Below are positions 1 to 64,000 of a stretch of DNA of 64,000 bases, piece by piece. A program made the translations under genes and the position numbers. The stretch lies in assembly GCA_903642215.1 (NCBI GenBank), contig CAHJWG010000012.1, positions 62,001 through 126,000 of the forward strand, written 5' to 3'. Below the pieces are notes generated by a model. The model worked only from the letters and a program-made list of their open reading frames with translations, had not been told where the DNA came from and ran no database searches. The stretch is from Sphingobacteriaceae bacterium (GTDB lineage: Bacteria; Bacteroidota; Bacteroidia; Sphingobacteriales; Sphingobacteriaceae). How positions within the stretch are numbered: position 1 is the stretch's first letter; each line of letters opens with the position of its first letter.

Positions 1-12
1 ACGGTAAAAAAC

Positions 13-42
13 AAAACTACTTTATCCAGTAAATGTAGTTTT
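13..42 (-). terminator. Terminator-like hairpin after the rhomboid genes
   Basis: An 8-bp inverted repeat (AAAACTAC at 13-20, GTAGTTTT at 35-42) starts just below the stop of the minus-strand rhomboid gene. Read on the minus strand it is followed by a T-rich tract. This fits an intrinsic terminator for the mutL-rhomboid-rhomboid operon, although the stem is AT-rich and weak. Confidence 0.5.
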
Positions 43-900
43 TTAACTGGTTTCATCTTTACTGGCATTAAACAAAACTTCCTTTTCTTTTTTGGTGAGG
101 CTTGCGTAACCCGATTGCGAAATTTTATCTAAAATGGAATCTATTTCTTCTTCCCTGGAGCGCAAAGTACTGTTTTTAACAACATAATTTTTGGATACAA
201 CCTGCAAGGTTTTAGGTTTTGCAAAACGCTCGAAAGCACGGCCAAGCATCGTATTGCCCTGGATATTTTTGATATAAAAGAAGCCTGCAATCGCCCCGCC
301 GATATGGGAAATTTCTCCGCCGGCATTTGGCCCGGTTATGCTGATGAGATCAAACAAAACGTAAAATAAAGCAATCCATTTTAATTTAATGTTGCCCAAA
401 AACAGTAGTTGGATGGTGTAATCAGGCAGTAAAGTTGCCGTTGCTACAATTATAGCCATTACCGCAGCTGATGCGCCAACAGTGGTTGATCCATATTTTG
501 CTTCGGCAAAAAGCGGGAAAACATTATAAAAAACCACGTATAAAAATGCGCCTGCCAAACCACCGATAATGTATAGATCCACTAATTTTTTACCGCCGAG
601 ATATTCCTGGAAAATGTTTCCCATCCAGTAAAACCACAACATGTTAAAAAGGATATGGAAAAACCCTGCATGCAGAAACATGTAGGTAAAAGGCGTCCAA
701 AAACGGATTAATAGTTTTGGTAAATATGAAGGAATAGCCAGATAATCGTTTAAAAAAGTAGAAATTGCTGCGTTGCGTGTAGTTAACATTTCGATAACGC
801 CCAGCAAACTCAGAAACAAAAAAACAATTACATTAATTCCGATCAATAAATTTAACCGGTTTCCAGACCGGAAAACTTGTGTACGAATTTCATCCCACAT
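43..900 (-). CDS. Rhomboid family intramembrane serine protease with C-terminal tail domain
   Basis: Multi-pass membrane protease that would cleave transmembrane substrates. The catalytic dyad is visible: Ser144 in the GAS motif (VGASAAVMA) and His199 in ISHIGGAIAGF. The oxyanion-type H82-x3-N86 lies in the HAGFFHILFNM segment. Six hydrophobic segments are evident. The last 40 residues are a soluble tail (EEIDSILDKISQSG) often seen on Bacteroidota rhomboids. It is the last gene of a minus-strand run with mutL and a second rhomboid, 44 bp after the latter. Substrates are unknown. Confidence 0.9.
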   Translation of the reverse strand: MWDEIRTQVFRSGNRLNLLIGINVIVFLFLSLLGVIEMLTTRNAAISTFLNDYLAIPSYLPKLLIRFWTPFTYMFLHAGFFHILFNMLWFYWMGNIFQEYLGGKKLVDLYIIGGLAGAFLYVVFYNVFPLFAEAKYGSTTVGASAAVMAIIVATATLLPDYTIQLLFLGNIKLKWIALFYVLFDLISITGPNAGGEISHIGGAIAGFFYIKNIQGNTMLGRAFERFAKPKTLQVVSKNYVVKNSTLRSREEEIDSILDKISQSGYASLTKKEKEVLFNASKDETS

Positions 901-944
901 AAAATATCAGTTTAAATCATCCCTGTTTTAATAACGATGCAATT

Positions 945-1655
945 TTAATAATCGTTTGTGTTTTGTAACCGCCATATTTTTAATAGAATATAGCCAACCA
1001 AAGCACCTCCCAAATGGGCAAAATGAGCTACAGAATCTCCCGGATGCTGATTTAAACCCAAATATAACTCTATAACAATATAACCAATTACGGCATATTT
1101 TGCTTTTACCGGAATCGGAATCAGCATAATATATAAACTGGTTTCAGCATATAAAACGCCAAAAGCAACTAAAACCCCAAATAATGCGCCCGAAGCGCCA
1201 ACCATCGGTTCAGAATAAATGGCTCTGATTTTTTGTACACCTTCCGGCGCAATGTTATACTGTATTGCTTGATCAAAAATAAAGCTTCCTAAAATACCGT
1301 GTACTTCAAATGCTTGCACCAGCATTTGTAATGCCAGTGCACCCAATCCTGTAATAAAATAGTAATTAAAAAACCGTTTCGATCCCATGTAATACTCAAT
1401 TGCCGGGCCGAACATGTATAATGCAAACATATTAAAGAAGATGTGTGCCCAGCCGCCGTGCATAAACATGTAAGTAATAGGCTGCCAAACGCGGAAATAA
1501 GGCGAATTAAAGTAAAACGCACCCAGATAATAAGCTAACTGGATGCCCATATTTTCGAAAACCAGCGTAGCAATAAAGAAAATAACGTTAATAATCAGCA
1601 GGTTTTTTACAACCGGCGGAATATTAGCAAAAAATGATTGTCCGAATAAATTCAT
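945..1655 (-). CDS. Rhomboid family intramembrane serine protease
   Basis: Second, shorter rhomboid (236 aa) without the soluble tail of its neighbour. The catalytic Ser155 sits in MVGASGALFG and the His in AHFAHLGGALVG (His214). The H71-x3-N75 motif is in GWAHIFFNM. It lies 30 bp downstream of mutL and upstream of the other rhomboid, so the three genes probably share a transcript. Two paralogous rhomboids in tandem suggest substrate specialisation, which the sequence cannot define. Confidence 0.9.
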   Translation of the reverse strand: MNLFGQSFFANIPPVVKNLLIINVIFFIATLVFENMGIQLAYYLGAFYFNSPYFRVWQPITYMFMHGGWAHIFFNMFALYMFGPAIEYYMGSKRFFNYYFITGLGALALQMLVQAFEVHGILGSFIFDQAIQYNIAPEGVQKIRAIYSEPMVGASGALFGVLVAFGVLYAETSLYIMLIPIPVKAKYAVIGYIVIELYLGLNQHPGDSVAHFAHLGGALVGYILLKIWRLQNTNDY

Positions 1656-1685
1656 GTTTTTATTAGAAGCCGTACGATGCTTCTT

Positions 1686-3545
1686 TTATCGATCAAATTT
1701 TTGAAAAAGCTCTTCTAAAGTATATGTAATAATTACGGGTTTGCCGTTAAGCGAAACATTTGGCATCTGGCAGGCAAACAACTGATCGATCAGCTGGTTC
1801 ATTTCCTCCAATGAAAAACGCGTTCCCGGGTTTACAGCTGCATTTTTAGCCAGCGTTCTGGCCAGGTTATCATGCTTGCTTAACCTTAAAGCCGATTGGT
1901 TGTTTTTAAAACCTTCCAGCAGCTTCTCCAGCATTTCGTTTTCGCCGCCTTTGGTTAATTCTGCCGGAACGCCTTCTACAATCACTGTATTTTTACCGAA
2001 TTCCCGGATGTCAAATCCTAACGCGCGTACATCTGTCAGCAAGCTTTTTAACAGTTCAAAATCCGATGTACTCATCGAAATACTTTGCGGAAATAAAGTT
2101 TGCTGACTAACGCCGGTATGGTTTTCCAGCTGAATTAAAAAACGTTCATATAAAATGCGTTCGTGTGCTGCCTGCTGATCGATCAGCATAAAACCGGATT
2201 TTATTTGTGACAGAATAAACCGATTATGAATCTGAAACAACTGCCGTTCGCTCGATTTACTCAAATTGCGGTTATCCACCGAAATCTCTCTTTGCTGCGT
2301 ATCGATTTCCTGCTGTTCGGCTATTTTTCCCTGCGTAATCGCATATAAAGTATCCCAGTTTTGCACGAAATCCGGTTTGCGGCGTTCTGCAGAATTACGG
2401 ATAAAAGATTTATCGGTTGCTGTTTTTACCTCGGAAGAAAAAGGATTAAAATCGGGATTAAATTTGATGCCCGGCGGAACAATCTGATCTAAAGGTTTTG
2501 CAGTAATCATCTGGTCAAAACCGGTTTCCTGGTTAAAATCAAGCGAAGGCGTAATGTTATATTGCCCAAGCGAACGTTTTACAGCCGAACGGATAATCGC
2601 ATAAATCGCTTTTTCATCCTGGTACTTAATTTCAGTTTTTGTGGGATGAACATTAATGTCAATTTTACCCGGATCAATCGAAATAAAAAGCACATAAAGC
2701 GGGAAGCTGTCATCCTGCAGTAACTCTTCAAAAGCAGACGAAACCGCGTGGTTTAGATAATTATCCCGAATAAAACGATTATTAACGAAAAAAAACTGTT
2801 CGCCGCGAGTTCTGCGCGCAAATTCCGGCTTACCAACAAAACCTTCCAGTTTAATAATGGAAGTGCTTTCCTGCACGGGTACTAATTTCTGGTTGTAATT
2901 ATTGCCGAAAAGATGCACAATCCGCTGTTTTAACGAAGCGGCAGGTAAATGGAAAACTTCCTGCCCGTCGTGATGCAGCGTAAAAAACAGCTGCGGATAA
3001 GCTAAAGCAACACGCTGAAATTCATCAATGATGTGGCGCATTTCTATCGAGTTTCCTTTTAGAAAGTTGCGCCGCGCCGGTGTATTGTAAAATAAATTTT
3101 TGATGCAAATAGCAGTTCCGGCGGGTGTGGCGCAAGGTTCCTGACTGGTGATGGCAGACGCTTCGATGCAAAGTTTTGTACCTAATTCGTCTTCGTGGCG
3201 GCGGGTTTTTAACTCAACCTGCGCAATTGCCGCAATAGAAGCCATGGCTTCCCCGCGAAAACCCATCGTTCTGATGGCAAAAAGATCATCAGCCTTCCTG
3301 ATTTTTGAAGTTGCATGCCGTTCAAAACACATCCTGGCATCCGTAAAACTCATGCCGCAACCGTTATCAATTACCTGGATCAAAGCTTTGCCGGCATCTT
3401 TAACAATCAGCTGGATTTTATCGGCACCAGCATCAACTGCGTTTTCCAGTAATTCTTTTACTGCCGAAGCCGGGCGTTGTACCACTTCACCTGCGGCAAT
3501 CTGATTGGCAACGGCCTCAGGTAAAAGATGGATAATATCAGACAT
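1686..3545 (-). CDS. mutL: DNA mismatch repair protein MutL
   Basis: Couples mismatch recognition by MutS to strand incision. The N-terminal GHKL ATPase motifs are complete: ELLENAVDAGAD, the DNGCGM box, the RHATSKI segment and GFRGEAMASIAAI. The C-terminal dimerisation domain covers roughly residues 430-619. A metal-site-like stretch DQQAAHERILYE resembles the endonuclease motif DQHAx2Ex4E of MutH-independent MutL proteins but has Gln in place of His. The last codons and TAA stop overlap a copy of the dispersed TGCTTCTTTTA motif at 1678-1688. The length (619 aa) is usual for the family. Confidence 0.97.
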   Translation of the reverse strand: MSDIIHLLPEAVANQIAAGEVVQRPASAVKELLENAVDAGADKIQLIVKDAGKALIQVIDNGCGMSFTDARMCFERHATSKIRKADDLFAIRTMGFRGEAMASIAAIAQVELKTRRHEDELGTKLCIEASAITSQEPCATPAGTAICIKNLFYNTPARRNFLKGNSIEMRHIIDEFQRVALAYPQLFFTLHHDGQEVFHLPAASLKQRIVHLFGNNYNQKLVPVQESTSIIKLEGFVGKPEFARRTRGEQFFFVNNRFIRDNYLNHAVSSAFEELLQDDSFPLYVLFISIDPGKIDINVHPTKTEIKYQDEKAIYAIIRSAVKRSLGQYNITPSLDFNQETGFDQMITAKPLDQIVPPGIKFNPDFNPFSSEVKTATDKSFIRNSAERRKPDFVQNWDTLYAITQGKIAEQQEIDTQQREISVDNRNLSKSSERQLFQIHNRFILSQIKSGFMLIDQQAAHERILYERFLIQLENHTGVSQQTLFPQSISMSTSDFELLKSLLTDVRALGFDIREFGKNTVIVEGVPAELTKGGENEMLEKLLEGFKNNQSALRLSKHDNLARTLAKNAAVNPGTRFSLEEMNQLIDQLFACQMPNVSLNGKPVIITYTLEELFQKFDR

Positions 3546-3711
3546 TAATCTTCCTCAATTCTATTTCGATGCTAAATTAAAAAATTGATCGCATAACTTC
3601 GCAGTTTTGAGCCGTAGATGTAGCTTTGGGCAAATTTTACTTATTGCTTACACGGCTGCAGATAATACCAAATGTTGCTGTTGTGCTAATAAAATTATTG
3701 AATAACCGACC

Positions 3712-5376
3712 ATGGATATTTTAACCTCCAACTTAATACGGTTAAAAGAAGTATGCTGCCTGATGCTTCTTTTACTGCTGTTTTCTTGTAAACAGAAGCC
3801 GGAATATACTGCTGATTTGCTGGTTAAAAATGCCCGGGTTTATACGGTGGATAAAAATTTTTCTGTTGTGCAGGCGTTTGTGGTAAAAGACGGAAAGATT
3901 TTAGCAGTTGGCAAAACTGCTGATCTGGAAAAAAAATACCTGGCAAAAGAAGTAATCAATGCTGCCGGAAAAGCTGTTTATCCGGGTTTTATAGATTCGC
4001 ACACGCACTTTTATGAGTACGGAACGGGCTTGCAAACCATTAATATCAAGGATATTAACAGTTGGGCCGAGATTGTAGATTCGGTGCGGCGTTATGCCAA
4101 AAACAATACCGACGGCTGGATTATCGGTAACGGATGGGACCAGAACCGCTGGAAAATAAAGCAGTTTCCAAAAAAACAGCAGCTGGATAGTTTGTTCCCC
4201 GAGAGGCCGGTTTTACTGGAAAGGGTTGACGGCCATGCAGCAATTGCCAATCAGGCAGCGTTAAATATTGCGGGCATCAAACCAAATCAAACCATTGCCG
4301 GCGGCCAAATTGAAACCGTAAAAGGGAAGTTAACCGGTATTTTGGTTGATAATGCCGTTACTTTGGTTACCCGTAAAATCCCGGCGTTAACTGAAGAACA
4401 AACAAATAATGCCTTTTTAATGGCGCAGCAAAAATGTTTTGCCGTTGGTTTAACTACTGTTGCAGATTGCGGTTTGGATTATTCGCTGGTAAATACGATC
4501 CGCCAATTACAAAACCGCGGCGATTTAAAGATGCGGATGTTTGTAATGCTTTCTGATAATCAGCAAAATCTGGATGCTTTATTTCGTAGCGGAGCGATCA
4601 AAACGCCTCGTTTAAATGTAAGTTCGGTAAAATTTTATGCTGATGGAGCTTTGGGTTCGAGAGGAGCCTGTTTGCTGAAACCTTATTCCGATCAGGCAAA
4701 ATGGAACGGCTTATTACGCAGCCCGAAGCAGCACTTTCAGGATATGGCCAAATTGCTGGCCGCAAAAGGTTTCCAAATGTGTACGCATGCCATCGGCGAT
4801 TCGGCCAACCGGATGATGCTTAAAATTTATGCCGAAGTTTTAAAAGGGAAAAATGATCGCCGATGGCGGATTGAACATGCGCAAATGATCGATCCGGAAG
4901 ATTTTAAACTTTTCGGCGAGAACAACATCATTCCATCGGTACAACCCACGCACGCCACTTCGGATATGAGTTGGGCCGTGCAACGTCTCGGAAAAACACG
5001 CATAAAAACAGCATACGCATATCAGCAATTGTTGCAGCAAAACGGCTGGCTGCCGCTGGGGACAGATTTTCCGGTAGAAAACATCAGTCCGTTTTATACT
5101 TTTTATGCGGCCGTGGAGCGGAAGGATTTGAATGGATTGCCGGCAAACGGTTTCCAGAAAGAAAACGCTTTAACACGTGAACAAGCTATCCGCGGGATGA
5201 CGATTTGGGGTGCAAAAGCTAACTTCCAAGAAAATGAAAAAGGTAGTATCGAACCCGGGAAGTATGCTGATTTTGTGATCCTTGACCAGGATTTAATGCG
5301 GATTAAAGGCAGCGAATTGCCAAAAGTAAAAGTGCTTCAAACTTATATCAACGGAGAAAATGTATATAAACGTTAA
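3712..5376 (+). CDS. Amidohydrolase family 3 lipoprotein (YtcJ-like)
   Basis: Probable metal-dependent hydrolase of amide or related bonds, exported as a lipoprotein. After a basic N-terminus comes a hydrophobic stretch ending in a lipobox (LLFSC). The amidohydrolase TIM-barrel signatures follow: GFIDSHTHFYEYG with the HxH metal ligands, KFYADGALGSRGA, THAIGDSANR, RIEHAQMIDPED and LGTDFPVENISPF. The C-terminal KYADFVILDQDL is typical of the composite domain. The natural substrate cannot be told from sequence. Codons 11-21, in the signal peptide, contain an inverted pair of the dispersed 11-mer. The 3' end overlaps the next gene by 17 nt, suggesting co-translation. Confidence 0.88.
   Translation: MDILTSNLIRLKEVCCLMLLLLLFSCKQKPEYTADLLVKNARVYTVDKNFSVVQAFVVKDGKILAVGKTADLEKKYLAKEVINAAGKAVYPGFIDSHTHFYEYGTGLQTINIKDINSWAEIVDSVRRYAKNNTDGWIIGNGWDQNRWKIKQFPKKQQLDSLFPERPVLLERVDGHAAIANQAALNIAGIKPNQTIAGGQIETVKGKLTGILVDNAVTLVTRKIPALTEEQTNNAFLMAQQKCFAVGLTTVADCGLDYSLVNTIRQLQNRGDLKMRMFVMLSDNQQNLDALFRSGAIKTPRLNVSSVKFYADGALGSRGACLLKPYSDQAKWNGLLRSPKQHFQDMAKLLAAKGFQMCTHAIGDSANRMMLKIYAEVLKGKNDRRWRIEHAQMIDPEDFKLFGENNIIPSVQPTHATSDMSWAVQRLGKTRIKTAYAYQQLLQQNGWLPLGTDFPVENISPFYTFYAAVERKDLNGLPANGFQKENALTREQAIRGMTIWGAKANFQENEKGSIEPGKYADFVILDQDLMRIKGSELPKVKVLQTYINGENVYKR
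3743..3774. repeat. Inverted pair of the 11-mer inside a signal peptide
   Basis: TAAAAGAAGTA (3743-3753) and TGCTTCTTTTA (3764-3774) face each other across 10 nt and could pair as a hairpin with one G-T type change. The pair encodes part of the lipoprotein signal sequence of the amidohydrolase. Confidence 0.85.
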
Positions 5377-7192
5377 ACGCAAATGTGTTGCCGGTTTTTT
5401 ATGGCTGATGGTGGTTTTGAGTTCAGCTTGTGCCCAAAACCCGGATCCGCACCAGTTAAATCAAAGTTTTTTAGCTGCTAAAAGAAGCATCGAAAGTTCT
5501 ACCGTTTTGCTGAATAATCAGAATCAGTTAGTTCCGATTAAAAACCTGGATCAGCAGAAAGTTGCCAGTATTCATTTTGGTTTCGAAAATGCTTCCGTTT
5601 TTGATAGCTTGTTAAACAAATACACAAAGGTTCAATCGTTCGACGGTAATTATTATACCGGCAGCAGAACGCTGAACGATCTTTTGTTCGACCTTAAATT
5701 TTATACAACGGTTATCGTTCAACTTAATAAAACCGATTTGGATAACCCGGCTTTGATACCTTTTTTAGCAATGCTGGATCAGCAAAAAAGCCTGATTATG
5801 TCCTGTTTCGGTGCAACAAAACTGAAGCCTGATTTTGATGTGCTAAAAGGAGTATTGTTATGGTCGCCCATAAATTCTACTGTTGCGGCTAATTATGCCG
5901 CACAGATGATTTTCGGCGGTGCGGCGGCCACGCAAAAGCTGCGGGCTAATATCTCGGCAAAATATCAAAACGGGGCCGGTTTTTTAACTGCTCAAACGCG
6001 TTTGGCTTATTCTGTCCCGGAGGAAACAGGCATCAATGCTGATAATATGAACCGTGCAATTGATGCAGTTGTGGCCGAAGCAATCAGCTCGAAAGCAACG
6101 CCCGGCGCAGTTGTTTTGGTTGCCCGATACGGGAAAGTAATTTTTAATAAAGCTTACGGTACGCATACTTACGATGATACAACTAAAGATAAAATAACGG
6201 ATATTTTCGATCTGGCTTCGGTTACAAAAGTATCGGCTACCACCATGGATGTGATGAAGCTTTACGATCAGGGTAAGCTAAACCTGGATTCTACCGCCGG
6301 TACTTACCTGGCTTCGGCGCGCAATACCAATAAAAATGATATTAAACTGCGCGAGTTTTTAACGCATCAATCCGGCATGGTTCCGGATATCATCACCTGG
6401 GAAAAACTGAAACCCGAAAACCGGAGTACGGATTCTTCTGCTGCTTTCCCTACAAAAGTGGCGGAACATTTTTATCTCAAAAAAGATTATTTTAAGGATG
6501 TAATCTGGCCGGATATGCTTAAATCTCCGCTTAAAACCAGAGGGAAATATGTTTATAGCGATTTGAGCATGTATTTTGTGAAGGAGATTGTAGAAACCGT
6601 TTCTGCCACGCCGTTAAACGTTTATGTGCAGCAAAATTATTATTCGCCTTTGGGGATGCAAACAGCAGGGTTTTTGCCGTTGAGCCGTTTCCCGAAAAAT
6701 CAGATTGTACCCACAGAAAATGATGTAAGTTTTAGGCGACAGCTGCTGATTGGTTATGTGCACGACCAGGGTGCCGGTTTGCTGGGCGGCGTTTCCGGCC
6801 ATGCCGGTTTATTTGCCGGTGCAAACGATCTGGCCATTTTATACCAGATGATTTTAAACCGCGGAACGTACGGCGGTACGCAATATCTGAAACCGGAAAC
6901 GGTTGATCTTTTTACTTCCAAACAATCAGATGTAAGTCGCCGCGGCTTAGGTTTTGATCGCTGGGACCCAAATCGCGATACAAAATATCCTTCGGTTTTG
7001 GCATCCGATCAAACTTACGGCCACACGGGTTATACCGGAACGTGTTTTTGGGTTGATCCGAAGTATAACTTAGTTTACATTTTTCTTTCCAACCGTGTTA
7101 ACCCAAAAGTTACGGATAAACTGTCTAATTTGGGTATCCGAAGGCGGATTCAGGATGCTGTTTACGAAGCAATACAGAAAGGATTACAGTAA
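5360..7192 (+). CDS. Secreted serine hydrolase (beta-lactamase/PBP fold) with GH3-C-like N-terminus
   Basis: Exported protein with two parts. Residues about 35-215 resemble the C-terminal alpha/beta domain of family 3 glycoside hydrolases (STVLLNNQNQLVPI), but no catalytic barrel precedes it. Residues about 220-605 are a class C beta-lactamase/penicillin-binding-like domain with SVTK (Ser287, Lys290), Y399-S-D and H555-T-G standing for the KTG box. Such proteins act as D-amino-acid peptidases or esterases at the cell wall; the actual substrate is unknown. The signal peptide ends near ACAQ. It overlaps the upstream amidohydrolase by 17 nt. Confidence 0.85.
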   Translation: MYINVKRKCVAGFLWLMVVLSSACAQNPDPHQLNQSFLAAKRSIESSTVLLNNQNQLVPIKNLDQQKVASIHFGFENASVFDSLLNKYTKVQSFDGNYYTGSRTLNDLLFDLKFYTTVIVQLNKTDLDNPALIPFLAMLDQQKSLIMSCFGATKLKPDFDVLKGVLLWSPINSTVAANYAAQMIFGGAAATQKLRANISAKYQNGAGFLTAQTRLAYSVPEETGINADNMNRAIDAVVAEAISSKATPGAVVLVARYGKVIFNKAYGTHTYDDTTKDKITDIFDLASVTKVSATTMDVMKLYDQGKLNLDSTAGTYLASARNTNKNDIKLREFLTHQSGMVPDIITWEKLKPENRSTDSSAAFPTKVAEHFYLKKDYFKDVIWPDMLKSPLKTRGKYVYSDLSMYFVKEIVETVSATPLNVYVQQNYYSPLGMQTAGFLPLSRFPKNQIVPTENDVSFRRQLLIGYVHDQGAGLLGGVSGHAGLFAGANDLAILYQMILNRGTYGGTQYLKPETVDLFTSKQSDVSRRGLGFDRWDPNRDTKYPSVLASDQTYGHTGYTGTCFWVDPKYNLVYIFLSNRVNPKVTDKLSNLGIRRRIQDAVYEAIQKGLQ

Positions 7193-7319
7193 GCAGCGGT
7201 ACGTTTTTTTAGGCTTAAAGCAAAAAACAAGTGCCTGAAAAAATACAAAGCATAATTGTATAGCTATCTTTTTACACGAAGTTAACAGGTATTGAAAAGT
7301 TTGCACTTAACTTGCGGCA

Positions 7320-8459
7320 ATGAAAATAGGTATTGTTTGTTATCCAACTTTTGGAGGCAGCGGCGTGGTTGCCACGGAGTTAGGGAAAGCTTTGGCTGAT
7401 AAAGGGCATCAGGTTCATTTTATCACCTACAATCAGCCAGCCCGGTTGGATTTCTTTTCCGAAAACCTGTTTTACCACGAGGTTGCCGTTTCTAAATATC
7501 CGCTTTTTGATTATGCGCCCTACGAGATTGCATTAGCCAGCAAAATGGTTGATGTTGTGCGCTTTGAAAACCTGGATCTGCTCCACGTGCATTACGCCAT
7601 TCCGCATGCGTCTGCTGCTTATATGGCGCAGCAAATCCTGAAAACTTATGGCGTGCATATTCCTTTTGTAACCACCTTACACGGCACTGATATTACTTTG
7701 GTTGGCAAAGACCGGACGTATAAACCGGTTGTTACTTTTTCCATCAACAAATCCGACGGTGTAACTGCCGTTTCTGCACATTTAAAAGCTGATACTTTAA
7801 AGTTTTTTGATGTTGAAAATGAAATCAGGGTAATTCCGAATTTTATCGATTTAAAACGTTTCAGCAAAAAAGCAAAAGACCATTTTAAAAAAGCAATTGC
7901 TCCTTTTGAGGAGAAAATATTAGTTCATACTTCCAACTTCCGCAAGGTAAAACGCACGGAAGATGTGATCAAGCTGTTTGCTATTGTAAATAAACAGATT
8001 TCGGCAAAACTTTTAATGGTAGGCGACGGGCCGGAGCGTTCGATGTGTGAGGAACTGTGCCGCGATTTGGGCGTAACCGAAAACGTCCGTTTTTTAGGTA
8101 AACAGGAAGCCGTTGAAGAAATTTTATCCGTTGCTGATCTTTTTCTGATGCCTTCAGAATCCGAAAGTTTTGGTTTGGCTGCCCTGGAAGCTATGGCTTG
8201 CAAGGTTCCGGTAATCAGTTCTAACACCGGCGGTATCCCGGAACTGAATGTTGATGGTTTAACCGGTTTTATGACGAATGTTGGCGATGTACAAGCTATG
8301 GCCGAAAAAGCAATTTATATTTTGCAGGACGAGGACCGGTTAAAAGAGTTTAAAGAAAATGCTTTAACACGTGCTAAAGAATTTGATCTGAGCCTGATTT
8401 TGCCTTTATATGAAAATTATTACCGCGAAGTTATAGAGCGTTCAAAAATATCAGCCTGA
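7320..8459 (+). CDS. bshA: N-acetyl-alpha-D-glucosaminyl L-malate synthase BshA
   Basis: First enzyme of bacillithiol synthesis: joins GlcNAc from UDP-GlcNAc to L-malate. The start MKIGIVCYPTFGGSGVVATE is characteristic of BshA, and the GT-B family 4 features continue with TTLHGTDITLVG, a VSAHLK segment, the PNFID loop and an E-x7-E nucleotide-sugar motif in PSESESFGLAALEAMA. The length of 379 aa is normal. It stands alone; bshB and bshC are not in the window. A long inverted repeat begins at the stop codon. Confidence 0.95.
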   Translation: MKIGIVCYPTFGGSGVVATELGKALADKGHQVHFITYNQPARLDFFSENLFYHEVAVSKYPLFDYAPYEIALASKMVDVVRFENLDLLHVHYAIPHASAAYMAQQILKTYGVHIPFVTTLHGTDITLVGKDRTYKPVVTFSINKSDGVTAVSAHLKADTLKFFDVENEIRVIPNFIDLKRFSKKAKDHFKKAIAPFEEKILVHTSNFRKVKRTEDVIKLFAIVNKQISAKLLMVGDGPERSMCEELCRDLGVTENVRFLGKQEAVEEILSVADLFLMPSESESFGLAALEAMACKVPVISSNTGGIPELNVDGLTGFMTNVGDVQAMAEKAIYILQDEDRLKEFKENALTRAKEFDLSLILPLYENYYREVIERSKISA

Positions 8460-8552
8460 TTTTTTAGGTGATAAAAACAGTATAGCTGTTTTAAAATCAA
8501 GTAAATCTATTTTTGTCAAGATTTCGGATGCTTCTTTTATCACCTAAAAAAT
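8459..8552. repeat. 18-bp perfect inverted repeat carrying one B and one A motif
   Basis: Arms 8459-8476 and 8535-8552 are perfect reverse complements (TTTTATCACCTAAAAAAT on the right). The left arm continues into form B (8472-8482) and the right arm is preceded by form A (8529-8539), so the arms differ mainly in the motif dinucleotide. The 58-nt loop holds nothing else recognisable. It may also end the bshA transcript. Confidence 0.85.
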
Positions 8553-8573
8553 AGTATAAATCCTTTTTAGCAT

Positions 8574-8603
8574 TTTGTTATTCGCAATTTTACTTTAGTT
8601 TTG
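8574..8603 (+). promoter_or_regulatory. Promoter of tRNA-Leu (Bacteroidota type)
   Basis: TTTG at 8574-8577 and TAGTTTTG at 8596-8603 match the -33 TTTG and -7 TAnnTTTG elements, 18 nt apart. The -7 element ends 15 nt before the mature tRNA 5' end. Confidence 0.75.
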
Positions 8604-8618
8604 CAAAAAAATAATTAT

Positions 8619-8700
8619 GCGGAAGTGGCGTAATTGGTAGCCGCACCAGACTTAGGATCTGGCGCTTCACGGCGTGGGGGTTCGAGTCCCTTCTTCCGCA
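8619..8700 (+). tRNA. tRNA-Leu, anticodon UAG
   Basis: The acceptor arms GCGGAAG (8619-8625) and CTTCCGC (8693-8699) pair, with discriminator A8700. The anticodon stem CCAGA/TCTGG encloses the loop CTTAGGA, with anticodon TAG at 8653-8655. A variable arm of class II length and a GGTTCGAGTCC T-arm are visible. The 3' CCA is not encoded. Confidence 0.96.
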
Positions 8701-8701
8701 C

Positions 8702-8747
8702 AAAACAAGAAAAACTTTCAGATAATTCTGAAAGTTTTTCTTGTTTT
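8702..8747 (+). terminator. Intrinsic terminator after tRNA-Leu
   Basis: A perfect 21-bp inverted repeat (8702-8722 and 8727-8747) with loop TAAT and a T-rich 3' arm lies directly after the tRNA. The symmetry lets it act in both directions. A form-B motif follows at 8792. Confidence 0.85.
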
Positions 8748-8822
8748 AAACTAAACTGCTTTTCAAAACCACTTGATTTTTAATTTCAAAATGCTGTTTT
8801 TAATGATCATAATCTGCAAGTA

Positions 8823-9869
8823 TTACTGATACTGGATATAAACCGGCCTTGGTTTTAAAGCCAGCACTTCTTCAGGTGTCATCAAATGATTCGGAGCCTT
8901 CTTAATATCGTTTTTATAAAATAATTTAAAGCCGGTAAACTGCACCGGTTCTCCAAAAACGTGCCGGGCATAAGTTCCTTTTTTCACCTCCGGGTTGCCC
9001 CAGCCATCCATATCCATCACAAATTGTACTTCCGGGTGCAGTTTGATGTTCTGGTAATTGGTTACCATATTTTTAGTAAAACGATGCAGGATTAAAATTT
9101 TAGGCGGAAGGTTATTGGCTTTAACTAAGTTAGCCAGGTAATCACTGGCGAAGTTTACATCAGCAGCATCAAAATTCCCGATTCTGGTTCCGGGTTTTGC
9201 TCTGGTTTTCATAGAAAATTCCGGATCCATTGCAAAATGAACGTTCGGCATTTTCAGGTATTTTTCAAATAAAGGCAACTCCGTTTGTATGGTACTCAGC
9301 GCAACCTGCACATCCAGAAAAACCAAAGCATTGCGTGTTTTAGCCATCATTATTATAGAATCCAGCTGGCTAAAAGGCATCCGGGAACGGAACATACCGT
9401 CGTTTCCGCTATCTGCCTGGGCAACAATAGCAATCAGGTGCAACGCAGGGATAACCGGCGTTGCCGGGTCGGCTTTTGTCCATTTTGCTACTTCGCCATC
9501 CAGTTTTTTAAGCATTTCATTTGGTGGCAATTCGCCTAAAATCCCCATTCTTTTAGAGTACAAATTGCCATAAAAAGCAACGATGCGGTTATACGGGAAT
9601 ATGGCACCGGCTAACGGATAAGGTGCTTTTTTTACCGGCCAGTTTCCGGTAAGATCACCGTTTGCCAGTTTTTTCATCAGCGAATCATATTGCAGCTGGT
9701 TGACTGCCGGAAGGGAAATCTTTTTTTTAGTTGTGGTATCTTTTGCCGGAGAGGCAATGTTAACAGAACTTATTTTCCCGGCTTCAGTGCTTTCGCTGCT
9801 ATTGATCAACAGTGAAAATACGGTTACACCGATAGATATAGTATAAAATACATTTTTTATGCTCATCAT
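8823..9869 (-). CDS. Exported protein of unknown function
   Basis: I do not recognise a named family. The reading frame is open to 9965, but the first ATG pair (9869 and 9866) gives MMSIKNVFYTISIGVTVF, a usual signal sequence, so I start there. A low-complexity linker rich in S, T and K (to about residue 70) precedes a compact domain with AIFPYNRIVAFYGN, a LHLIAIVAQADSG strand, ALVFLDVQ, HFAMDPEFSM, KILILHRFT and VQFVMDMDGWGNP. The series of strand-like segments ending in acidic residues suggests a TIM-barrel-like fold, perhaps hydrolytic. The gene is monocistronic between the tRNA terminator and a methyltransferase gene. Confidence 0.75.
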   Translation of the reverse strand: MMSIKNVFYTISIGVTVFSLLINSSESTEAGKISSVNIASPAKDTTTKKKISLPAVNQLQYDSLMKKLANGDLTGNWPVKKAPYPLAGAIFPYNRIVAFYGNLYSKRMGILGELPPNEMLKKLDGEVAKWTKADPATPVIPALHLIAIVAQADSGNDGMFRSRMPFSQLDSIIMMAKTRNALVFLDVQVALSTIQTELPLFEKYLKMPNVHFAMDPEFSMKTRAKPGTRIGNFDAADVNFASDYLANLVKANNLPPKILILHRFTKNMVTNYQNIKLHPEVQFVMDMDGWGNPEVKKGTYARHVFGEPVQFTGFKLFYKNDIKKAPNHLMTPEEVLALKPRPVYIQYQ

Positions 9870-10033
9870 ATTCTGGTTTGATTTCGGCTTTACAAGAATG
9901 GAAATTATTTTTAATACAAGGTTAAGAACTTGTGCTGATACGTCTTTCCACCTTAGTAGTTTCAATATTAGTAGTTAAATTAATAACAAAATTAGCGTTT
10001 TTTAAATTTTGGAAATTAATCAAAACGGCAGAT

Positions 10034-10936
10034 TTACTTCTTAATTTCGGGCTTCTGCAAATTATTAAACTTTCCAAAAACACCAAGCGGGAGTTTGCTG
10101 CCGGCACTGGCCTGTAAGTATAATTCGCCTGTTTCCAGGTTTTTTGCTTTGGGATAAGCAGCAAGGATTAAGTTTTCTACAATTACCGAGGAAAAGCCAA
10201 GCGAATAAGTATTCAGAATCAAAAAATGTTCCTTTTCATCCAATAACTGCACCACATCGTTCATCATTTCCAGGATGTTATCTTCCAGTTTCCATTTTTC
10301 GCCATTCGGGCCGTGGCCAAAAGCAGGCGGATCCAGGATAATCCCGTTATATTTATTACTTCTTTTAAGCTCTCTTTTTACAAACTTCAGCGCATCTTCT
10401 ACCACCCAGCGGATATTATTTAAACCGGACAAAGTTTGATTTTCATTTGCCCAGGTAACCACTTGTTTAATCGAATCCACATGGGTTACCTCCGCACCTG
10501 CGGCTCTCGCAATCAGCGAAGCTGCGCCGGTGTAAGCAAATAAATTTAAGAATTTAGGCTGAGGCGTTTTTAATTTTTTAATATTGGAGGAGATATAATC
10601 CCAGTTTACAGCCTGTTCCGGGAAAACACCAACATGTTTAAAAGAAGTTAAGCCGAGGCGAAACTTAACGGAAACATCCGGATTTTGATATTCAATATGC
10701 CAGCGGTCTGATGTAGCGTTATTCTTTTTCAACCATTCACCGGAAGTAGCCGAACGGCCTTTGAATTTAATGTGATGCTGTTTTTGCCACTCATTTTCTG
10801 TTAAAGCTTTGCTCCAAACGGCTTGCGGTTCCGGCCGAATTAAGATTAGGTTTCCAAAACGTTCCAGTTTTTCAAAATTTCCGCAATCAATCAGTTCATA
10901 ATCTTTCCAGTATTGCGGCGTAAGCAGTTGAATCAT
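10034..10936 (-). CDS. Class I SAM-dependent methyltransferase, RlmI/RlmK-like
   Basis: Rossmann-fold methyltransferase resembling 23S rRNA cytosine-C5 enzymes. The SAM-binding motif is LNLFAYTGAASLIARAAGA, followed by the acidic VDSIKQVVTWANEN and the catalytic-region motif ILDPPAFGHG. The N-terminal 80 residues form a small beta domain. There is no PUA domain, so it is shorter than E. coli RlmI, and the RNA target is an inference. A form-A motif lies at 10367. Confidence 0.85.
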   Translation of the reverse strand: MIQLLTPQYWKDYELIDCGNFEKLERFGNLILIRPEPQAVWSKALTENEWQKQHHIKFKGRSATSGEWLKKNNATSDRWHIEYQNPDVSVKFRLGLTSFKHVGVFPEQAVNWDYISSNIKKLKTPQPKFLNLFAYTGAASLIARAAGAEVTHVDSIKQVVTWANENQTLSGLNNIRWVVEDALKFVKRELKRSNKYNGIILDPPAFGHGPNGEKWKLEDNILEMMNDVVQLLDEKEHFLILNTYSLGFSSVIVENLILAAYPKAKNLETGELYLQASAGSKLPLGVFGKFNNLQKPEIKK

Positions 10937-11080
10937 TGTTAGGCGAGAGGTATGAGGTGTTAGGTATGAGGTTTGCCTGTTTGATGAATAAATTTCGTAG
11001 TGATATAAAATAAATTATGGAGTAGATAATAACAAAGCGGTAATACCTCAATGCTCGTACCTCTTACCCCGAACCGCCTC
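10937..11080. repeat. Imperfect inverted repeat element rich in GAGGTATGAGG
   Basis: The left side (10944-10975) contains GAGGTATGAGG and TAGGTATGAGG in tandem. The right side (11043-11075) contains the inverted counterparts ATACCTCA and TACCTCTTACC. The same repeat class lies at 34894-35062. It fills the whole gap between the methyltransferase and ABC-transporter genes. Confidence 0.65.
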
Positions 11081-11833
11081 CTACAACTTTTCCTTTGCTG
11101 CTTCCATAAACTTACTGGCAAATACAAAGCTGTTTAGCTCCGGGTTGTCTGTATGCGCAATTTCTTTGTTTGATCCCTGCCACCATTTTTGGCCTTCATG
11201 CAGGAACAGGATATTATCGCCGATTCGCATAACCGAGTTCATATCATGTGTTACCACAACGGTTGTAATGTTATTTTCGTCGGTAATATCTTTAATCAGT
11301 TCGTCAATAACAATAGATGTTTTTGGGTCCAGGCCAGAGTTCGGTTCATCACAAAACAAATATTTTGGCTGCATAGTGATGGCACGCGCAATGCCAACAC
11401 GTTTTTTCATCCCGCCGGAAAGCTCGGATGGAAATAGTTTATTAGTGTTTTTAAGGTTGACTTTTTCCAGACAGTAATTGGCACGATCCCGTTTTTCTGA
11501 AATCGACATCTCCGTAAAAAGGTTAAGCGGGAAAATAATGTTTTCTTCCACCGTCATAGAATCGAATAAAGCCGAATTTTGAAAAAGCATCCCGATTTCT
11601 TTACGGATCGGAATACGTTGCTCAAAATCCATTTTTGTAAAATTTTCATTGCTGTATAAAACTTCTCCTTTTTCGGGTTCGTGCAAGCCAACAATACATT
11701 TTAGCAAAGTGGTTTTGCCGGAACCGGAACCGCCGATAATCAGGTTTGACATGCCCTGATTAAAAACCGCAGAAATGCCTTTCAATACGTGCTTATCGCC
11801 AAACGTTTTATTAATATCTTTAATCTCAATCAT
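11081..11833 (-). CDS. ABC transporter ATP-binding protein, MlaF-like
   Basis: ATPase of a phospholipid/Mla-type ABC importer. Walker A GGSGSGKTT, signature LSGGMKKR, Walker B YLFCDEPNSGLD and the H-loop VTHDM are all present. The frame is open to 11866, but the ATG at 11833 (MIEIKDINKTFG) matches the family start and overlaps the permease stop as ATGA. That coupling indicates co-translation with the MlaE-like gene. The MlaD-type substrate-binding partner is not adjacent. Confidence 0.9.
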   Translation of the reverse strand: MIEIKDINKTFGDKHVLKGISAVFNQGMSNLIIGGSGSGKTTLLKCIVGLHEPEKGEVLYSNENFTKMDFEQRIPIRKEIGMLFQNSALFDSMTVEENIIFPLNLFTEMSISEKRDRANYCLEKVNLKNTNKLFPSELSGGMKKRVGIARAITMQPKYLFCDEPNSGLDPKTSIVIDELIKDITDENNITTVVVTHDMNSVMRIGDNILFLHEGQKWWQGSNKEIAHTDNPELNSFVFASKFMEAAKEKL

Positions 11834-12564
11834 AACATCAATTGGGCTATCAAATAATCGGCACACAAAATAATTATACAGCTCATCACCACGCCACGGG
11901 TGCTGGCCTGGCCAACTTCCAGCGCACCGCCGGAAGTATAATAACCTTGATAAGCAGAAACGCTGGTGATGATAAACGCAAAAACCAAAGCTTTTATCAA
12001 AGCAATCCGTGCAAAAAGCGGGTTAAAATCTGTTGTTAAACCAATTATAAAATCATTCGGAGAAACTGCACCTGAGGCGGAACCTGCAATGTAACCACCA
12101 AATAACGACAGGCAAACAGAAAGTATAATCAGCAACGGAAACATGGTAACGCCACCGATTATTTTCGGTAAAATTAAATAGCCCGGCGCATTTACGCCCA
12201 TAATTTCCAAGGCATCAATTTGTTCGGTTACACGCATAGTGCCGATTTGAGAAGCAATACTGGAACCAACCCTCCCGGCTAAAACCAGCGAAGTAATTGT
12301 TGGGCTAAACTCTAAAATGGCCGAATCACGCGTAATCCCGCCGATGATAGAACGCGGGATTAAATTACTAACTAACTGAAAAGCAGTTTGTACGGTAGAT
12401 ACCGCGCCGATAAAAACCGAAATAATACAAACGATACCGAGCGAACCGATGCCGATAGAAACCATTTCGCGCATAATTTCGCTCCAGTAAACTTTAAATT
12501 TTTCGGGCTTTTTAAAGCTCGCCTGCAGCAATAAAATATATTTGCCTAAATGCGTGAAGATCAT
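11830..12564 (-). CDS. MlaE-family lipid ABC transporter permease
   Basis: Permease with five or six hydrophobic segments and the family core: IGAVSTVQTAFQL, the REVS-like segment FSPTITSLVLAGRVGSSIAS, TEQIDALEIMGVNAPGYLI and QGYYTSGGALEVG. It works with the ATPase encoded directly downstream (4-nt overlap) in lipid transport across the inner membrane to keep outer-membrane asymmetry, by analogy with Mla systems. The start has 69 bp to the divergent SDR gene. Confidence 0.9.
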   Translation of the reverse strand: MIFTHLGKYILLLQASFKKPEKFKVYWSEIMREMVSIGIGSLGIVCIISVFIGAVSTVQTAFQLVSNLIPRSIIGGITRDSAILEFSPTITSLVLAGRVGSSIASQIGTMRVTEQIDALEIMGVNAPGYLILPKIIGGVTMFPLLIILSVCLSLFGGYIAGSASGAVSPNDFIIGLTTDFNPLFARIALIKALVFAFIITSVSAYQGYYTSGGALEVGQASTRGVVMSCIIILCADYLIAQLML

Positions 12565-12633
12565 TTTAAAATTTTTTTTAAAAATACATTTTTTCAGTTT
12601 AAGAGCTGATGCTGATTTTGGCTAATTTTATCC

Positions 12634-13338
12634 ATGCAAAACGCAATTATAACCGGCGCCACCAAAGGAATTGGATTGGCAATTGCCAAAACTCTGGCCA
12701 GAGAAGGCATTAACCTGGCAATATGTTCCAGAAATAACGATGATTTATTATCGGTAAAAGAAGCATTGCTGCAAATTAATCCTTCCGTAAAAATTTTTAT
12801 TTACGTTGCAGATTGTAGTTTACGTGCCGATGTACTCGCTTTTGCCGCCGCAGCAGAGCAGGAATTGCAATCGGTAGAAATTTTAATTAATAACGCCGGG
12901 CTGTTTTTACCGGGAAGTATTTTGGAGGAACAAGAAAATGCCTTGCAAAAACAGCTGGATTTGAACCTGCTGGCCGGTTACGAACTGTATCGTTTTTTTG
13001 GTAAAAAACTGATGGCTGCACGCGCCGGCCACATCTTTAATATTTGCTCGGTCGCCTCCAAAAAAGTTGTTGTAAATGCGGGCAGTTATTCTGTAACAAA
13101 GTTTGCGCAGCTCGGTCTTAATCATATAATGCGCGAAGAAATGAAGGCTTATCAGGTAAAAGTAACCGCTATATTGCCCGGCTCGACCCTAACAGATTCC
13201 TGGAACGGAACGACGGTTCCCCCGGAAAAATTTGTTTTGCCGGAAGATGTTGCCGCTGCCATATTAAGCTGTTTGAAAATGAGTGCAGGTGCCAATGTGG
13301 ATGAACTGATTATCCGCACGGCAACAGGAGAAATTTAA
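12634..13338 (+). CDS. Short-chain dehydrogenase/reductase
   Basis: NAD(P)-dependent oxidoreductase of the classical SDR type. The TGATKGIG cofactor motif is at residues 8-15, NNAG is present, and the active site shows a Ser upstream of YSVTK. The CSRN segment after beta2 suggests NADP preference. At 234 aa it resembles 3-ketoacyl-ACP-reductase-like SDRs, but the substrate is not known. A form-A motif encodes VKEA near residue 43. Confidence 0.88.
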   Translation: MQNAIITGATKGIGLAIAKTLAREGINLAICSRNNDDLLSVKEALLQINPSVKIFIYVADCSLRADVLAFAAAAEQELQSVEILINNAGLFLPGSILEEQENALQKQLDLNLLAGYELYRFFGKKLMAARAGHIFNICSVASKKVVVNAGSYSVTKFAQLGLNHIMREEMKAYQVKVTAILPGSTLTDSWNGTTVPPEKFVLPEDVAAAILSCLKMSAGANVDELIIRTATGEI

Positions 13339-13359
13339 AAAATAATTATAAAAAAGCTC

Positions 13360-13866
13360 ATGGAAAAGAAATTGTATCGGAACGAACATCGGAAAGTTAT
13401 TGCTGGCGTTTGCGCCGGCCTGGCCGATTATTTTAACGTAGATGTAATTATTGTACGTTTACTTTTTGTGTTAACGCTGATTTATCATGGCGGCGGCACG
13501 CTGGCATACATCGTTTTATGGATTGTAATGCCGAGAAGCAATGCCTTAGATAATCCGGTTGTTGATTATACCGTGCCTGATGGAAACCGTCCGTTTCAAG
13601 CCGCAGGCAACCGGAAAAATAATAAAAACCTAGCCCAGATCGGCGGTAGCGTATTGATTTTGCTGGGTGTTTTTTTTCTGCTGGATCAGTTCGACATCAT
13701 CCCGTACTGGTTTAATTTTGAGCAGTTCTGGCCGGTTATTCTGGTGGTTATCGGTATCGGTTTGATTTTTCGCTCTCAAAATAAAACGGCCGGGCAAGCA
13801 ACAGCCATTGATAAAAAAGAAGACTGGTCTGGCATCAATCCAAACGATCAAACAAAAGATATTTAA
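13360..13866 (+). CDS. PspC domain membrane protein
   Basis: The N-terminal 60 residues form a PspC domain (KLYRNEHRKVIAGVCAGLAD, then a hydrophobic helix ending in IVMPRS). A second half has two further hydrophobic segments of the LiaI/LiaF type (GGSVLILLGVFFLLDQF, FWPVILVVIGIGLIF). PspC proteins act in envelope-stress sensing. It is followed after 3 bp by a LiaF-like gene, so the pair probably works together. Confidence 0.88.
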   Translation: MEKKLYRNEHRKVIAGVCAGLADYFNVDVIIVRLLFVLTLIYHGGGTLAYIVLWIVMPRSNALDNPVVDYTVPDGNRPFQAAGNRKNNKNLAQIGGSVLILLGVFFLLDQFDIIPYWFNFEQFWPVILVVIGIGLIFRSQNKTAGQATAIDKKEDWSGINPNDQTKDI

Positions 13867-13869
13867 ATC

Positions 13870-14841
13870 ATGAAACGCGATAGGTTAATTACCGGTTTGC
13901 TGCTGCTGGGCATCGGCATACTGTTTTTACTGGATAATTTTAATGTGATTAATTTTCACTGGGCAAATATCATCAGCCTTTGGCCGCTTTTTTTGATTAT
14001 CAGCGGCGTAAACCTGGTTTTCTCGCATTACCATTCCAACAATGCCACGTTGATAAAAGTGCTGGTTTTTGCAGCGGTGTTTGCATTGGTTATTTACCGT
14101 GGAAGTATGCCTGCTGATAATCATTTCTGGAACCGCCACTTTAACAATAACGCTTTTTTTAATGATGATAATGACGACGACGATGAGGATAAAAACGTGG
14201 TAAAACTGGAAGGCAGCAGCACCTACAACGAACCTTACACACCAAAAGTAAAAGTTGCCGGTTTAAACCTGCGCGGCGGCGGCACAACTTACACTTTGCG
14301 TGATACCACGACCGAACTTTTTAGTGCAGCTACGCACGAATTATCCGGCAGGTTTTTGTTTAACACAACGGCAGCAGACTCCGGGAAAATAATTAATTTT
14401 AACATGCGCAACTCCGGAAATTCTTTTAACTGGGATAGCGATAAAGGCAACGAGGCCAACATCAAACTAAACCCTAAGCCGGAATGGAATATTGATATTG
14501 CCGCCGGTGCCAGCAAAATGGATCTGGATTTAACTAAGTTTAAAGTGAGGAGTTTGCATGTAAAAGGAGGCGCAACTTCGATGGATGTAAAATTAGGCCA
14601 GCCAACCAGCAACAATACAATGGTTGAAATTTCTACCGGCGTTTCCGAAGTAAACATCAGCGTTCCTGCCGGCGCAGCCTGCCATATCAACAGTAAAACG
14701 GGTTTGTCCTCAAAATCTTTTGACGGATTTGATGCTAAAAATGACGGCGAATACGAAACGCGGGGTTTTACTGCCGCACCTAAAAAAATCTACCTCAATT
14801 TGAAAGGCGGAATTTCAGATTTTAGTGTGAAAAGATATTAA
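13870..14841 (+). CDS. LiaF-like membrane protein with C-terminal beta domain
   Basis: The first 80 residues carry hydrophobic segments typical of the LiaI-LiaF transmembrane region (LITGLLLLGIGILFLLDNFN). A low-complexity acidic N/D run (residues about 90-110) links to an extracytoplasmic repeat-like beta domain (toast-rack type) ending SDFSVKRY. It is co-oriented with the PspC gene and likely part of the same envelope-stress unit. The function is inferred from domain context only. Confidence 0.82.
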   Translation: MKRDRLITGLLLLGIGILFLLDNFNVINFHWANIISLWPLFLIISGVNLVFSHYHSNNATLIKVLVFAAVFALVIYRGSMPADNHFWNRHFNNNAFFNDDNDDDDEDKNVVKLEGSSTYNEPYTPKVKVAGLNLRGGGTTYTLRDTTTELFSAATHELSGRFLFNTTAADSGKIINFNMRNSGNSFNWDSDKGNEANIKLNPKPEWNIDIAAGASKMDLDLTKFKVRSLHVKGGATSMDVKLGQPTSNNTMVEISTGVSEVNISVPAGAACHINSKTGLSSKSFDGFDAKNDGEYETRGFTAAPKKIYLNLKGGISDFSVKRY

Positions 14842-14878
14842 AAGAAAAACTCTGCTATGTGTAATCTGCTATGTGTAA

Positions 14879-14916
14879 GTCGATGCTGTTTTTATGCCGA
14901 TAAAAACAGTATCGAC
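14879..14916. terminator. Bidirectional palindrome built from two B motifs
   Basis: A near-perfect palindrome: GTCGATGCTGTTTTTAT pairs with ATAAAAACAGTATCGAC (one G-T change) around GCCG. Each arm is a complete form-B motif. It sits between convergent genes and could terminate both. Confidence 0.8.
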
Positions 14917-15022
14917 TTTATCATTTTTAACGAATAGAAATCTTCGTTCAATTTAATACCGGTAAAAATAATATATGATTTAATTGATCAGCAAAAAACG
15001 TTTTTATATACACTTCTTTTAG

Positions 15023-15394
15023 CTACCATTTTTTGAAGATTACAAACACGGCCAGCACGATTAATCCAAAACCCGCTAAATGGTTCCAGCCCAATTTTTC
15101 TGTTTTGAAAAAGAGTAAAGTGAAAACCATGAAAACGGTTAAAGTAATAGCTTCCTGTATAGTTTTTAGCTGAACTAAGCTAAACGGGCCGCCGTTTTTA
15201 TCGTAGCCACCTTCATTTGCCGGAACCTGGAACAGATATTCAAAAAAAGCCATTCCCCAACTAATTAAAATCACGGTGAAAAGTCCGAGGTTTTTTCCCC
15301 AGGAAAAATCTTTAAAACGAAGATGGCCGTACCAGGCAAACGTCATGAAAGTATTGGAAATGGTTAAAAAAATAATGGTTTTTAATCCGCGCAT
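15023..15394 (-). CDS. DMT family protein (DUF486)
   Basis: Small four-helix membrane protein (123 aa). Segments such as FFEYLFQVPANEGGY and FSLVQLKTIQEAITLTVFM are the conserved middle of DUF486, a drug/metabolite-transporter-like family of unknown substrate. It is monocistronic. The stop codon adjoins a near match of the dispersed motif (15011-15021). Confidence 0.88.
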   Translation of the reverse strand: MRGLKTIIFLTISNTFMTFAWYGHLRFKDFSWGKNLGLFTVILISWGMAFFEYLFQVPANEGGYDKNGGPFSLVQLKTIQEAITLTVFMVFTLLFFKTEKLGWNHLAGFGLIVLAVFVIFKKW

Positions 15395-15508
15395 AAACTT
15401 AAAATAATCTGTTTGCTAAAATACAAATCCGTTTGTTTTAGGCAGATGCAAGCGTAAGTAAAAACATTCATCCGTTTGAAAAGTTAAAATTAGATTCTAT
15501 TTCTATTT

Positions 15509-16828
15509 ATGAATTTCATTTTTCAGCCCAAATTTCGGATTGCCGCCTGGATGCTTCTTTTAACTACTATTTTTTCGTGTAACAGCATTGGCCCGGCAGG
15601 TTTGTTTAAAAAGATGTCTCCGCATGAAACTTATGGAAACCGTTTAAAAACTGCCGGCCTGCAGCAAACAGCAATGGGCGGTTTGTGGTTGCAAACGGCA
15701 GATCAAAGTTTAGGTAAAGCGTTGCACATCAGCATCCCATATAAAGAAACCGGTTTTTTTGCAGCAGAACGCATCCAGGCAGCTACTTTTCAGTTTGCGG
15801 CCAAAAGAGGGGAGAAGCTGTACATCAGCCTCAGCAAAAATCCGGCACAAAATTTTAATGTTTTTGTAGATATCTGGCAGCAATCGAACTTAAACCGTGT
15901 ACTTGCTTTTGCCGATACCACCGGGAAACCTTTGTTGGTAGAGGTAAAACAGGATGGCATTTACCTGCTTCGTTTACAACCCGAATTGTTGCGCAGCGGC
16001 GAATACACGCTTACAATCCAATCCGGGCCGGCACTTGCTTTTCCGGTTGCCGAATCCGGTAAACCTAATATCGGCAGTTTTTTTGGTGTTGATCGTGATG
16101 GCGGAAGCCGCAAGCATGAAGGCATCGATATTTTCGCCAAAAAAGGAACGCCTGCTTTAGCTGCTGTTAACGGAACTGCGCAGCCGGGCGAAAATAAGTT
16201 AGGCGGAAAAGTAGTTTTCATACGCCCGGATGATGCGGATTACACCTTGTATTATGCGCACTTGGATTCGCAATTGGTGCATAACGGACAACATGTTTTA
16301 GTTGGAGATACGGTTGGATTGGTGGGCAATACCGGCAATGCGCGTACTACGCCATCACATCTGCATTTCGGGATTTATACCAACGGCGGTGCGGTTAATC
16401 CGCTCACTTTTGTGGCTCCGATTACTAAAAAACCGGAAGCAATTACCGCTTCTTTAAAAAACCTGAACGCGACCGTTCGCACGGAAAACCGCAGCAGATT
16501 ATATACAGAACCTACCGAAAAAGCATCGGTAAAAGAAGCATTGCCCGAAGGAACGGCTTTACATGTTGATGCCGCTGCCAAAAGTTTTTACAAGGTAACG
16601 CTGCCAAACGGACAAGCTGGTTATTTAAGCAGCAAAGCCGTCAGTTCTGTAAATGCGCCTTTAAAAAAGCTGGTTTTAAAAACGCAGCAGCCTTTGTACA
16701 ATCAGCCGGATACTTTATCGCCTAAAAAATTGATTTTAACAGCCGGCAAACCTGTAAATGTGCTGGCTAATTTTGAAGCTTTTTATCTGGTGGAAGATGG
16801 GAATGAAACAGGTTGGGTGAGGAAGTAG
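15509..16828 (+). CDS. M23 family metallopeptidase lipoprotein with SH3-like C-terminus
   Basis: Cell-wall endopeptidase candidate. The signal peptide ends in lipobox IFSC (Cys24). Residues about 60-170 form a beta-rich domain. The M23 zinc site is present: HEGIDIF (HxxxD), YYAHLDSQ and HLHFGIY. Two SH3-like modules follow (RLYTEPTEKASVKEALP and LYNQPDTLSPKK). Such enzymes cleave peptidoglycan cross-bridges at the outer-membrane side. A form-A motif encodes MLLL in the signal peptide and another encodes VKEA in the first SH3 module. Confidence 0.9.
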   Translation: MNFIFQPKFRIAAWMLLLTTIFSCNSIGPAGLFKKMSPHETYGNRLKTAGLQQTAMGGLWLQTADQSLGKALHISIPYKETGFFAAERIQAATFQFAAKRGEKLYISLSKNPAQNFNVFVDIWQQSNLNRVLAFADTTGKPLLVEVKQDGIYLLRLQPELLRSGEYTLTIQSGPALAFPVAESGKPNIGSFFGVDRDGGSRKHEGIDIFAKKGTPALAAVNGTAQPGENKLGGKVVFIRPDDADYTLYYAHLDSQLVHNGQHVLVGDTVGLVGNTGNARTTPSHLHFGIYTNGGAVNPLTFVAPITKKPEAITASLKNLNATVRTENRSRLYTEPTEKASVKEALPEGTALHVDAAAKSFYKVTLPNGQAGYLSSKAVSSVNAPLKKLVLKTQQPLYNQPDTLSPKKLILTAGKPVNVLANFEAFYLVEDGNETGWVRK

Positions 16829-16855
16829 AAAATTGTTTTTGTACTTTTTGTAATC

Positions 16856-16930
16856 TCGACCAAAGGGAAAGATCTTCTTTCAAACAATACGAGTTCAATC
16901 GCTTTAAAGAAGATTTCTCCCTTTGGTCGA
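16856..16930. repeat. Inverted repeat of the TCTCCCTTTGGTCGA family
   Basis: Arms 16856-16880 and 16906-16930 are nearly exact reverse complements (right arm ends CTCCCTTTGGTCGA). A half copy lies at 56970-57003 and a degenerate one near 47474. The position just after the M23 gene also allows a terminator role. Confidence 0.75.
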
Positions 16931-17044
16931 AATGATAGGAACTTCATCTAAAATTTTAAGGATTAAAACGATAACATCTCGGAGAAACTTCCAATACAGC
17001 ACCTGCTTTTTTGTGCCGATGATAGATATTACAAAAACAGTTGA

Positions 17045-17110
17045 TGCTTCTTTTAACAGCTAAAATTTGTTATTTATATGTTTACAAGTTTTTTGGTGAT
17101 AAAAGAAGTA
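17045..17110. repeat. Facing pair of A motifs
   Basis: TGCTTCTTTTA at 17045-17055 and TAAAAGAAGTA at 17100-17110 face each other across 44 nt in the gap before the GH1-like gene stop. Confidence 0.8.
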
Positions 17111-17119
17111 TTGCAAATT

Positions 17120-18460
17120 TTAAACTTCAACTTTTAACTCGGCCTGACGATTGGTTAGTTCAAAAATTTCTCCGTAAGGAATGATGGTAATACGCCCGAA
17201 TTGTTGCAGTAAACTTTTATAAGCTTGTGCAACCGGCCGTGGTTTACGCTGCAAATCGTATAAACCGCAAGAATTTACAGTGCCTTTTTTCTCCGCCAGT
17301 TCAATATCCCAATCTACCTGATCAATCAAACTGTACCAGGTAAAACCTAAAACCGGCACACCAATTTTACGGATCTGCAACACATTGATCCACTGTTTGT
17401 ATAACCACACAGAAGCTTCGTCTGCATTTAAAACATTGGTTTCGGTGTGCATAACCGGTTTTTTATAGCGGTCGTAATACTCTTTGGTTACCTGGTACCA
17501 GCCCAATACATCCGAAGCATTTAGCAAACTGCCGTCCGGCAATTTAATTTTTTCATTCCGGCCGTAATAATCGTTGCCCATTACCTGATATCCGGGCGGC
17601 TCGCCTGCCATAAACCATTCATATTCTGCCCTGGTGAGGCCGTTATCAAACAAATACATACACACATCCGCATCAGGCGGATGCGCGTATAATAGATCAA
17701 GCGATAAAAAACGCAGCTTATTCAGCAGTGTTATTTCTTTGGAAACGGTAGCAGAAAATTCGTGTACATATTCGGCACTTTCGCTTTGTACGATTACACA
17801 ATTCGGTTTTTGCTTAGCAATCTGGTGGTTTGCCATTATGCTGGAAGCAACCAAGTTCTTGATAGCAGTAACAAAACTGCGGTCATCCTTTTTCTGCTCG
17901 TTCCATAAACCATCCCGTGCACTGGCTTTTGCAGATACGAAAATCTCGTTTACCGGCGTATAAAACCGCACCCAGGGATAACGTTTGGCTACTGCTTCTG
18001 CATATTTTGCAAAATGTAAAGGCAGTTCCGGGTTTTGGAAATTACCAATCCAATCCGGCACACCGAAGTGCATTAAATCTAAAATCGGGGTGATGCCCAG
18101 CCGTTTGATTTCAGCCATCGCCTCATCGGCAAAGCTCCAGTCGTATTTGCCATCTGCTTTGCTAATCGAATAATAAGGCAAACCGTAACGAAGAACGTTT
18201 AAACCAAGTTCTTTTACCAGTCCTAAATCTTCTTTTAAATATTTGTAATGGCCGCATTCTTCGAGTAAATCCCGCCTTAACGTGCCGTTATTAATGGTTG
18301 GATAGGAGCATTCGATACCTGTGGCAAACATAAAATTACCCGGATTATCACTTGGGAAACCGCTTCCGTCTCTGCCTGCACCACCGCCAAATTCATCTCC
18401 GGCATAACCGGCATCACCATACTTTTTATTAATGTATTTTAAAAAGCTTTTTTCGGGCAT
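17120..18460 (-). CDS. Family 1 glycoside hydrolase-like protein
   Basis: A (beta/alpha)8 glycosidase-like protein. The predicted acid/base Glu lies in YTPVNEIF and the nucleophile Glu in MHTETNV, divergent from the usual TFNEP and ITENG. MFATGIECSYPTI opens the barrel and GFTWYSLIDQVDWD matches the family's late Trp motif. The final gene of a minus-strand cluster with GMC oxidoreductase (4-bp gap), gluconate-dehydrogenase subunit 3-like protein and SDR. It may release a sugar oxidised by those enzymes; this is inference. Confidence 0.82.
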   Translation of the reverse strand: MPEKSFLKYINKKYGDAGYAGDEFGGGAGRDGSGFPSDNPGNFMFATGIECSYPTINNGTLRRDLLEECGHYKYLKEDLGLVKELGLNVLRYGLPYYSISKADGKYDWSFADEAMAEIKRLGITPILDLMHFGVPDWIGNFQNPELPLHFAKYAEAVAKRYPWVRFYTPVNEIFVSAKASARDGLWNEQKKDDRSFVTAIKNLVASSIMANHQIAKQKPNCVIVQSESAEYVHEFSATVSKEITLLNKLRFLSLDLLYAHPPDADVCMYLFDNGLTRAEYEWFMAGEPPGYQVMGNDYYGRNEKIKLPDGSLLNASDVLGWYQVTKEYYDRYKKPVMHTETNVLNADEASVWLYKQWINVLQIRKIGVPVLGFTWYSLIDQVDWDIELAEKKGTVNSCGLYDLQRKPRPVAQAYKSLLQQFGRITIIPYGEIFELTNRQAELKVEV

Positions 18461-18464
18461 AAAA

Positions 18465-20006
18465 TTAATTCTTGTTTAAGAAAGCATCAGCAATATGGTA
18501 GGATACAGCCATAATTGTTAACGAAGGATTGGCACTTAAAGCACTTGGGAAAATCGAGTTATCAGCGATATATAAGTTTGGAATATCGAAAGACCGGCCG
18601 TTTTTATTTACAACATTATACTCCGGGTCATTTCCCATACGGCAGGTACCGATGGTATGCGCATTTCTGTCCATCGTCCAAACATGTTGCGCGCCGGCGT
18701 TTTTCCAGATGGCTTCCATATTTTTTTTGGCATGGGCAGCCATCTTTTTTTCATTTTCGCCATTGGTGAAATAAATACGAGGTTTTGGCAGGTTCATTTC
18801 GTCCAGCTCATCCGAAAGTTCCATGTAATTATGTTCATGCGGCAAACATTCTCCATGCATATTAATACCGGCCACATTGTTAAAATGGCGCATCCGTTCC
18901 CGAAGTTCTTCCCCGAAAACTCCTGTTGCCCGTGCTAACTGAGAAGCGTAAGTAACCGGCATCACGCCGATAGATTGGATGATGTAACCACCGGCAAAAT
19001 CGGCATCCGGTGGTCGGTGCATATCTTCGGAAATTAATCCGCCGGGAATACCTTTCCACGGAAAAATTTCTTCTTCAAACTCACCCCAAACCTGTAAACC
19101 AGTGTGCGCCATAAAGTTTTTGCCAACCTGCCCGCTGCTGTTTGCCAGTCCGTTTAGCAGGAGCAGGCGAGGCGTTTCTATCGCCCCGGCACATAAAAAA
19201 ACGTTTTTACAAAGCTGTTTTTCTAACTGGCCGTTCTTTTGATAAACCACCGCTTCCAATTTACCGGAAGCATCTTTGATCAATTCGGTTACAAAACAAC
19301 CGGATCTTACTTCGGCACCAAAATGTACAGCAACCGGAATTAAGGTAACATCCATGCTTGCTTTTGCACCGGTAGAGCAACCCGCCTGGCAAAAACCGCG
19401 GTTGGTACAAGCCTGCCGCCAGCCAATGTGTTCCTGGTAATATGCCGCCGATAAAGCTGCATTTGCCGCAGGCGAAGTTTTGATATTTAAAGGTTTACAG
19501 CCGCGTTCCATTAATTGTGCGGCGGTATTTAAAGCCAGTGGCGGTAACGGATAACTTATTTTTCGCGGCGTTCCCCAGGGATAAGGTGTCGGGCCGGAAA
19601 TTCCCAAATTTACTTCTAACTCATCGTAATAATTTTCCAGATCCTGATAACTGATCGGCCAATCGTGTCCAACGCCAAAATCTGTATGTAACTGGAAATC
19701 ATCCGGAATCGGGCGCGGCGTGTAAGCCGTATAATGTAAAGTAGAACCGCCAACGCCAATACCCGAATTATTTTTACCAAAAGCAACCGGATCTTCTCCG
19801 GCACTTAACCTTTCATAAGTCCAAAATAATTTGTTCTGCTCTTTTTCGTCGGTGGCAAAATCTGCCGGCGGGTTCCAGTAATTACCGGCTTCCAGCGCAA
19901 CTACTTTTAACCCGGCTTTGGCAAATCTGGCCAATAACGGCGCACCGCCGGCACCTGTGCCGATTATTACAGCATCAACAATTTCGTTATTTTGATAATT
20001 GCGCAT
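18465..20006 (-). CDS. GMC family FAD-dependent oxidoreductase
   Basis: Oxidises an alcohol or sugar. The FAD motif VIIGTGAGGAPLLARFAKAG and VVALEAG are at the start, the GMC signature region GVGGSTLHYTAYTPR follows, and the C-terminal HTIGTCRMG and NPSLTIMAVSYHIAD motifs supply the active-site His region. Its gene follows a gluconate 2-dehydrogenase subunit 3-like gene by 22 bp, so the two probably form a membrane-linked dehydrogenase. The electron acceptor (cytochrome subunit) is not encoded nearby. Confidence 0.92.
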   Translation of the reverse strand: MRNYQNNEIVDAVIIGTGAGGAPLLARFAKAGLKVVALEAGNYWNPPADFATDEKEQNKLFWTYERLSAGEDPVAFGKNNSGIGVGGSTLHYTAYTPRPIPDDFQLHTDFGVGHDWPISYQDLENYYDELEVNLGISGPTPYPWGTPRKISYPLPPLALNTAAQLMERGCKPLNIKTSPAANAALSAAYYQEHIGWRQACTNRGFCQAGCSTGAKASMDVTLIPVAVHFGAEVRSGCFVTELIKDASGKLEAVVYQKNGQLEKQLCKNVFLCAGAIETPRLLLLNGLANSSGQVGKNFMAHTGLQVWGEFEEEIFPWKGIPGGLISEDMHRPPDADFAGGYIIQSIGVMPVTYASQLARATGVFGEELRERMRHFNNVAGINMHGECLPHEHNYMELSDELDEMNLPKPRIYFTNGENEKKMAAHAKKNMEAIWKNAGAQHVWTMDRNAHTIGTCRMGNDPEYNVVNKNGRSFDIPNLYIADNSIFPSALSANPSLTIMAVSYHIADAFLNKN

Positions 20007-20028
20007 AAAAAAAGTAGGAGCTTAAATA

Positions 20029-20589
20029 TTAATTTTCTGGTTTGAGTTGAGGTACGTCCCAGCCTTTTGCATCTGCAAAACCATTATAATTGATTTCGGC
20101 CTGTGCTTTCGGGTAACTGTAAAATTGTTCTGTTGCTTCGGTCAGCATCAGCTCAAAAAACAATTTTGCCGGGAAGGTTTTCCAGGTTTCGCCGGGAGCG
20201 TTGCCTTGCTGTACTGTTTTTAGCAGGTTATTTTTTTCTTCGGGAGAGAGTGCTTCAAAGTTTTTATGGTGTAAAAGAAGCACGCTTTCTGCAATGCCTT
20301 TTAAACCGGTTTGATACGCCGTACCATCAGCCGGCAACTTATTATAACGCCAGCCGATTCCGGTTTTTGCGTTTAAACGCTGGTCAATAATACCTGCAAT
20401 ATTTACCAAACGGTTATTTGTATCTTGTGCCAGCAGGCAATCACAAACCGATTGCAGTAAATCAAATTCTTCCTGATTAAAAAAAACAGGCACAGTTTCG
20501 TTTTCAGCCAGGCGTTGTTCTAAAACTTTTTTTGTTGGCGCAGTAACCTGATCAGAATTCAATATGGATGAAAAAGTATCAGCTGTCAT
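20029..20589 (-). CDS. Gluconate 2-dehydrogenase subunit 3 family protein
   Basis: Small accessory subunit (186 aa) typical of GMC dehydrogenase complexes. Recognisable segments are FFNQEEFDLLQSVCDCLLAQ, the tail-region KLFFELMLTEATEQFYSYP and GWDVPQLKPEN. No twin-arginine signal is obvious. It is translated 16 bp after the SDR gene and 22 bp before the GMC gene. A form-A motif lies at 20272. Confidence 0.85.
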   Translation of the reverse strand: MTADTFSSILNSDQVTAPTKKVLEQRLAENETVPVFFNQEEFDLLQSVCDCLLAQDTNNRLVNIAGIIDQRLNAKTGIGWRYNKLPADGTAYQTGLKGIAESVLLLHHKNFEALSPEEKNNLLKTVQQGNAPGETWKTFPAKLFFELMLTEATEQFYSYPKAQAEINYNGFADAKGWDVPQLKPEN

Positions 20590-20605
20590 GATTTATTTTT
20601 TATAA

Positions 20606-21481
20606 TTATTTGGCGGAAGATAATCTTCCGCCGGTTACTTCTACCAAACTTCCGGTCATAAAACTACTGTCGTTGGAAGCTAATAAAACATAGGCAGGCG
20701 CAAGTTCTTCCGGTTGGCCGGGACGGGATAAGGCTACTTCGTGTCCAAATTTTTCTACTTCGTCTTTGGGCATCGTTCCGGGGATGTTTGGTGTCCAAAC
20801 CGGACCAGGAATTACTGCATTTACCCGTATATTTTTTGGGCCTAATTGCAAAGCCATCGATTTGGTGAAAGAATGTATGGCACCTTTTGTTGCAGAATAA
20901 TCTACGATGCTTTCAATGCCTGTCATGCCCACAATGCTGCCGGTATTTATCACGGCATCACCAAATTTTAAATATTTCAGCGCAGCCTGCAACATAAAGA
21001 AATAGCCAAAAATATTGGTTTCAAAAGTCCGGCGCAGTTGCTCCTCACTAATATCTTCCAAGTTCATTTGCACTGCCTGGTAAGCGGCATTGTTAACCAG
21101 AATATTCAGTTTACCGTATTCGGAAACTGTTTGTTCAACCGCATTTGTACAAGCTTGTTTCTGCCTTACATCAGCTTTAATCACCAAACATTTACCGCCT
21201 TTTGCTTCAACCAAACTTTTAGTTTCCGCGGCATCGCTGTCGTTTTCATTGTATAAAATGGCAACTTCTGCACCTTCCATCGCAAAAGCAATAGCTACTG
21301 CCCGGCCAATCCCCGAATCCGCACCGGTAATTAGAGCCGTTTTATCTTTGAGTTTTCCTGCGGGAAGATAGCTGGACAAATCAGAATCCGGCTGTAGTTT
21401 CATATCAGATTGCTTAGCCGGATAAGGCAATTGTTCGCCTTTCATTTCTTTAGAACTTGGGCGGTATTCCTGGTTGCTCAT
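20606..21481 (-). CDS. SDR family oxidoreductase, YghA-like
   Basis: NAD(P)-dependent dehydrogenase with a 45-residue N-terminal extension before the Rossmann motif TALITGADSGIGRAVA. NNAAYQAV, the catalytic Tyr/Lys in YSATKGAI and the PGPVWTPN segment are as in YghA/glucose-1-dehydrogenase-like SDRs. It is the first gene of the four-gene oxidation cluster and likely sets its promoter. The substrate is not determined. Confidence 0.9.
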   Translation of the reverse strand: MSNQEYRPSSKEMKGEQLPYPAKQSDMKLQPDSDLSSYLPAGKLKDKTALITGADSGIGRAVAIAFAMEGAEVAILYNENDSDAAETKSLVEAKGGKCLVIKADVRQKQACTNAVEQTVSEYGKLNILVNNAAYQAVQMNLEDISEEQLRRTFETNIFGYFFMLQAALKYLKFGDAVINTGSIVGMTGIESIVDYSATKGAIHSFTKSMALQLGPKNIRVNAVIPGPVWTPNIPGTMPKDEVEKFGHEVALSRPGQPEELAPAYVLLASNDSSFMTGSLVEVTGGRLSSAK

Positions 21482-21708
21482 GGTATTTATTCGGTTAATA
21501 TTGCCGGAAGAACACCTTCGCTGTAAGTATTGTTTGTTGGAACTTGTAAAACATACAGAATTTGAAACTGATCCTGATAAAGCTGTAGATACTGTTTTTA
21601 TCGGGTAATTTTTGCCGTGATATATTTAGGAAAAAACTATGCCGGCTGCCGAGAAAGTAGTGATTGAAGTAAAGACCGATTAGGTTTAATAAGATAAACT
21701 ACACTGCC

Positions 21709-22974
21709 TTATATCACTTTATAAGGCACGCTTTCTGTTTGGTGCTGCACTTTGTATAACCGGGCACCAAACAGGCAAACTACCAAATAACAGATAATAG
21801 GTAAATAATAGGCATGGGCCACATTGTGGTTCGCAATTTTACCCATCAAATAAGGCATCATTGCCCCGCCTACAACGCCCATCGTGATGTAAGAAGATGC
21901 CAGTTGAGAATGGCCGCCCAGATTCTTTAGGCCCAAACTAAAAATAGTGGGGAACATAATGCTGAAAAAGAAATTGATCAGCAGCAGGGCAATGAAAGAA
22001 GGCCAGCCCCAGGCTTGTGCTACAACGAGGCACATTAAAACATTTGCACCGGCATAAAAAGCCAGTAATTTGTTGGGTGCCACAAACTGCATAAAATAAG
22101 TACCGGTAAAACGGCCTATCATCATCATTAACATACTCAGGCTAAAATAATTGGCCGCGGTAGCATCGGTAAAGCCCATAACCTCGTGGCCGTAATTGAT
22201 AAAAAAGGCCCAAGTGCCGCCCTGTGCTGCCACATTAAATAACTGTGCTACAACAGCCCACACAAAATGCTTATGCTGAAAGAGCGTTTTAACAGGTTCC
22301 GTATCTACATTTAAGGCGGCTTCTGTGTTTTCAGGTGTGGCATCGTGCGGATCGCTTAGCGGCGGCACTTTTACAAAAGAAAATGCCAGGCCCACTCCGG
22401 CAACAACACACCCGATTATAATGTACAACGTTTTTACAGAATCCAGACTGGCAGCGGCAACTACTGTACCCGCAGCGGCGGTAAAAAAGAAATGCCGGCC
22501 AATTTGCGGGCCTGATACGGCCCCAATCCCGTTAAAAGCATGTGCCAGATTAATGCGCCTGTCGCTGGTACGCTGATCGCCCAGTGCCGCTACAAAAGGA
22601 TGGGCAACCGCTTCCAATGTAGCCAGTCCGCAGGCCAGTACAAACAAGGCCATCCTGAAAGCTGTGAAAGAATACGAATTGGCCGCCGGTACAAATAAAA
22701 ATGCACCAATGGCATACAATGCCAGCCCAAATAGAACACCGTTTTTGTAGCCGAATCTTTTCATAACTATCCCGGCCGGAATACCCATCACGGCATAGGC
22801 ACCAAATAAAGAAAGCTGTACCAGCCCGGAGTTTGATTTGGATACATGCAGTACATTTTGAAAGTGTTTGTTGAGTACATCGCCCATGGTGATGGCTACG
22901 CCCCAAAGCATAAAAAGAGAAGTCGCGAAAATAAGGGTTACAACATACTTCTTTTCCGTAAATTTAGCTTGCAT
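21709..22974 (-). CDS. MFS sugar permease, FucP-like
   Basis: Twelve-helix major facilitator of the fucose:H+ symporter family. Start MLWGVAITMGDVLNKHFQ and the acidic/aromatic segments FGAYAVMGIPAG and HPFVAALGD resemble FucP. The length of 421 aa is usual. It could import the product of the neighbouring GH1/GMC cluster, but the 227-bp gap with a B motif argues for separate transcription. Confidence 0.88.
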   Translation of the reverse strand: MQAKFTEKKYVVTLIFATSLFMLWGVAITMGDVLNKHFQNVLHVSKSNSGLVQLSLFGAYAVMGIPAGIVMKRFGYKNGVLFGLALYAIGAFLFVPAANSYSFTAFRMALFVLACGLATLEAVAHPFVAALGDQRTSDRRINLAHAFNGIGAVSGPQIGRHFFFTAAAGTVVAAASLDSVKTLYIIIGCVVAGVGLAFSFVKVPPLSDPHDATPENTEAALNVDTEPVKTLFQHKHFVWAVVAQLFNVAAQGGTWAFFINYGHEVMGFTDATAANYFSLSMLMMMIGRFTGTYFMQFVAPNKLLAFYAGANVLMCLVVAQAWGWPSFIALLLINFFFSIMFPTIFSLGLKNLGGHSQLASSYITMGVVGGAMMPYLMGKIANHNVAHAYYLPIICYLVVCLFGARLYKVQHQTESVPYKVI

Positions 22975-23137
22975 AAAGTAGTATTAGTTGTAATATAAGA
23001 AATGTAATTGAGGTTATTTACTGTGCTGTTGCCAGGTATATGATGCGGCGCAGCTAATATAGGTATTACACACCTGCCTGTTAAAATTTAGGTTCGATTT
23101 TTATTTCAATGAATTTTTTATTCTTCCGGAAATCAAA

Positions 23138-23167
23138 ATCCCGGACTGGTTTTAACCAATTCGGGAT
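23138..23167 (-). terminator. Hairpin terminator, first of two near-identical copies
   Basis: Stem ATCCCG/CGGGAT and inner GGTT/AACC, followed on the minus strand by TTTTGATTTC. It follows the AbiEii remnant. A form-A motif (23170) abuts the stem. A close copy is at 26035-26064. Confidence 0.75.
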
Positions 23168-23208
23168 GATGCTTCTTTTACCGGAAAAAATTTAAAGCCT
23201 AAAGCTAG

Positions 23209-24062
23209 CTACTCCAAAATTTTAAGATGGATCATCAAATCCTGAAAGTATTGTACAGACCATATATCCAAAACTTTCGGGTCTGCAATAAAACGGCTAA
23301 TATCAGCTTTTACACGGCTTATATCAGTTATACTGAATTTGGAACTTAATAATTCTTTCAGTTCTGCCGAGGTAATGGTTTCTTTAGTCCAGTCGCCACT
23401 GTCTTTTGCCCTTGCTAAAAATTGTTTCAGGTTTACCGGGATACCTTTTTTAATGTACCATTCTGTATCATACCAGTCGCGGCCTTTTACATTATTTTTC
23501 CATTTTCTAAATAAAAGGGCATGTAGTTTCCCGGCAAAAAGGTTAGACAATGTGAAGCACTTCACATAAAATGAAAATGGTTTTAACAAAAGCTTTTCTT
23601 CTGTTTCAACGCTCAAAGGAGGTTCGGTATCAACTTCCAGTTTGATTTTAGGTTTACTTTCTGATCCACTCCGCTTTGCAGGATAATCTCTTCTAAAACC
23701 AGTTCTTTCCAAACCGTTTCTGATTTTAAAAAAGCCGATTCAATGTTATTTTGATTGGTTTTTTGTTTTTCACGGATTGATATTTTCATACCTAAAGATT
23801 CAAATTCTATCTGAACGGCATCGAGATATTTATCTAGGGAAAAATCAGGTTCCACTTCCACAAGGGAAAAATCAAGATCTTCCAAAAAACGGTTTAAGCC
23901 GTAAAATATTCTCAATGCAGTTCCACCGTAAAAAGCCGCTTTTTCAAAAAAACCTGCCCGTTGTATGCCTGCAAGTGTTATTTCCTGCATTATTTCACGC
24001 AGCGCATTTAAAGCTTCTTCTTTATTTGCCGGCTGGTATGAATTTAACCAATCCCTGATCAT
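23209..24062 (-). pseudogene. AbiEii/AbiGii-family toxin (nucleotidyltransferase), frameshifted
   Basis: Two overlapping frames give one protein. Residues 1-131 in frame one (24062 to about 23670) carry the nucleotidyltransferase motif FYGGTALRIFYG and acidic FLEDLDFSL. The second frame continues from about 23660 with KPKIKLEVDTEPPLS, LFAGKLHALLFRKW and GRDWYDTEWY to 23209. A one-base change near 23660-23680 separates them; a -1 shift would rejoin them. The start overlaps the AbiEi stop as ATGA, so this is the toxin of a type IV system. It is likely inactive unless the base call is wrong. Confidence 0.85.
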
Positions 24063-24697
24063 AACCCATTTATTGTTTTAACGATCATTGATAAACTATC
24101 CTTTTTAGGTGCATCCGGCAACCAGGTTAACATGGTTTTTGTATTTAAATTTTTTAGGTCAGTTTCATCTATACGCAGGTTTTCCAGCAGATAATCTCTT
24201 GCTTCTTTTATGCTCCTTAAAATGATACCCGAAGTGGTAATTACTTTATCTGTTAATGCTTTTTCCGGTGATGCAACCAAGGCAAATTGTTCTTCCGCTA
24301 ATTTAACCTGCTGCAAACCAAACGCATAATAGGGCAAGGGCAAGCGGATGTAACTGAACAGGCCCAAAGGAGTTTTAAAATTGCGGGAAGCTTTAACGGT
24401 GATGGATGAAACCTCATAAACGCGCTCGGGGATCAATCCGTGATAAGCAAGCGCGGCATCTAAAGAAATATAGCTCGGGCCAAAAATGTGGTTGGCCAAC
24501 AAAAAAGTTTCAGGTTTTTTGGCTTTAACCTCCGGGCCAATAACATAAAGCCCTTTTTTGATGCTTTGCAAAACACCTTGGTTTAACAAAGTATGGATTT
24601 TTTCATTCGGCCTTTTATAATCCTTCAATAAAGAAAGCAATAACTGATGCGTTAACGGCTGGCCAGAATGAGCTTGTATTGCTTGCTTAATATCCAT
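24059..24697 (-). CDS. AbiEi-family antitoxin (type IV toxin-antitoxin system)
   Basis: Antitoxin and transcriptional regulator of the AbiE system. The N-terminal helical part (LLSLLKDYKRPNEKIHTLLNQG, then VLQSIKKGLYVI) looks like a winged helix-turn-helix with wing; the C-terminal antitoxin domain follows (FGPSYISLDAALAYHGLIPE, ASPEKALTDKV). The frame is open to 24703, but TTG, GTG and ATG lie in a row and I use the ATG at 24697. A 59-bp palindrome starts 7 nt upstream and is the likely autoregulatory operator. Confidence 0.88.
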   Translation of the reverse strand: MDIKQAIQAHSGQPLTHQLLLSLLKDYKRPNEKIHTLLNQGVLQSIKKGLYVIGPEVKAKKPETFLLANHIFGPSYISLDAALAYHGLIPERVYEVSSITVKASRNFKTPLGLFSYIRLPLPYYAFGLQQVKLAEEQFALVASPEKALTDKVITTSGIILRSIKEARDYLLENLRIDETDLKNLNTKTMLTWLPDAPKKDSLSMIVKTINGL

Positions 24698-24703
24698 CAC
24701 CAA

Positions 24704-24762
24704 ATGTAAAAATTCTATAGGATAATTGGCGTTTAGGCAATTATCCTATAAAATTTTTACAT
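24704..24762. promoter_or_regulatory. 59-bp palindrome upstream of abiEi, probable operator
   Basis: Two 25-nt arms (24704-24728 and 24738-24762) are reverse complements at 24 of 25 positions, around a 9-nt centre. The inner core is TATAGGATAATTG. The minus-strand edge TACATTTG also fits a TAnnTTTG promoter element next to the start codon, so binding would block transcription. A form-A motif adjoins the outer edge (24763). Confidence 0.8.
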
Positions 24763-24819
24763 TGCTTCTTTTACCGGCAAAAATTCAAAGCGTTGCTTCA
24801 ACCTTAACTCTAATTTTAG

Positions 24820-25965
24820 TTACTTATATAGTGATTGACGATTAATCAATACATATTTACCTACAAGATCAAAGTCCATTACGTTACTTTCCGGTTTTGA
24901 TATCTTGCTTTCAATTTGACCAGTTTCCTTGTTTATAATTAGATAAGATTTTAAATCAGGAGAAAAAGCTATAACATGATTTTTATATAATTCCCAATAG
25001 CCCGCATTTTTAACTTCCCAAATCTTTTTTCCGGAAATTAAATCTGCACAAAGCAAAGTAAAATTGTTTTCCAAGTATATCTTATGGTTCTTCACATTAA
25101 AGCGGGGCTGATACCGGAAGTAGCCTTTCCAGCTTACCTTTCCCTCAACTTTACCCGTATTGAGATTAAGCGCATAACAAGTATCAGTTTGCGGAATGAT
25201 GACTTCTCCATCATCGGTGTACAAATGATGATAAGGCAAATATTGTTGAAAATAAGTATATGTTGCGCTATGATAAAGAATTTTTTGCCATTTGACCTTG
25301 AGCCTATCTAAATCAACACAAACAATACTTGTGTTTGTACTTCTTTTAATTGTATCTGTTGCAGTTTCAGTAAAAACAAGTTTATTGTTTATTACCGTAC
25401 TCATCCCATCGTTGGGATCATTAACGTAAACATATTTCCAAAGCATTTTTTCGCTTGTTTTATCGAAAATATATACCCCATACATTCCGGCAATAACTAC
25501 CTTATCTTTATAAAACATTGCTTTGTTAGCATAAGATACATCATGATCGTACTTTCTAAAATATTCGGTTAGCTTGCCAGTTGAATCTAAAGACTGCATT
25601 GTACCTCCTCCAAAACGGCAAAAGTAAAACTTCCCGTTTTTATAATTGTCGATGTTAGATATACTCGGATCCCTCAATGAATCATTGTCTGTCTCAAATT
25701 TATAATTAGGACTTTTGGTGCTTTGGGCAAAATAATATTCAGAATACTTACTTTTTTCAGGAGCATGAGAATTAAATCCGACAATGGTATCGTTAAATAC
25801 ATTAAAGTATGGATTGTTATAACGTTCATCCCTACTGATAAACTTTAGTTGTAGGGCTTTTGCCATGCTTAATTCAAACGTATGCCGCTCTTTAAAAATA
25901 GGAGATGGCTTACAGGAGATTAAGGTTATAATAAACAACAATCCCAATATTATATATTTCTTCAT
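24820..25965 (-). CDS. PQQ-propeller-like lipoprotein
   Basis: Predicted beta-propeller lipoprotein. The frame is open to 25989; the ATG at 25965 gives MKKYIILGLLFIITLISC, a lipoprotein signal with lipobox LISC. Repeated W- and G-rich blades are visible (FDKTSEKMLWKYVYVN, VDLDRLKVKWQKIL, LNTGKVEGKVSWKG, ADLISGKKIWEVKN, INKETGQIESKI), as in PQQ-like repeat domains. The gene is more AT-rich than its neighbours and sits beside the AbiE pair, which suggests acquired DNA. Function unknown. Confidence 0.78.
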   Translation of the reverse strand: MKKYIILGLLFIITLISCKPSPIFKERHTFELSMAKALQLKFISRDERYNNPYFNVFNDTIVGFNSHAPEKSKYSEYYFAQSTKSPNYKFETDNDSLRDPSISNIDNYKNGKFYFCRFGGGTMQSLDSTGKLTEYFRKYDHDVSYANKAMFYKDKVVIAGMYGVYIFDKTSEKMLWKYVYVNDPNDGMSTVINNKLVFTETATDTIKRSTNTSIVCVDLDRLKVKWQKILYHSATYTYFQQYLPYHHLYTDDGEVIIPQTDTCYALNLNTGKVEGKVSWKGYFRYQPRFNVKNHKIYLENNFTLLCADLISGKKIWEVKNAGYWELYKNHVIAFSPDLKSYLIINKETGQIESKISKPESNVMDFDLVGKYVLINRQSLYK

Positions 25966-26034
25966 TTTTTGCCGAAGTTCAGTCTGCAAAACTTATACTC
26001 TTAGTTGTTAAGATTAGTTTTGGGCGAACAAAAA

Positions 26035-26064
26035 ATCCCGGACTGGTTTTAACCAATCCGGGAT
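26035..26064 (-). terminator. Intrinsic terminator of the tldD-tldE unit
   Basis: Stem ATCCCGGA/TCCGGGAT with inner GGTT/AACC, followed on the minus strand by TTTTTTG. It directly follows the TldE-like gene. A form-A motif (26064-26074) overlaps the base of the stem. Nearly the same sequence occurs at 23138. Confidence 0.85.
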
Positions 26065-26088
26065 GCTTCTTTTATCACCTAAAAATCT

Positions 26089-27420
26089 TTATACTGCGTC
26101 GGAAAGTGAACTGAACGTAAAATCCCTTATTTTCATCGGCGGAATTAAATAACTGCGGTAAGATTCTACACTGATGCTGCGTTCCGGCTTACCTAACGCT
26201 TCCACATTGTTCAGCATTATAACCGGACTTTCATTAAAGCGGAAGTTTTTAACCGGATACATAATTTTTCCGTTTTCGATATAAAACGTACCGTCGCGCG
26301 TTAAACCGGTTAGCAATAATGTTTGTGCATCAACCAGCCGGATGTACCACAAACGCGAAACCAGAATCCCTCTTTCGGTACTTTTAATTAGGTCATCCAG
26401 CGAAGCTGTGCCGCCTTCCATAATAATATTGCTTGGGCCGGGAACCGGTTTTACGCCTTTTTTCTCGGCCCAGTAACGCGAATAGCTCAGGTTTTTAACA
26501 ACGCCTTTATCAATCCAGGTGGTTTTTTCCAGCTTTTCGCCATCACGGTTCCAGGTGTTACCGGGCAATTCTGTGTTATAAGGATCAGAATAAATGGTTA
26601 CTTTTTCGTCCATCAGCTTTTCGCCTAAACGCGTTCCGCCGCCGGGTTTACTTAAAAAACTGCGGCCTTCGTCTGCTTGCCGGGCATCAAACCGGAACAT
26701 GTTTTCGAGCATATAAGTAGCCGCAACCGGTTCTAAAATCACTGTATATTTCCCCGGTTCAATCGCTTTTGCGCCTTTTGATCCGTTTGCTTTTGTAGCC
26801 GCAACTTTTGTAGCCGAAAGCGTATCCAATTTATTAATGTCGTTAAAACCGCGGGCAGCATAACCCGAAGCTGTGCCTTCCGCATTTCTCGTGGTAACCG
26901 AAAAAATTACGTCGGTATCTTTATCGTAGCCAAACAAACCTTTGGAGTTCATGAAGGCATTAAAACTGGTTGTATTTTCCAGGAAACCGGCCGCCTGTAA
27001 CTTGGCATCTTTACAAACCTGGATACTTTTTGCCACTGCTTCTGCACGTGTATCGGGCGTAATTGCAGCGGTTGCCGGCACGTAACCAATACCATCCGGG
27101 AAAGTTTGCGGACCCTGCAACGGCATATGTTCCGGGTTTTCCGGTGCTAAACGCGCCAGTTCTTCTGATCTTTTTACAACCGTTTGCAACGATAAATCAT
27201 CAAACTGATCGATGGTAGAAGTTGCAGATTTTTTACCGAAAGTAGAAGTTACCGCCAGCCCCAGCGTACTGATATCGCCCGCAGTAGAAACACCGTTTCG
27301 CGCATAACGGATATTGCCGCCTTCCCGGCCGCTTAAACCAACTTCACATTCGTCTGCTTTAGAAAAACCAAGTACCTTTTTAAGTATCGTTTGGGCTTCT
27401 TCTTTAGTTAATATCGCCAT
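26089..27420 (-). CDS. TldD/PmbA family protein, TldE-like subunit
   Basis: Non-catalytic partner of a TldD/E metalloprotease. The N-terminal domain (ADECEVGLSGREGGNIRYA, GLAVTSTFGKKSATS) and the C-terminal TldD domain (SNIIMEGGTASLDDLI, RDGTFYIENGKIMYPVKNFR) are present, but there is no HExxxH. Its gene follows the TldD-like gene in the same direction, separated by a repeat-rich 259-bp spacer. TldD/E pairs process peptides or antitoxins in other bacteria; the target here is unknown. Confidence 0.9.
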   Translation of the reverse strand: MAILTKEEAQTILKKVLGFSKADECEVGLSGREGGNIRYARNGVSTAGDISTLGLAVTSTFGKKSATSTIDQFDDLSLQTVVKRSEELARLAPENPEHMPLQGPQTFPDGIGYVPATAAITPDTRAEAVAKSIQVCKDAKLQAAGFLENTTSFNAFMNSKGLFGYDKDTDVIFSVTTRNAEGTASGYAARGFNDINKLDTLSATKVAATKANGSKGAKAIEPGKYTVILEPVAATYMLENMFRFDARQADEGRSFLSKPGGGTRLGEKLMDEKVTIYSDPYNTELPGNTWNRDGEKLEKTTWIDKGVVKNLSYSRYWAEKKGVKPVPGPSNIIMEGGTASLDDLIKSTERGILVSRLWYIRLVDAQTLLLTGLTRDGTFYIENGKIMYPVKNFRFNESPVIMLNNVEALGKPERSISVESYRSYLIPPMKIRDFTFSSLSDAV

Positions 27421-27436
27421 TTTCTTGTTTTATATT

Positions 27437-27490
27437 GATTTCACAGATTTTTTAAGAGATTTCACAGATTACTGAATGATTTCACAGATT
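27437..27490. repeat. Three tandem copies of GATTTCACAGATT
   Basis: Identical 13-mers begin at 27437, 27458 and 27478, so the period is 20-21 bp. They lie immediately upstream of the TldE-like start. The spacers differ, and there are no palindromic repeats or leader to suggest CRISPR. Confidence 0.85.
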
Positions 27491-27498
27491 TTAACATC

Positions 27499-27679
27499 TA
27501 AAAGAAGCATCCTGTTAATTCTTAAATTCTCTCAATTCTGATTAAGATTATTTTTGCTATGATAAAAACAGCATTCTGCCTTATTCTCAAATCCTCCAAA
27601 TTCTGATCAAACTATTTTGTTGAATAAAAACAGCATTCTGCCTTATTCTCAAATCCTTCAAATTCTGATTAAATCCTGT
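27499..27679. repeat. Three degenerate tandem units, each opening with the 11-mer
   Basis: Units start at 27499, 27563 and 27625 (period 62-64). Units two and three are nearly identical; unit one is diverged. The first opens with form A (TAAAAGAAGCA), the other two with form B (TAAAAACAGCA). They occupy the spacer between the TldD-like and TldE-like genes. Confidence 0.85.
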
Positions 27680-29317
27680 TTATATTTTTCTTGCTGTATT
27701 GATCACACTTACACCGTTAAAACGAGTAGTGGCCGAACCATGCGAAACCGCGTTAGATTGCGAAGGCTGCCCTTTTCCGTCATTAAAAGCGCCGCCCAAA
27801 CGGTAATCGCTTTCATCGGCAATGGCCACACACGAATTCCAAAACTCGCGCGTATTTGCCTGGTAAGCAACATCGTTTAACATGCCAATAATTTTACTGT
27901 TTTTAATCTCGTAAAATGTTTGTCCGCCAAACTGGAAGTTATAGCGTTGCTGATCAATGGAGAAAGAACCATCACCAATAATGTAAATTCCTTTTTCGGT
28001 GTTTTTGATCATATCATCAACACTCAATTTTGTTTTTCCGGGTTGAAGCGAAACGTTGGCCATCCGTTGAAACTGCACATCGTTCCAGCTTTGCGCATAA
28101 CAGCAACCCTGCGATTCTTTTAAGCCGATAATATGCGCCTGGTCGCGGATAGCCTGATAATTTACCAGCACGCCATCGCTAATCAAATCCCATTTTTTGC
28201 ATTTTACACCTTCATCATCATAACCAACGGCACCCAAAGAACCGGGCTGTAATTTATCAGCCACCACGTTAACCAATTTGCTGCCGAACTGGAATTTCTT
28301 GGATTCCCATTTATCCAGCGTTAAAAAACTAGTTCCGGCATAATTGGCTTCGTAACCCAAAACGCGGTCTAACTCGGTCGGGTGGCCAACGGATTCATGA
28401 ATAGTTAACCACAAGTGCGAAGGATCTAAAATCAAATCATATTTGCCCGGTTCTACTGTTTTTGCCTTGATTTTTTGGTTGGCTTCTGCCGTTGCCGATT
28501 TTACATCTTCCAGCATATCGTAGCGGTCTTTATAGCGGGTTACAATGCCGGCAACTTTATCCTGCGGGCGGGCATTTAAATATTCGTAACCCATCCCAAC
28601 CGGCGAACTCAGGGATTTCCGGGATTGAAACTTGCCCGAAGCCGTATCAATTTTCGTTACCACAAAACTTGGAAAGATGCGGTGAATATCTTGGTCGATA
28701 TAAGAACCATCGGTAGAAGCAAAATATTTTTGCTCGTTTACTGCAAAACAAGTGGAGTTGATAAAGCTTGCGCCGCCGGCTTTTGCTGCTGCGTTTACCG
28801 ATAATAAAAGGTCGGTTTTATCTTTAATCGGCACCTCGAAAGCATTGATTTCGATCGGTGTTTTCCAGCTTACTTCGCCAAAACCTTTCTGCGGAGCCAA
28901 TTGTACCGGTTCTGCCTGTATTTTTGCGTTTGCTTTAGCCACGGCAACCGCACGTTCTGCCGTTTTGGCCACGTCTTCCTTCGTCATGTTGTTGGAAGCC
29001 GCAAAACCCCAGCAGCCATTGGCAATCACCCGGATACCAACACCTTGCGATTCGGTATTGGCAATATTCTGCACCCGGTTTTCTCGGGTAATAATCGCCT
29101 GGTTGAGGTAACGGCCAATGCGCACATCCGCATAACTTGCGCCTTTAGCGCGGGCCGCGTTTAAAGCCACATCTGCCAGTTGTTTTTTCACTTTTACGTC
29201 GATGCCGTCATATAAAGCGGCCATCGGGTCGATGCTGCGGGCAAAAGCAGGCATCTCGGGCAGCATCATCGAGCCAAGCCCTAAGCCAGACAAGTAAAGA
29301 AATTCGCTTCTTTTCAA
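27680..29317 (-). CDS. tldD: TldD family metallopeptidase
   Basis: Zinc peptidase subunit. The HExxxH metal motif is HESVGH at residues 307-312, in LWLTIHESVGHPTELDRVLG. Conserved features SYADVRIGRYLNQAIITREN and KNSKIIGMLNDVAYQ flank it. The N-terminus (KRSEFLYLSGLGLGSMML) looks like an export signal, usual for Bacteroidota versions. The start codon is TTG at 29317; a strong GGAGG lies 8 nt upstream on the minus strand and decides it. It is paired with the TldE-like gene downstream. Confidence 0.92.
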   Translation of the reverse strand: MKRSEFLYLSGLGLGSMMLPEMPAFARSIDPMAALYDGIDVKVKKQLADVALNAARAKGASYADVRIGRYLNQAIITRENRVQNIANTESQGVGIRVIANGCWGFAASNNMTKEDVAKTAERAVAVAKANAKIQAEPVQLAPQKGFGEVSWKTPIEINAFEVPIKDKTDLLLSVNAAAKAGGASFINSTCFAVNEQKYFASTDGSYIDQDIHRIFPSFVVTKIDTASGKFQSRKSLSSPVGMGYEYLNARPQDKVAGIVTRYKDRYDMLEDVKSATAEANQKIKAKTVEPGKYDLILDPSHLWLTIHESVGHPTELDRVLGYEANYAGTSFLTLDKWESKKFQFGSKLVNVVADKLQPGSLGAVGYDDEGVKCKKWDLISDGVLVNYQAIRDQAHIIGLKESQGCCYAQSWNDVQFQRMANVSLQPGKTKLSVDDMIKNTEKGIYIIGDGSFSIDQQRYNFQFGGQTFYEIKNSKIIGMLNDVAYQANTREFWNSCVAIADESDYRLGGAFNDGKGQPSQSNAVSHGSATTRFNGVSVINTARKI

Positions 29318-29400
29318 TTTGATATTCCTCCGGATTTTAGTATTTGGTTGATAAAAAGTTCCAATTTAATGTTTTTTAAGTTAATATTGAAGTTAAAGTG

Positions 29401-31200
29401 TTATAACAATTTTGTTTCAAACCATAAAAAAGCACAGGAAGTTAAGAACAGCAGATAAAACCAGATTGCAGGAACAAAAATAGGTTCAATTTTTTGCTGA
29501 TCAGGATTTTTTGCCTGATTTTGGTTGAATTGCTGTGCCTGTTTTTGTGTTAAATTTATTTTTCGGATAGATTTCAAAATTCTCCAATCGCTGTTTTCAT
29601 AAATATAAACCCAACCTGCGGGATTTCCTTTATTTGTAACCGGAAGCCAGCCGGTTTTATCCGGCCAGAAACTTCCTTCCTGCAAAAAAGGAACAGCAGG
29701 ATTTTGCTCTAAAGCGATAGCCGTTCCGTTTACTTTTACTGCGGCAGCTGCGTTGCCGGTTTCCAGTTGTATTGTCGCCATGCTGTTTTTATCGGCAAAA
29801 AATGAAGAAGAAACGCTTTCTTTCCGGCCGGTTTTTTTAGCGGCTTTCGATAACAACATCGACCAAAACGTTGCGTAAGCTGCCTTGTTGCCGGCAAGTT
29901 GCCAGTTAAAAGTATTGTTCAGGGTTGATAAAATCACTTTTCCCGAGCCGTATAATTTACTGTTAACGATAAATCTTGCCGCATCATTCTGCACTAAAAT
30001 TTGCGTTCCCGGTTGGTATCGGATAAAAGCCGGGCGATCCGTTTGGATGCTCAAACGCGAACCTTTAGCATCATTCAACTTTAAATGGAGTTGTTTTTGC
30101 ATGTTGTCTGACTGATAAACCGGGAAATTTTTGTTGATAAAAGAAGTATTGCTACTGTCCGCCCTAAAAATTAAACCTAAACCCTGCCGGCTCGTTTGGG
30201 CTAAAACGGCGGAAGTTTCCGGTTTGCTTAAACCGCCAAATTCACTGGCATCACAAATCAAAACATCAAAATTTTGAAGTAACGCCGGCGTAATTTTTTC
30301 CAGCGGAAGCTTGTTCATATTCCCAAACGCTGTTGTGATTTTATTTTTACTGATGGCACTTCGCGCAGCAACCGCGTAAGCATTTTCGGCCAGCCAGTTT
30401 TTTAAAAACCGGCTTTCAAAATCCGGCGAAGCGGAAAGCATAAGCACTTTCAAAGTTTTTGCAGGCTCGATGGTAAGTGGCACCGGTTCGTTTTCAAGCG
30501 TATCTTTTCCCGACAGCGCAATCAAACGAAAAACCGCTTGCCCGCTTTGCTTCGGAGTTGTACTGAAAGAAAATGGTATGCTTCTTTTAGTACCAATTTC
30601 TATCGAATCCAAACCGGTGCCTAATCCTTTTAAAACCAATTTAATCTTGTTATCCGTTTGATTGCCAAAATTCCCTTGAATATTCAGGTTTTCACCCGCA
30701 TTTACATAATGGTTCCAGTTGAGGTTTTTAATCCCGGAAGGCAGTTCCGGCGCATCAAAACGAACCGGTAATTTATCCAAACTCCGTAGTTCATCTTCAT
30801 CCAAACCATTACCTAAAATATGCAGCGAAGAGTTGGCCGGAATAGTTTTTCGCCATAAATCCAAATCTGCAATAAAATGAATTCGAGGCGATTTTAATCT
30901 TTTAAAAATTCCTTCATCAGTCGTATAAATCGATGGTTTCTGAGGAGAAGAACTTTGGTATTTGCGCAAACTATCTTTATTAAAACCATCGGTCAAAAGC
31001 AGTATTTCCTTATCCGTATTGATGCTTCTTTTACCGTGATAAAAAGGCGGAATAGCCAAGCAAACCAAACTTGCAACCGCCGTAAAAGAAGCCAGCAAAC
31101 GCCAGATTAATCTTTGTTTATTTGTCCGCCTGATTTCTTTCCAAACCAAAAAAATAAGCAGTAAAACAGCAGCAGCAAGCACCAGGATATTCCACATCAT
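29401..31200 (-). CDS. Membrane protein of the MoxR/Bat operon
   Basis: A 599-aa protein with two N-terminal hydrophobic helices and one C-terminal helix (AIWFYLLFLTSCAFLWF). The large periplasmic middle contains SPDFESRFLKNWLAEN and NFDVLICDASEFGGL, which resemble the glutamine-amidotransferase-like domain of aerotolerance proteins. I do not recognise a catalytic triad. It starts inside the stop of the DUF4175 gene (ATGA overlap), so it is the last gene of this operon. Confidence 0.78.
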   Translation of the reverse strand: MMWNILVLAAAVLLLIFLVWKEIRRTNKQRLIWRLLASFTAVASLVCLAIPPFYHGKRSINTDKEILLLTDGFNKDSLRKYQSSSPQKPSIYTTDEGIFKRLKSPRIHFIADLDLWRKTIPANSSLHILGNGLDEDELRSLDKLPVRFDAPELPSGIKNLNWNHYVNAGENLNIQGNFGNQTDNKIKLVLKGLGTGLDSIEIGTKRSIPFSFSTTPKQSGQAVFRLIALSGKDTLENEPVPLTIEPAKTLKVLMLSASPDFESRFLKNWLAENAYAVAARSAISKNKITTAFGNMNKLPLEKITPALLQNFDVLICDASEFGGLSKPETSAVLAQTSRQGLGLIFRADSSNTSFINKNFPVYQSDNMQKQLHLKLNDAKGSRLSIQTDRPAFIRYQPGTQILVQNDAARFIVNSKLYGSGKVILSTLNNTFNWQLAGNKAAYATFWSMLLSKAAKKTGRKESVSSSFFADKNSMATIQLETGNAAAAVKVNGTAIALEQNPAVPFLQEGSFWPDKTGWLPVTNKGNPAGWVYIYENSDWRILKSIRKINLTQKQAQQFNQNQAKNPDQQKIEPIFVPAIWFYLLFLTSCAFLWFETKLL

Positions 31201-33356
31201 TTTGACCGGTTTGTGCGGGTTAAATTTTGAAAATAAGTGTTTGCCAAACCAAAATCCGGATTGGTTTGTGCCGGTTGCGGCAATTTTGCAACTGCCGGCA
31301 GCATTTTTTGTATCGCTTTTTCAACTGTTAAAATATCCTGCTGACTAATATTTTTCGGGTGATTTACCTCTGCCAGAATCTTACGGAAAGCCGTTACCGC
31401 CGGTAAATAAACCGAAGGCTGCGCGGCTGCTTTGCTGCTTAACTGCAAATTGGTTTGCCGCAAAATCTGCTGAGAACCGGTGCCTAAACCCGTTCCGTTT
31501 TTAAGTTGATGAAGTAAATTAGCTGCCTGTCGCAAAGCCAGGTTCGGATCAATTTTTTTATTAAAATCCTGCTGGTTTATGGGATCGATAATTTTTGTAA
31601 GGTCGCCGGTCAACCGCTTTTCTACCGGTTTTAAAGGTGCAATTTTCGCACTGCTTTTGGCCACGTAAGCACGCGATTTCTGCTGCATATCCTTCAGCAT
31701 ACGCAACGCTTTATAAGCAAAAGGCAGTGCTTCCTGCGGTTTATACGTGCGCAAACGCAGCTCGGCACTCCACATTTCGTTTAGCGTAGCTTTCAGCTGG
31801 TTTTTTACTTCCGGCTCTAAATAACCAACGTCCTCGGCTTTATCGTGCTTATCCGTATAAGCATCTATAATTTTGGCGGCGTTGCTAAAATCTTTCGGGT
31901 CCGATAAAGAAGCTTCCCCTTCGGCTTCCGGATCGCCAAGGTTAGATTCTTGTTCTTCACCTAAAAACTTGCCGTAACGCAGGCGTAAAAGCTTTTGGTC
32001 GATGCCCAGATTGTTACATTTCGTTTTAAATGCTTCCGCCTTAATCGTGTCTTTCGCCTTTAGTAATTGTTCCGTTTCGATGATAATTTGCCGCTCGCTT
32101 CTAAACAATTCCGGCTTCACATCCAAACTATTTACCATGCCGTCCATCTGCATCAATTTAGCGGTATCCGCAATTGAAATCATGTAAACTTCCGAGCGCG
32201 TTTCCTGCTGATGGTTATCGGTTGCCTTGATATAAAAATACAATTCATCGCCGGGCTGCATGCCTAATTGCTTTAAATCCAGTAATTTTTGTAATTGATA
32301 CTGCGTTTGATGACCGGAAAAAGCCGAACCAAAAGCAATTTTTTGTTCTTTAAATTTTACTGCTTCGCCTGTTCCGCTGGCAATTGTGGCGTTGATATAA
32401 GCTTCGCTAATGCCGTAATCATCTGTCAATACTGTTTTTAGCAAGGTTTTTTGCGGCTCGCCAAAATCGATTACGGTGCTTGGTTTTGGCGATTGAATAT
32501 GGATTACCGGTGCCAAATCTTTGATCACTTCGATCTGATATAATTCGGAAATTTTGCCGTCTAAGTTCACCTGATAAAATCCCGGCGAATGGATTAATTT
32601 GGAAGTTTTCCACAACGTTCGTTGTGTATTTGCTGCTTTTAACGACAATCTTTCGTGATCATTAAAAATAAAACTAACCTGTTTTACAGATTTGCTGGTG
32701 CTGATTTCCCAGTTTACAATTGCGCCATCTTCTACCGAAATAGTAAATTTTTCCTGCTCTCGGCTGCTTTTTCCGGTATAAACTGGCGGCGTAATTTTTA
32801 GGTTGAAATGATCGATTTCCGGCAAAATAATTTCCGGTTTTTGTTGCTTTTCTGTTCCGTTTAATGCTTCTTTTATCGATGTGAAATGGTTGTTTTTGAG
32901 GATTAAAGGCAATCTCATCAGTAAAAAACTAAAAGTAAAAGCTGCAAGTAAAATTAGAACTGCCACTTTTAATCGTTTATAAAATTCTTTTGGCTGAGGC
33001 AGTTGCGGTAAAATTTGTTCTACTTTTTGCTGTTGCAACCGTTCTAAAAAATTAAGCGAATCGGTTGGTTTTAAACTGAGTTCCGTGCTTTCTTCCAGTT
33101 CCGGGAATGATGTATTGAGGAAACGGGCAACATCCGGAACCGTAATTTTCCAGGAAGGATTGATTAGAAAAACGGCTGCTCCAAAAATCAAGAATAACGG
33201 AATAACCAGCCAGAGCGAACCGGGAAAAAATAAATGAAAAATTGCGCTCAAAAATAGTGCGGCAGCCAAAGCTAAAAATGCAAGCGACAAAATATTGCTG
33301 CTTTTCCACTTTTTTTGCCAGCTGCTAATGATGTATTTTCCGTTTGCTTCAGGCAT
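31197..33356 (-). CDS. DUF4175 family membrane protein
   Basis: Large protein with three hydrophobic helices near its N-terminus and a long extracytoplasmic region of beta (residues about 190-390) and helical (about 400-715) character. The frame is open to 33434; the ATG at 33356 (MPEANGKYIISSWQKKW) removes a cysteine-rich leader that belongs to the overlapping gene. The family regularly accompanies MoxR, DUF58 and BatA-like genes in Bacteroidota; its role is undefined. B and A motifs occur at 32430 and 32865. Confidence 0.85.
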   Translation of the reverse strand: MPEANGKYIISSWQKKWKSSNILSLAFLALAAALFLSAIFHLFFPGSLWLVIPLFLIFGAAVFLINPSWKITVPDVARFLNTSFPELEESTELSLKPTDSLNFLERLQQQKVEQILPQLPQPKEFYKRLKVAVLILLAAFTFSFLLMRLPLILKNNHFTSIKEALNGTEKQQKPEIILPEIDHFNLKITPPVYTGKSSREQEKFTISVEDGAIVNWEISTSKSVKQVSFIFNDHERLSLKAANTQRTLWKTSKLIHSPGFYQVNLDGKISELYQIEVIKDLAPVIHIQSPKPSTVIDFGEPQKTLLKTVLTDDYGISEAYINATIASGTGEAVKFKEQKIAFGSAFSGHQTQYQLQKLLDLKQLGMQPGDELYFYIKATDNHQQETRSEVYMISIADTAKLMQMDGMVNSLDVKPELFRSERQIIIETEQLLKAKDTIKAEAFKTKCNNLGIDQKLLRLRYGKFLGEEQESNLGDPEAEGEASLSDPKDFSNAAKIIDAYTDKHDKAEDVGYLEPEVKNQLKATLNEMWSAELRLRTYKPQEALPFAYKALRMLKDMQQKSRAYVAKSSAKIAPLKPVEKRLTGDLTKIIDPINQQDFNKKIDPNLALRQAANLLHQLKNGTGLGTGSQQILRQTNLQLSSKAAAQPSVYLPAVTAFRKILAEVNHPKNISQQDILTVEKAIQKMLPAVAKLPQPAQTNPDFGLANTYFQNLTRTNRSK

Positions 33357-34893
33357 AAATTTCTTCTTTTTTAGTCCGCATGGAAAGGATTCGTTCCAAC
33401 AAAAACACCAGGAATAATGCAATCCAGCAAGCATGTTTCAGGTTGGTTAAATCAACCGGTTTCGGGCTGTTGGTAAACGAATTTTGGTTGTCTGTTTTTA
33501 CAGGCTGATATTGATCGGAAGTAATTATCCGCCGGTCATTCAACCCGAAATCTTTCTGCGGATAACTTTTTAAAATCAGGTTTAACATCATTTTCGGGAA
33601 ATCGCTGCTCCAAACCAAATCATTCCACGAAGGGTTAAAATGACTGTAAAAATGGTAAATGTTTAAGTTTCCGACTTCCTGCAAGCTTAAAACCGGCTGA
33701 CCGAAACCATCCTGCCAGATAGTTTTTGCAGTGGCAATGCTTCTTTTATCGGCTAAAAAATGTTGATATAAATTGATGGTTTCAGCGGTGTTTTCCGCGT
33801 TTTCGGCATTGCTGATCCATGAATTAATGGGTTGCGGTTTACCGGTTTCGTATTGAAAAAGCTGTCCGCCTTTTACTAATTTCCGCTCAATATTTTTTGG
33901 AGGAATTTGATCTGAAAGCCAGAAAACCCAATCCTGTTTTGCCGGAATCTGGTTGAAATTATTGGTAGCAATGAGCTTTATTTTCCTGCCGCTAAACTTT
34001 TTAACCGCTTGTAAAGCAGCTTCCAGATAAGCCGCATCCGCCGGAAACCGATTCTGAAAAATGGTAACTTTTAAAGTCGAAGTATCTACCAAAACCGGCG
34101 GCTGCGGACTGGTTTTCAAAGCCACAAAAGGTTTTCCTTCTGCAAAAGAAACGTTAAAACGAGAATCACCATGATCAGCATTTAACAGATTTATCGTGCT
34201 AAAAGAAGTACCGGAAGTTTTGCTGCTACCAACGATTAACCGGATGCTGTCTCCGGAAGTTAAAAAAGCGTTTTGAATCCAGGTAGAAACCGAATCGGCC
34301 GGCGTGTAAGTTTTCCAACGGAGATCAATATTTAAATTTGGCCGAGAATTTTTAAAATGCTGCAACTGATTGGAAGTGAACAAGTAAACCGGCATTTTTT
34401 TTGGTAATTGCTGCTCCGATAGTTTTAACAAAGCCCAATAGGAAGCCGGTTTTTGTTTTGCTTTTGCTGCGCGCGAAGTATCTTTTAAAACCTGTTCCAG
34501 TTTTACTGCCTTAAAAGAAGCATCGAATTCGTGCAGTTGGTAACCGGTTTTCAGCAGCGAATCAACTTGCGGTTTAAAGTGGGCATATACTTCTTTTACC
34601 GGTTGTTTTTCGATTAAAATCCAGCCTTTGGTTTTAGCAGTTTGCGCCTGTTTTTGCCATAAAGGTTCGGTTAATAAAAACGCCAGCAGCAGCAATAAAA
34701 GGCAGCGTAAAAGGAGTAACAGCCAATCCGTTAGCCGGAAACTTCGTGAACTTTGCCGCGCACTTTTGCCCAGCAACGCAATGCTGCCGATTTTGAGCGT
34801 TTTACCGGTTTTGATATGCCATAGATGGATGATTATCGGGAGGATAATTCCGGCAATTGCCCATAACCATAAAGGATTTAGTAGTTGTAGCAT
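33349..34893 (-). CDS. BatA domain-containing membrane protein
   Basis: The N-terminus is the BatA signature (LLNPLWLWAIAGIILPIIIHLWHI, then LLLLLRCLLLLLLAFLLTEP). A long periplasmic part follows, and a final hydrophobic helix (HACWIALFLVFLLERI) precedes a short tail. It is part of the MoxR/Bat cluster associated with stress tolerance in Bacteroides. Its stop overlaps the next gene's start by 8 nt. Form-A motifs occur at 33738, 34200, 34512 and 34588, the highest density in a gene here. Confidence 0.87.
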   Translation of the reverse strand: MLQLLNPLWLWAIAGIILPIIIHLWHIKTGKTLKIGSIALLGKSARQSSRSFRLTDWLLLLLRCLLLLLLAFLLTEPLWQKQAQTAKTKGWILIEKQPVKEVYAHFKPQVDSLLKTGYQLHEFDASFKAVKLEQVLKDTSRAAKAKQKPASYWALLKLSEQQLPKKMPVYLFTSNQLQHFKNSRPNLNIDLRWKTYTPADSVSTWIQNAFLTSGDSIRLIVGSSKTSGTSFSTINLLNADHGDSRFNVSFAEGKPFVALKTSPQPPVLVDTSTLKVTIFQNRFPADAAYLEAALQAVKKFSGRKIKLIATNNFNQIPAKQDWVFWLSDQIPPKNIERKLVKGGQLFQYETGKPQPINSWISNAENAENTAETINLYQHFLADKRSIATAKTIWQDGFGQPVLSLQEVGNLNIYHFYSHFNPSWNDLVWSSDFPKMMLNLILKSYPQKDFGLNDRRIITSDQYQPVKTDNQNSFTNSPKPVDLTNLKHACWIALFLVFLLERILSMRTKKEEIYA

Positions 34894-35055
34894 TTTTGGG
34901 TGCGAGGTGCGGGGTTTGAGGTATGTGGTTTGAGCTACCTTGCTGCCTTACACCTTGATCGTTAATTATTTAGTCAATATTTTGTTCCTGATTTTAATTT
35001 CTTCATCTGCATTGCTGATACCTCATACCCCAAACCTCTTCACCTCAAACCTTTC
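34894..35055. repeat. Inverted repeat element rich in GAGGTATGAGGTTTGAGG-like sequence
   Basis: The left part (34900-34933) carries GAGGTGCGGGGTTTGAGG-type sequence and the right part (35018-35050) its inverse (ATACCTCATACCCC, AACCTCTTCACC). It fills the gap between the DUF58 and BatA-like genes and matches the class at 10937-11080. Confidence 0.65.
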
Positions 35056-35940
35056 TCAAAATCCTTTCATCCGCTGGTTTAAAAAATCTCGCAAAGCCAA
35101 GTCCAAAGGTTGATCCATGCTGATTAAACGGTAAAAAATCTGTCTATCTAAAAGTTGAGTTTTGATGTAGGCCAGGCGTTCGTTCAGTTTTTGCTGATAG
35201 ATTTTTTTAGCTTGTGCGGCATTGACTTGGATGGTTTGTCCGGTTTCCAGATCCTCTAAAGTAGCGTAGCCGGCAAAATCCAGTTCGAGTTCATTTTTAC
35301 CAATCAGCTGGAAAACCACAATTTCATGTTTTAAGGTTGAAAGCTGATCCAGCAAAGCTAAAATCTCGCCATTTTCTTCATAAAAATCGGTAATAAAAAC
35401 CAGTAGTTCGCGCTTTCCGGTTCCGGCAAAAATCTCTTTATAATTAACGGCTTCGGTAAATTTTCCTTCGGGTTTAAGGTTTTCCAGCTGATAAAACAAA
35501 CGGTTTAAATGCTGCATGCTTTGCCTCGGCATTAACGAAAACAAACTACCGTTTTGCAGTACAAACAAGCCGGTTGCATCGCCTTGTAAATTAGCCAGAT
35601 ATGCCAGCGAAGCGGTTAAATAAGCGGCATAAATGCTCTTTTTATAACCATTATCTTCGTGGTTCATGGAAGCGCTGGCATCCACCAGAAACCGCAGGGA
35701 AATACTGGTTTCCACTTCGCTTTCGCGGATGTAATAGCGATCAGAACGGGCAAACATTTTCCAATCCAGCGAACGCAAATCATCACCGGGCTGGTAACTT
35801 CGGTACTGACTAAATTCCATTCCCGGCCCTTTGATGGTACTTTTATTTACGCCGCTCATAAAACCGTCAATCACTGTTTTGGCAGCCAGTTGCAGGTTTT
35901 TGATGGCGATAACGGTTTTTGGATCGAGTAGGGTGGACAT
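35056..35940 (-). CDS. DUF58 domain protein (vWA-like)
   Basis: Cytoplasmic 294-aa protein. The DUF58 core QYRSYQPGDDLRSLDWKMFARSD and a MIDAS-like metal site DASASM are clear. DUF58 proteins work with MoxR AAA+ ATPases, proposed to mature or assemble partner proteins. It follows moxR, separated by a decayed small gene. Confidence 0.92.
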   Translation of the reverse strand: MSTLLDPKTVIAIKNLQLAAKTVIDGFMSGVNKSTIKGPGMEFSQYRSYQPGDDLRSLDWKMFARSDRYYIRESEVETSISLRFLVDASASMNHEDNGYKKSIYAAYLTASLAYLANLQGDATGLFVLQNGSLFSLMPRQSMQHLNRLFYQLENLKPEGKFTEAVNYKEIFAGTGKRELLVFITDFYEENGEILALLDQLSTLKHEIVVFQLIGKNELELDFAGYATLEDLETGQTIQVNAAQAKKIYQQKLNERLAYIKTQLLDRQIFYRLISMDQPLDLALRDFLNQRMKGF

Positions 35941-35946
35941 GTGGTG

Positions 35947-36170
35947 TTACTTTGTGTATTCTTTCATTACTTCTTCGTGCGTTTTTCCTTCGCCTCTATC
36001 GGATTCTTTTATTGCTTCTTCAACATCATTTTTTACTTCTTCCGGTAGGTCATACCAAAAATCATGTTCCAGATGAACCTGCAAGATCGCTTGTATCATG
36101 CGAAGTGTTTTTCATCAGCTTGATCTAAAGCCTGTATAATGCTTTGTTTAAGTTCTTCAGTTTCTGACAT
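35947..36170 (-). pseudogene. Small antitoxin-like gene with a one-base frameshift
   Basis: Minus-strand ATG at 36170 opens MSETEELKQSIIQALDQADE, which stops after KHFA. A second frame from 36092 reads MIQAILQVHLEHDFWYDL and continues with EEAIKESDRGEGKTHEEVMK to 35947. Adding one base to the T-run at 36108-36112 (plus strand) joins both into a single 74-residue protein. It resembles small antitoxin-like proteins of Bacteroidota, though no toxin gene is adjacent. It sits inside the moxR-DUF58 operon. Confidence 0.65.
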
Positions 36171-36216
36171 TAAATTATTTCTCCTTTTAAAATTTAAGCC
36201 GATAAAAACAGCATCA

Positions 36217-37194
36217 TCAAGCCAGCACTTTCGGTCGCTCAATCGCTTTGATCAATTCCGCGGCAATCATATCTGAACTCACGTTTTCTGCTTCGGCCTT
36301 AAAATTCATCAAAATGCGGTGGCGCAAAACCGGGTACGCCATATTGTGGATATCTTCCATCAAAACCGAATATCTACCCTTAAATAAAGCACGCGCTTTG
36401 GCAGTGAGAATTAATGCCTGCCCGGCACGCGGACCGGCTCCCCAGCGCACCCATTCTTTAATATATGGAACCGTGGTTGTATCTGGCCGTGTAGCGCGGA
36501 TGATGTTGCTGACATAATGCACCAAATCATCGTTGATATTTACATCGCGCACCAAACCTTGCAGTTGTTTAATTTCTTCTCCGCCCAAAATCGGGTTAAC
36601 GGTTACTTTTTTGCTGCCGGTGGTGCTGTTCAACACGCCAAATTCTTCCTGCGCAGTTGGATAACCAATTTTGATGTACAGTAGAAAACGATCTAACTGT
36701 GCTTCCGGAAGCGGATAAGTGCCGGCTTGTTCAATCGGGTTTTGGGTGGCGAGGATAAAAAACGGACGATCCAACGGATACGTTTGTCCGCCGTAAGTTA
36801 CCTCAAATTCCTGCATCGCTTCCAGCAAAGCGGCCTGCGTTTTGGGCGGCGTGCGGTTAATTTCATCCGCCAAAACAATATTGGCAAAAAGCGGCCCTTT
36901 GTTAAATTTGAAAAAGCGTTTGCCGGTAACGTGGTCTTCCTCCAAAATTTCGGTGCCTACAATATCGGTCGGCATTAAATCCGGCGTAAACTGGATGCGG
37001 CGGAAAGACAAATGCAAAGCCTGCGATAGCGTGCGAACCATCAGGGTTTTAGCCAGTCCGGGTACGCCTTCCAGCAGGCAATGTCCGCCGGCCAGCAAAG
37101 CAACCAGCATTTCATCCAAAACCTGATCCTGGCCAATAATTACTTTTTGAATTTCGTTTTTGAGCGACGAAAGCTTGCTTAACAAGTTTTTCAT
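36217..37194 (-). CDS. MoxR family AAA+ ATPase
   Basis: Chaperone-like ATPase. Walker A is EGVPGLAKT (Lys49), Walker B IVLADEINR (Asp110-Glu111) and sensor region FILATQNPIEQAGTYPLPEAQLDRF, all typical of MoxR. The frame is open to a TTG at 37215, but the ATG at 37194 (MKNLLSKLSSLKNEIQK) fits the family better. It leads the minus-strand operon with DUF58, BatA-like and DUF4175 genes, and is divergent from a DUF4159 gene across about 180 bp. Confidence 0.95.
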   Translation of the reverse strand: MKNLLSKLSSLKNEIQKVIIGQDQVLDEMLVALLAGGHCLLEGVPGLAKTLMVRTLSQALHLSFRRIQFTPDLMPTDIVGTEILEEDHVTGKRFFKFNKGPLFANIVLADEINRTPPKTQAALLEAMQEFEVTYGGQTYPLDRPFFILATQNPIEQAGTYPLPEAQLDRFLLYIKIGYPTAQEEFGVLNSTTGSKKVTVNPILGGEEIKQLQGLVRDVNINDDLVHYVSNIIRATRPDTTTVPYIKEWVRWGAGPRAGQALILTAKARALFKGRYSVLMEDIHNMAYPVLRHRILMNFKAEAENVSSDMIAAELIKAIERPKVLA

Positions 37195-37373
37195 ATCAAT
37201 TTCTGTAGTTTCCAAAACGTTTTATGATTACAAGGCGATAAACCCGATTTGTTATTGGAGAAAAATAGAAATAAAATCTTTCAATTTAGAAAACTATTAA
37301 ATAGTAGCAGAAACTTTACAAGATTTACATCGATAAAAGAAGCATTCCGTGATTTTTACAATAATTTAGGGCG

Positions 37374-37997
37374 ATGAATGCGGCCAAATTTACTTTTACC
37401 CGTTTAAGATACACTTCCGGCGATTGGGACACTGACCAGCGGATGCCTTCTAATATTTTAAATTCGCTGATTGAATACACCACGATCCCGATCAATACAC
37501 AAGAAAAAATTATCGATTTAAGCAGCAACGAAATTTTTCAATCTCCTTTTTGTTATATCAGCGGCCATAAATTAGTGCAATTTAACTCCGCAGAAAGAAC
37601 CAATTTTAAGCAATATGTGCAAAACGGCGGTTTCGTTTTTGCAGATGATTGCAACCATGATATCGACGGACTTTTTGCGCGTTCTTTTGAAGCGCAGATG
37701 TCGGTTTTATTCGGCCCGAATGCGCTGAAGAAAATCCCGGCAAACCATCCTATTTATTCGTCTTTTTTTAAGTTTGAAAAAGGGCCGCCGAATACTTCTT
37801 TTGAGCTGAACGGCTGGGGCGATGATTTGATCCACGATTACCTGAAAGCCATCGAAATTAACGGCCGGATTGCGGTTTTATACAGCAATAAAGATTACGG
37901 CTGCGAGTGGGATTACGATTTCCGCAACAAGCGTTTTTTGGCGGAAGATAACACCAAATTCGGGGTAAATATTGTTTTATATGCCATGAACGCTTAA
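37374..37997 (+). CDS. DUF4159 domain protein
   Basis: 207-aa protein with the DUF4159 pattern: FTFTRLRYTSGDWDTDQ, FQSPFCYISGHKLVQF, YVQNGGFVFADDCN and a late VLYSNKDYGCEWDY. The fold is glutamine-amidotransferase-like, and it has no signal peptide. DUF4159 genes commonly neighbour MoxR clusters, as here (divergent). Function not known. Confidence 0.85.
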   Translation: MNAAKFTFTRLRYTSGDWDTDQRMPSNILNSLIEYTTIPINTQEKIIDLSSNEIFQSPFCYISGHKLVQFNSAERTNFKQYVQNGGFVFADDCNHDIDGLFARSFEAQMSVLFGPNALKKIPANHPIYSSFFKFEKGPPNTSFELNGWGDDLIHDYLKAIEINGRIAVLYSNKDYGCEWDYDFRNKRFLAEDNTKFGVNIVLYAMNA

Positions 37998-38013
37998 CTA
38001 AAACTTATCTTCA

Positions 38014-38042
38014 ATGCTGTTTTTACCGGCCTAAAACAGCAT
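38014..38042. terminator. B-motif palindrome after the DUF4159 gene
   Basis: ATGCTGTTTT and AAAACAGCAT form a perfect 10-bp inverted repeat around TACCGGCCT, 17 bp after the stop codon. It fits a terminator. Confidence 0.65.
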
Positions 38043-38147
38043 CTGTAAAAATTACATTCTGCCGATTATTAATGCACTATCATTGCACAAAAAGAAATCA
38101 GATTTAAATTATTTCAGCTATTTAAAATTTTAACATAAATTAATTTT

Positions 38148-39350
38148 ATGAGTGCAGTAAACTTAGCAGATGATGAAGGAGAGCGTTTAAAAGCGTTAAA
38201 TTCATACGATATTCTGGATAGTTTGCCGCAAAAGGATTACGATGATATTACCCGCCTCGCTTCCGAAATTTGTAATACGCCTATTTCTTTAATCAGTTTT
38301 ATTGATGCAGAACGGCAGTGGTTTAAATCAAGCCACGGGCTAACCTCTGTAGATACGCCTAAAGAATATGCTTTTTGTGCTCACGCGATTGCAAAGCCCG
38401 ATGAAATAATGATTGTTGAAGATGCCACAAAAGATGAGCGTTTTAAAAATAATCCTTTAACAACAGGCGAGCCGCAAGTGGTTTTTTATACTGGCGTTCC
38501 GTTGGTTAATGAAGAAGGCTATGCCTTGGGTACTTTGTGCGTAATCGATAATCAGCCTAAAGTTTTATCAGAGAGCCAAATCAGTGCTTTAAAAGCTTTG
38601 GCTAACCAGGTGATGGCGCAGCTGGAGCTTCGCAAAAAAGTGAAAGAACTGAATACGCTTACTTTGGAACTCAAAAAATCTAATGAGTATCTGGAGCGTT
38701 TTGCAATGATGGCTTCGCACGATATCAAAAGCCCGTTAACCAGTATTATGCTTACCGGGCAGCTGCTCAAGTCAAAATATCAGGTTAATTTAGACGATAA
38801 GGGCACCCAGATGCTGGATATTATCAATAGTTCTGCCCATCGGCTGCTGGATTTTTTAAACCAGATGCTTGAATATTCCAAATCCTACAAAATACTTTCG
38901 CAAAAAAAGGATGAAGTTTGTATAAATGAGATGATCCGGGAAGTGCTGAAACTGGTAACCGTTCCGGATTCTTTCCAGGTTGAAACACCCGAAAATTTGT
39001 TGTATATTAAAACATCTGCCATCGCTTTAGAGCAGATTTTGATTAACTTGCTCAATAATGCCGTTCGTTATAATGATAAATCGGCCGGGTTTGTTCGTTT
39101 TGAATTTGAAGAACTGGCTGATTTTTATCAGTTCCGGGTTAGTGATAACGGCGTGGGTATTGAAGCAAAAAACTTTGATAAAATATTTGAGCCGATGACT
39201 ACGCTGAACAGCAAAGACCGTTATAACAAGAAAGGTTCGGGCATCGGTTTATCTACCGTAAAAAACCTGGTGGATAGTTTAGGCGGAGAAATCAGCGTAA
39301 AATCCGTTTTAACGGAAGGTACCACTTTTCAGTTTACGATTCAGAAGTAG
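38148..39350 (+). CDS. GAF domain sensor histidine kinase
   Basis: Soluble kinase without transmembrane segments. A GAF domain covers residues about 20-165 (CNTPISLISFIDAERQWFKS), a short coiled coil follows, then HisKA with phospho-acceptor His191 in MMASHDIKSPLTS, and an HATPase domain with N box ILINLLNNAVRYND, G1 VSDNGVGIE and G2 KGSGIGLSTVKNL. No response regulator is adjacent, so its partner is elsewhere. Confidence 0.93.
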   Translation: MSAVNLADDEGERLKALNSYDILDSLPQKDYDDITRLASEICNTPISLISFIDAERQWFKSSHGLTSVDTPKEYAFCAHAIAKPDEIMIVEDATKDERFKNNPLTTGEPQVVFYTGVPLVNEEGYALGTLCVIDNQPKVLSESQISALKALANQVMAQLELRKKVKELNTLTLELKKSNEYLERFAMMASHDIKSPLTSIMLTGQLLKSKYQVNLDDKGTQMLDIINSSAHRLLDFLNQMLEYSKSYKILSQKKDEVCINEMIREVLKLVTVPDSFQVETPENLLYIKTSAIALEQILINLLNNAVRYNDKSAGFVRFEFEELADFYQFRVSDNGVGIEAKNFDKIFEPMTTLNSKDRYNKKGSGIGLSTVKNLVDSLGGEISVKSVLTEGTTFQFTIQK

Positions 39351-39404
39351 GTTGATCTGTTCAGTACTTCTTTTATCGACAAAAAAGTTGTTTTTAGAAA
39401 ATGA

Positions 39405-39584
39405 CTATTGTTTGAAATATCGTTTCGGATGCAAAATCCTATAAATTGTAACTATATTTAATGTTTTAGAAAACTCACTAAAAAACATACTTGCAAGCGG
39501 TAAAGAAATTTCATTGTAATAAGTTTCTATGTCTTCCAAATCTACATATGCTTCAAGCCGAAAACGAATTTTATACTTACTCAT
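39405..39584 (-). pseudogene. RelE/ParE-like toxin with internal deletion
   Basis: Short minus-strand frame of 59 aa, starting MSKYKIRFRLEAYVDLEDIE and ending RILHPKRYFKQ. The first 48 residues match the N-terminal helices of ParE-type toxins and the end resembles the terminal ILHxxR strand, but the central strands (about 30-35 residues) are absent, so the fold is probably broken. The ATG overlaps the antitoxin stop (ATGA), as in an ordinary TA operon. It is short of the usual 95-100 aa. Confidence 0.6.
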
Positions 39585-39796
39585 CGGTTCAAAAACCGAG
39601 TTTGTACTTCCTTCAATGTTTTGTATTTAGCTTGTCCGTTTTCTTCCAACTTAGTCATATTGTCTATCATACTTTTATATTCGTCTGATAGCCCCAAATC
39701 AAAATTACTTCTATTCAACAGGTTTTCGTAATCTTCTAAAGAAAGCACCACGCCTGTCTTTTCGCCTTTATCATTTACAATAAATTGGGTTGCCAT
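39581..39796 (-). CDS. Phd/YefM-like antitoxin
   Basis: 71-aa protein with the pattern MATQFIVNDKGEKTGVVLSL then EDYENLL, typical of prevent-host-death type antitoxins, and a C-terminal tail for toxin contact. It overlaps the ParE-like remnant by 4 nt. Because that toxin seems defective, the antitoxin may be an orphan regulator. Confidence 0.7.
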   Translation of the reverse strand: MATQFIVNDKGEKTGVVLSLEDYENLLNRSNFDLGLSDEYKSMIDNMTKLEENGQAKYKTLKEVQTRFLNR

Positions 39797-39884
39797 AATT
39801 CAAATTTACTTTATAAATTGATCAATCTAAAGTTATTTGATACTTCTTTTACCACCTAAAATTACGCTTTGCCCGTAGAATGCT

Positions 39885-39892
39885 TACTTTTG
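39885..39892 (+). promoter_or_regulatory. Probable -7 element upstream of ispG
   Basis: TACTTTTG matches TAnnTTTG and ends 19 nt before the ispG ATG. A TTTG at 39868 is closer than the usual spacing, so only the -7 part is convincing. Confidence 0.45.
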
Positions 39893-39911
39893 CAACATCC
39901 TATTTTAAAGC

Positions 39912-42065
39912 ATGAACGCTGAAACGATTAAAGCCTTGCCGGGTAGATATTGCAACTCGCTAACCGAATATTCGCGCTGGTTAACCCGTGAAGTTACGAT
40001 TGGCGATGTGCCGATGGGCGGAACAAACCCGATCCGCATCCAAAGTATGACCACTACTGATACAATGGACACGGCCGGAACGGTGGCGCAAACCATCCGC
40101 ATGGTTGATGCCGGTTGCGAGTATGTGCGTATTACGGCACCAAGCGTAAAAGAAGCGCAAAATCTGGCAGAGATTAAAAAGCAGCTTCGTGCAAAAGGTT
40201 ATCAAGTTCCGTTGGTGGCCGATATTCATTTCACCCCAAATGCAGCAGAAGTTGCGGCGCGGATTGTAGAGAAAGTACGCATCAACCCCGGAAATTATGC
40301 CGATAAAAAACGCTTCGACGAGCTGGTTTATACCGAGCAGGAATATCAGAATGAGCTGGAGCGCATCTTCAAAAAGTTTACGCCTTTAGTTAACATCTGC
40401 AAAGAATATGGCACGGCAATGCGTATCGGCACCAATCACGGTTCGCTTTCCGACCGGATTATGAGTCAGTATGGCGATACGCCGCGCGGCATGGTCGAAT
40501 CTGCGATGGAATTTATCCGTATGTGCGAAAGCCTGAATTATTATAATCTGGTAATCTCGATGAAATCCAGTAACCCGCAGGTAATGGTGCAGGCGTACCG
40601 GATGCTGGTGGAAACGATGGTGGCCGAAAACATGAATTACCCGCTGCATTTAGGTGTTACCGAGGCCGGCGACGGCGAAGATGGTCGCATCAAATCTGCA
40701 GTAGGTATCGGTACGTTGCTGGAAGATGGCTTGGGCGATACCGTGCGCGTTTCCCTCACCGAAGAACCGGAACATGAGGCACCGGTAGCAATTGCGCTGG
40801 TGGAAAGGTATTTGGAGCGAGGAATGAGGAGCGAGGAGCGGGGAAAAACGAACGAGGAGCTGGGAAAAATAGACATAGCATTTAGAACGACGAGTGAAGA
40901 GCGGAATAGCAATCTTGAACCTGCAAATCCGCTCTCCGCTCTATCTCCTCCGCTCTTTTCACACTCGCCATATGAATATTTAAAACGCCAAACCTACGAA
41001 GCCAACGCCTTCATCGGTGGTTCAATGGTGCCGCGTGTAGTACTTGATTTATCGGCTAAAAACCTGAAAGACCCGACAATTATGGCTGATGCCGGTTATC
41101 TGTATTCGCCTTTGCTGGATAAATATAACATGGCCGACCAGTCGGTAGATTTTGTGTATCTGGCGGATAATCTGCCTTCCTTTGCTTTCCCCGGAAACTT
41201 AAAACAGCTTTACAATTACAAAACCTGGAGTTTTTTAGTCGATAAAAAGAATTGCCATCCTATTTTTTCTTTGGAGGAATATCATATCTCAACCCAAAAA
41301 GATACGGCTTTAAATTTAGTCCGCATTAAAAATAGCGATCTGGAAACTGAAGCTTTCAAAACTTTAACTTTTGATGAAACATTGGTTTTTGTGTTGGAAA
41401 CCGATCAAGATCTTGGTATGGCTGATCAGCGCGAATGCTTCTTTTACCTGCAAAAAAATGGTCTATCAGTGCCGGTGATTGTGAAGAGGAGTTATCTTTT
41501 TGAAGGAGCGAAGAGCGAGGAAAGAGGAGCGGGAAACATCGCCACCAATCAGGATTCGATTTCTATATCTTCCATCGCCGCTCCCCGCTCAACTGACACA
41601 ACAACCAAGCTTCAACTCTACGCCGCAACTGATCTGGGTGCTTTGCTGGTTGATGGTTTCGGCGACGGAATCTGGATTGATGCGCCGGAAATTCCTGCTA
41701 AAGTAATCACTTCTACCGCTTTTGGAATTTTGCAGGCCACACGTTCGCGGATTTCCAAAACAGAATATATTTCTTGTCCAAGCTGCGGCCGCACATTGTT
41801 TGATCTGCAGATAACCACGCAAATGATCCGCAGCAGAACGTCTCATCTCAAAGGTTTAAAAATCGGGATAATGGGCTGTATTGTAAACGGCCCCGGCGAA
41901 ATGGCCGATGCAGATTATGGTTACGTAGGCGCCGGTCCCGATAAAATTACGCTTTACCGCGGCAAAGAAGTGGTGAAAAAAAACGTTTCTTCGGCTTTGG
42001 CTTTAGATGAATTGATTGGAATTATTAAGGTTGATGGAAATTGGGTGGAACCGGAGGTGGGTTAG
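39912..42065 (+). CDS. ispG: (E)-4-hydroxy-3-methylbut-2-enyl-diphosphate synthase IspG, long form
   Basis: Penultimate step of the MEP isoprenoid pathway: converts MEcPP to HMBPP using a [4Fe-4S] cluster. The N-terminal TIM barrel (PMGGTNPIRIQSMTTTDTMD, PLVADIHFTPNAA) and the C-terminal cluster domain (YISCPSCGRTLFDLQ, GCIVNGPGEMADADYGYVGA) are intact. The long form has an extra middle domain, usual in Bacteroidota. At 717 aa it is longer than I expect, because two in-frame palindromic repeats (about 40815-40965 and 41503-41594) add about 80 residues. A form-A motif lies at 41436. Confidence 0.95.
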   Translation: MNAETIKALPGRYCNSLTEYSRWLTREVTIGDVPMGGTNPIRIQSMTTTDTMDTAGTVAQTIRMVDAGCEYVRITAPSVKEAQNLAEIKKQLRAKGYQVPLVADIHFTPNAAEVAARIVEKVRINPGNYADKKRFDELVYTEQEYQNELERIFKKFTPLVNICKEYGTAMRIGTNHGSLSDRIMSQYGDTPRGMVESAMEFIRMCESLNYYNLVISMKSSNPQVMVQAYRMLVETMVAENMNYPLHLGVTEAGDGEDGRIKSAVGIGTLLEDGLGDTVRVSLTEEPEHEAPVAIALVERYLERGMRSEERGKTNEELGKIDIAFRTTSEERNSNLEPANPLSALSPPLFSHSPYEYLKRQTYEANAFIGGSMVPRVVLDLSAKNLKDPTIMADAGYLYSPLLDKYNMADQSVDFVYLADNLPSFAFPGNLKQLYNYKTWSFLVDKKNCHPIFSLEEYHISTQKDTALNLVRIKNSDLETEAFKTLTFDETLVFVLETDQDLGMADQRECFFYLQKNGLSVPVIVKRSYLFEGAKSEERGAGNIATNQDSISISSIAAPRSTDTTTKLQLYAATDLGALLVDGFGDGIWIDAPEIPAKVITSTAFGILQATRSRISKTEYISCPSCGRTLFDLQITTQMIRSRTSHLKGLKIGIMGCIVNGPGEMADADYGYVGAGPDKITLYRGKEVVKKNVSSALALDELIGIIKVDGNWVEPEVG
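40815..40965. repeat. In-frame palindromic repeat inside ispG, copy 1
   Basis: Left GAGGAGCGAGGAGCGGGG (40826-40843) and right TCCGCTCTCCGCTCTATC region (40928-40955) are inverted versions of one repeat. It encodes a polar stretch rich in E, R, S and N (ERGMRSEERGKTNEELGK) between LVERYLE and SPYEYLKRQTYE. It stays in frame. Confidence 0.7.
41503..41594. repeat. In-frame palindromic repeat inside ispG, copy 2
   Basis: Left GAGCGAAGAGCGAGGAAAG (from 41505) and right CGCCGCTCCCCGCTCAAC (41577-41594) form an inverted pair of the same family as copy 1. It encodes GAKSEERGAGNIATNQDS and what follows up to RSTDT, then the normal IspG sequence resumes. Confidence 0.7.
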
Positions 42066-42478
42066 AAATTATTTCTCTCCTTGGTCTTTTTTAAGTAGCT
42101 AAAAGGCAAAACGCAGCTAACATTAACTGTTTGGTTATCTTTTTTTGCCGGCATCCATTTCGGACTATTTTTAAATGCTTTTATTGCTTCAGCATCTACT
42201 GCATCATCAACACTCTGCAAAATCTTTACATCCGTTAATAAACCTGTTTTTGTTACGGTAAAAGAAGCAATACCACTTTGATCTACGTTTAAAGCTGAGG
42301 GAATATTTTTTCGCAAATACATAGAGAATGCTTTTTCGCCAGCCGGAAATGTGGGTTCTACGTCAACCTGATTATAAGCATAAACTTTTTCTGTTGTTGT
42401 GGATGTACATGATGATAACCCGTTTATCACCCAAAAACAAACCACAAATACGGATACAAGTAGTATAGTTTTTTTCAT
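42062..42478 (-). CDS. TonB C-terminal domain lipoprotein
   Basis: 138-aa exported protein: lipobox GLSSC after a hydrophobic N-terminus, then a TonB C-terminal-like domain (PTFPAGEKAFSMYLRKNI, VDQSGIASFTVTKTGLLTDV, KNSPKWMPAKKDNQTVNVS). Such proteins occur in Bacteroidota envelopes without ExbBD partners. Its end overlaps the ispG end by 4 nt in convergent orientation. A form-A motif is at 42259. Confidence 0.82.
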   Translation of the reverse strand: MKKTILLVSVFVVCFWVINGLSSCTSTTTEKVYAYNQVDVEPTFPAGEKAFSMYLRKNIPSALNVDQSGIASFTVTKTGLLTDVKILQSVDDAVDAEAIKAFKNSPKWMPAKKDNQTVNVSCVLPFSYLKKTKERNNF

Positions 42479-42596
42479 TATTCAATTTATTAAAACCATA
42501 ACTGATTAGCAATATGCAAGCTTAACGGTTACTATCTACGGGAGTTACATCTTTAAATGTACGTTTAAGTAAAGTACAATTTTCCATGATTAACAT

Positions 42597-43187
42597 TCAT
42601 ATACCTGCTTCCTCAAAAACTTCCTCTAAATTCAACACAAAACCTGGCAAAATCGGCGTAACAACTTCATCGCCAGCAGCTAAAACTCTGGAGGCAACAT
42701 ATTTTCCTTCCGCATTTAAAGTGTACTGCAAAACCGTTTGTTCAGTCGGCCAAACCACCCAGTATTCTTTAATTTGTGCTTCCTCGTAAATATTAAACTT
42801 ATTGCGCAGTTCTTTTTTATTATTTCCGGGAGATAAGATTTCTATAACGATATCCGGCGCGCCAACACAACCGCGATCATCCAGTTTTTCCAAATCACAA
42901 ATTACACAAATATCCGGCTGAAAAACTGTGGTAACCGTTTCATCTGCAGCATTTTTACGGGAAAGCCGCACATCAAAGGGAGCCGAATAAACATGGCAAG
43001 GTTGCCCTTTCAAAAAGTTATATAGCTGGTTAAATACAACCGCAGATAAGCGCTGATGATATCTGTTCGATGCCGGTGTCATCTTAAATAACTTGCCTTT
43101 TAAAATTTCCAACCGGTCATCAAAAGTCCATTGCAGGTAATCTGCGTAGGTGTAGGTTTTATCAAAATCGAGGTCGGATAGTTGCAT
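42597..43187 (-). CDS. Uma2 family (DUF820) nuclease-fold protein
   Basis: Restriction-endonuclease-like fold. PD-D/E-K-type elements are visible: FQPDICVICD, APDIVIEILSPGNNKKEL with K and E positions, and WVVWPTEQTV. The frame is open to a TTG at 43196; the ATG at 43187 (MQLSDLDFDKTYTY) is preferred. Family members are common in multiple copies in cyanobacteria and Bacteroidota, with unknown targets. Confidence 0.85.
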   Translation of the reverse strand: MQLSDLDFDKTYTYADYLQWTFDDRLEILKGKLFKMTPASNRYHQRLSAVVFNQLYNFLKGQPCHVYSAPFDVRLSRKNAADETVTTVFQPDICVICDLEKLDDRGCVGAPDIVIEILSPGNNKKELRNKFNIYEEAQIKEYWVVWPTEQTVLQYTLNAEGKYVASRVLAAGDEVVTPILPGFVLNLEEVFEEAGI

Positions 43188-43196
43188 AGTTGGCAA

Positions 43197-43555
43197 TTTG
43201 TATCAATTATAAAAATAGGAAATATAAACAAATTGACAATGCTTCTTTTAGCACCTAAAAATTAGGCATTCAAATTTTCAACTACTTAATTCCCCGCTCT
43301 TTTCTCCTCACTCTTTGTTTTTTCCCTTGCTCTCCGCTCTTCCCGATAAATAATATTTGGGCGTGCCCGGCCCCAGCCGGTCGGGCTTTCCGCTGCAAGT
43401 CCTCGCTGCGCTGTGGGCTTTCCGCTGCAATCCCTCACGCGCATCGTGGCAACCTTAAAAATTCATCATCCGGCTCATTTAAAATAGCTAAAACCGAAGC
43501 CTGATTAATCCGGTTTAGTTTTAAACAAAGCATCCAAAATCAATACAAAAAAACC
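43197..43555. repeat. Repeat-rich 359-bp intergenic region
   Basis: From left: a form-A motif with GCACCTAAAAAT tail (43240-43262); a CGCTCTTTTCTCCTCACTC and CTCTCCGCTCTTCCC stretch (43291-43345) of the same family as the ispG inserts; and a GC-rich block (43360-43450) containing GGGCTTTCCGCTGCAA twice (43383-43398 and 43415-43430, period 32) and GGGCGTGCCC. This GC-rich block resembles a repeat I associate with Bacteroidota genomes. No gene is evident, and poxB starts at 43556. Confidence 0.75.
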
Positions 43556-45298
43556 ATGGCAAAAACAGTAGCAGACCAGCTCGTAGATATGCTCTCCGAA
43601 GCTGGCGTAAAAAGAATATATGCCGTAACCGGCGACAGTTTAAACAATGTAAACGATGCCGTGCGGCGCAGCGAAGGTAAAATCCGCTGGATCCACGTGC
43701 GCCACGAAGAAGTTGGCGCTTACGCCGCCAGTGCCGAAGCGCAGTTAACCGGCAAACTGGCCTGTTGCGCCGGTAGCAGCGGACCTGGACACGTGCATTT
43801 AATCAACGGTTTATACGATGCGCACCGTGCCGCCGCGCCGGTTCTGGCCATCGCTTCTACCATAATGTCTAAAGAGTTTGGTACCGAATATTTCCAGGAA
43901 ACCAACACCATTAAATTGTTTGACGATTGCAGCCATTACAACCAGGTTGCCGTTACGCCGCAGCAATTGCCGCGCATGTTGCAGGCCGGCATCCAGCACG
44001 CGGTACATCGCAAAGGGGTTGCTGTAATTGGTTTGCCGGGCGATGTAACCGAAAAAGATGCCGAAGAAAGCGTAACATCGATGCACTTTTACAACCCGGA
44101 ATCGGTTACGCGCCCAAGTGATAAAGAGTTGCAGGATTTAGCTGCGCTGATTGCCGCGCACGATAAAATCACCATTTATTGCGGCATTGGTGCTATCGGT
44201 GCGCACGATGAAGTGGTTGCATTTGCAGAAAAAATAAAAGCTCCGGTAGCATATTCTTACCGTGGCAAAATGGAAATCCAGCATGATAACCCGTACGAAG
44301 TAGGCATGACGGGCTTGCTCGGTTTGCCTTCGGGTTACAACAGTATGCACAAAGCGAGTTTGGTGATTTTGCTGGGAACGGATTTTCCATACATCGATTT
44401 TATGCCAACCGATAACAAGATTGTGCAAATCGACATCAAACCGGAACGTTTGGGTCGCCGCGCCAAATTAGAAATGGGTTTATGCGGAACGATCAAACAT
44501 ACGCTGCAGGCACTGATGCCTTTTTTATCGGCCAAAAATGATGACGGCTTTTTAAAAGAGCAGCTGGATTTTTATGAAAAGGTAAAAGAAAACAACCAGA
44601 TTTACGTAAAAGACCGCGGAAAAACTGATGCTATTCACCCGGAATTTTTAGCTTCAACCATTAACAAATTAGCTACGAATGATGCCATTTTTACCATGGA
44701 TACGGGCATGTGCTGCGTTTGGGGCGCGCGTTACATAGATTCTACCGGTAAAAGAAGCATGATCGGTTCTTTTAATCACGGCTCGATGGCCAACGCCATG
44801 CCGCAGGCAATTGGTGCCGCGCTGGCTTTCCCCGAGCGACAAGTTGTTGCTTTTTGCGGAGACGGTGGTTTATCCATGCTTTTAGGCGATCTGGCTACAG
44901 TAATGCAATATAAATTACCGATCAAGCTGATCGTTTTTAACAATAAATCATTGGGTATGGTGAAGCTGGAAATGGAAGTTGCCGGCCTGCCCGATTGGCA
45001 AACCGATATGGCCAATCCGGATTTTGCCGCTGTGGCCGCTGCTTTCGGCATCAAAGGCATTACCATAAACGATCCTGAAAACCTGGAAGCAGCCATGCAG
45101 CAGGCGTTTGCTACAGAAGGTCCGGTTTTGGTTAATGTTATGACCGATCCAAACGCTTTGTCTATGCCACCAGAAATCGAATTTAAACAAGTAAAAGGCA
45201 TGGCCACCGCGATGGGCAAGCTGATTATGGACGGTAAATTTGGTGAGGTTGTGGATACCGTAAAATCTAATTACAAGCATATTAAGGATGTGATTTAA
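43556..45298 (+). CDS. poxB: Pyruvate dehydrogenase (quinone)-like ThDP enzyme PoxB
   Basis: Thiamine-diphosphate enzyme, close in order and motifs to E. coli PoxB, which oxidises pyruvate to acetate and passes electrons to quinone. The N-terminal ThDP Glu is in HVRHEEVGAYAASAEAQL, with SSGPGHVHLINGLYD and YFQETNTIKLF. The C-terminal ThDP/Mg motif is FCGDGGLSMLLGD to LIVFNNKSLGM. Length 580 aa versus 572 in E. coli. The amphipathic membrane-binding tail is not obvious, so acetolactate-synthase-like or phosphonopyruvate-type specificity cannot be ruled out entirely. Confidence 0.9.
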   Translation: MAKTVADQLVDMLSEAGVKRIYAVTGDSLNNVNDAVRRSEGKIRWIHVRHEEVGAYAASAEAQLTGKLACCAGSSGPGHVHLINGLYDAHRAAAPVLAIASTIMSKEFGTEYFQETNTIKLFDDCSHYNQVAVTPQQLPRMLQAGIQHAVHRKGVAVIGLPGDVTEKDAEESVTSMHFYNPESVTRPSDKELQDLAALIAAHDKITIYCGIGAIGAHDEVVAFAEKIKAPVAYSYRGKMEIQHDNPYEVGMTGLLGLPSGYNSMHKASLVILLGTDFPYIDFMPTDNKIVQIDIKPERLGRRAKLEMGLCGTIKHTLQALMPFLSAKNDDGFLKEQLDFYEKVKENNQIYVKDRGKTDAIHPEFLASTINKLATNDAIFTMDTGMCCVWGARYIDSTGKRSMIGSFNHGSMANAMPQAIGAALAFPERQVVAFCGDGGLSMLLGDLATVMQYKLPIKLIVFNNKSLGMVKLEMEVAGLPDWQTDMANPDFAAVAAAFGIKGITINDPENLEAAMQQAFATEGPVLVNVMTDPNALSMPPEIEFKQVKGMATAMGKLIMDGKFGEVVDTVKSNYKHIKDVI

Positions 45299-45342
45299 GT
45301 TCTGTCTGTATTTTATTTATCTTAGAGCTTAAATTTTTGTGT

Positions 45343-45684
45343 ATGAAAACCTTATTTTCAATGTTGTTTGTTTTGATTGCTTGTAAAAGTTATTCTCAAA
45401 GTTTGTATTCACTACCGGAACCATCAAAAGCAAAATATAGTGCGCAAGATTCGATAATCACTGATCGGAATAATAAAACTATTAATTTATATGGTGCTGT
45501 TGAATTTGCAATTGATGGACTGACTGTTAACGCTGATCAAGTATTTTTTGATCAAAAGAACCGTAGAATTATAGCAAAAGGATTAAACGGGTTTACATTT
45601 AATCAAAAAATTGAAGTTTTAAACAGTTTTAAAAATCGAACCTTAACATATACAATTGGTAACGATACTGTTTTTATTGAGTAA
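45343..45684 (+). CDS. Small secreted protein, OstA/LptA-like fold
   Basis: About 113 aa with a signal peptide (MKTLFSMLFVLIACKSYSQS). The mature part has NLYGAVEFAIDGLTVNADQV then FDQKNRRIIAKG, resembling a single OstA/LptA-type beta module. The frame opens at a TTG (45337), but ATG at 45343 is the natural start. A terminator hairpin follows. AT-rich relative to poxB. The function is not certain; the LptA link rests on the fold-like pattern only. Confidence 0.65.
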   Translation: MKTLFSMLFVLIACKSYSQSLYSLPEPSKAKYSAQDSIITDRNNKTINLYGAVEFAIDGLTVNADQVFFDQKNRRIIAKGLNGFTFNQKIEVLNSFKNRTLTYTIGNDTVFIE

Positions 45685-45711
45685 TAAATTGTTTGAATAA
45701 TTTCAAATGTT

Positions 45712-45742
45712 AAAACCAGTTTGGCAACAAGCTGGTTTTTTT
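45712..45742 (+). terminator. Intrinsic terminator
   Basis: AAAACCAG and CTGGTTTT form an 8-bp stem, ending in a run of seven T, 28 bp after the stop of the OstA-like gene. Confidence 0.85.
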
Positions 45743-45795
45743 GTTGTCTGCAATTCTGATACTTATTTTCATCAAAAATCTTTTAAATTTATTCC

Positions 45796-46026
45796 ATGCA
45801 AGTACAAATCGATATCAACTTTGATCAATTAGTAGAAATTGCTAAAAAGCTTCCGGAAACCCAATGGAACAAGTTGAAAGAAGAAGTTGAAAAAGAAGTT
45901 TTGGCTGAAAATAAACCAGATACAGAATTTATAAAATTGCTGTTATCAGGCCCAACTTTTAGCGAAGAGCAATCAGCAGAAATTGCTGATACACGAAAAG
46001 CAATTAATCAGTGGAGAACGAAGTAA
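45796..46026 (+). CDS. Small antitoxin-like protein
   Basis: 76 aa beginning MQVQIDINFDQLVEIAKKLP with the helix WNKLKEEVEKEVLAE. Proteins of this pattern precede PIN-domain toxins in Bacteroidota. The stop codon overlaps an ATG that opens MLIDT, a typical PIN start, but that frame ends after nine codons. It thus seems an antitoxin without toxin. Confidence 0.55.
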   Translation: MQVQIDINFDQLVEIAKKLPETQWNKLKEEVEKEVLAENKPDTEFIKLLLSGPTFSEEQSAEIADTRKAINQWRTK

Positions 46027-46055
46027 TGTTGATTGATACTGTTTTTAACACCTAA
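46026..46055 (+). pseudogene. Possible stub of a PIN-domain toxin
   Basis: ATG at 46026 (TAATG overlap with the antitoxin-like gene) reads MLIDTVFNT and stops. MLIDT matches the first strand and first acidic residue of PIN toxins. The frame runs straight into a form-B motif (46037-46047). Nine codons are little evidence, so this is only a suggestion. Confidence 0.3.
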
Positions 46056-46058
46056 AAA

Positions 46059-46898
46059 TTACCCCTTCAAAAATCCCACAGAAACCTCGCAAACCTGCGC
46101 TAAACTTGCAGGCAAATTAGCTTCTAAGTATGGATGACCGGAGTTAAAAGTATGATTAGCTCCCGGTGCAACCACCAGATCGGATTTTGGTTGTTTGCGA
46201 TTCAGTTCTAAAGCATGGCTGATGTTTACCGTTGGATCCTGATCACCATGAATGATGAGCCAGGGTTGCTTAATTTCTGCAGCTGACAATAAAATATTTA
46301 AACGTTTTTGATTGTGGTCCAGGTCATCCAGTAGCGTAGCTTTTACCGGCATTTGCTGGTTGGTGCGCGAGTTCGGGAAGAATTGTACGCCGCTCAACCG
46401 CCATTGCGCTTCGACAGTTTTGGGCCACAAATTATGGAAATCGGCCACGGAAGCCCAGGTAATCAGCTTTTCCACACGCGCATCTTCCGCTGTTTTAATG
46501 ATGCTGATGCCGCCGCCCATGCTGTGGCCAATCAGCGATACTGTTTTTACCGGTGAAAAATTGGCACCGCCGGCCGCAAAATCGATTACAGATTTTAAAT
46601 CTTCCAGCTCGATGGAAAAGGTGTTATCGCTAAAAGCTTCCAGATTAACAAAATCCAGCGGATGATCCGGCGTGGTACCGTTGTGCGAAAAGTTGAATTT
46701 TAAAAACCGGAAGCCGTTCTCCGCAAAATATTGGGCCACTAAGTTGTGTGTTCCCCAATCTTTAAATCCTTTAAAACCATGTGTAAAAATGACTAACGGA
46801 GCCTGCTTGTCGCGGTTATCAAAAGTAAGATCAGCCAGCATGTTGCGGCCGTTTGCACCGGGAATTAAAAAGGTTTCCTGTTGGATGTATTCGTTCAT
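46059..46898 (-). CDS. Alpha/beta hydrolase family protein
   Basis: 279-aa esterase/peptidase-like enzyme. The nucleophile elbow is LIGHSMGGGIS, the acid IIHGDQDPTVN, and the His in APGANHTFNSGH; FTHGFKGFKDWGTHNL carries the oxyanion HGF motif. No signal peptide. Substrate unknown. A form-B motif sits at 46539. Confidence 0.9.
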   Translation of the reverse strand: MNEYIQQETFLIPGANGRNMLADLTFDNRDKQAPLVIFTHGFKGFKDWGTHNLVAQYFAENGFRFLKFNFSHNGTTPDHPLDFVNLEAFSDNTFSIELEDLKSVIDFAAGGANFSPVKTVSLIGHSMGGGISIIKTAEDARVEKLITWASVADFHNLWPKTVEAQWRLSGVQFFPNSRTNQQMPVKATLLDDLDHNQKRLNILLSAAEIKQPWLIIHGDQDPTVNISHALELNRKQPKSDLVVAPGANHTFNSGHPYLEANLPASLAQVCEVSVGFLKG

Positions 46899-46979
46899 GG
46901 CGGATGCTATTTTTACGGGTGTAAAAGTAGTGGATTTTGTTTTCGGCTGGAAGCTTCTTTTATCGGTATAAAATTAATT

Positions 46980-47112
46980 GAGCGGGCTTTTCAGCCCTTG
47001 CTTTCGTTCTTTTTGCTTGAACAAAAAGAACCAAAAATTCAAGAAAGGACGAATCGCCTCCGGGCGTCCTTTCTGCCCAACGCACCTGGGTGGCTACCTT
47101 GCAGGCGGCTTT
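46980..47112. repeat. Structured repeat, copy 1
   Basis: Contains three hairpins: GGGCTTTTCAGCCC (46985-46997 region), GTTCTTTTTG/CAAAAAGAAC (47006-47031) and GAAAGGACG/CGTCCTTTC (47043-47073) with CGCCTCCGGG in the loop. The tail reads CACCTGGGTGGCTACCTTGC. An inverted copy is at 47309-47430. Confidence 0.8.
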
Positions 47113-47156
47113 GTAGAGTTTATAAAAATATGTTGTACAAGAAGTATGTTATTGCT

Positions 47157-47235
47157 TGTCATGCAGAACTTGTTTCGGCATCTCACAAGCAAATCAAATA
47201 CTTTTCTGAGGGATCTTGAATCAAGTTCAAGATGA
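47157..47235. repeat. Dispersed palindromic repeat (TCATGC...GATGAC type), copy 1
   Basis: The left part TCATGCAGAACTTGTTTCGG and the right part CAAGTTCAAGATGAC are imperfect inverted repeats with GGCATCTC and GGATCTTG between. A second copy lies at 55741-55827. It lies between the two inverted structured repeats. Confidence 0.75.
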
Positions 47236-47308
47236 CAAAATATAGATCGATCTGAAAATTTTTTAAAAAAGGTTGTAAAAGAAGTAAGTACCCACTATAA
47301 AGAACCGT

Positions 47309-47430
47309 TTGCAAGATAGCCACGCAGGTGTGCTGGGCTGCATTTCGCCCGGAGGCGATCCGAAATGCTTGAATTTTTGGTTCTTTTGTTTCAAGACAAA
47401 AGAACAGAATCCAAGCAACCGCGGGTTTGC
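47309..47430. repeat. Structured repeat, copy 2 (inverted)
   Basis: Inverted relative to copy 1: GCAAGATAGCCACGCAGGTG, the hairpin GCATTTCG/CGAAATGC (47340-47368) with CGGAGGCGAT in its loop, then GTTCTTTTG/CAAAAGAAC (47380-47405). Compared with copy 1 both stem arms changed together while the loop stayed the same. Confidence 0.8.
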
Positions 47431-47514
47431 TTGTAGTAAACAAGCCATGCTTCTTTTATCAGTATAAAATTGATGAAGATATCTCCCTTCTGAGGATATG
47501 ACAATGCGAAGATT

Positions 47515-47889
47515 CTAATCTTTCCGGTGCCAGTACGCCCAGGCAATCAGCACCAATTGCAGCGGCAACCTGATCCAGGCAACCGTTTTACTCACCATAA
47601 AACTACCTAACTGAAATGGCGCAATTCGGATCATGTAGAAATGTACGACTGTAAACACGATCAGCATTAAAATAATGCTGTAAGCAGCGTAGGTTCTGGT
47701 CGGTTTAAAAATTAACATCAACCCAAAAAAGATTTCAAAAAAGCCGGCGGTTAAATTTAAGATTTTTGGAAAAGGAAGATAAGGCGGAATCAGTTTTAGA
47801 TAACCGGCCGGATGAACAAAATGATTAACGCCGGCAATTATATACAGGGCGATTAAAAAAATTAAACTTATTTTTTTCAGGTTAAACAT
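47515..47889 (-). CDS. DoxX-like membrane protein
   Basis: 124-aa protein with four hydrophobic helices; the first contains IIAGVNHFVHPAGYLKLIPP and the second LTAGFFEIFFGLMLIF, as in small DoxX family members. The frame opens at a TTG, with ATG at 47889 (MFNLKKISLIFLIALY) chosen. Physiological role unclear. It is divergent from hemA. Confidence 0.82.
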   Translation of the reverse strand: MFNLKKISLIFLIALYIIAGVNHFVHPAGYLKLIPPYLPFPKILNLTAGFFEIFFGLMLIFKPTRTYAAYSIILMLIVFTVVHFYMIRIAPFQLGSFMVSKTVAWIRLPLQLVLIAWAYWHRKD

Positions 47890-48020
47890 AAACAAGCATA
47901 TTAATTATTGCAGTAAAATAGCATCAACACATTGTAAATTAAGGTTTTCTGTGTCAATTTAAACCCATTCTAAATAAAGGTGTTTGACAAAGTGCTGACA
48001 GTTCGGCTACGCGCTGTTGT

Positions 48021-48028
48021 TACTTTTG
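48021..48028 (+). promoter_or_regulatory. -7 element of the hemA promoter
   Basis: TACTTTTG fits TAnnTTTG and lies 20 nt upstream of TTG 48049. It lies inside the extended reading frame that begins at 47980, so transcription probably starts after that GTG, supporting the later start. Confidence 0.6.
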
Positions 48029-48048
48029 TTAGTCTTAGATCAGCAGCC

Positions 48049-49275
48049 TTGAAGTACTTAAAAGTTATTGCCTTCACACATAAACAAATTGAACTAAAAG
48101 AACTGGGTAAACTGGTTATTTGTCAGGAAAATTTGACTGCCAAGCTGCAAGAGGCTAAAGTACACTTCCAGATACCCGAGATTTTTTACCTTGCTACCTG
48201 TAACCGTGTTGAGTTTATAATGGCTACTTCTATTGAAGTTAACAAAGAATTTGCGCGTGAGTTCATCAACTTTATGAACATCGGCATTTATTCGCATTAT
48301 TTAGAAAACTTTATTTCCGGTGCTTCCATTTACGAAGAAAAAGAAGCTTTAAATCATCTGTTGCGCACTTCCTGTTCTATGGAAAGCTTGGTTGTTGGCG
48401 AGAAGGAAATTTTAGCGCAAATGCGCAAAGCTTATGAAAACTGCAGACAGGCAAATTTAACCGGCGATTATTTACGTATGGTGATGAACCGCGTGGTTAA
48501 AGCTGCTAAAGAAGTTTATACCGATACCAATATTTCTCGTAACCCGATTTCGGTTGTTTCCCTTGCTTATCGTAAGTTAAAAGAATATGCATTAACGCCT
48601 AACGCCCGTATTTTAATTATCGGTGCCGGCGAAACCAATAAAAATATTTCCAAATATCTGCAAAAACACAAGTATTCTAACTTTGCTGTTTTTAACCGTA
48701 CAAAATCCAAAGCGATAGAATTAGCGACCGAATTAAACGGCAAAGCTTATGATCTGGCTGATTTGGTAAATTACAAAAAAGGTTTTGATGTGATGATTAC
48801 GTGTACTTCTTCAATTGAGCCGATTATCACAGCAGAACTGTATAAAAGCCTGTTAAACGGCGAAACCAATCGTAAAACAATTGTTGATCTGGCCGTGCCA
48901 AACGATGTGGCAGCAGAAGTTATCGAAGTTTTTCCGGTTAATTATATTGAAGTGCACACGTTGAATGAACTTTCTAAAAGTAATTTGCAGGAACGTTATC
49001 AGGAGTTAATTCATGCGGAAAGAATTATAGAACAAAATATTGCCGAATTTATTCCGGTATTAAAACAACGCCGTATCGAATTGGCAATGCGCGAAGTGCC
49101 GGAAAAAATAAAGGAAATCCGTAAGCGTGCAGTAGATTGTGTTTTTGCAGATGAAATCCAATTGCTGGATCATCAATCCCGCGAAGTGCTGGAAAAGATG
49201 CTGAATTACATGGAAAAAAAGTACATTAGCGTACCGATGCGTATGGCTAAAGAAATTATGTCCAGCGATAATTAA
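48049..49275 (+). CDS. hemA: Glutamyl-tRNA reductase HemA
   Basis: First step of C5 heme synthesis: reduces glutamyl-tRNA to glutamate-1-semialdehyde with NADPH. The catalytic Cys51 is in FYLATCNRVEF, and SCSMESLVVGEKEILAQMR and IIGAGETNKNISKYL (NADPH domain) follow. The frame extends to a GTG at 47980, but the family start KYLKVIAFTHKQIELKELG corresponds to TTG 48049, after the TACTTTTG promoter. It heads the plus-strand heme block: hemC-hemD, hemB and hemL follow. Confidence 0.93.
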   Translation: MKYLKVIAFTHKQIELKELGKLVICQENLTAKLQEAKVHFQIPEIFYLATCNRVEFIMATSIEVNKEFAREFINFMNIGIYSHYLENFISGASIYEEKEALNHLLRTSCSMESLVVGEKEILAQMRKAYENCRQANLTGDYLRMVMNRVVKAAKEVYTDTNISRNPISVVSLAYRKLKEYALTPNARILIIGAGETNKNISKYLQKHKYSNFAVFNRTKSKAIELATELNGKAYDLADLVNYKKGFDVMITCTSSIEPIITAELYKSLLNGETNRKTIVDLAVPNDVAAEVIEVFPVNYIEVHTLNELSKSNLQERYQELIHAERIIEQNIAEFIPVLKQRRIELAMREVPEKIKEIRKRAVDCVFADEIQLLDHQSREVLEKMLNYMEKKYISVPMRMAKEIMSSDN

Positions 49276-49355
49276 TACAAATTTGCTGATACTTCTTTTA
49301 TCGTCAGGAAAATTCCATTTCTGTAGATATATCCTGCTAATTTTTTGTAAAAATC

Positions 49356-49363
49356 TAACTTTG
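49356..49363 (+). promoter_or_regulatory. TAnnTTTG-type element upstream of hemC
   Basis: TAACTTTG lies 24 nt before the TTG start of the hemC-hemD fusion, after the form-A motif in the hemA-hemC gap. No well-spaced TTTG is seen upstream, so it may be a weak internal promoter. Confidence 0.4.
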
Positions 49364-49386
49364 AGCTGAAATCAAAAAGCAAAACC

Positions 49387-50967
49387 TTGAACAGAAAAAT
49401 TACCATAGGAACACGTGGCAGTGATTTGGCCTTATGGCAAGCTAATTTTGTAAAAGATCGTTTGGCCGAAATTAACGTTCTGGCGGAGTTAAAAATTATA
49501 AAAACCCAAGGCGATCGTATTTTAAATCTCAGTTTTGATAAACTGGAAGGAAAAGGTTTTTTTACCAAGGAACTGGAAGAAGAATTGCTGGCCGGCACAA
49601 TTGATCTGGCCGTACATTCACACAAAGATTTACCGACTGAAAATCCACCCGGATTAATTATTGCAGCCGTTTCTGAACGGGAAGATCCTTCAGAATATTT
49701 ACTAATGCTGAAAGATTGTGTTGATTTTAAACAAAAATACGCTGTAAAATATGGTGCTTTGGTAGGCACCTCATCCAACAGACGTAAAGCGCAGTTATTG
49801 GCTGTACGCCCGGATTTGGAAATTGCAGAATTACGCGGCAATGTACCAACGCGTATCAATAAACTCCGGCACGAAGAATACGATGCGATTATGCTTGCCA
49901 AAGCCGGGATTGTGCGTTTAGGTTTGGATATGAGTGAGTTTTACGTCGAAGAAATCGGCCCGACAGAGTTTATTCCTGCGCCCGCGCAAGGCGTACTTGC
50001 CATTCAAATCCGTGAAAATGACCGAGAATTTTATGATTTGCTGCAAAATTTAAATCACTCCGGAGTTGCCGAAGCTTTAGCAGTAGAACGCAAAGTGCTG
50101 CGCTTGTTTGGCGGCGGCTGCCATTTGCCTTTAGGTTGTTATTGCCGCAAAGAAGATGGTTTATTTCAGGTTTTTACTTCTAAATCGAAAGAGGATGAGA
50201 AAGTGCCTGATCGTTATTTTACAGAAGCAACAACTACTGCAGATTTGGCTGAACAGGTAGTTTCAAAATTTACTGATGACCGAAAGTTCCCGGCTAATGT
50301 TTTTATATCGAGAGATTTATCGGCTCAAAGTTATTTCCGTAAAGCTGTTGAAAAGCACGGCATAGCGATAGAAGCGCGGTCTTTGATACGCACGGTTCCG
50401 ATCATTACAAAACTCGATCCTTATATTTTACGAAACTTAGACTGGATATTTTTTACCAGTAAAAACGGTGTAGAATATTTTTTCAATTTGCAGCCGCAGC
50501 TTCCAAAAAAAGTAAAATTTGGCGTAATGGGCGGCGGTTCGGAACATGCTTTACGTTCTTTCGGTTTCCGGGCAGATTATACGGGAGAAAGTGGCGACAG
50601 CGCAGATGTGGGTACCGAATTTGCAAAACTGGCAAACGGTACTACAATTTTGTTTCCGGCGGCAGAAGATCCGATGCGCAGCATTCATCAGGCTTTATCG
50701 GCAGATACCAAAATAATTGATTTGCCGGTTTACGAAACTGTTTTGGAGGAAAACGCAGAAGCATCAGCCGCAGAAGTGTTGATTTTTACCAGTCCATCCA
50801 ATGTAGAAGCTTATTTTACAGATAATTTACTGGATGTTGGCCAGCAGATAATTGCGATTGGTAAATCCACCGGAAAAAAATTAGACGAAATCGGTGTAAA
50901 GTACCACTTGCCTTTTTCGCCGGATGAAGTTGGTTTGGCAGAAGCCGTGTTTGGGTTAAGCTATTAG
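49387..50967 (+). CDS. hemC: HemC-HemD fusion: hydroxymethylbilane synthase and uroporphyrinogen-III synthase
   Basis: Residues 1 to about 300 form HemC, polymerising four porphobilinogen: ITIGTRGSDLALWQANFV, DLAVHSHKDLPTE, SSNRRKAQL and ELRGNVPTR, with dipyrromethane Cys in FGGGCHLPLG. Residues about 305-526 form HemD, which cyclises and inverts ring D (NLDWIFFTSKNGVEYFF, VLIFTSPSNVEAYF). Start codon is TTG at 49387. The fused order makes tetrapyrrole passage direct. Genes lie 111 bp after hemA and about 125 bp before hemB. Confidence 0.92.
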   Translation: MNRKITIGTRGSDLALWQANFVKDRLAEINVLAELKIIKTQGDRILNLSFDKLEGKGFFTKELEEELLAGTIDLAVHSHKDLPTENPPGLIIAAVSEREDPSEYLLMLKDCVDFKQKYAVKYGALVGTSSNRRKAQLLAVRPDLEIAELRGNVPTRINKLRHEEYDAIMLAKAGIVRLGLDMSEFYVEEIGPTEFIPAPAQGVLAIQIRENDREFYDLLQNLNHSGVAEALAVERKVLRLFGGGCHLPLGCYCRKEDGLFQVFTSKSKEDEKVPDRYFTEATTTADLAEQVVSKFTDDRKFPANVFISRDLSAQSYFRKAVEKHGIAIEARSLIRTVPIITKLDPYILRNLDWIFFTSKNGVEYFFNLQPQLPKKVKFGVMGGGSEHALRSFGFRADYTGESGDSADVGTEFAKLANGTTILFPAAEDPMRSIHQALSADTKIIDLPVYETVLEENAEASAAEVLIFTSPSNVEAYFTDNLLDVGQQIIAIGKSTGKKLDEIGVKYHLPFSPDEVGLAEAVFGLSY

Positions 50968-51092
50968 CGGAGAGCTATCAGCTTTCGGCAATCAGCCCAA
51001 AACCAAACAAATTAATAAAAATAAAAAAACAAAAAGGTAAACGCTATGCAAAAGCTGATATCTGATTGCTGACAACCGAAAGCTCAAGAAAA
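50968..51092. repeat. Inverted repeat element between hemC-hemD and hemB
   Basis: Left GAGCTATCAGCTTTCGGCAA (50974-50993) and right CTGATTGCTGACAACCGAAA (51062-51081) are inverted. It fills the gap, and the upstream part of the open hemB frame lies in it. A degenerate relative is at 52065-52140. Confidence 0.65.
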
Positions 51093-52064
51093 ATGCTTCA
51101 AAGACCAAGAAGAAACCGGAAATCTGAAGTGATCCGGCAGATGGTGCAGGAAACGGTTTTACAGCCGGCAAACTTAATTTTCCCGCTGTTTATTGTGGAT
51201 GGAAATGCGCAGAAAACAGAAGTAAATTCTATGCCCGGTATTTTTAGACATTCTATCGATAATTTGCTGCGCGAAGTAGAAAGCTGCGCGAAGCTTGGCT
51301 TAAAAGCATTTGATCTGTTCCCTAACATCGAGGAAGCTTTAAAGGATAAATATGCTACAGAAAGTTACCGCGAAAACAGCTTGTATTTAAGGGCGATAAA
51401 AGAAGTAAAGCAAAACTTCCCGGAAGTTTGTATCGTTACGGACGTTGCAATGGACCCGTACAGTTCTGACGGGCATGACGGAATTGTAGAAAACGGCGAA
51501 ATTTTAAATGACGAAACGCTGGAAGTTTTAGGCAAAATGGCTTTGGCGCACGCACATGCCGGCGCGGATATTATTGCGCCCTCAGATATGATGGACGCCC
51601 GCGTGGGTTACATTCGTAAAGTGCTGGATGATAATAAGTTTACCAATGTTTCCATCATGTCATACGCGGCAAAATATGCAAGTGCATTTTACGGCCCGTT
51701 TCGCGATGCGTTAAAATCAGCCCCAAAACATGGTGATAAAAAAAGCTACCAAATGAATCCGGCAAACCAACGCGAAGCTTTGATTGAAGCAAGAATGGAC
51801 GAAGAGGAAGGTGCAGATTTTTTAATGGTAAAACCAGCATTGCCTTATCTGGATGTGATTAAATTGCTGCACGATCATTCTGATTTGCCAATTGCAGCTT
51901 ATAATGTGAGCGGAGAATATGCGATGATTAAAGCAGCAGTACAAAAAGGCTGGCTGGAAGAGCGGCGTTCTGTTATGGAAGTTTTATTGGGAATCCGCCG
52001 AGCGGGTGCAACTTCTATTTTAACTTATCATGCCAAAGAAGTGCTTGAAAATGGCTGGTTATAA
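51093..52064 (+). CDS. hemB: Delta-aminolevulinic acid dehydratase HemB
   Basis: Condenses two ALA to porphobilinogen. The Schiff-base lysines are in FLMVKPALPYLD and SYAAKYASAFYGPFRD. The metal segment TDVAMDPYSSDGHDG has Asp rather than the Cys of zinc enzymes, suggesting a Mg- or K-dependent type. The frame opens at 51066, but ATG 51093 (MLQRPRRNRKSEVIRQMVQE) is the family start. It is followed by hemL after a short repeat-filled gap. Confidence 0.95.
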   Translation: MLQRPRRNRKSEVIRQMVQETVLQPANLIFPLFIVDGNAQKTEVNSMPGIFRHSIDNLLREVESCAKLGLKAFDLFPNIEEALKDKYATESYRENSLYLRAIKEVKQNFPEVCIVTDVAMDPYSSDGHDGIVENGEILNDETLEVLGKMALAHAHAGADIIAPSDMMDARVGYIRKVLDDNKFTNVSIMSYAAKYASAFYGPFRDALKSAPKHGDKKSYQMNPANQREALIEARMDEEEGADFLMVKPALPYLDVIKLLHDHSDLPIAAYNVSGEYAMIKAAVQKGWLEERRSVMEVLLGIRRAGATSILTYHAKEVLENGWL

Positions 52065-52147
52065 TAGTTTTCGGCAATTAGTTTTTAGCAAACAGCAAAA
52101 CAGCTTAAACTGACAACTCAGAACTAAAAACTCACAAAGAAAAAAAC
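52065..52147. repeat. Degenerate inverted repeat between hemB and hemL
   Basis: TTTTCGGCAATTAGTTTTTAG (trimmed here: the left part starts 52068) pairs loosely with CTGACAACTCAGAACTAAAA (52110-52129). It is related to the element between hemC-hemD and hemB. Confidence 0.45.
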
Positions 52148-53524
52148 ATGTTTGATTCAATAAAGAAAAGATTTACAGCTGTAGAAACAGAAGAATTAGC
52201 GGCACATCCTGCTGGTAAAGCAGATATCAGCCGGGAGAAATCTGCCGAATTATATGCAAAGGCAAAAACTTATTTTCCTGGCGGTGTTAACTCGCCGGTT
52301 CGGGCTTTTAAATCGGTTTATGGCACGCCGCTGTTTATCCAAAAAGGCGACGGCTGCCACATTTGGGACGCAGACGGCAATCAGTTTATTGATTTTTGCT
52401 GTTCCTGGGGGCCGCTAATCCTTGGTCATAATAACCCGAAAGTACGCGAAAAAGTAACCGAAACCATACAAAACGGCATGTCTTTCGGCGCGCCGACAGC
52501 TTTGGAAAACGAACTGGCCGAGTTAATTTTAAAGCATAATAAATATCTGCAAAAACTGCGTTTCGTAAGTTCCGGCACAGAAGCGGTTATGTCGGCCATT
52601 CGTTTGGCGCGCGGTTACACCAAACGCGATAAAATTTTAAAGTTTGAAGGCTGTTATCACGGCCACGTAGATTCTTTGCTGGTAAAAGCAGGTTCCGGCC
52701 TGGTTACTTTTGGCGAAACTTCCTCCGCCGGTATTCCAAAATCTTTTGCTGATGAAACGATTGTAGTTCCGCTAAATGATCGGGAAGCTTTGAAATTAGC
52801 TTTCGAGGAATTTAAGGATCAGATTGCGGCAGTAATTATCGAACCCGTTCCGGCAAATAATGGTTTGTTGTTGCAGGAAAAAGAATTTTTACAGTTCCTC
52901 CGCGAAATTTGTACGGTAAACAAAGCATTGCTCATATTTGATGAAGTAATCTCCGGTTTTCGTTTAGGTTTTGAAGGTGCTGCCGGCTACTATCAGATTT
53001 CGCCGGATATGGTAACTTACGGCAAAATTATCGGCGGCGGCCTGCCGGTTGGCGCGTATGGTGCTTCGGCAGAAATTATGTCGAATATTTCTCCGGAGGG
53101 AACTGTTTATCAGGCTGGTACATTATCCGGAAATCCGGTTGCCATGTCGGCCGGGATTGCACAATTAAGCGAACTCGCCAAAAGTGGTTTTTACAAAGAA
53201 CTGAATGCCAAAGCAGCAGAATTTGCAGATTCCATTCAGCGTTATGCTATGGCAAAAAGCTATAAACTGAAAGTTTTCCATATCGGTTCTATTTTCTGGT
53301 TTGCTTTTACGGATAAAGAAAGTATCAAAAGAGCAGATGAAATTGATCCGGCAAGTATGGAAAAATTTAAAATATTTCATCGGGAATTGTTAAACCGCGG
53401 CGTTTATATCGGCCCGTCAGGTTACGAAGTGGGATTTATTTCTTCGGCACATACAAAAATTGATCTGGAGAAAGCAAAACGTACGATATTTGAAAGCTTG
53501 GATTTTGTGTTCCGGAGTAAATAA
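52148..53524 (+). CDS. hemL: Glutamate-1-semialdehyde 2,1-aminomutase HemL
   Basis: PLP enzyme converting GSA to 5-aminolevulinate. PLP lysine in MVTYGKIIGGGLPVGAY; other family motifs are YFPGGVNSPVRAF, LRFVSSGTEAVMSAIRLARG, HGHVDSLL, IIEPVPANNG and LLIFDEVISGFR. The protein is 458 aa, about 25 longer than usual because of an N-terminal extension (MFDSIKKRFTAVETEELAAH). It ends the tight hem run; a form-A motif follows the stop at 53530. Confidence 0.95.
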   Translation: MFDSIKKRFTAVETEELAAHPAGKADISREKSAELYAKAKTYFPGGVNSPVRAFKSVYGTPLFIQKGDGCHIWDADGNQFIDFCCSWGPLILGHNNPKVREKVTETIQNGMSFGAPTALENELAELILKHNKYLQKLRFVSSGTEAVMSAIRLARGYTKRDKILKFEGCYHGHVDSLLVKAGSGLVTFGETSSAGIPKSFADETIVVPLNDREALKLAFEEFKDQIAAVIIEPVPANNGLLLQEKEFLQFLREICTVNKALLIFDEVISGFRLGFEGAAGYYQISPDMVTYGKIIGGGLPVGAYGASAEIMSNISPEGTVYQAGTLSGNPVAMSAGIAQLSELAKSGFYKELNAKAAEFADSIQRYAMAKSYKLKVFHIGSIFWFAFTDKESIKRADEIDPASMEKFKIFHRELLNRGVYIGPSGYEVGFISSAHTKIDLEKAKRTIFESLDFVFRSK

Positions 53525-53574
53525 TGCGATGCTTCTTTTATCAATAAAAATAATAACTGCTAAAATTAAAAATT

Positions 53575-54444
53575 ATGCGTAAGCCGTTTTTAATATTTTA
53601 TTTCCTGATTTTTTATACGCTTGCCGAACTGATTTGGTGGAGTTTTTTACTGGTACGTGCAGAGCCGAACCGAATCGGAATGATTTTGGGCGAACTCTCG
53701 GTTTTTGTACTGATTTTTTCTGTCGGTGCTTATTTCCTGCATAAATCCATCAACTCGGAAAGAAGATTACATCAGCAGCAAAAAAACTTTTTACTTTCTG
53801 TTACACACGAACTAAAATCTCCGCTGGCTTCGATCAAACTGTATTTGCAAACGATACAAAAACGCGATTTAAACCGGGAGCAGCAGGCAAATTTTATCGG
53901 GAAATGTTTGGTTGATATCGAAAGGTTAAACGATCTGGTAGAAAATATGCTGATCGCTTCGCGCATTGATAACAGTTCATACACTTTCCCGAAGGAAAAC
54001 TTTAACCTTTCCGAACTGGTACAAACGATTATAAGTCGGCTGCAAATCAATAAATGTGACTGTAACCAACAGATCATTTCGGCAAAAGTAGAACCGGATA
54101 TCGAAATTAAAGGAGATAAATTTGCCTTATCTTCCATGATCAATAATCTGGTAGAAAACGCCATTAAATATTCCGGCCCCTGCGAAGTGGTGGAAGTAAA
54201 GCTGCAGCGTAAAGAACAAAGCATACATTTAATGGTTGCTGATCATGGAATCGGGATTTCTGATACAGAAAAACCCCGCATTTTTGATAAATTTTACCGG
54301 GTTGGCAATGAGGATACGCGCAATACAAAAGGTACGGGATTGGGATTATTTATTGTAAAGCACGTGCTGGATAAGCATGAAGCAACCATAAAAGTTAGAG
54401 ATAATAAACCTTCGGGCAGTATATTTGAAGTCGTATTTGCATAA
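53575..54444 (+). CDS. Sensor histidine kinase
   Basis: Two N-terminal hydrophobic helices with a short loop suggest a membrane sensor with very small periplasmic part. HisKA His78 lies in LLSVTHELKSPLASIKLYLQ, N box SSMINNLVENAIKYSG, G1 VADHGIGI and G2 KGTGLGLFIVKHVL. It overlaps no gene but is 21 bp before an OmpR-type regulator, its probable partner. Its location inside the heme block suggests it may respond to heme or redox state (inference). Confidence 0.93.
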   Translation: MRKPFLIFYFLIFYTLAELIWWSFLLVRAEPNRIGMILGELSVFVLIFSVGAYFLHKSINSERRLHQQQKNFLLSVTHELKSPLASIKLYLQTIQKRDLNREQQANFIGKCLVDIERLNDLVENMLIASRIDNSSYTFPKENFNLSELVQTIISRLQINKCDCNQQIISAKVEPDIEIKGDKFALSSMINNLVENAIKYSGPCEVVEVKLQRKEQSIHLMVADHGIGISDTEKPRIFDKFYRVGNEDTRNTKGTGLGLFIVKHVLDKHEATIKVRDNKPSGSIFEVVFA

Positions 54445-54465
54445 ACCAACCTTAAACCTGATGAT

Positions 54466-55167
54466 ATGAGTAAGAAAAGAATTTTGCTGGTAGAAGATGA
54501 AGAGCATTTGCTCGAAGCCATCAAACTAAACCTGGAACTGGAAGGATACAAAGTTTCGAGTGCTACCAATGGTAAAAAGGCATTGCAGATTTTTAAGGAA
54601 GAACGTTTTAACCTGATTGTGTTGGATGTAATGTTGCCGGAAATTGACGGTTTCCAGGTTGCAGAAACCATCCGGCTGGAAAATTCTGAAGTGCCGATCA
54701 TGTTTTTAACGGCAAAAAATACAAATGAAGATCGGGTTAACGGCTTAAAAAAAGGTGCAGATGATTATTTGACCAAACCTTTTAACTTGGAAGAACTGAT
54801 TTTACGTGTAAATAATTTAGTTAAAAGAGGCTTAAAAGGCGATGACCTAAAAGAATTTAACAGCTATAAAATTGGTGATAAAACCATCCATTTTAACTCT
54901 TTTGAGTTGATAAATGATGACGGTTCGGTTACGCCGCTCACCAAAAAAGAAACGATGTTGTTAAAGCTGCTGATTGAACGCAGGAATGACGCTGTATCGC
55001 GTGAGCAAATTTTAGAAACGGTTTGGAATTATGATGTTTATCCATCTACCAGAACCATTGATAACTTCATCCTTACTTTCCGTAAATATTTTGAACCAGA
55101 CCCTAAAAACCCGGTTTATTTCCATTCCATCCGTGGCGTAGGTTATAAATTTACTGATAATCACTGA
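54466..55167 (+). CDS. OmpR/PhoB-family response regulator
   Basis: Receiver domain with phospho-acceptor Asp54 in LIVLDVMLPEIDGF, conserved MFLTAKN and DYLTKPF, then a winged-helix DNA-binding domain (TPLTKKETMLLKLLIE, YPSTRTIDNFILTFRKYF, SIRGVGYKF). Works with the histidine kinase upstream. Targets not evident; no repeat binding site is obvious near the hem promoters. Confidence 0.95.
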   Translation: MSKKRILLVEDEEHLLEAIKLNLELEGYKVSSATNGKKALQIFKEERFNLIVLDVMLPEIDGFQVAETIRLENSEVPIMFLTAKNTNEDRVNGLKKGADDYLTKPFNLEELILRVNNLVKRGLKGDDLKEFNSYKIGDKTIHFNSFELINDDGSVTPLTKKETMLLKLLIERRNDAVSREQILETVWNYDVYPSTRTIDNFILTFRKYFEPDPKNPVYFHSIRGVGYKFTDNH

Positions 55168-55170
55168 TAA

Positions 55171-55698
55171 ATGTTTACTAACCGGGCGCGGCAGCTGGTT
55201 ATTTTTGTGTTCTTGATGGTGCTTATTTTCACCATTTACGAGCATACTTTCGAGATTTCCGGTATTGCGATGTTAGCAATCAGCATTTTACTCTGGGGTT
55301 ATTTTAAGGAAGGAACTGTGATATTGGCAGCGAAAGATTTCCACGATAAAAACTACGAAAAAACAGAAAAACTGCTAACACAAATTAGCCGCCCGAACTT
55401 ATTAAGCAAAAAACGCCGTGGTTTTTATGAATATATGATGGGCGGGATTACATTGCAAAAACAGGATTTTGATGCAGCAGAACTACATTACGAAAATGCT
55501 GTTCAATATCCTTTACATTCTGTAAATAAACATGTTGCAGCTTTGGTACATATAGCTAATATCAGTTTACGAAATCATCGTTTTGATAAAGCCGAAGCTT
55601 ATTTAAACCTCGCCCGTAAACAGGAAAGCAACATTACCAGCCGTATGAAAGATGTGATTGTTAAACTCGAAAAAGAAATTAAACAATATAAAAAATAA
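55171..55698 (+). CDS. Membrane-anchored tetratricopeptide-like protein
   Basis: 175 aa with two hydrophobic helices (VIFVFLMVLIFTIYEH and IAMLAISILLWGYF) and a cytoplasmic helical region with TPR-like repeats (FDAAELHYENAVQYP, FDKAEAYLNLARKQ). It starts 3 bp after the regulator stop, so it likely belongs to the same transcript. Role unknown. Confidence 0.78.
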   Translation: MFTNRARQLVIFVFLMVLIFTIYEHTFEISGIAMLAISILLWGYFKEGTVILAAKDFHDKNYEKTEKLLTQISRPNLLSKKRRGFYEYMMGGITLQKQDFDAAELHYENAVQYPLHSVNKHVAALVHIANISLRNHRFDKAEAYLNLARKQESNITSRMKDVIVKLEKEIKQYKK

Positions 55699-55740
55699 GT
55701 AATGCTTCTTTTACCTACCTAAAATCCCTGTACTTTAAGT

Positions 55741-55827
55741 GTCGTGCCGAACATGTTTCGGCATCTCTTGTAAAAAGTAGCTTGGCAAAACCAATCCTGA
55801 GAGATCTTAAAACAAGTTCAGGATGAC
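55741..55827. repeat. Dispersed palindromic repeat, copy 2
   Basis: Left GTCGTGCCGAACATGTTTCG and right AAACAAGTTCAGGATGAC are imperfect inverted repeats, related to the copy at 47157-47235. Form-A motifs flank it on both sides (55703, 55833), and a TGCTTTTTTTA variant lies at 55878, 15 bp before hemE. Confidence 0.75.
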
Positions 55828-55902
55828 AAAAATGCTTCTTTTATCTACTTAAAACCTACAACCTACAACTTCCCTAATGCTTTTTTTATCCGCCTAAAAT
55901 CT

Positions 55903-56928
55903 ATGATAAACAATTTACTGCTTGATGCCGCTTTCTCGAAACCAACTGATCGTCCGCCGGTATGGATGATGCGGCAGGCAGGTCGGTTTATGCCGCAATA
56001 TTGGGAAATCAAGAACAAATATTCTTTCCTGGAGATGTGTAAAACGCCGGAAATTGCTGCCGATGTAACGATGCTGCCGGTTGAACTGCTGGATATTGAT
56101 GCCGCTATTTTATTCTCTGATATTTTAGTTACTGCGGAAGCAATGGGCGGCGATTTAAGCTTTACACAAGGCGTTGGCCCGAGGTTTGCAAACCCGGTTC
56201 GTACTGCTGCGGATATAGAAAAACTCGAAACAGAAGTTAGTGATAAATTACAATATGTAGCCGATGCGATTAAAGTGATTCAGCAACGTTTAAACGGTAA
56301 AATTCCGCTGATTGGTTTTGCCGGCGCGCCTTTTACGGTGATGAGTTATTTGGTGGAAGGCGGTTCATCTAAAGATTTTAAGCTGACTAAATTGATGCTA
56401 CATAATGAACCGGAACTTGCACATCGTTTACTGGTAAAAATTGCAGCCGTAACCGCAGATTATCTAAATTTGCAAATTGCAGCAGGCGTAAATGCTGTCC
56501 AGATTTTTGACAGCTGGGCACAGGCTTTGAGCTGGGATGATTATACCGAGTTTTCGCATCGATATATTGTTGAGATTATCAGTAAACTGAACCGTACAAA
56601 GATTCCGGTAATTTCTTTCTGCAAAGGAAGTTCGGTTTTTGCACCGCTCATGGCCGAAGCCAAGCCGGATGTGATTTCTATTGATTGGAACGTGGATTTG
56701 CTCGACATGAAAAAAAGGTTGCCAAACGAAATAGCCGTGCAAGGCAACCTTGATCCGCATATATTGTATGCTGATAAAAAAGTAATTAAAGATCGTATCC
56801 ATAAACTATTTGAAAGGATGCGTGGCGAAAATGGTTTTATTTTTAACCTCGGCCATGGCATTATGCCGGATATTCCTTTTGATAACGTAAAGTTTGCGAT
56901 TGAAGTAGTTAAAGAGTTTCGATATTAG
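55903..56928 (+). CDS. hemE: Uroporphyrinogen decarboxylase HemE
   Basis: Decarboxylates uroporphyrinogen III to coproporphyrinogen III. The signature RPPVWMMRQAGRFMPQYWEI, LFSDILVTAEAMG, GFAGAPFTVMSYLVEGG, FDSWAQALSW and the late FNLGHGIMPDIPFDNV are canonical. 341 aa is normal. It stands after the histidine-kinase/regulator/TPR genes, separated by 204 bp of repeats and so probably has its own promoter. Confidence 0.97.
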   Translation: MINNLLLDAAFSKPTDRPPVWMMRQAGRFMPQYWEIKNKYSFLEMCKTPEIAADVTMLPVELLDIDAAILFSDILVTAEAMGGDLSFTQGVGPRFANPVRTAADIEKLETEVSDKLQYVADAIKVIQQRLNGKIPLIGFAGAPFTVMSYLVEGGSSKDFKLTKLMLHNEPELAHRLLVKIAAVTADYLNLQIAAGVNAVQIFDSWAQALSWDDYTEFSHRYIVEIISKLNRTKIPVISFCKGSSVFAPLMAEAKPDVISIDWNVDLLDMKKRLPNEIAVQGNLDPHILYADKKVIKDRIHKLFERMRGENGFIFNLGHGIMPDIPFDNVKFAIEVVKEFRY

Positions 56929-56945
56929 AATATACGTTATTGTAG

Positions 56946-56965
56946 GGGCGATTCATGAATCACCC
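56946..56965. terminator. Palindrome GGGCGATTCATGAATCACCC downstream of hemE
   Basis: A 20-bp near-perfect palindrome 17 bp after the hemE stop; the central GATTCATGAATC is perfect. It is followed by a half copy of the TCTCCCTACGGTCGA repeat (56970-57003). Confidence 0.55.
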
Positions 56966-57046
56966 TTACCTGGTTAAAGAAGATTTCTCCCTACGGTCGA
57001 AATGACAGTAACCAAAACATAAAAATTACGCATAAAAGAAGCATCG

Positions 57047-57580
57047 ATGTATTTGTACATTAAAGCCATCCACATCATTTTTGTAGTCAGCTGGATGGCC
57101 GGACTATTTTATGTGGTGCGTTTATTTATCTATCATACGGAAGCGCAGGAACGAATAGAAACGGAACGCAAAGTCCTTTCTGATCAGTTTGAAATTATAG
57201 AGCGGAAACTGTTTAACATCATTACCACGCCGGCCATGATTTTAACCTTACTGGCCGGGATTTCTATGGTTTACATTGATACAAATTTGCTAACACAAAG
57301 CTGGTTGCAGATAAAATTAGGTTTTGTATTAGGGCTGATCGTATATCACTTCATCTGCCAGCGCATGATGCAGCAGATGCGAAAAGGGATTTACAAATTC
57401 ACTTCCACGCAATTAAGAATTTGGAATGAAGTTGCAACCATATTGCTGTTTGCCATCGTTTTTCTGGCTGTACTTAAAAGTGGCGTGGATTGGATTTACG
57501 GATTAATCGGCCTGCTGGTATTTACGCTGATTATTATGTCGGCGGTTAAGATTTACAAGTATTATCGGTTAAAGGGGTAG
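57047..57580 (+). CDS. hemJ: Protoporphyrinogen oxidase HemJ (CopD/UPF0093 family)
   Basis: Membrane protein with four helices that oxidises protoporphyrinogen IX to protoporphyrin IX. The family residues are visible: His9 in KAIHIIFVVSWMAGLFYV, Lys90 and the following QIKLGFVLGLIVYHF, and IIERKLFNIITTPAM. 177 aa is usual. A form-A motif ends 4 bp before the ATG. It closes the heme block; the intermediate coproporphyrinogen oxidase and ferrochelatase are not in this window. Confidence 0.9.
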   Translation: MYLYIKAIHIIFVVSWMAGLFYVVRLFIYHTEAQERIETERKVLSDQFEIIERKLFNIITTPAMILTLLAGISMVYIDTNLLTQSWLQIKLGFVLGLIVYHFICQRMMQQMRKGIYKFTSTQLRIWNEVATILLFAIVFLAVLKSGVDWIYGLIGLLVFTLIIMSAVKIYKYYRLKG

Positions 57581-57585
57581 GAAGA

Positions 57586-57999
57586 TTACAGTAATTTCAA
57601 CTTCGTTTTATCTGCTATAAAAGTAAAATCTCTATCATCCTGTATTAAGAAAGAATTGTTGTGCATTGCATATATTGCGATCAAACAATCATTTGGTTTG
57701 CGGATAGTAATACCTTCTTTACGAAGCATTTGATACAAATTTGCTGCTTGTATCGCAAATGAATACGGCTCATTATTAAATCTGATTAAAGTTTCAAAGT
57801 AAGATTCAACCTTCTTAAAATCTTTACAAATTGGAACTCCTTGAAGAACTTCTTGGACAATGACAGGACATACTGCAATTGGAATGGTTTTTAAATGCTC
57901 TTTTAAAAATAAACTATTTTTTGTTTCAATACCTTTAAATGAATTTATCCAAACAGAAGTATCAACCAGCAGTATATCTTTATTTGTAGGGTTCATCAT
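57586..57999 (-). CDS. vapC: VapC-type PIN domain toxin
   Basis: Predicted RNA nuclease. Acidic PIN residues are present: Asp in ILLVDTSVWINSF, Glu in VIVQEVLQG, Asp in KPNDCLIAIYA and Asp in IQDDRDFTFIA. The frame opens at a TTG (58002); ATG 57999 or 57996 is the start. It overlaps the VapB gene by about 20 nt. This is one of the few TA pairs here with both parts intact. Confidence 0.85.
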   Translation of the reverse strand: MMNPTNKDILLVDTSVWINSFKGIETKNSLFLKEHLKTIPIAVCPVIVQEVLQGVPICKDFKKVESYFETLIRFNNEPYSFAIQAANLYQMLRKEGITIRKPNDCLIAIYAMHNNSFLIQDDRDFTFIADKTKLKLL

Positions 58000-58159
58000 C
58001 AATTTCGATTTTTCCCCATAAATCCAATAATTTTTCCTGATTTTGCATTCTCACATAAAGTTCCAATGCTTCTTCTACCACCTGTTTTTTAGTTTTGGCT
58101 TTGCCCGCTTTCAGTGCTTTTTCCATTAAATCATCGTCAATTTCAATATTAGTTCTCAT
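57980..58159 (-). CDS. vapB: VapB-type antitoxin
   Basis: 59-residue minus-strand gene starting at ATG 58159. It begins MRTNIEIDDDLMEKALKAGK and continues TKKQVVEEALELYVRM, a ribbon-helix-helix type antitoxin, ending IEIDDEPYK. It is immediately upstream of, and overlaps, the VapC gene, so the two form a vapBC pair with probable autoregulation. Confidence 0.8.
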   Translation of the reverse strand: MRTNIEIDDDLMEKALKAGKAKTKKQVVEEALELYVRMQNQEKLLDLWGKIEIDDEPYK

Positions 58160-58257
58160 GTGTATAATTTTTTATAAAGGTACACATATATACAAACTTG
58201 CCTAACCCTTTTCCCATCCTTCCAAACAGCCGTACTTCTTTTACCGCCTTAATTTCG

Positions 58258-58502
58258 TTAATCGCCTTCTATCAATCCGGGCAAAAGTGTCATGCCTTTC
58301 AATTTACCGTTTTTGTATTTGCCGGAACCTGGACTGATGCCGCATCGCCAACTGCTTCAGCATAATTATCTTTGATTAAAAATAGCCAGCCTTCGTGCAC
58401 ACTTTGCCAGTCGAAAACGCGGTCAGGCTTTAATAAAGTAAGTTTTTGGGAGAAGGAAATGTTAGATACAAAATGTAAAAACCAAAATAGCAGTCATTTC
58501 AT
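58258..58502 (-). pseudogene. Decayed N-terminal remnant of an amidohydrolase
   Basis: Minus-strand remains: an early in-frame TGA after MK, then SQKLTLLKPDRVFDWQSVHE, VKD-like LIKDNYAEAVGDAASVQVPA, a frameshift, and LKGMTLLPGLIEGD before a stop. This is the N-terminal strand pattern of imidazolonepropionase-like amidohydrolases (LLPGLIEGHSH expected), cut off before the metal ligands. Both the stop and the shift make it inactive. Confidence 0.7.
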
Positions 58503-58532
58503 ATTTCTAATATAAAAGGATTTTTAGGCCGA

Positions 58533-58564
58533 TAAAAGAAGTATTTATACGGATGCTTCTTTTA
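58533..58564. repeat. Inverted pair of A motifs
   Basis: TAAAAGAAGTA (58533-58543) and TGCTTCTTTTA (58554-58564) are separated by 10 nt, like the pair at 3743-3774. Confidence 0.85.
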
Positions 58565-58645
58565 CAACACAATTATTGAACTAAGCCCATTCCTCAAACC
58601 TCATTCCTGTCAGCCTAAAACCCATAACCTTATTCCTCTCAACCC

Positions 58646-61063
58646 TTACTCGTGGTTATGGTTCCAGCCGAATTTAATTTTACCGTCGTCGCCGTCTTTC
58701 GCCAAAATATGCAGCACAATTCCTTTCATCCTTCTTTCCTTTTTTTCCTGCTTATCGGTAACATTTTCGTCTTTTTTGGGATCGCGGAGCGGAACATCCA
58801 ATGCAATATTTGTTCCTTTAGAAAACGAATAAACACCGGCAATATTCATATTTAAAACGCTGGAACTAATCATCATCGGGTTGATTTTGATTTGATCGCC
58901 GTGTAAATCAAATTTTCCGTTGAGGTTATCAATCAAAATATTCCTGACATCGCGAAAAGGAAAAGCAAACTTGCCAACGTTTACAATTGGGGCGAAATTA
59001 ACCAAAGCACCTTTTTTCAGATTTAAATTAACCGTACCGTTGATAGATTTCGGAACTATTTTACCTGCATTACTAATGTTGCCGGCAATGTTGGTTTTTA
59101 AAAACAGGAAGCCTTTCAGGTTTTTGTAAGTGAAATCTGTTAAGCCGAAATTATCAAAGGAATAAAAGAAGTTACTGATATTCATGTTTTTAACATCAGA
59201 ATTTATTATAAAATGATTGTTTGAGGCGTTTTGTTCAACGCGGCCGTTTAGCTTAAAAGAACCGCCGGAACTATTGGCACTGATGTTTTTTAATTCAATA
59301 CCCGCTTCAGAAAGCAGTAAGTTGGCATTTACATCCGTTGCCGAGAATTTAAAGTAATATAATTTTTTTACAAGCAGGTGCATATCAGCTTTTCCTTTTT
59401 GTAAAACGGTATTTAACTGATCTGCAAAATTGCCGCTGTTTCTCTTTTTAACCGGAGCCGTATTTTTAGCCGCTAAAAAACCAAGAAACTCGCCCAGATA
59501 TAATTGCGGACTACGAATTTGCCAGTTAATCAGAATTTTTTCCGGGGCAGAATAATAAAGGTTAAGGAAGTTGCGCACCGTGCCTTCCATATAAACATTA
59601 CTTCTGCCGCTTTGCAGATGGATGTTTCTCAGCAATAAATCATCACCGATAAAATTGAGTGAAATCGAAGTGTTTTTAAATTTCAGATTTCTGGGAATAT
59701 AATTTACGTCGGCATTTTTTATGTCGATAACACCACCGAATACCGGTTTTACCAGCTTAAAATCAACAATATTTGCCTGGTAACGAAGGTTTAAATTTGC
59801 CGAACCGTTTGTAAAATTCATCGTTTGTTTAAGCAGATGGTTCAATCGCGAAACGGGGAACTGTGCTTTAAACGTTCCGGCAGCAATTGGTTTATTAAGG
59901 TTACTGATGATGCCGGTATCAACCCGAAACGGCACCTGCTCATAATTTCCTGTTAATTTGTAAACTTTAATAGCAGAATTTTCATCCGAAAGTGCTTTTG
60001 TTTTATCAAAACCATTGGTAAAAAAAGCATTGAAGCCGCAGCTGTCTACCGTGCCGCCGGGCGTAACCAAAGTGTTGTTATTAACCTTGGCAGCTACATT
60101 GATACCCGGATCTCCGCCGGCATTAAAATTGCCAACGATTACGCAATTTGCCCAAATCGGGTTTTTTAAATCGAACATATTTAAATGTCCGGTAATATTG
60201 GGCGAAAGCAGGGCGGAAGCATTTTTCCACAAAATATGGTTAGCGGTAATGTTGATTGTAAAATTACCGGGATTATTAATGGTATTAAATTTAGCGCTGA
60301 TTACAAACGGATCGTTTCCGATATTTAACGTGTTTGGGGTTACTATAATCACGCCGCTTGCTGCATTATAACTGGCCGCAATGGTACCGTTAAGTAATTT
60401 ATCTTTAATAAAACTTCCGCGTAAACTGTTAAAAGCCATGCTTTTAGCCAAAACTTTTAATTCGAGGTTTGCATTCCAGCCTTCGCCCGGATAATCTATT
60501 TTCCCTTTCAGATCATCTACATTAAAATTAAATAATTTGTGGCCTTTTTGGTTATCCAGCACAAAGCTGACATTATTTAAACTGACACGGCGGATTTCCG
60601 GAGCAGCCGAACTGCTTTTATCTACGGTTTTCGGCTTATCTTTTTTCTTGAAAACCGAAGTATTGCTGTAACCCGTGCTGTCTGTATATAAATAAATACT
60701 TGCCTGGTTTATATCTATTTTATTGATCTCAATTGCGCCCCTGAACAAGGCAAACAGGTTTACCGAAACCTCAAAATCTTTAGAATCCAATAAAGTATGA
60801 TGATGCACTTTCCATAAACTATCTTTTACCAAAACATCTTTCAGCGATAACGAAACGCCCGGAAAATTGCTGAAAAACGTAGGATCTATATCGGCAATAG
60901 CAAGGCTTCCGCCGTTCAGGTTTTTGTTCAGTTCCTTAGTAATATTTACCAGAATAGTTTTTTTATGCAGGTTGATGTAAACGGTAACAGCAACAATTAC
61001 AAGCAAAAAAAGACCTGCAAGAACACCAAGTGTTTTTAAAATAATTTTTAACCAGCGCGGCAT
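58646..61063 (-). CDS. AsmA family protein
   Basis: 805-aa membrane-anchored protein: one N-terminal helix (LGVLAGLFLLVIVAVTVYI), then long beta-rich repeats typical of the AsmA/TamB superfamily (NGGSLAIADIDPTFFSNFPG, SLSLKDVLVKD, VNLFALFRGAIEINKIDIN). The C-terminal GKFDLHGDQIKINPMMIS resembles the AsmA C-terminal region. Such proteins assist lipid or outer-membrane biogenesis. It is monocistronic and convergent with vapBC. Confidence 0.88.
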   Translation of the reverse strand: MPRWLKIILKTLGVLAGLFLLVIVAVTVYINLHKKTILVNITKELNKNLNGGSLAIADIDPTFFSNFPGVSLSLKDVLVKDSLWKVHHHTLLDSKDFEVSVNLFALFRGAIEINKIDINQASIYLYTDSTGYSNTSVFKKKDKPKTVDKSSSAAPEIRRVSLNNVSFVLDNQKGHKLFNFNVDDLKGKIDYPGEGWNANLELKVLAKSMAFNSLRGSFIKDKLLNGTIAASYNAASGVIIVTPNTLNIGNDPFVISAKFNTINNPGNFTINITANHILWKNASALLSPNITGHLNMFDLKNPIWANCVIVGNFNAGGDPGINVAAKVNNNTLVTPGGTVDSCGFNAFFTNGFDKTKALSDENSAIKVYKLTGNYEQVPFRVDTGIISNLNKPIAAGTFKAQFPVSRLNHLLKQTMNFTNGSANLNLRYQANIVDFKLVKPVFGGVIDIKNADVNYIPRNLKFKNTSISLNFIGDDLLLRNIHLQSGRSNVYMEGTVRNFLNLYYSAPEKILINWQIRSPQLYLGEFLGFLAAKNTAPVKKRNSGNFADQLNTVLQKGKADMHLLVKKLYYFKFSATDVNANLLLSEAGIELKNISANSSGGSFKLNGRVEQNASNNHFIINSDVKNMNISNFFYSFDNFGLTDFTYKNLKGFLFLKTNIAGNISNAGKIVPKSINGTVNLNLKKGALVNFAPIVNVGKFAFPFRDVRNILIDNLNGKFDLHGDQIKINPMMISSSVLNMNIAGVYSFSKGTNIALDVPLRDPKKDENVTDKQEKKERRMKGIVLHILAKDGDDGKIKFGWNHNHE

Positions 61064-61300
61064 ATTTAAGTTTATTAGCTAATAAAATCAGATTTACTTT
61101 GTTTGTACATTGTAGTTTAAAGTAAATTTTTAAATCGTTTAATACAGATACAATTAGGCAACAATATAAGGTTTTACAAGCATAAGCTAATAATCTTAAA
61201 TAGTTTTTATGCTGATTTTTGCCTGCTAAAAACAGTATTGAAAAAATATTTTATAATCGGTGCAACCAAATTAAAATATTGTACATCTTGTTTATAAATA

Positions 61301-61870
61301 ATGGTTTTGGAACACAACGACCTAACAGAAGATTTAATTGCAGGCTGCCATTTAGGCAATCGCAAGGCACAGGAAATGCTGTATAAACGTTATGCTTCTA
61401 AAATGCTTGGAGTTTGTATGAGATACGCAACTGATAAAATGGAAGCGGAAGACATGCTGCAAAACGGATTTATAAAAGTTTTTGGCAAGATGGCAGATTT
61501 TAAAGGCGAAGGTTCTTTTGAAGGTTGGATCAGGCGGATTATGGTGCATAGTTCCATCGAATATTACCGCAAACACCACAAGATGATGCAGCTGGTTGAT
61601 ATGGAAACACCGGGTGCAGAGCAATTGGTAAACGCTTCGGCGGCATCCAATTTGGAAGCAAAAGATTTACTGGCGATGATCCAAACTTTGCCGCCGGGCT
61701 ACAAAATGGTTTTTAACTTGTATGCGATAGAAGGTTATTCGCACAAAGAAATTGGGGAGATCATGAATATGAGTGAAGGAGCATCAAAATCACAATTGTC
61801 CAGAGCGCGGACAATTTTAAAAGAAATGGTTAACAAAACGGAAGGAGTGAGACATGAAAATTTCGGATAA
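61301..61870 (+). CDS. ECF-type RNA polymerase sigma factor
   Basis: 189 aa. Sigma-2 region: LYKRYASKMLGVCMRYATDK and EAEDMLQNGFIKVFGKMADF; region 2.4-3 FEGWIRRIMVHSSIEYYRKH; sigma-4: VFNLYAIEGYSHKEIGEIMN then EGASKSQLSRARTILKE. It is overlapped by 17 nt by the next gene, a probable anti-sigma partner. Confidence 0.92.
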   Translation: MVLEHNDLTEDLIAGCHLGNRKAQEMLYKRYASKMLGVCMRYATDKMEAEDMLQNGFIKVFGKMADFKGEGSFEGWIRRIMVHSSIEYYRKHHKMMQLVDMETPGAEQLVNASAASNLEAKDLLAMIQTLPPGYKMVFNLYAIEGYSHKEIGEIMNMSEGASKSQLSRARTILKEMVNKTEGVRHENFG

Positions 61871-62645
61871 AGAACTGGATGATCTGTTTAATTCAAAATT
61901 AAACGATTTCGAAATAGAACCCAATGCAGCTTTATGGGATAATATTGCTGCAGGTTTAAACCATCAACCTAAAAAGAAAAGTATCATTCCGGTTTTGCGT
62001 ATTGCGGCAAGTATTATTGTAATTCTTTCGGTTGGATTGCTGTTTCTGCGGAAAAACGAGCCGCTAAAAAATCAGCTTCCGCAGAAAGTGGTTAAGCTAA
62101 AAGTAGAACATCAACATTCTTTAATCAATCAAAAAGAAAATGTAGCGGATAAAAAAAACATGCTTCTTTTATCGGCAAAAAATAAGGTGGTAAAAGAAGC
62201 ATTAGCACTCAACAGGAACAGGAAACAATCGGTTTTAAAGACAATGATCGATCCGAAACCTGATCTAAATTATACTTCAACTTCAACCCAAACATTTGCA
62301 CAAAACAAACCGGAGCCGGAACAACAGCATAACTTGCCAGTAAATAATCTCGCCCAAGCTAAAATAGCGGTTGTGCCAGATGCTTCGGTAAGTTTAAAAG
62401 TGCAGCCGGAAATTGAATTCCCATTAAAAGGACCTGCTAAACTACCAGTTTTAGCTGCATCAAATAAACCGGCAAACACGAAACATAAAGGCATTCGCAG
62501 TATGGGCGACCTGGTAAATTTGGTAATTGCTAAAGTAGATAAACGGCAAGATAAACTTATCCAGTTTACGGATAACGACGATGGCGATGAATCCAACGTA
62601 ACCGGCATCAACCTCGGCATCATCAGCATTAAAAAAGAAAAATAA
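61854..62645 (+). CDS. Probable anti-sigma-type membrane protein
   Basis: 263 aa. The N-terminus (KELDDLFNSKLNDFEIEPNA) is a short cytoplasmic domain, then one membrane helix (RIAASIIVILSVGLLFL), and a long Lys/Asn-rich extracytoplasmic tail. It overlaps the sigma gene and precedes a barrel gene. This arrangement suggests regulation of the sigma factor, but a zinc-binding anti-sigma motif is absent. An inverted pair of A motifs (62161 and 62191) encodes MLLLSAKNKVVKEALA. Confidence 0.7.
   Translation: MKISDKELDDLFNSKLNDFEIEPNAALWDNIAAGLNHQPKKKSIIPVLRIAASIIVILSVGLLFLRKNEPLKNQLPQKVVKLKVEHQHSLINQKENVADKKNMLLLSAKNKVVKEALALNRNRKQSVLKTMIDPKPDLNYTSTSTQTFAQNKPEPEQQHNLPVNNLAQAKIAVVPDASVSLKVQPEIEFPLKGPAKLPVLAASNKPANTKHKGIRSMGDLVNLVIAKVDKRQDKLIQFTDNDDGDESNVTGINLGIISIKKEK
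62161..62201. repeat. Inverted pair of A motifs inside the anti-sigma-like gene
   Basis: TGCTTCTTTTA (62161-62171) and TAAAAGAAGCA (62191-62201) are exact reverse complements, 19 nt apart. Confidence 0.85.
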
Positions 62646-62666
62646 AAAATCCTAATTCTATTCTAT

Positions 62667-63479
62667 ATGAAACGTTTACTAATTTCCGCGTTGTTTTGCG
62701 GCCTGCTTTCTAATGCTTTTGCACAAAGCAAACTTGATTCTGCCACTACGCAAACCGATACTTCCCGTATCAAAAAGCATGGTTACAAACTATTATTCAG
62801 TTTAAAAACTAAAGTTGCTGCAGATTCTGTTAAACCGAAAATTGTAAAAAAATCATCCAAGTTTAATTTCGGTATAACTTTTTCGCGCTTCGATTTGGGT
62901 TTTTCAAGGCTGATTGATAACGGCAGTTTTACCTTATCTACTCCAAATAAGTTCCTGGATTATAAAGGCGGTAAAACAGCTTATGTTGGTTTTGATGTTT
63001 TGCAGATGGGTTACCGTTTCAATCCGTACTTTAAAATTTATTTGGCCGGTGGTTTTGATTGGACACTGATTCGTTTGCGCCAAAATATCACCATTCAGGA
63101 AAATGCTTCGACTTTAACTTATACTACGGATAACGTAAATTACGATAAAAACCGTTTTTCGGCCAGCTATCTGCGTATTCCTTTAGCGTTTGATTTTAGG
63201 ACGAAAGATGACAAGCGCGGTAATAAATTCCATGTTACCGTTGGACCTGAAATTGGTTTCCTGCTGAACGGAAAAGTGAAGCAAATTAGTGATGAAATGG
63301 GCAAGAAGAAGTTTTACGATAATTATCACTTTACCCAGTTTAAATACGGAGCTTATGCGCGCGCCGGCTACAAAAATTTAGGTTTGTTTGTAAAATATTA
63401 CCAGAACGGCATGTTTGAAAACAGCCCGAACCAGGACGGTTTGAAAAGTATGGATTTTGGTTTGACGTTTGGATTGTAA
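62667..63479 (+). CDS. Outer membrane beta-barrel protein (porin-family-like)
   Basis: 270 aa with signal peptide (MKRLLISALFCGLLSNAFAQ). Alternating strands and terminal SMDFGLTFGL fit an 8-stranded outer-membrane barrel such as OMP_b-brl. It follows the sigma/anti-sigma-like genes by 21 bp and may be their target or co-transcribed product. Function unknown. Confidence 0.82.
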   Translation: MKRLLISALFCGLLSNAFAQSKLDSATTQTDTSRIKKHGYKLLFSLKTKVAADSVKPKIVKKSSKFNFGITFSRFDLGFSRLIDNGSFTLSTPNKFLDYKGGKTAYVGFDVLQMGYRFNPYFKIYLAGGFDWTLIRLRQNITIQENASTLTYTTDNVNYDKNRFSASYLRIPLAFDFRTKDDKRGNKFHVTVGPEIGFLLNGKVKQISDEMGKKKFYDNYHFTQFKYGAYARAGYKNLGLFVKYYQNGMFENSPNQDGLKSMDFGLTFGL

Positions 63480-63507
63480 AGATTTGAAAATACGTTAAGA
63501 AGTATGT

Positions 63508-63849
63508 TTAGCTTTCCTGACGTATTACAATTTCAATCCATTCTTTTAATTCAGGAATATCAGTTTTAACACAATCCCAAACAATATCATAGTCAATTCC
63601 AAAATAATGATGTATGATTTTGTTTCTCAAATCGCTCATTTCTCGCCAGGCAACTTCCGGGAATTTTGCTTTTAAATCCGGATTAATCTTACTGCTTGCT
63701 TCTCCAATAATTTCTAAACTTCTGCAAATTGCTTTTGCAAGCCTTTCATTTTCCAGAAACTCTTCAAAACTATTTTCCTGATATTCTTTAATCAGATAAT
63801 TACATTCATCCAAAATATGTTTTAGAAACTCAATCTGTGAAGGGTACAT
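63508..63849 (-). CDS. HepT-like toxin (DUF86)
   Basis: 113-aa HEPN-domain protein. The RNase motif R-x4-6-H is present in LRNKIIHHYFGID, and LEIIGEASSKINPDLK is characteristic of DUF86. It works with the MntA-type nucleotidyltransferase upstream, which neutralises it by AMPylation in known pairs (type VII TA). The coding regions overlap by 20 nt. It appears intact. Confidence 0.88.
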   Translation of the reverse strand: MYPSQIEFLKHILDECNYLIKEYQENSFEEFLENERLAKAICRSLEIIGEASSKINPDLKAKFPEVAWREMSDLRNKIIHHYFGIDYDIVWDCVKTDIPELKEWIEIVIRQES

Positions 63850-64000
63850 ATTCTACGGATTTTAAAATATGCGGGCCGATGTGTTTGCTTAATGATTGTT
63901 TAGTAATTAATTCTACTTTACAGCTAAATAATTCTTCCAGGAAATAAACAATACTGAGGTAGTTTCGTAATGTTTTTTTGTCCTGGCGAATATCAACTAA
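63830..64000 (-). CDS. MntA-like nucleotidyltransferase antitoxin (3' part, cut by window end)
   Basis: The C-terminal 56 codons run from the window edge to TGA at 63830: LVDIRQDKKTLRNYLSIVYF, then LEELFSCKVELITKQSLSKH and IGPHILKSVEYVPFTD. This pattern belongs to minimal nucleotidyltransferases paired with HepT. The catalytic GSxxxGxxxxxSD part would lie beyond the window. Confidence 0.78.
   Translation of the reverse strand, partial: LVDIRQDKKTLRNYLSIVYFLEELFSCKVELITKQSLSKHIGPHILKSVEYVPFTD

Follow-up and report, generated by a model that had tools for sequence, protein, structure and literature searches.

The segment at 46980-47450 of the window (by which we mean the whole 64-kb stretch of DNA that was analysed) is, in our reading, one copy of a BIME-like interspersed element that moves or recombines as structure-recognised DNA; we put the probability of this explanation at roughly one half. 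The copy belongs to a dispersed family of structured units whose stems covary, which lie between genes and which pair in inverted orientation. At one locus the family has grown into an array, sister species hold unequal numbers of units, and the spread through the phylum is patchy. The family behaves like mobile or recombining palindromic DNA, and we infer that it transposes. Against this explanation, no mobilising enzyme was found among the Y1, IS110, TnpB and reverse transcriptase genes examined, and none of the loci compared revealed a precisely bounded insertion accompanied by a duplicated target.

Anatomy of the unit pair

By direct reading, the window contains one convergent pair of a unit of about 100 nt, in inverted orientation (Table 1). 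Both members were matched by the covariance model, unit A with 105.2 bits (47005-47104) and unit B with 110.5 bits (47309-47406). An earlier note on this DNA had described two inverted copies with a shared loop and differing stems, and the description was accurate: S3, a variable stem with a fixed loop, is GAAAGGACG/CGTCCTTTC in copy A and GCATTTCG/CGAAATGC, the most frequent of the family's type 2 stems, in copy B, while the loops (AATCGCCTCCGGG in A, GATCGCCTCCGGG in B) are near-identical, (A/G)ATCGCCTCCGGG. The same note had pointed to a change in the second hairpin, S1. That change is indeed compensatory, involving two pairs; it is not a shortening, as this hairpin is 10 bp long in each copy (11 bp in some other genera). 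The six-base loop of S1 (CTTGAA, CTTGAT or CTTGAC) pairs with a downstream hexamer (TTCAAG, ATCAAG or GTCAAG) to form S2, which crosses S1 and must therefore represent a pseudoknot or an alternative state; a full, simultaneous S1/S2 pseudoknot is sterically doubtful because connecting loop bases are near-absent. Support for a small fourth helix, S4, is weak, and motif-flanked copies have an extra predicted 5′ hairpin, S0. Copies A and B folded more stably than shuffled sequences on both strands, whether treated as DNA (z of -3.5 to -4.4) or as RNA (z of -3.1 to -4.1).

Table 1. Features at and around the unit pair, in window coordinates
Feature	Position	Strand	Sequence or basis
Left motif copy	46953-46978	+	GCTTCTTTTATCGGTATAAAATTAAT; 92% identical to 47449-47474
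Unit A (type 1 side of pair)	46980-47125	+	nhmmer family match
S0 of unit A	46981-46988 with 46993-47002	+	single-strand fold prediction
S1 of unit A	47006-47015 with 47022-47031	+	GTTCTTTTTG with CAAAAAGAAC; 10 bp
S2 of unit A	47016-47021 with 47038-47043	+	S1 loop CTTGAA with TTCAAG
S3 of unit A	47043-47051 with 47065-47073	+	GAAAGGACG with CGTCCTTTC; conserved loop 47052-47064
GTCAT...ATGAC palindrome, separate, of another repeat family, between A and B	47158-47236	.	
Unit B (type 2 side of pair)	47286-47450	-	nhmmer family match
S3 of unit B	47361-47368 with 47340-47347	-	GCATTTCG with CGAAATGC; conserved loop 47348-47360
S2 of unit B	47390-47395 with 47368-47373	-	S1 loop CTTGAA with TTCAAG; direct reading
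S1 of unit B	47396-47405 with 47380-47389	-	GTTCTTTTGT with ACAAAAGAAC; direct reading
Right motif copy	47447-47474	+	ATGCTTCTTTTATCAGTATAAAATTGAT

Other repeats were encountered in the window. The palindrome between A and B is one of a second dispersed family, GTCATxCxGAACTTGTTTC...GAxxCAAGTTCxxGATGAC, often locally clustered; this part of the window-pair query (positions 170-262) matched many other places in the genome, and further members lie in stretches L037, L038 and L039. A short repeat, GGGCTTTCCGCTGCAA..CCTC, occurs twice, 32 bp apart, at 43383-43436 in the intergenic gap 43196-43556, with weaker copies elsewhere in the window. The 717-aa ORF at 39912-42065, which we take to be IspG-like, appears to contain low-complexity segments inserted in frame around 'MRSEERGKTNEELGK' and 'AKSEERGAGN'; these could be short repeats that have entered a coding gene.

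Distribution within and beyond the genus

The source genome (G000, Mucilaginibacter-type; 3.84 Mb in 68 contigs) gave 145 overlapping matches to the window pair, from which at least 64 units were resolved by nhmmer in 32 stretches. The covariance model placed 65 units in this genome and 30 and 27 in two other members of the genus (G001 and G002), the copies of G000 beyond the 32 stretches being counted by the genome-wide model search only. These counts are probably lower bounds, because several contigs of G000 end inside units. Two related but distinct structured units recur, type 1 (GACAAACCC...CGTTTTGTC) and type 2 (GCATTTCGG...GCGAAATGC), usually facing each other or alternating in arrays. 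Most copies occur in inverted pairs, arrays being found in some places.

All but one of 29 composites in G000 were clear of long ORFs. Relative to their neighbours, as given by simple longest-ORF gene calls, 9 lay between tandem, 8 between convergent and 6 between divergent genes, and the remaining 6 had one neighbour outside the stretch. No preference for gene orientation, or for the 5′ or 3′ ends of genes, was apparent among the 29. Units were shared with G001 or G002 at only 4 of the 29 loci. The alanyl-tRNA synthetase locus carries two units in the sisters and five in G000, where they recur with a period of about 420 bases; the array has thus grown. At the window locus both sister species retain the flanking genes, a motif pair and a GTCAT-type palindrome between its members and have no unit; gain in G000 is the simpler reading, with loss from both sisters possible.

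The covariance model matched 26 of 60 relatives, and the exact core, searched as a strict pattern, was present in 5 of 395 genomes of the phylum. The core was found in Parabacteroides, Chitinophaga, Taibaiella, Rhodonellum, Ilyomonas, Ferruginibacter and other Bacteroidota, and also in Melioribacteraceae and Calditrichia assemblies. In the copies read from other lineages, what follows the S1/S2 module is a palindrome specific to the lineage or some other sequence. Such patchy presence is in keeping with a mobile or losable element.

Covariation of the stems

The compensatory change first seen between two copies extends to further copies in the genome, the genus and the phylum. We scored covariation against 500 shuffles and against slid registers of the same alignments. 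A plain MAFFT alignment of 60 units scored 0.269 (0.089 in shuffles, at most 0.093 in slid registers), 84 genus units aligned to the model scored 0.343 (0.097 and at most 0.093), and 146 phylum-wide matches scored 0.299 (0.072 and 0.033). In all three the score lay above every one of the 500 shuffles and every slid register; alignments fitted to the model (84 and 146) are biased towards structure, and the MAFFT alignment agrees with them. RNAalifold, run on the MAFFT alignment, picked S2 and missed S1 and S3, I think owing to differing stem lengths, and the stated structures were therefore counted instead.

By this count, 97.8% of S1 cells were paired in the genus and 98.6% in the phylum-wide set; among the 146 matches of the latter, 7 of the 10 pairs had changed on both sides. 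S3 showed both-sided changes at 7 of 8 pairs in the 84 genus units. As a check that leans little on alignment, S3 arms were re-dealt among units: arms of the same unit paired at 7.3 of 9 positions, re-dealt arms at 4.75 (maximum 5.27). Of S2 cells, 95.8% were paired, the last pair being variable (AU, UA or CG). In phylum copies, from genomes located with a search pattern in which the downstream hexamer was unconstrained, this last pair was A-T in 20 copies, T-A in 71 and mismatched in none, so that 91 of 91 readable copies matched and 21 had no readable partner. Compensatory change was also seen at an orthologous locus with conserved flanking genes, where S1 reads TTTTTC/GAAAAA in G000 and TTTTTG/CAAAAA in G001.

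Units of several genera (L063, L074, L081, L102, L134 and others) carry a persistent C.A mismatch at S1 pair 3, in the forms GTCAC/GTAAC and GTCCC/GGAAC, in which the adjoining pair co-varies. The mismatch could be a strand mark for recognition.

Search for a partner enzyme

The search for a Y1/REP transposase that the earlier note had proposed returned a single Y1 gene in G000, a RAYT-like gene of 182 aa (G000:C6:95721; L009 1426-1971, L040). No unit was present in the 7.5 kb examined around it, no RAYT gene was found between two inverted units in this genome, and neither the S1 nor the S3 foot of aligned units carried the GTAG/CGTC tag of REPs. IS110 and TnpB were rejected as drivers, both being absent from the three genus members. 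Each of these genomes has one reverse transcriptase match; the three are only 22-35% identical over part of their length, are not orthologous and have no unit nearby, and they too were rejected. Within 2.5 kb of units at the examined loci no recurrent transposase or other mobile-element protein was seen, the recurrent neighbours being only ordinary genes and ORFs to which the repeat gives rise.

Several other candidates were set aside. Carriage by a plasmid or phage was rejected after the window composite found no match in collections of either. The idea of integron attC sites was dropped because of the alternating orientation of the units and because a resemblance to CGTTAGGCC was seen only in Parabacteroides. 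A leader, riboswitch or terminator was ruled against by the absence of gene-orientation preference.

Comparison with known systems

BIMEs and REPINs are inverted pairs and arrays of REP sequences in enterobacteria and Pseudomonas (PMC2817692, PMC3116915, PMC3733652). Like them, the present family is intergenic and of high copy number, has two unit types that alternate in inverted orientation, undergoes compensatory stem changes and expands in arrays. Unlike them, it is built from a unit of about 100 nt with S1, S2 and S3 rather than from one palindrome of 20-40 bp, it has neither the GTAG/CGTC tag nor a linked RAYT, and it belongs to the phylum Bacteroidota. The architecture is thus BIME-like; the REP-defining features are absent, so the family is not a member of the REPs.

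In the IS200/IS605 family, hairpins near the element ends are recognised in single-stranded DNA. The hairpins of our units could, by analogy, be recognised in the same way; in contrast to those elements, there is no linked Y1, TnpB is missing from all three members of the genus, and the two ends are structured and inverted so as to face each other. MITEs are likewise short, gene-free and intergenic with inverted related ends, but no parental transposon with the same ends was found at the examined loci, there is no proven target duplication, and the ends here are structured units of conserved fold and variable sequence. With the RNA families of Rfam the units have in common a conserved secondary structure with covariation, but no family reached its gathering score: the best match scored 24 bits, the gathering score being 95, and the best matches were chance-level hits to unrelated families. 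Searches of the open-licence literature on the core sequence, on Bacteroidetes palindromic repeats and on BIMEs gave no description of the family.

Competing explanations

The earlier note held that the structure is selected, as RNA or as a hairpin recognised by a transposase. The first of these would make the units structured RNAs (small RNAs, or mRNA-stability or cis-regulatory elements) expressed from many intergenic copies, with a selected fold that includes S1/S2. Strong covariation, conserved loops, a pseudoknot-like S2 that covaries and stable RNA folds are all compatible with it. An RNA fold should, however, enrich its own strand for G·U, because A·C on one strand is G·U on the other. 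Genus-level G·U and A·C cells numbered 5 and 13 in S1, 12 and 11 in S3, and 47 and 10 in S4 (the last mostly in one column); S1 and S3 together thus have 17 G·U and 24 A·C, compared with 15 and 0 in nine tRNAs at the same loci, a small control obtained with a structure-aware finder. A mild G·U excess in S3 of the phylum set (32 versus 15) and a tally of 30 versus 11 in S4 favour RNA. Since they lack a G·U preference, S1 and genus-level S3 tentatively look like DNA-level palindromes in this small test, in which S4 is opposite in bias. Against RNA are also the reading of paired units off opposite strands, the indifference to the 5′ and 3′ ends of genes, the patchy distribution at high copy number and the unreached Rfam thresholds. 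Selection as RNA is accordingly not favoured; we consider it unlikely, and the data are better accommodated by a BIME-like interspersed element acting at the DNA level than by a functional RNA.

Nor is selection the sole reading of the covariation, far above controls as it is, because correction by template switching at quasi-palindromes gives co-varying stems without selection. Replication would then copy one arm onto the other in an otherwise inert dispersed repeat, with no selection on the fold. S3 varies as whole modules (GACAAAC, GCATTTC, GAATGCC, GAACGGC, GAACAGA) more than by single-pair steps, some arms are hybrids (GCATTTCGG with GCGGCATTC, for example), and complementarity is perfect without wobble, all of which speaks for template switching. 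It accounts poorly for the conservation of the S3 loop and the S1/S2 module across genera, for covariation in S2 despite the half of S1 that splits its arms, and for the C.A mismatch at S1 pair 3, which correction should erase and which persists beside a covarying pair; we think it unlikely but viable. Movement by a Y1 transposase, of the RAYT or IS200/IS605 kind, acting on a REP- or REPIN-type repeat is suggested by the inverted pairs, alternating arrays and intergenic placement, as in BIMEs and REPINs, and by the one RAYT-like gene of the genome. That gene, however, is adjoined by different palindromes (GGGATTTGTAATCCC, GGATTTCCAATCC), short and unrelated to the hairpin family; a Y1_Tnp match is missing from 7 of the 26 unit-bearing genomes, only one weak unit match occurs in a genome with 10 Y1 matches, and the hairpin foot is untagged. 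This explanation appears very improbable.

Under the preferred explanation, a BIME-like element handled as DNA, each unit, when single-stranded or extruded as a cruciform, would form the S1 and S3 stems, and the loop of S1 could pair downstream as S2. Copies, recognised by their structure at the DNA level, would pass from one intergenic site to another by means of an enzyme acting in trans or by recombination, and arrays would grow by unequal crossing-over. The fold rather than the sequence would be kept, the stems drifting through compensatory change or through copying of one arm into the other. A bolder proposal, which we regard as speculative and unlikely, is that the units form a class of mobile DNA present throughout the phylum, identified by its fold and not its sequence (S1 hairpin, loop-to-downstream pairing and a freely varying stem) and moved by a Bacteroidota single-strand-DNA recombinase or transposase unrelated to RAYT, IS200/IS605, IS110 and TnpB.

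The flanking iterated motif

On either side of the composite lies a copy of a short genus-specific motif, ATRCTKYTTTTAYC with an A/T tract several bases on. This direct repeat does not establish a target-site duplication: the motif pair is kept in both sisters without hairpin units, and the motif is iterated genus-wide and present without a unit. A 12-mer form, ATRCTKYTTTTA, has 54 exact copies in the window (0.39 expected), 33 of them outside long ORFs, which cover 86% of the window; the motif is thus enriched between genes. The three members of the genus contain 1045, 1606 and 1828 copies of a 14-mer form, ATRCTTCTTTTAYC, and none of the other 57 genomes has more than 4. Copies occur on both strands (for example at 8528, 17044, 26063, 33737, 41435, 47447, 55702 and 62160 on the plus strand and at 12755, 17100, 30138 and 58533 on the minus strand), including several close inverted pairs. 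In its genomic signature the motif resembles a DNA uptake sequence, which makes uptake a candidate function; a ComEC gene is present, and ComEC is common. When Riemerella and Flavobacterium were searched by k-mers for uptake sequences, only A/T-rich k-mers were listed, and their function was left open (PMC7965970). The uptake-like motif (in the form ATGCTTCTTTTATC) makes DNA-uptake specificity in Bacteroidota directly testable, and is possibly of more interest than the hairpin finding.

Implications

Several contigs end in the repeats, which thus break assemblies. Compensatory change within a dispersed repeat points to shape, and not sequence, as the property that is preserved, and the pattern recurs throughout the phylum without a known enzyme. 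Finding that enzyme, or finding that there is none and that replication alone maintains perfect stems, would explain the spread and persistence of such palindromes.
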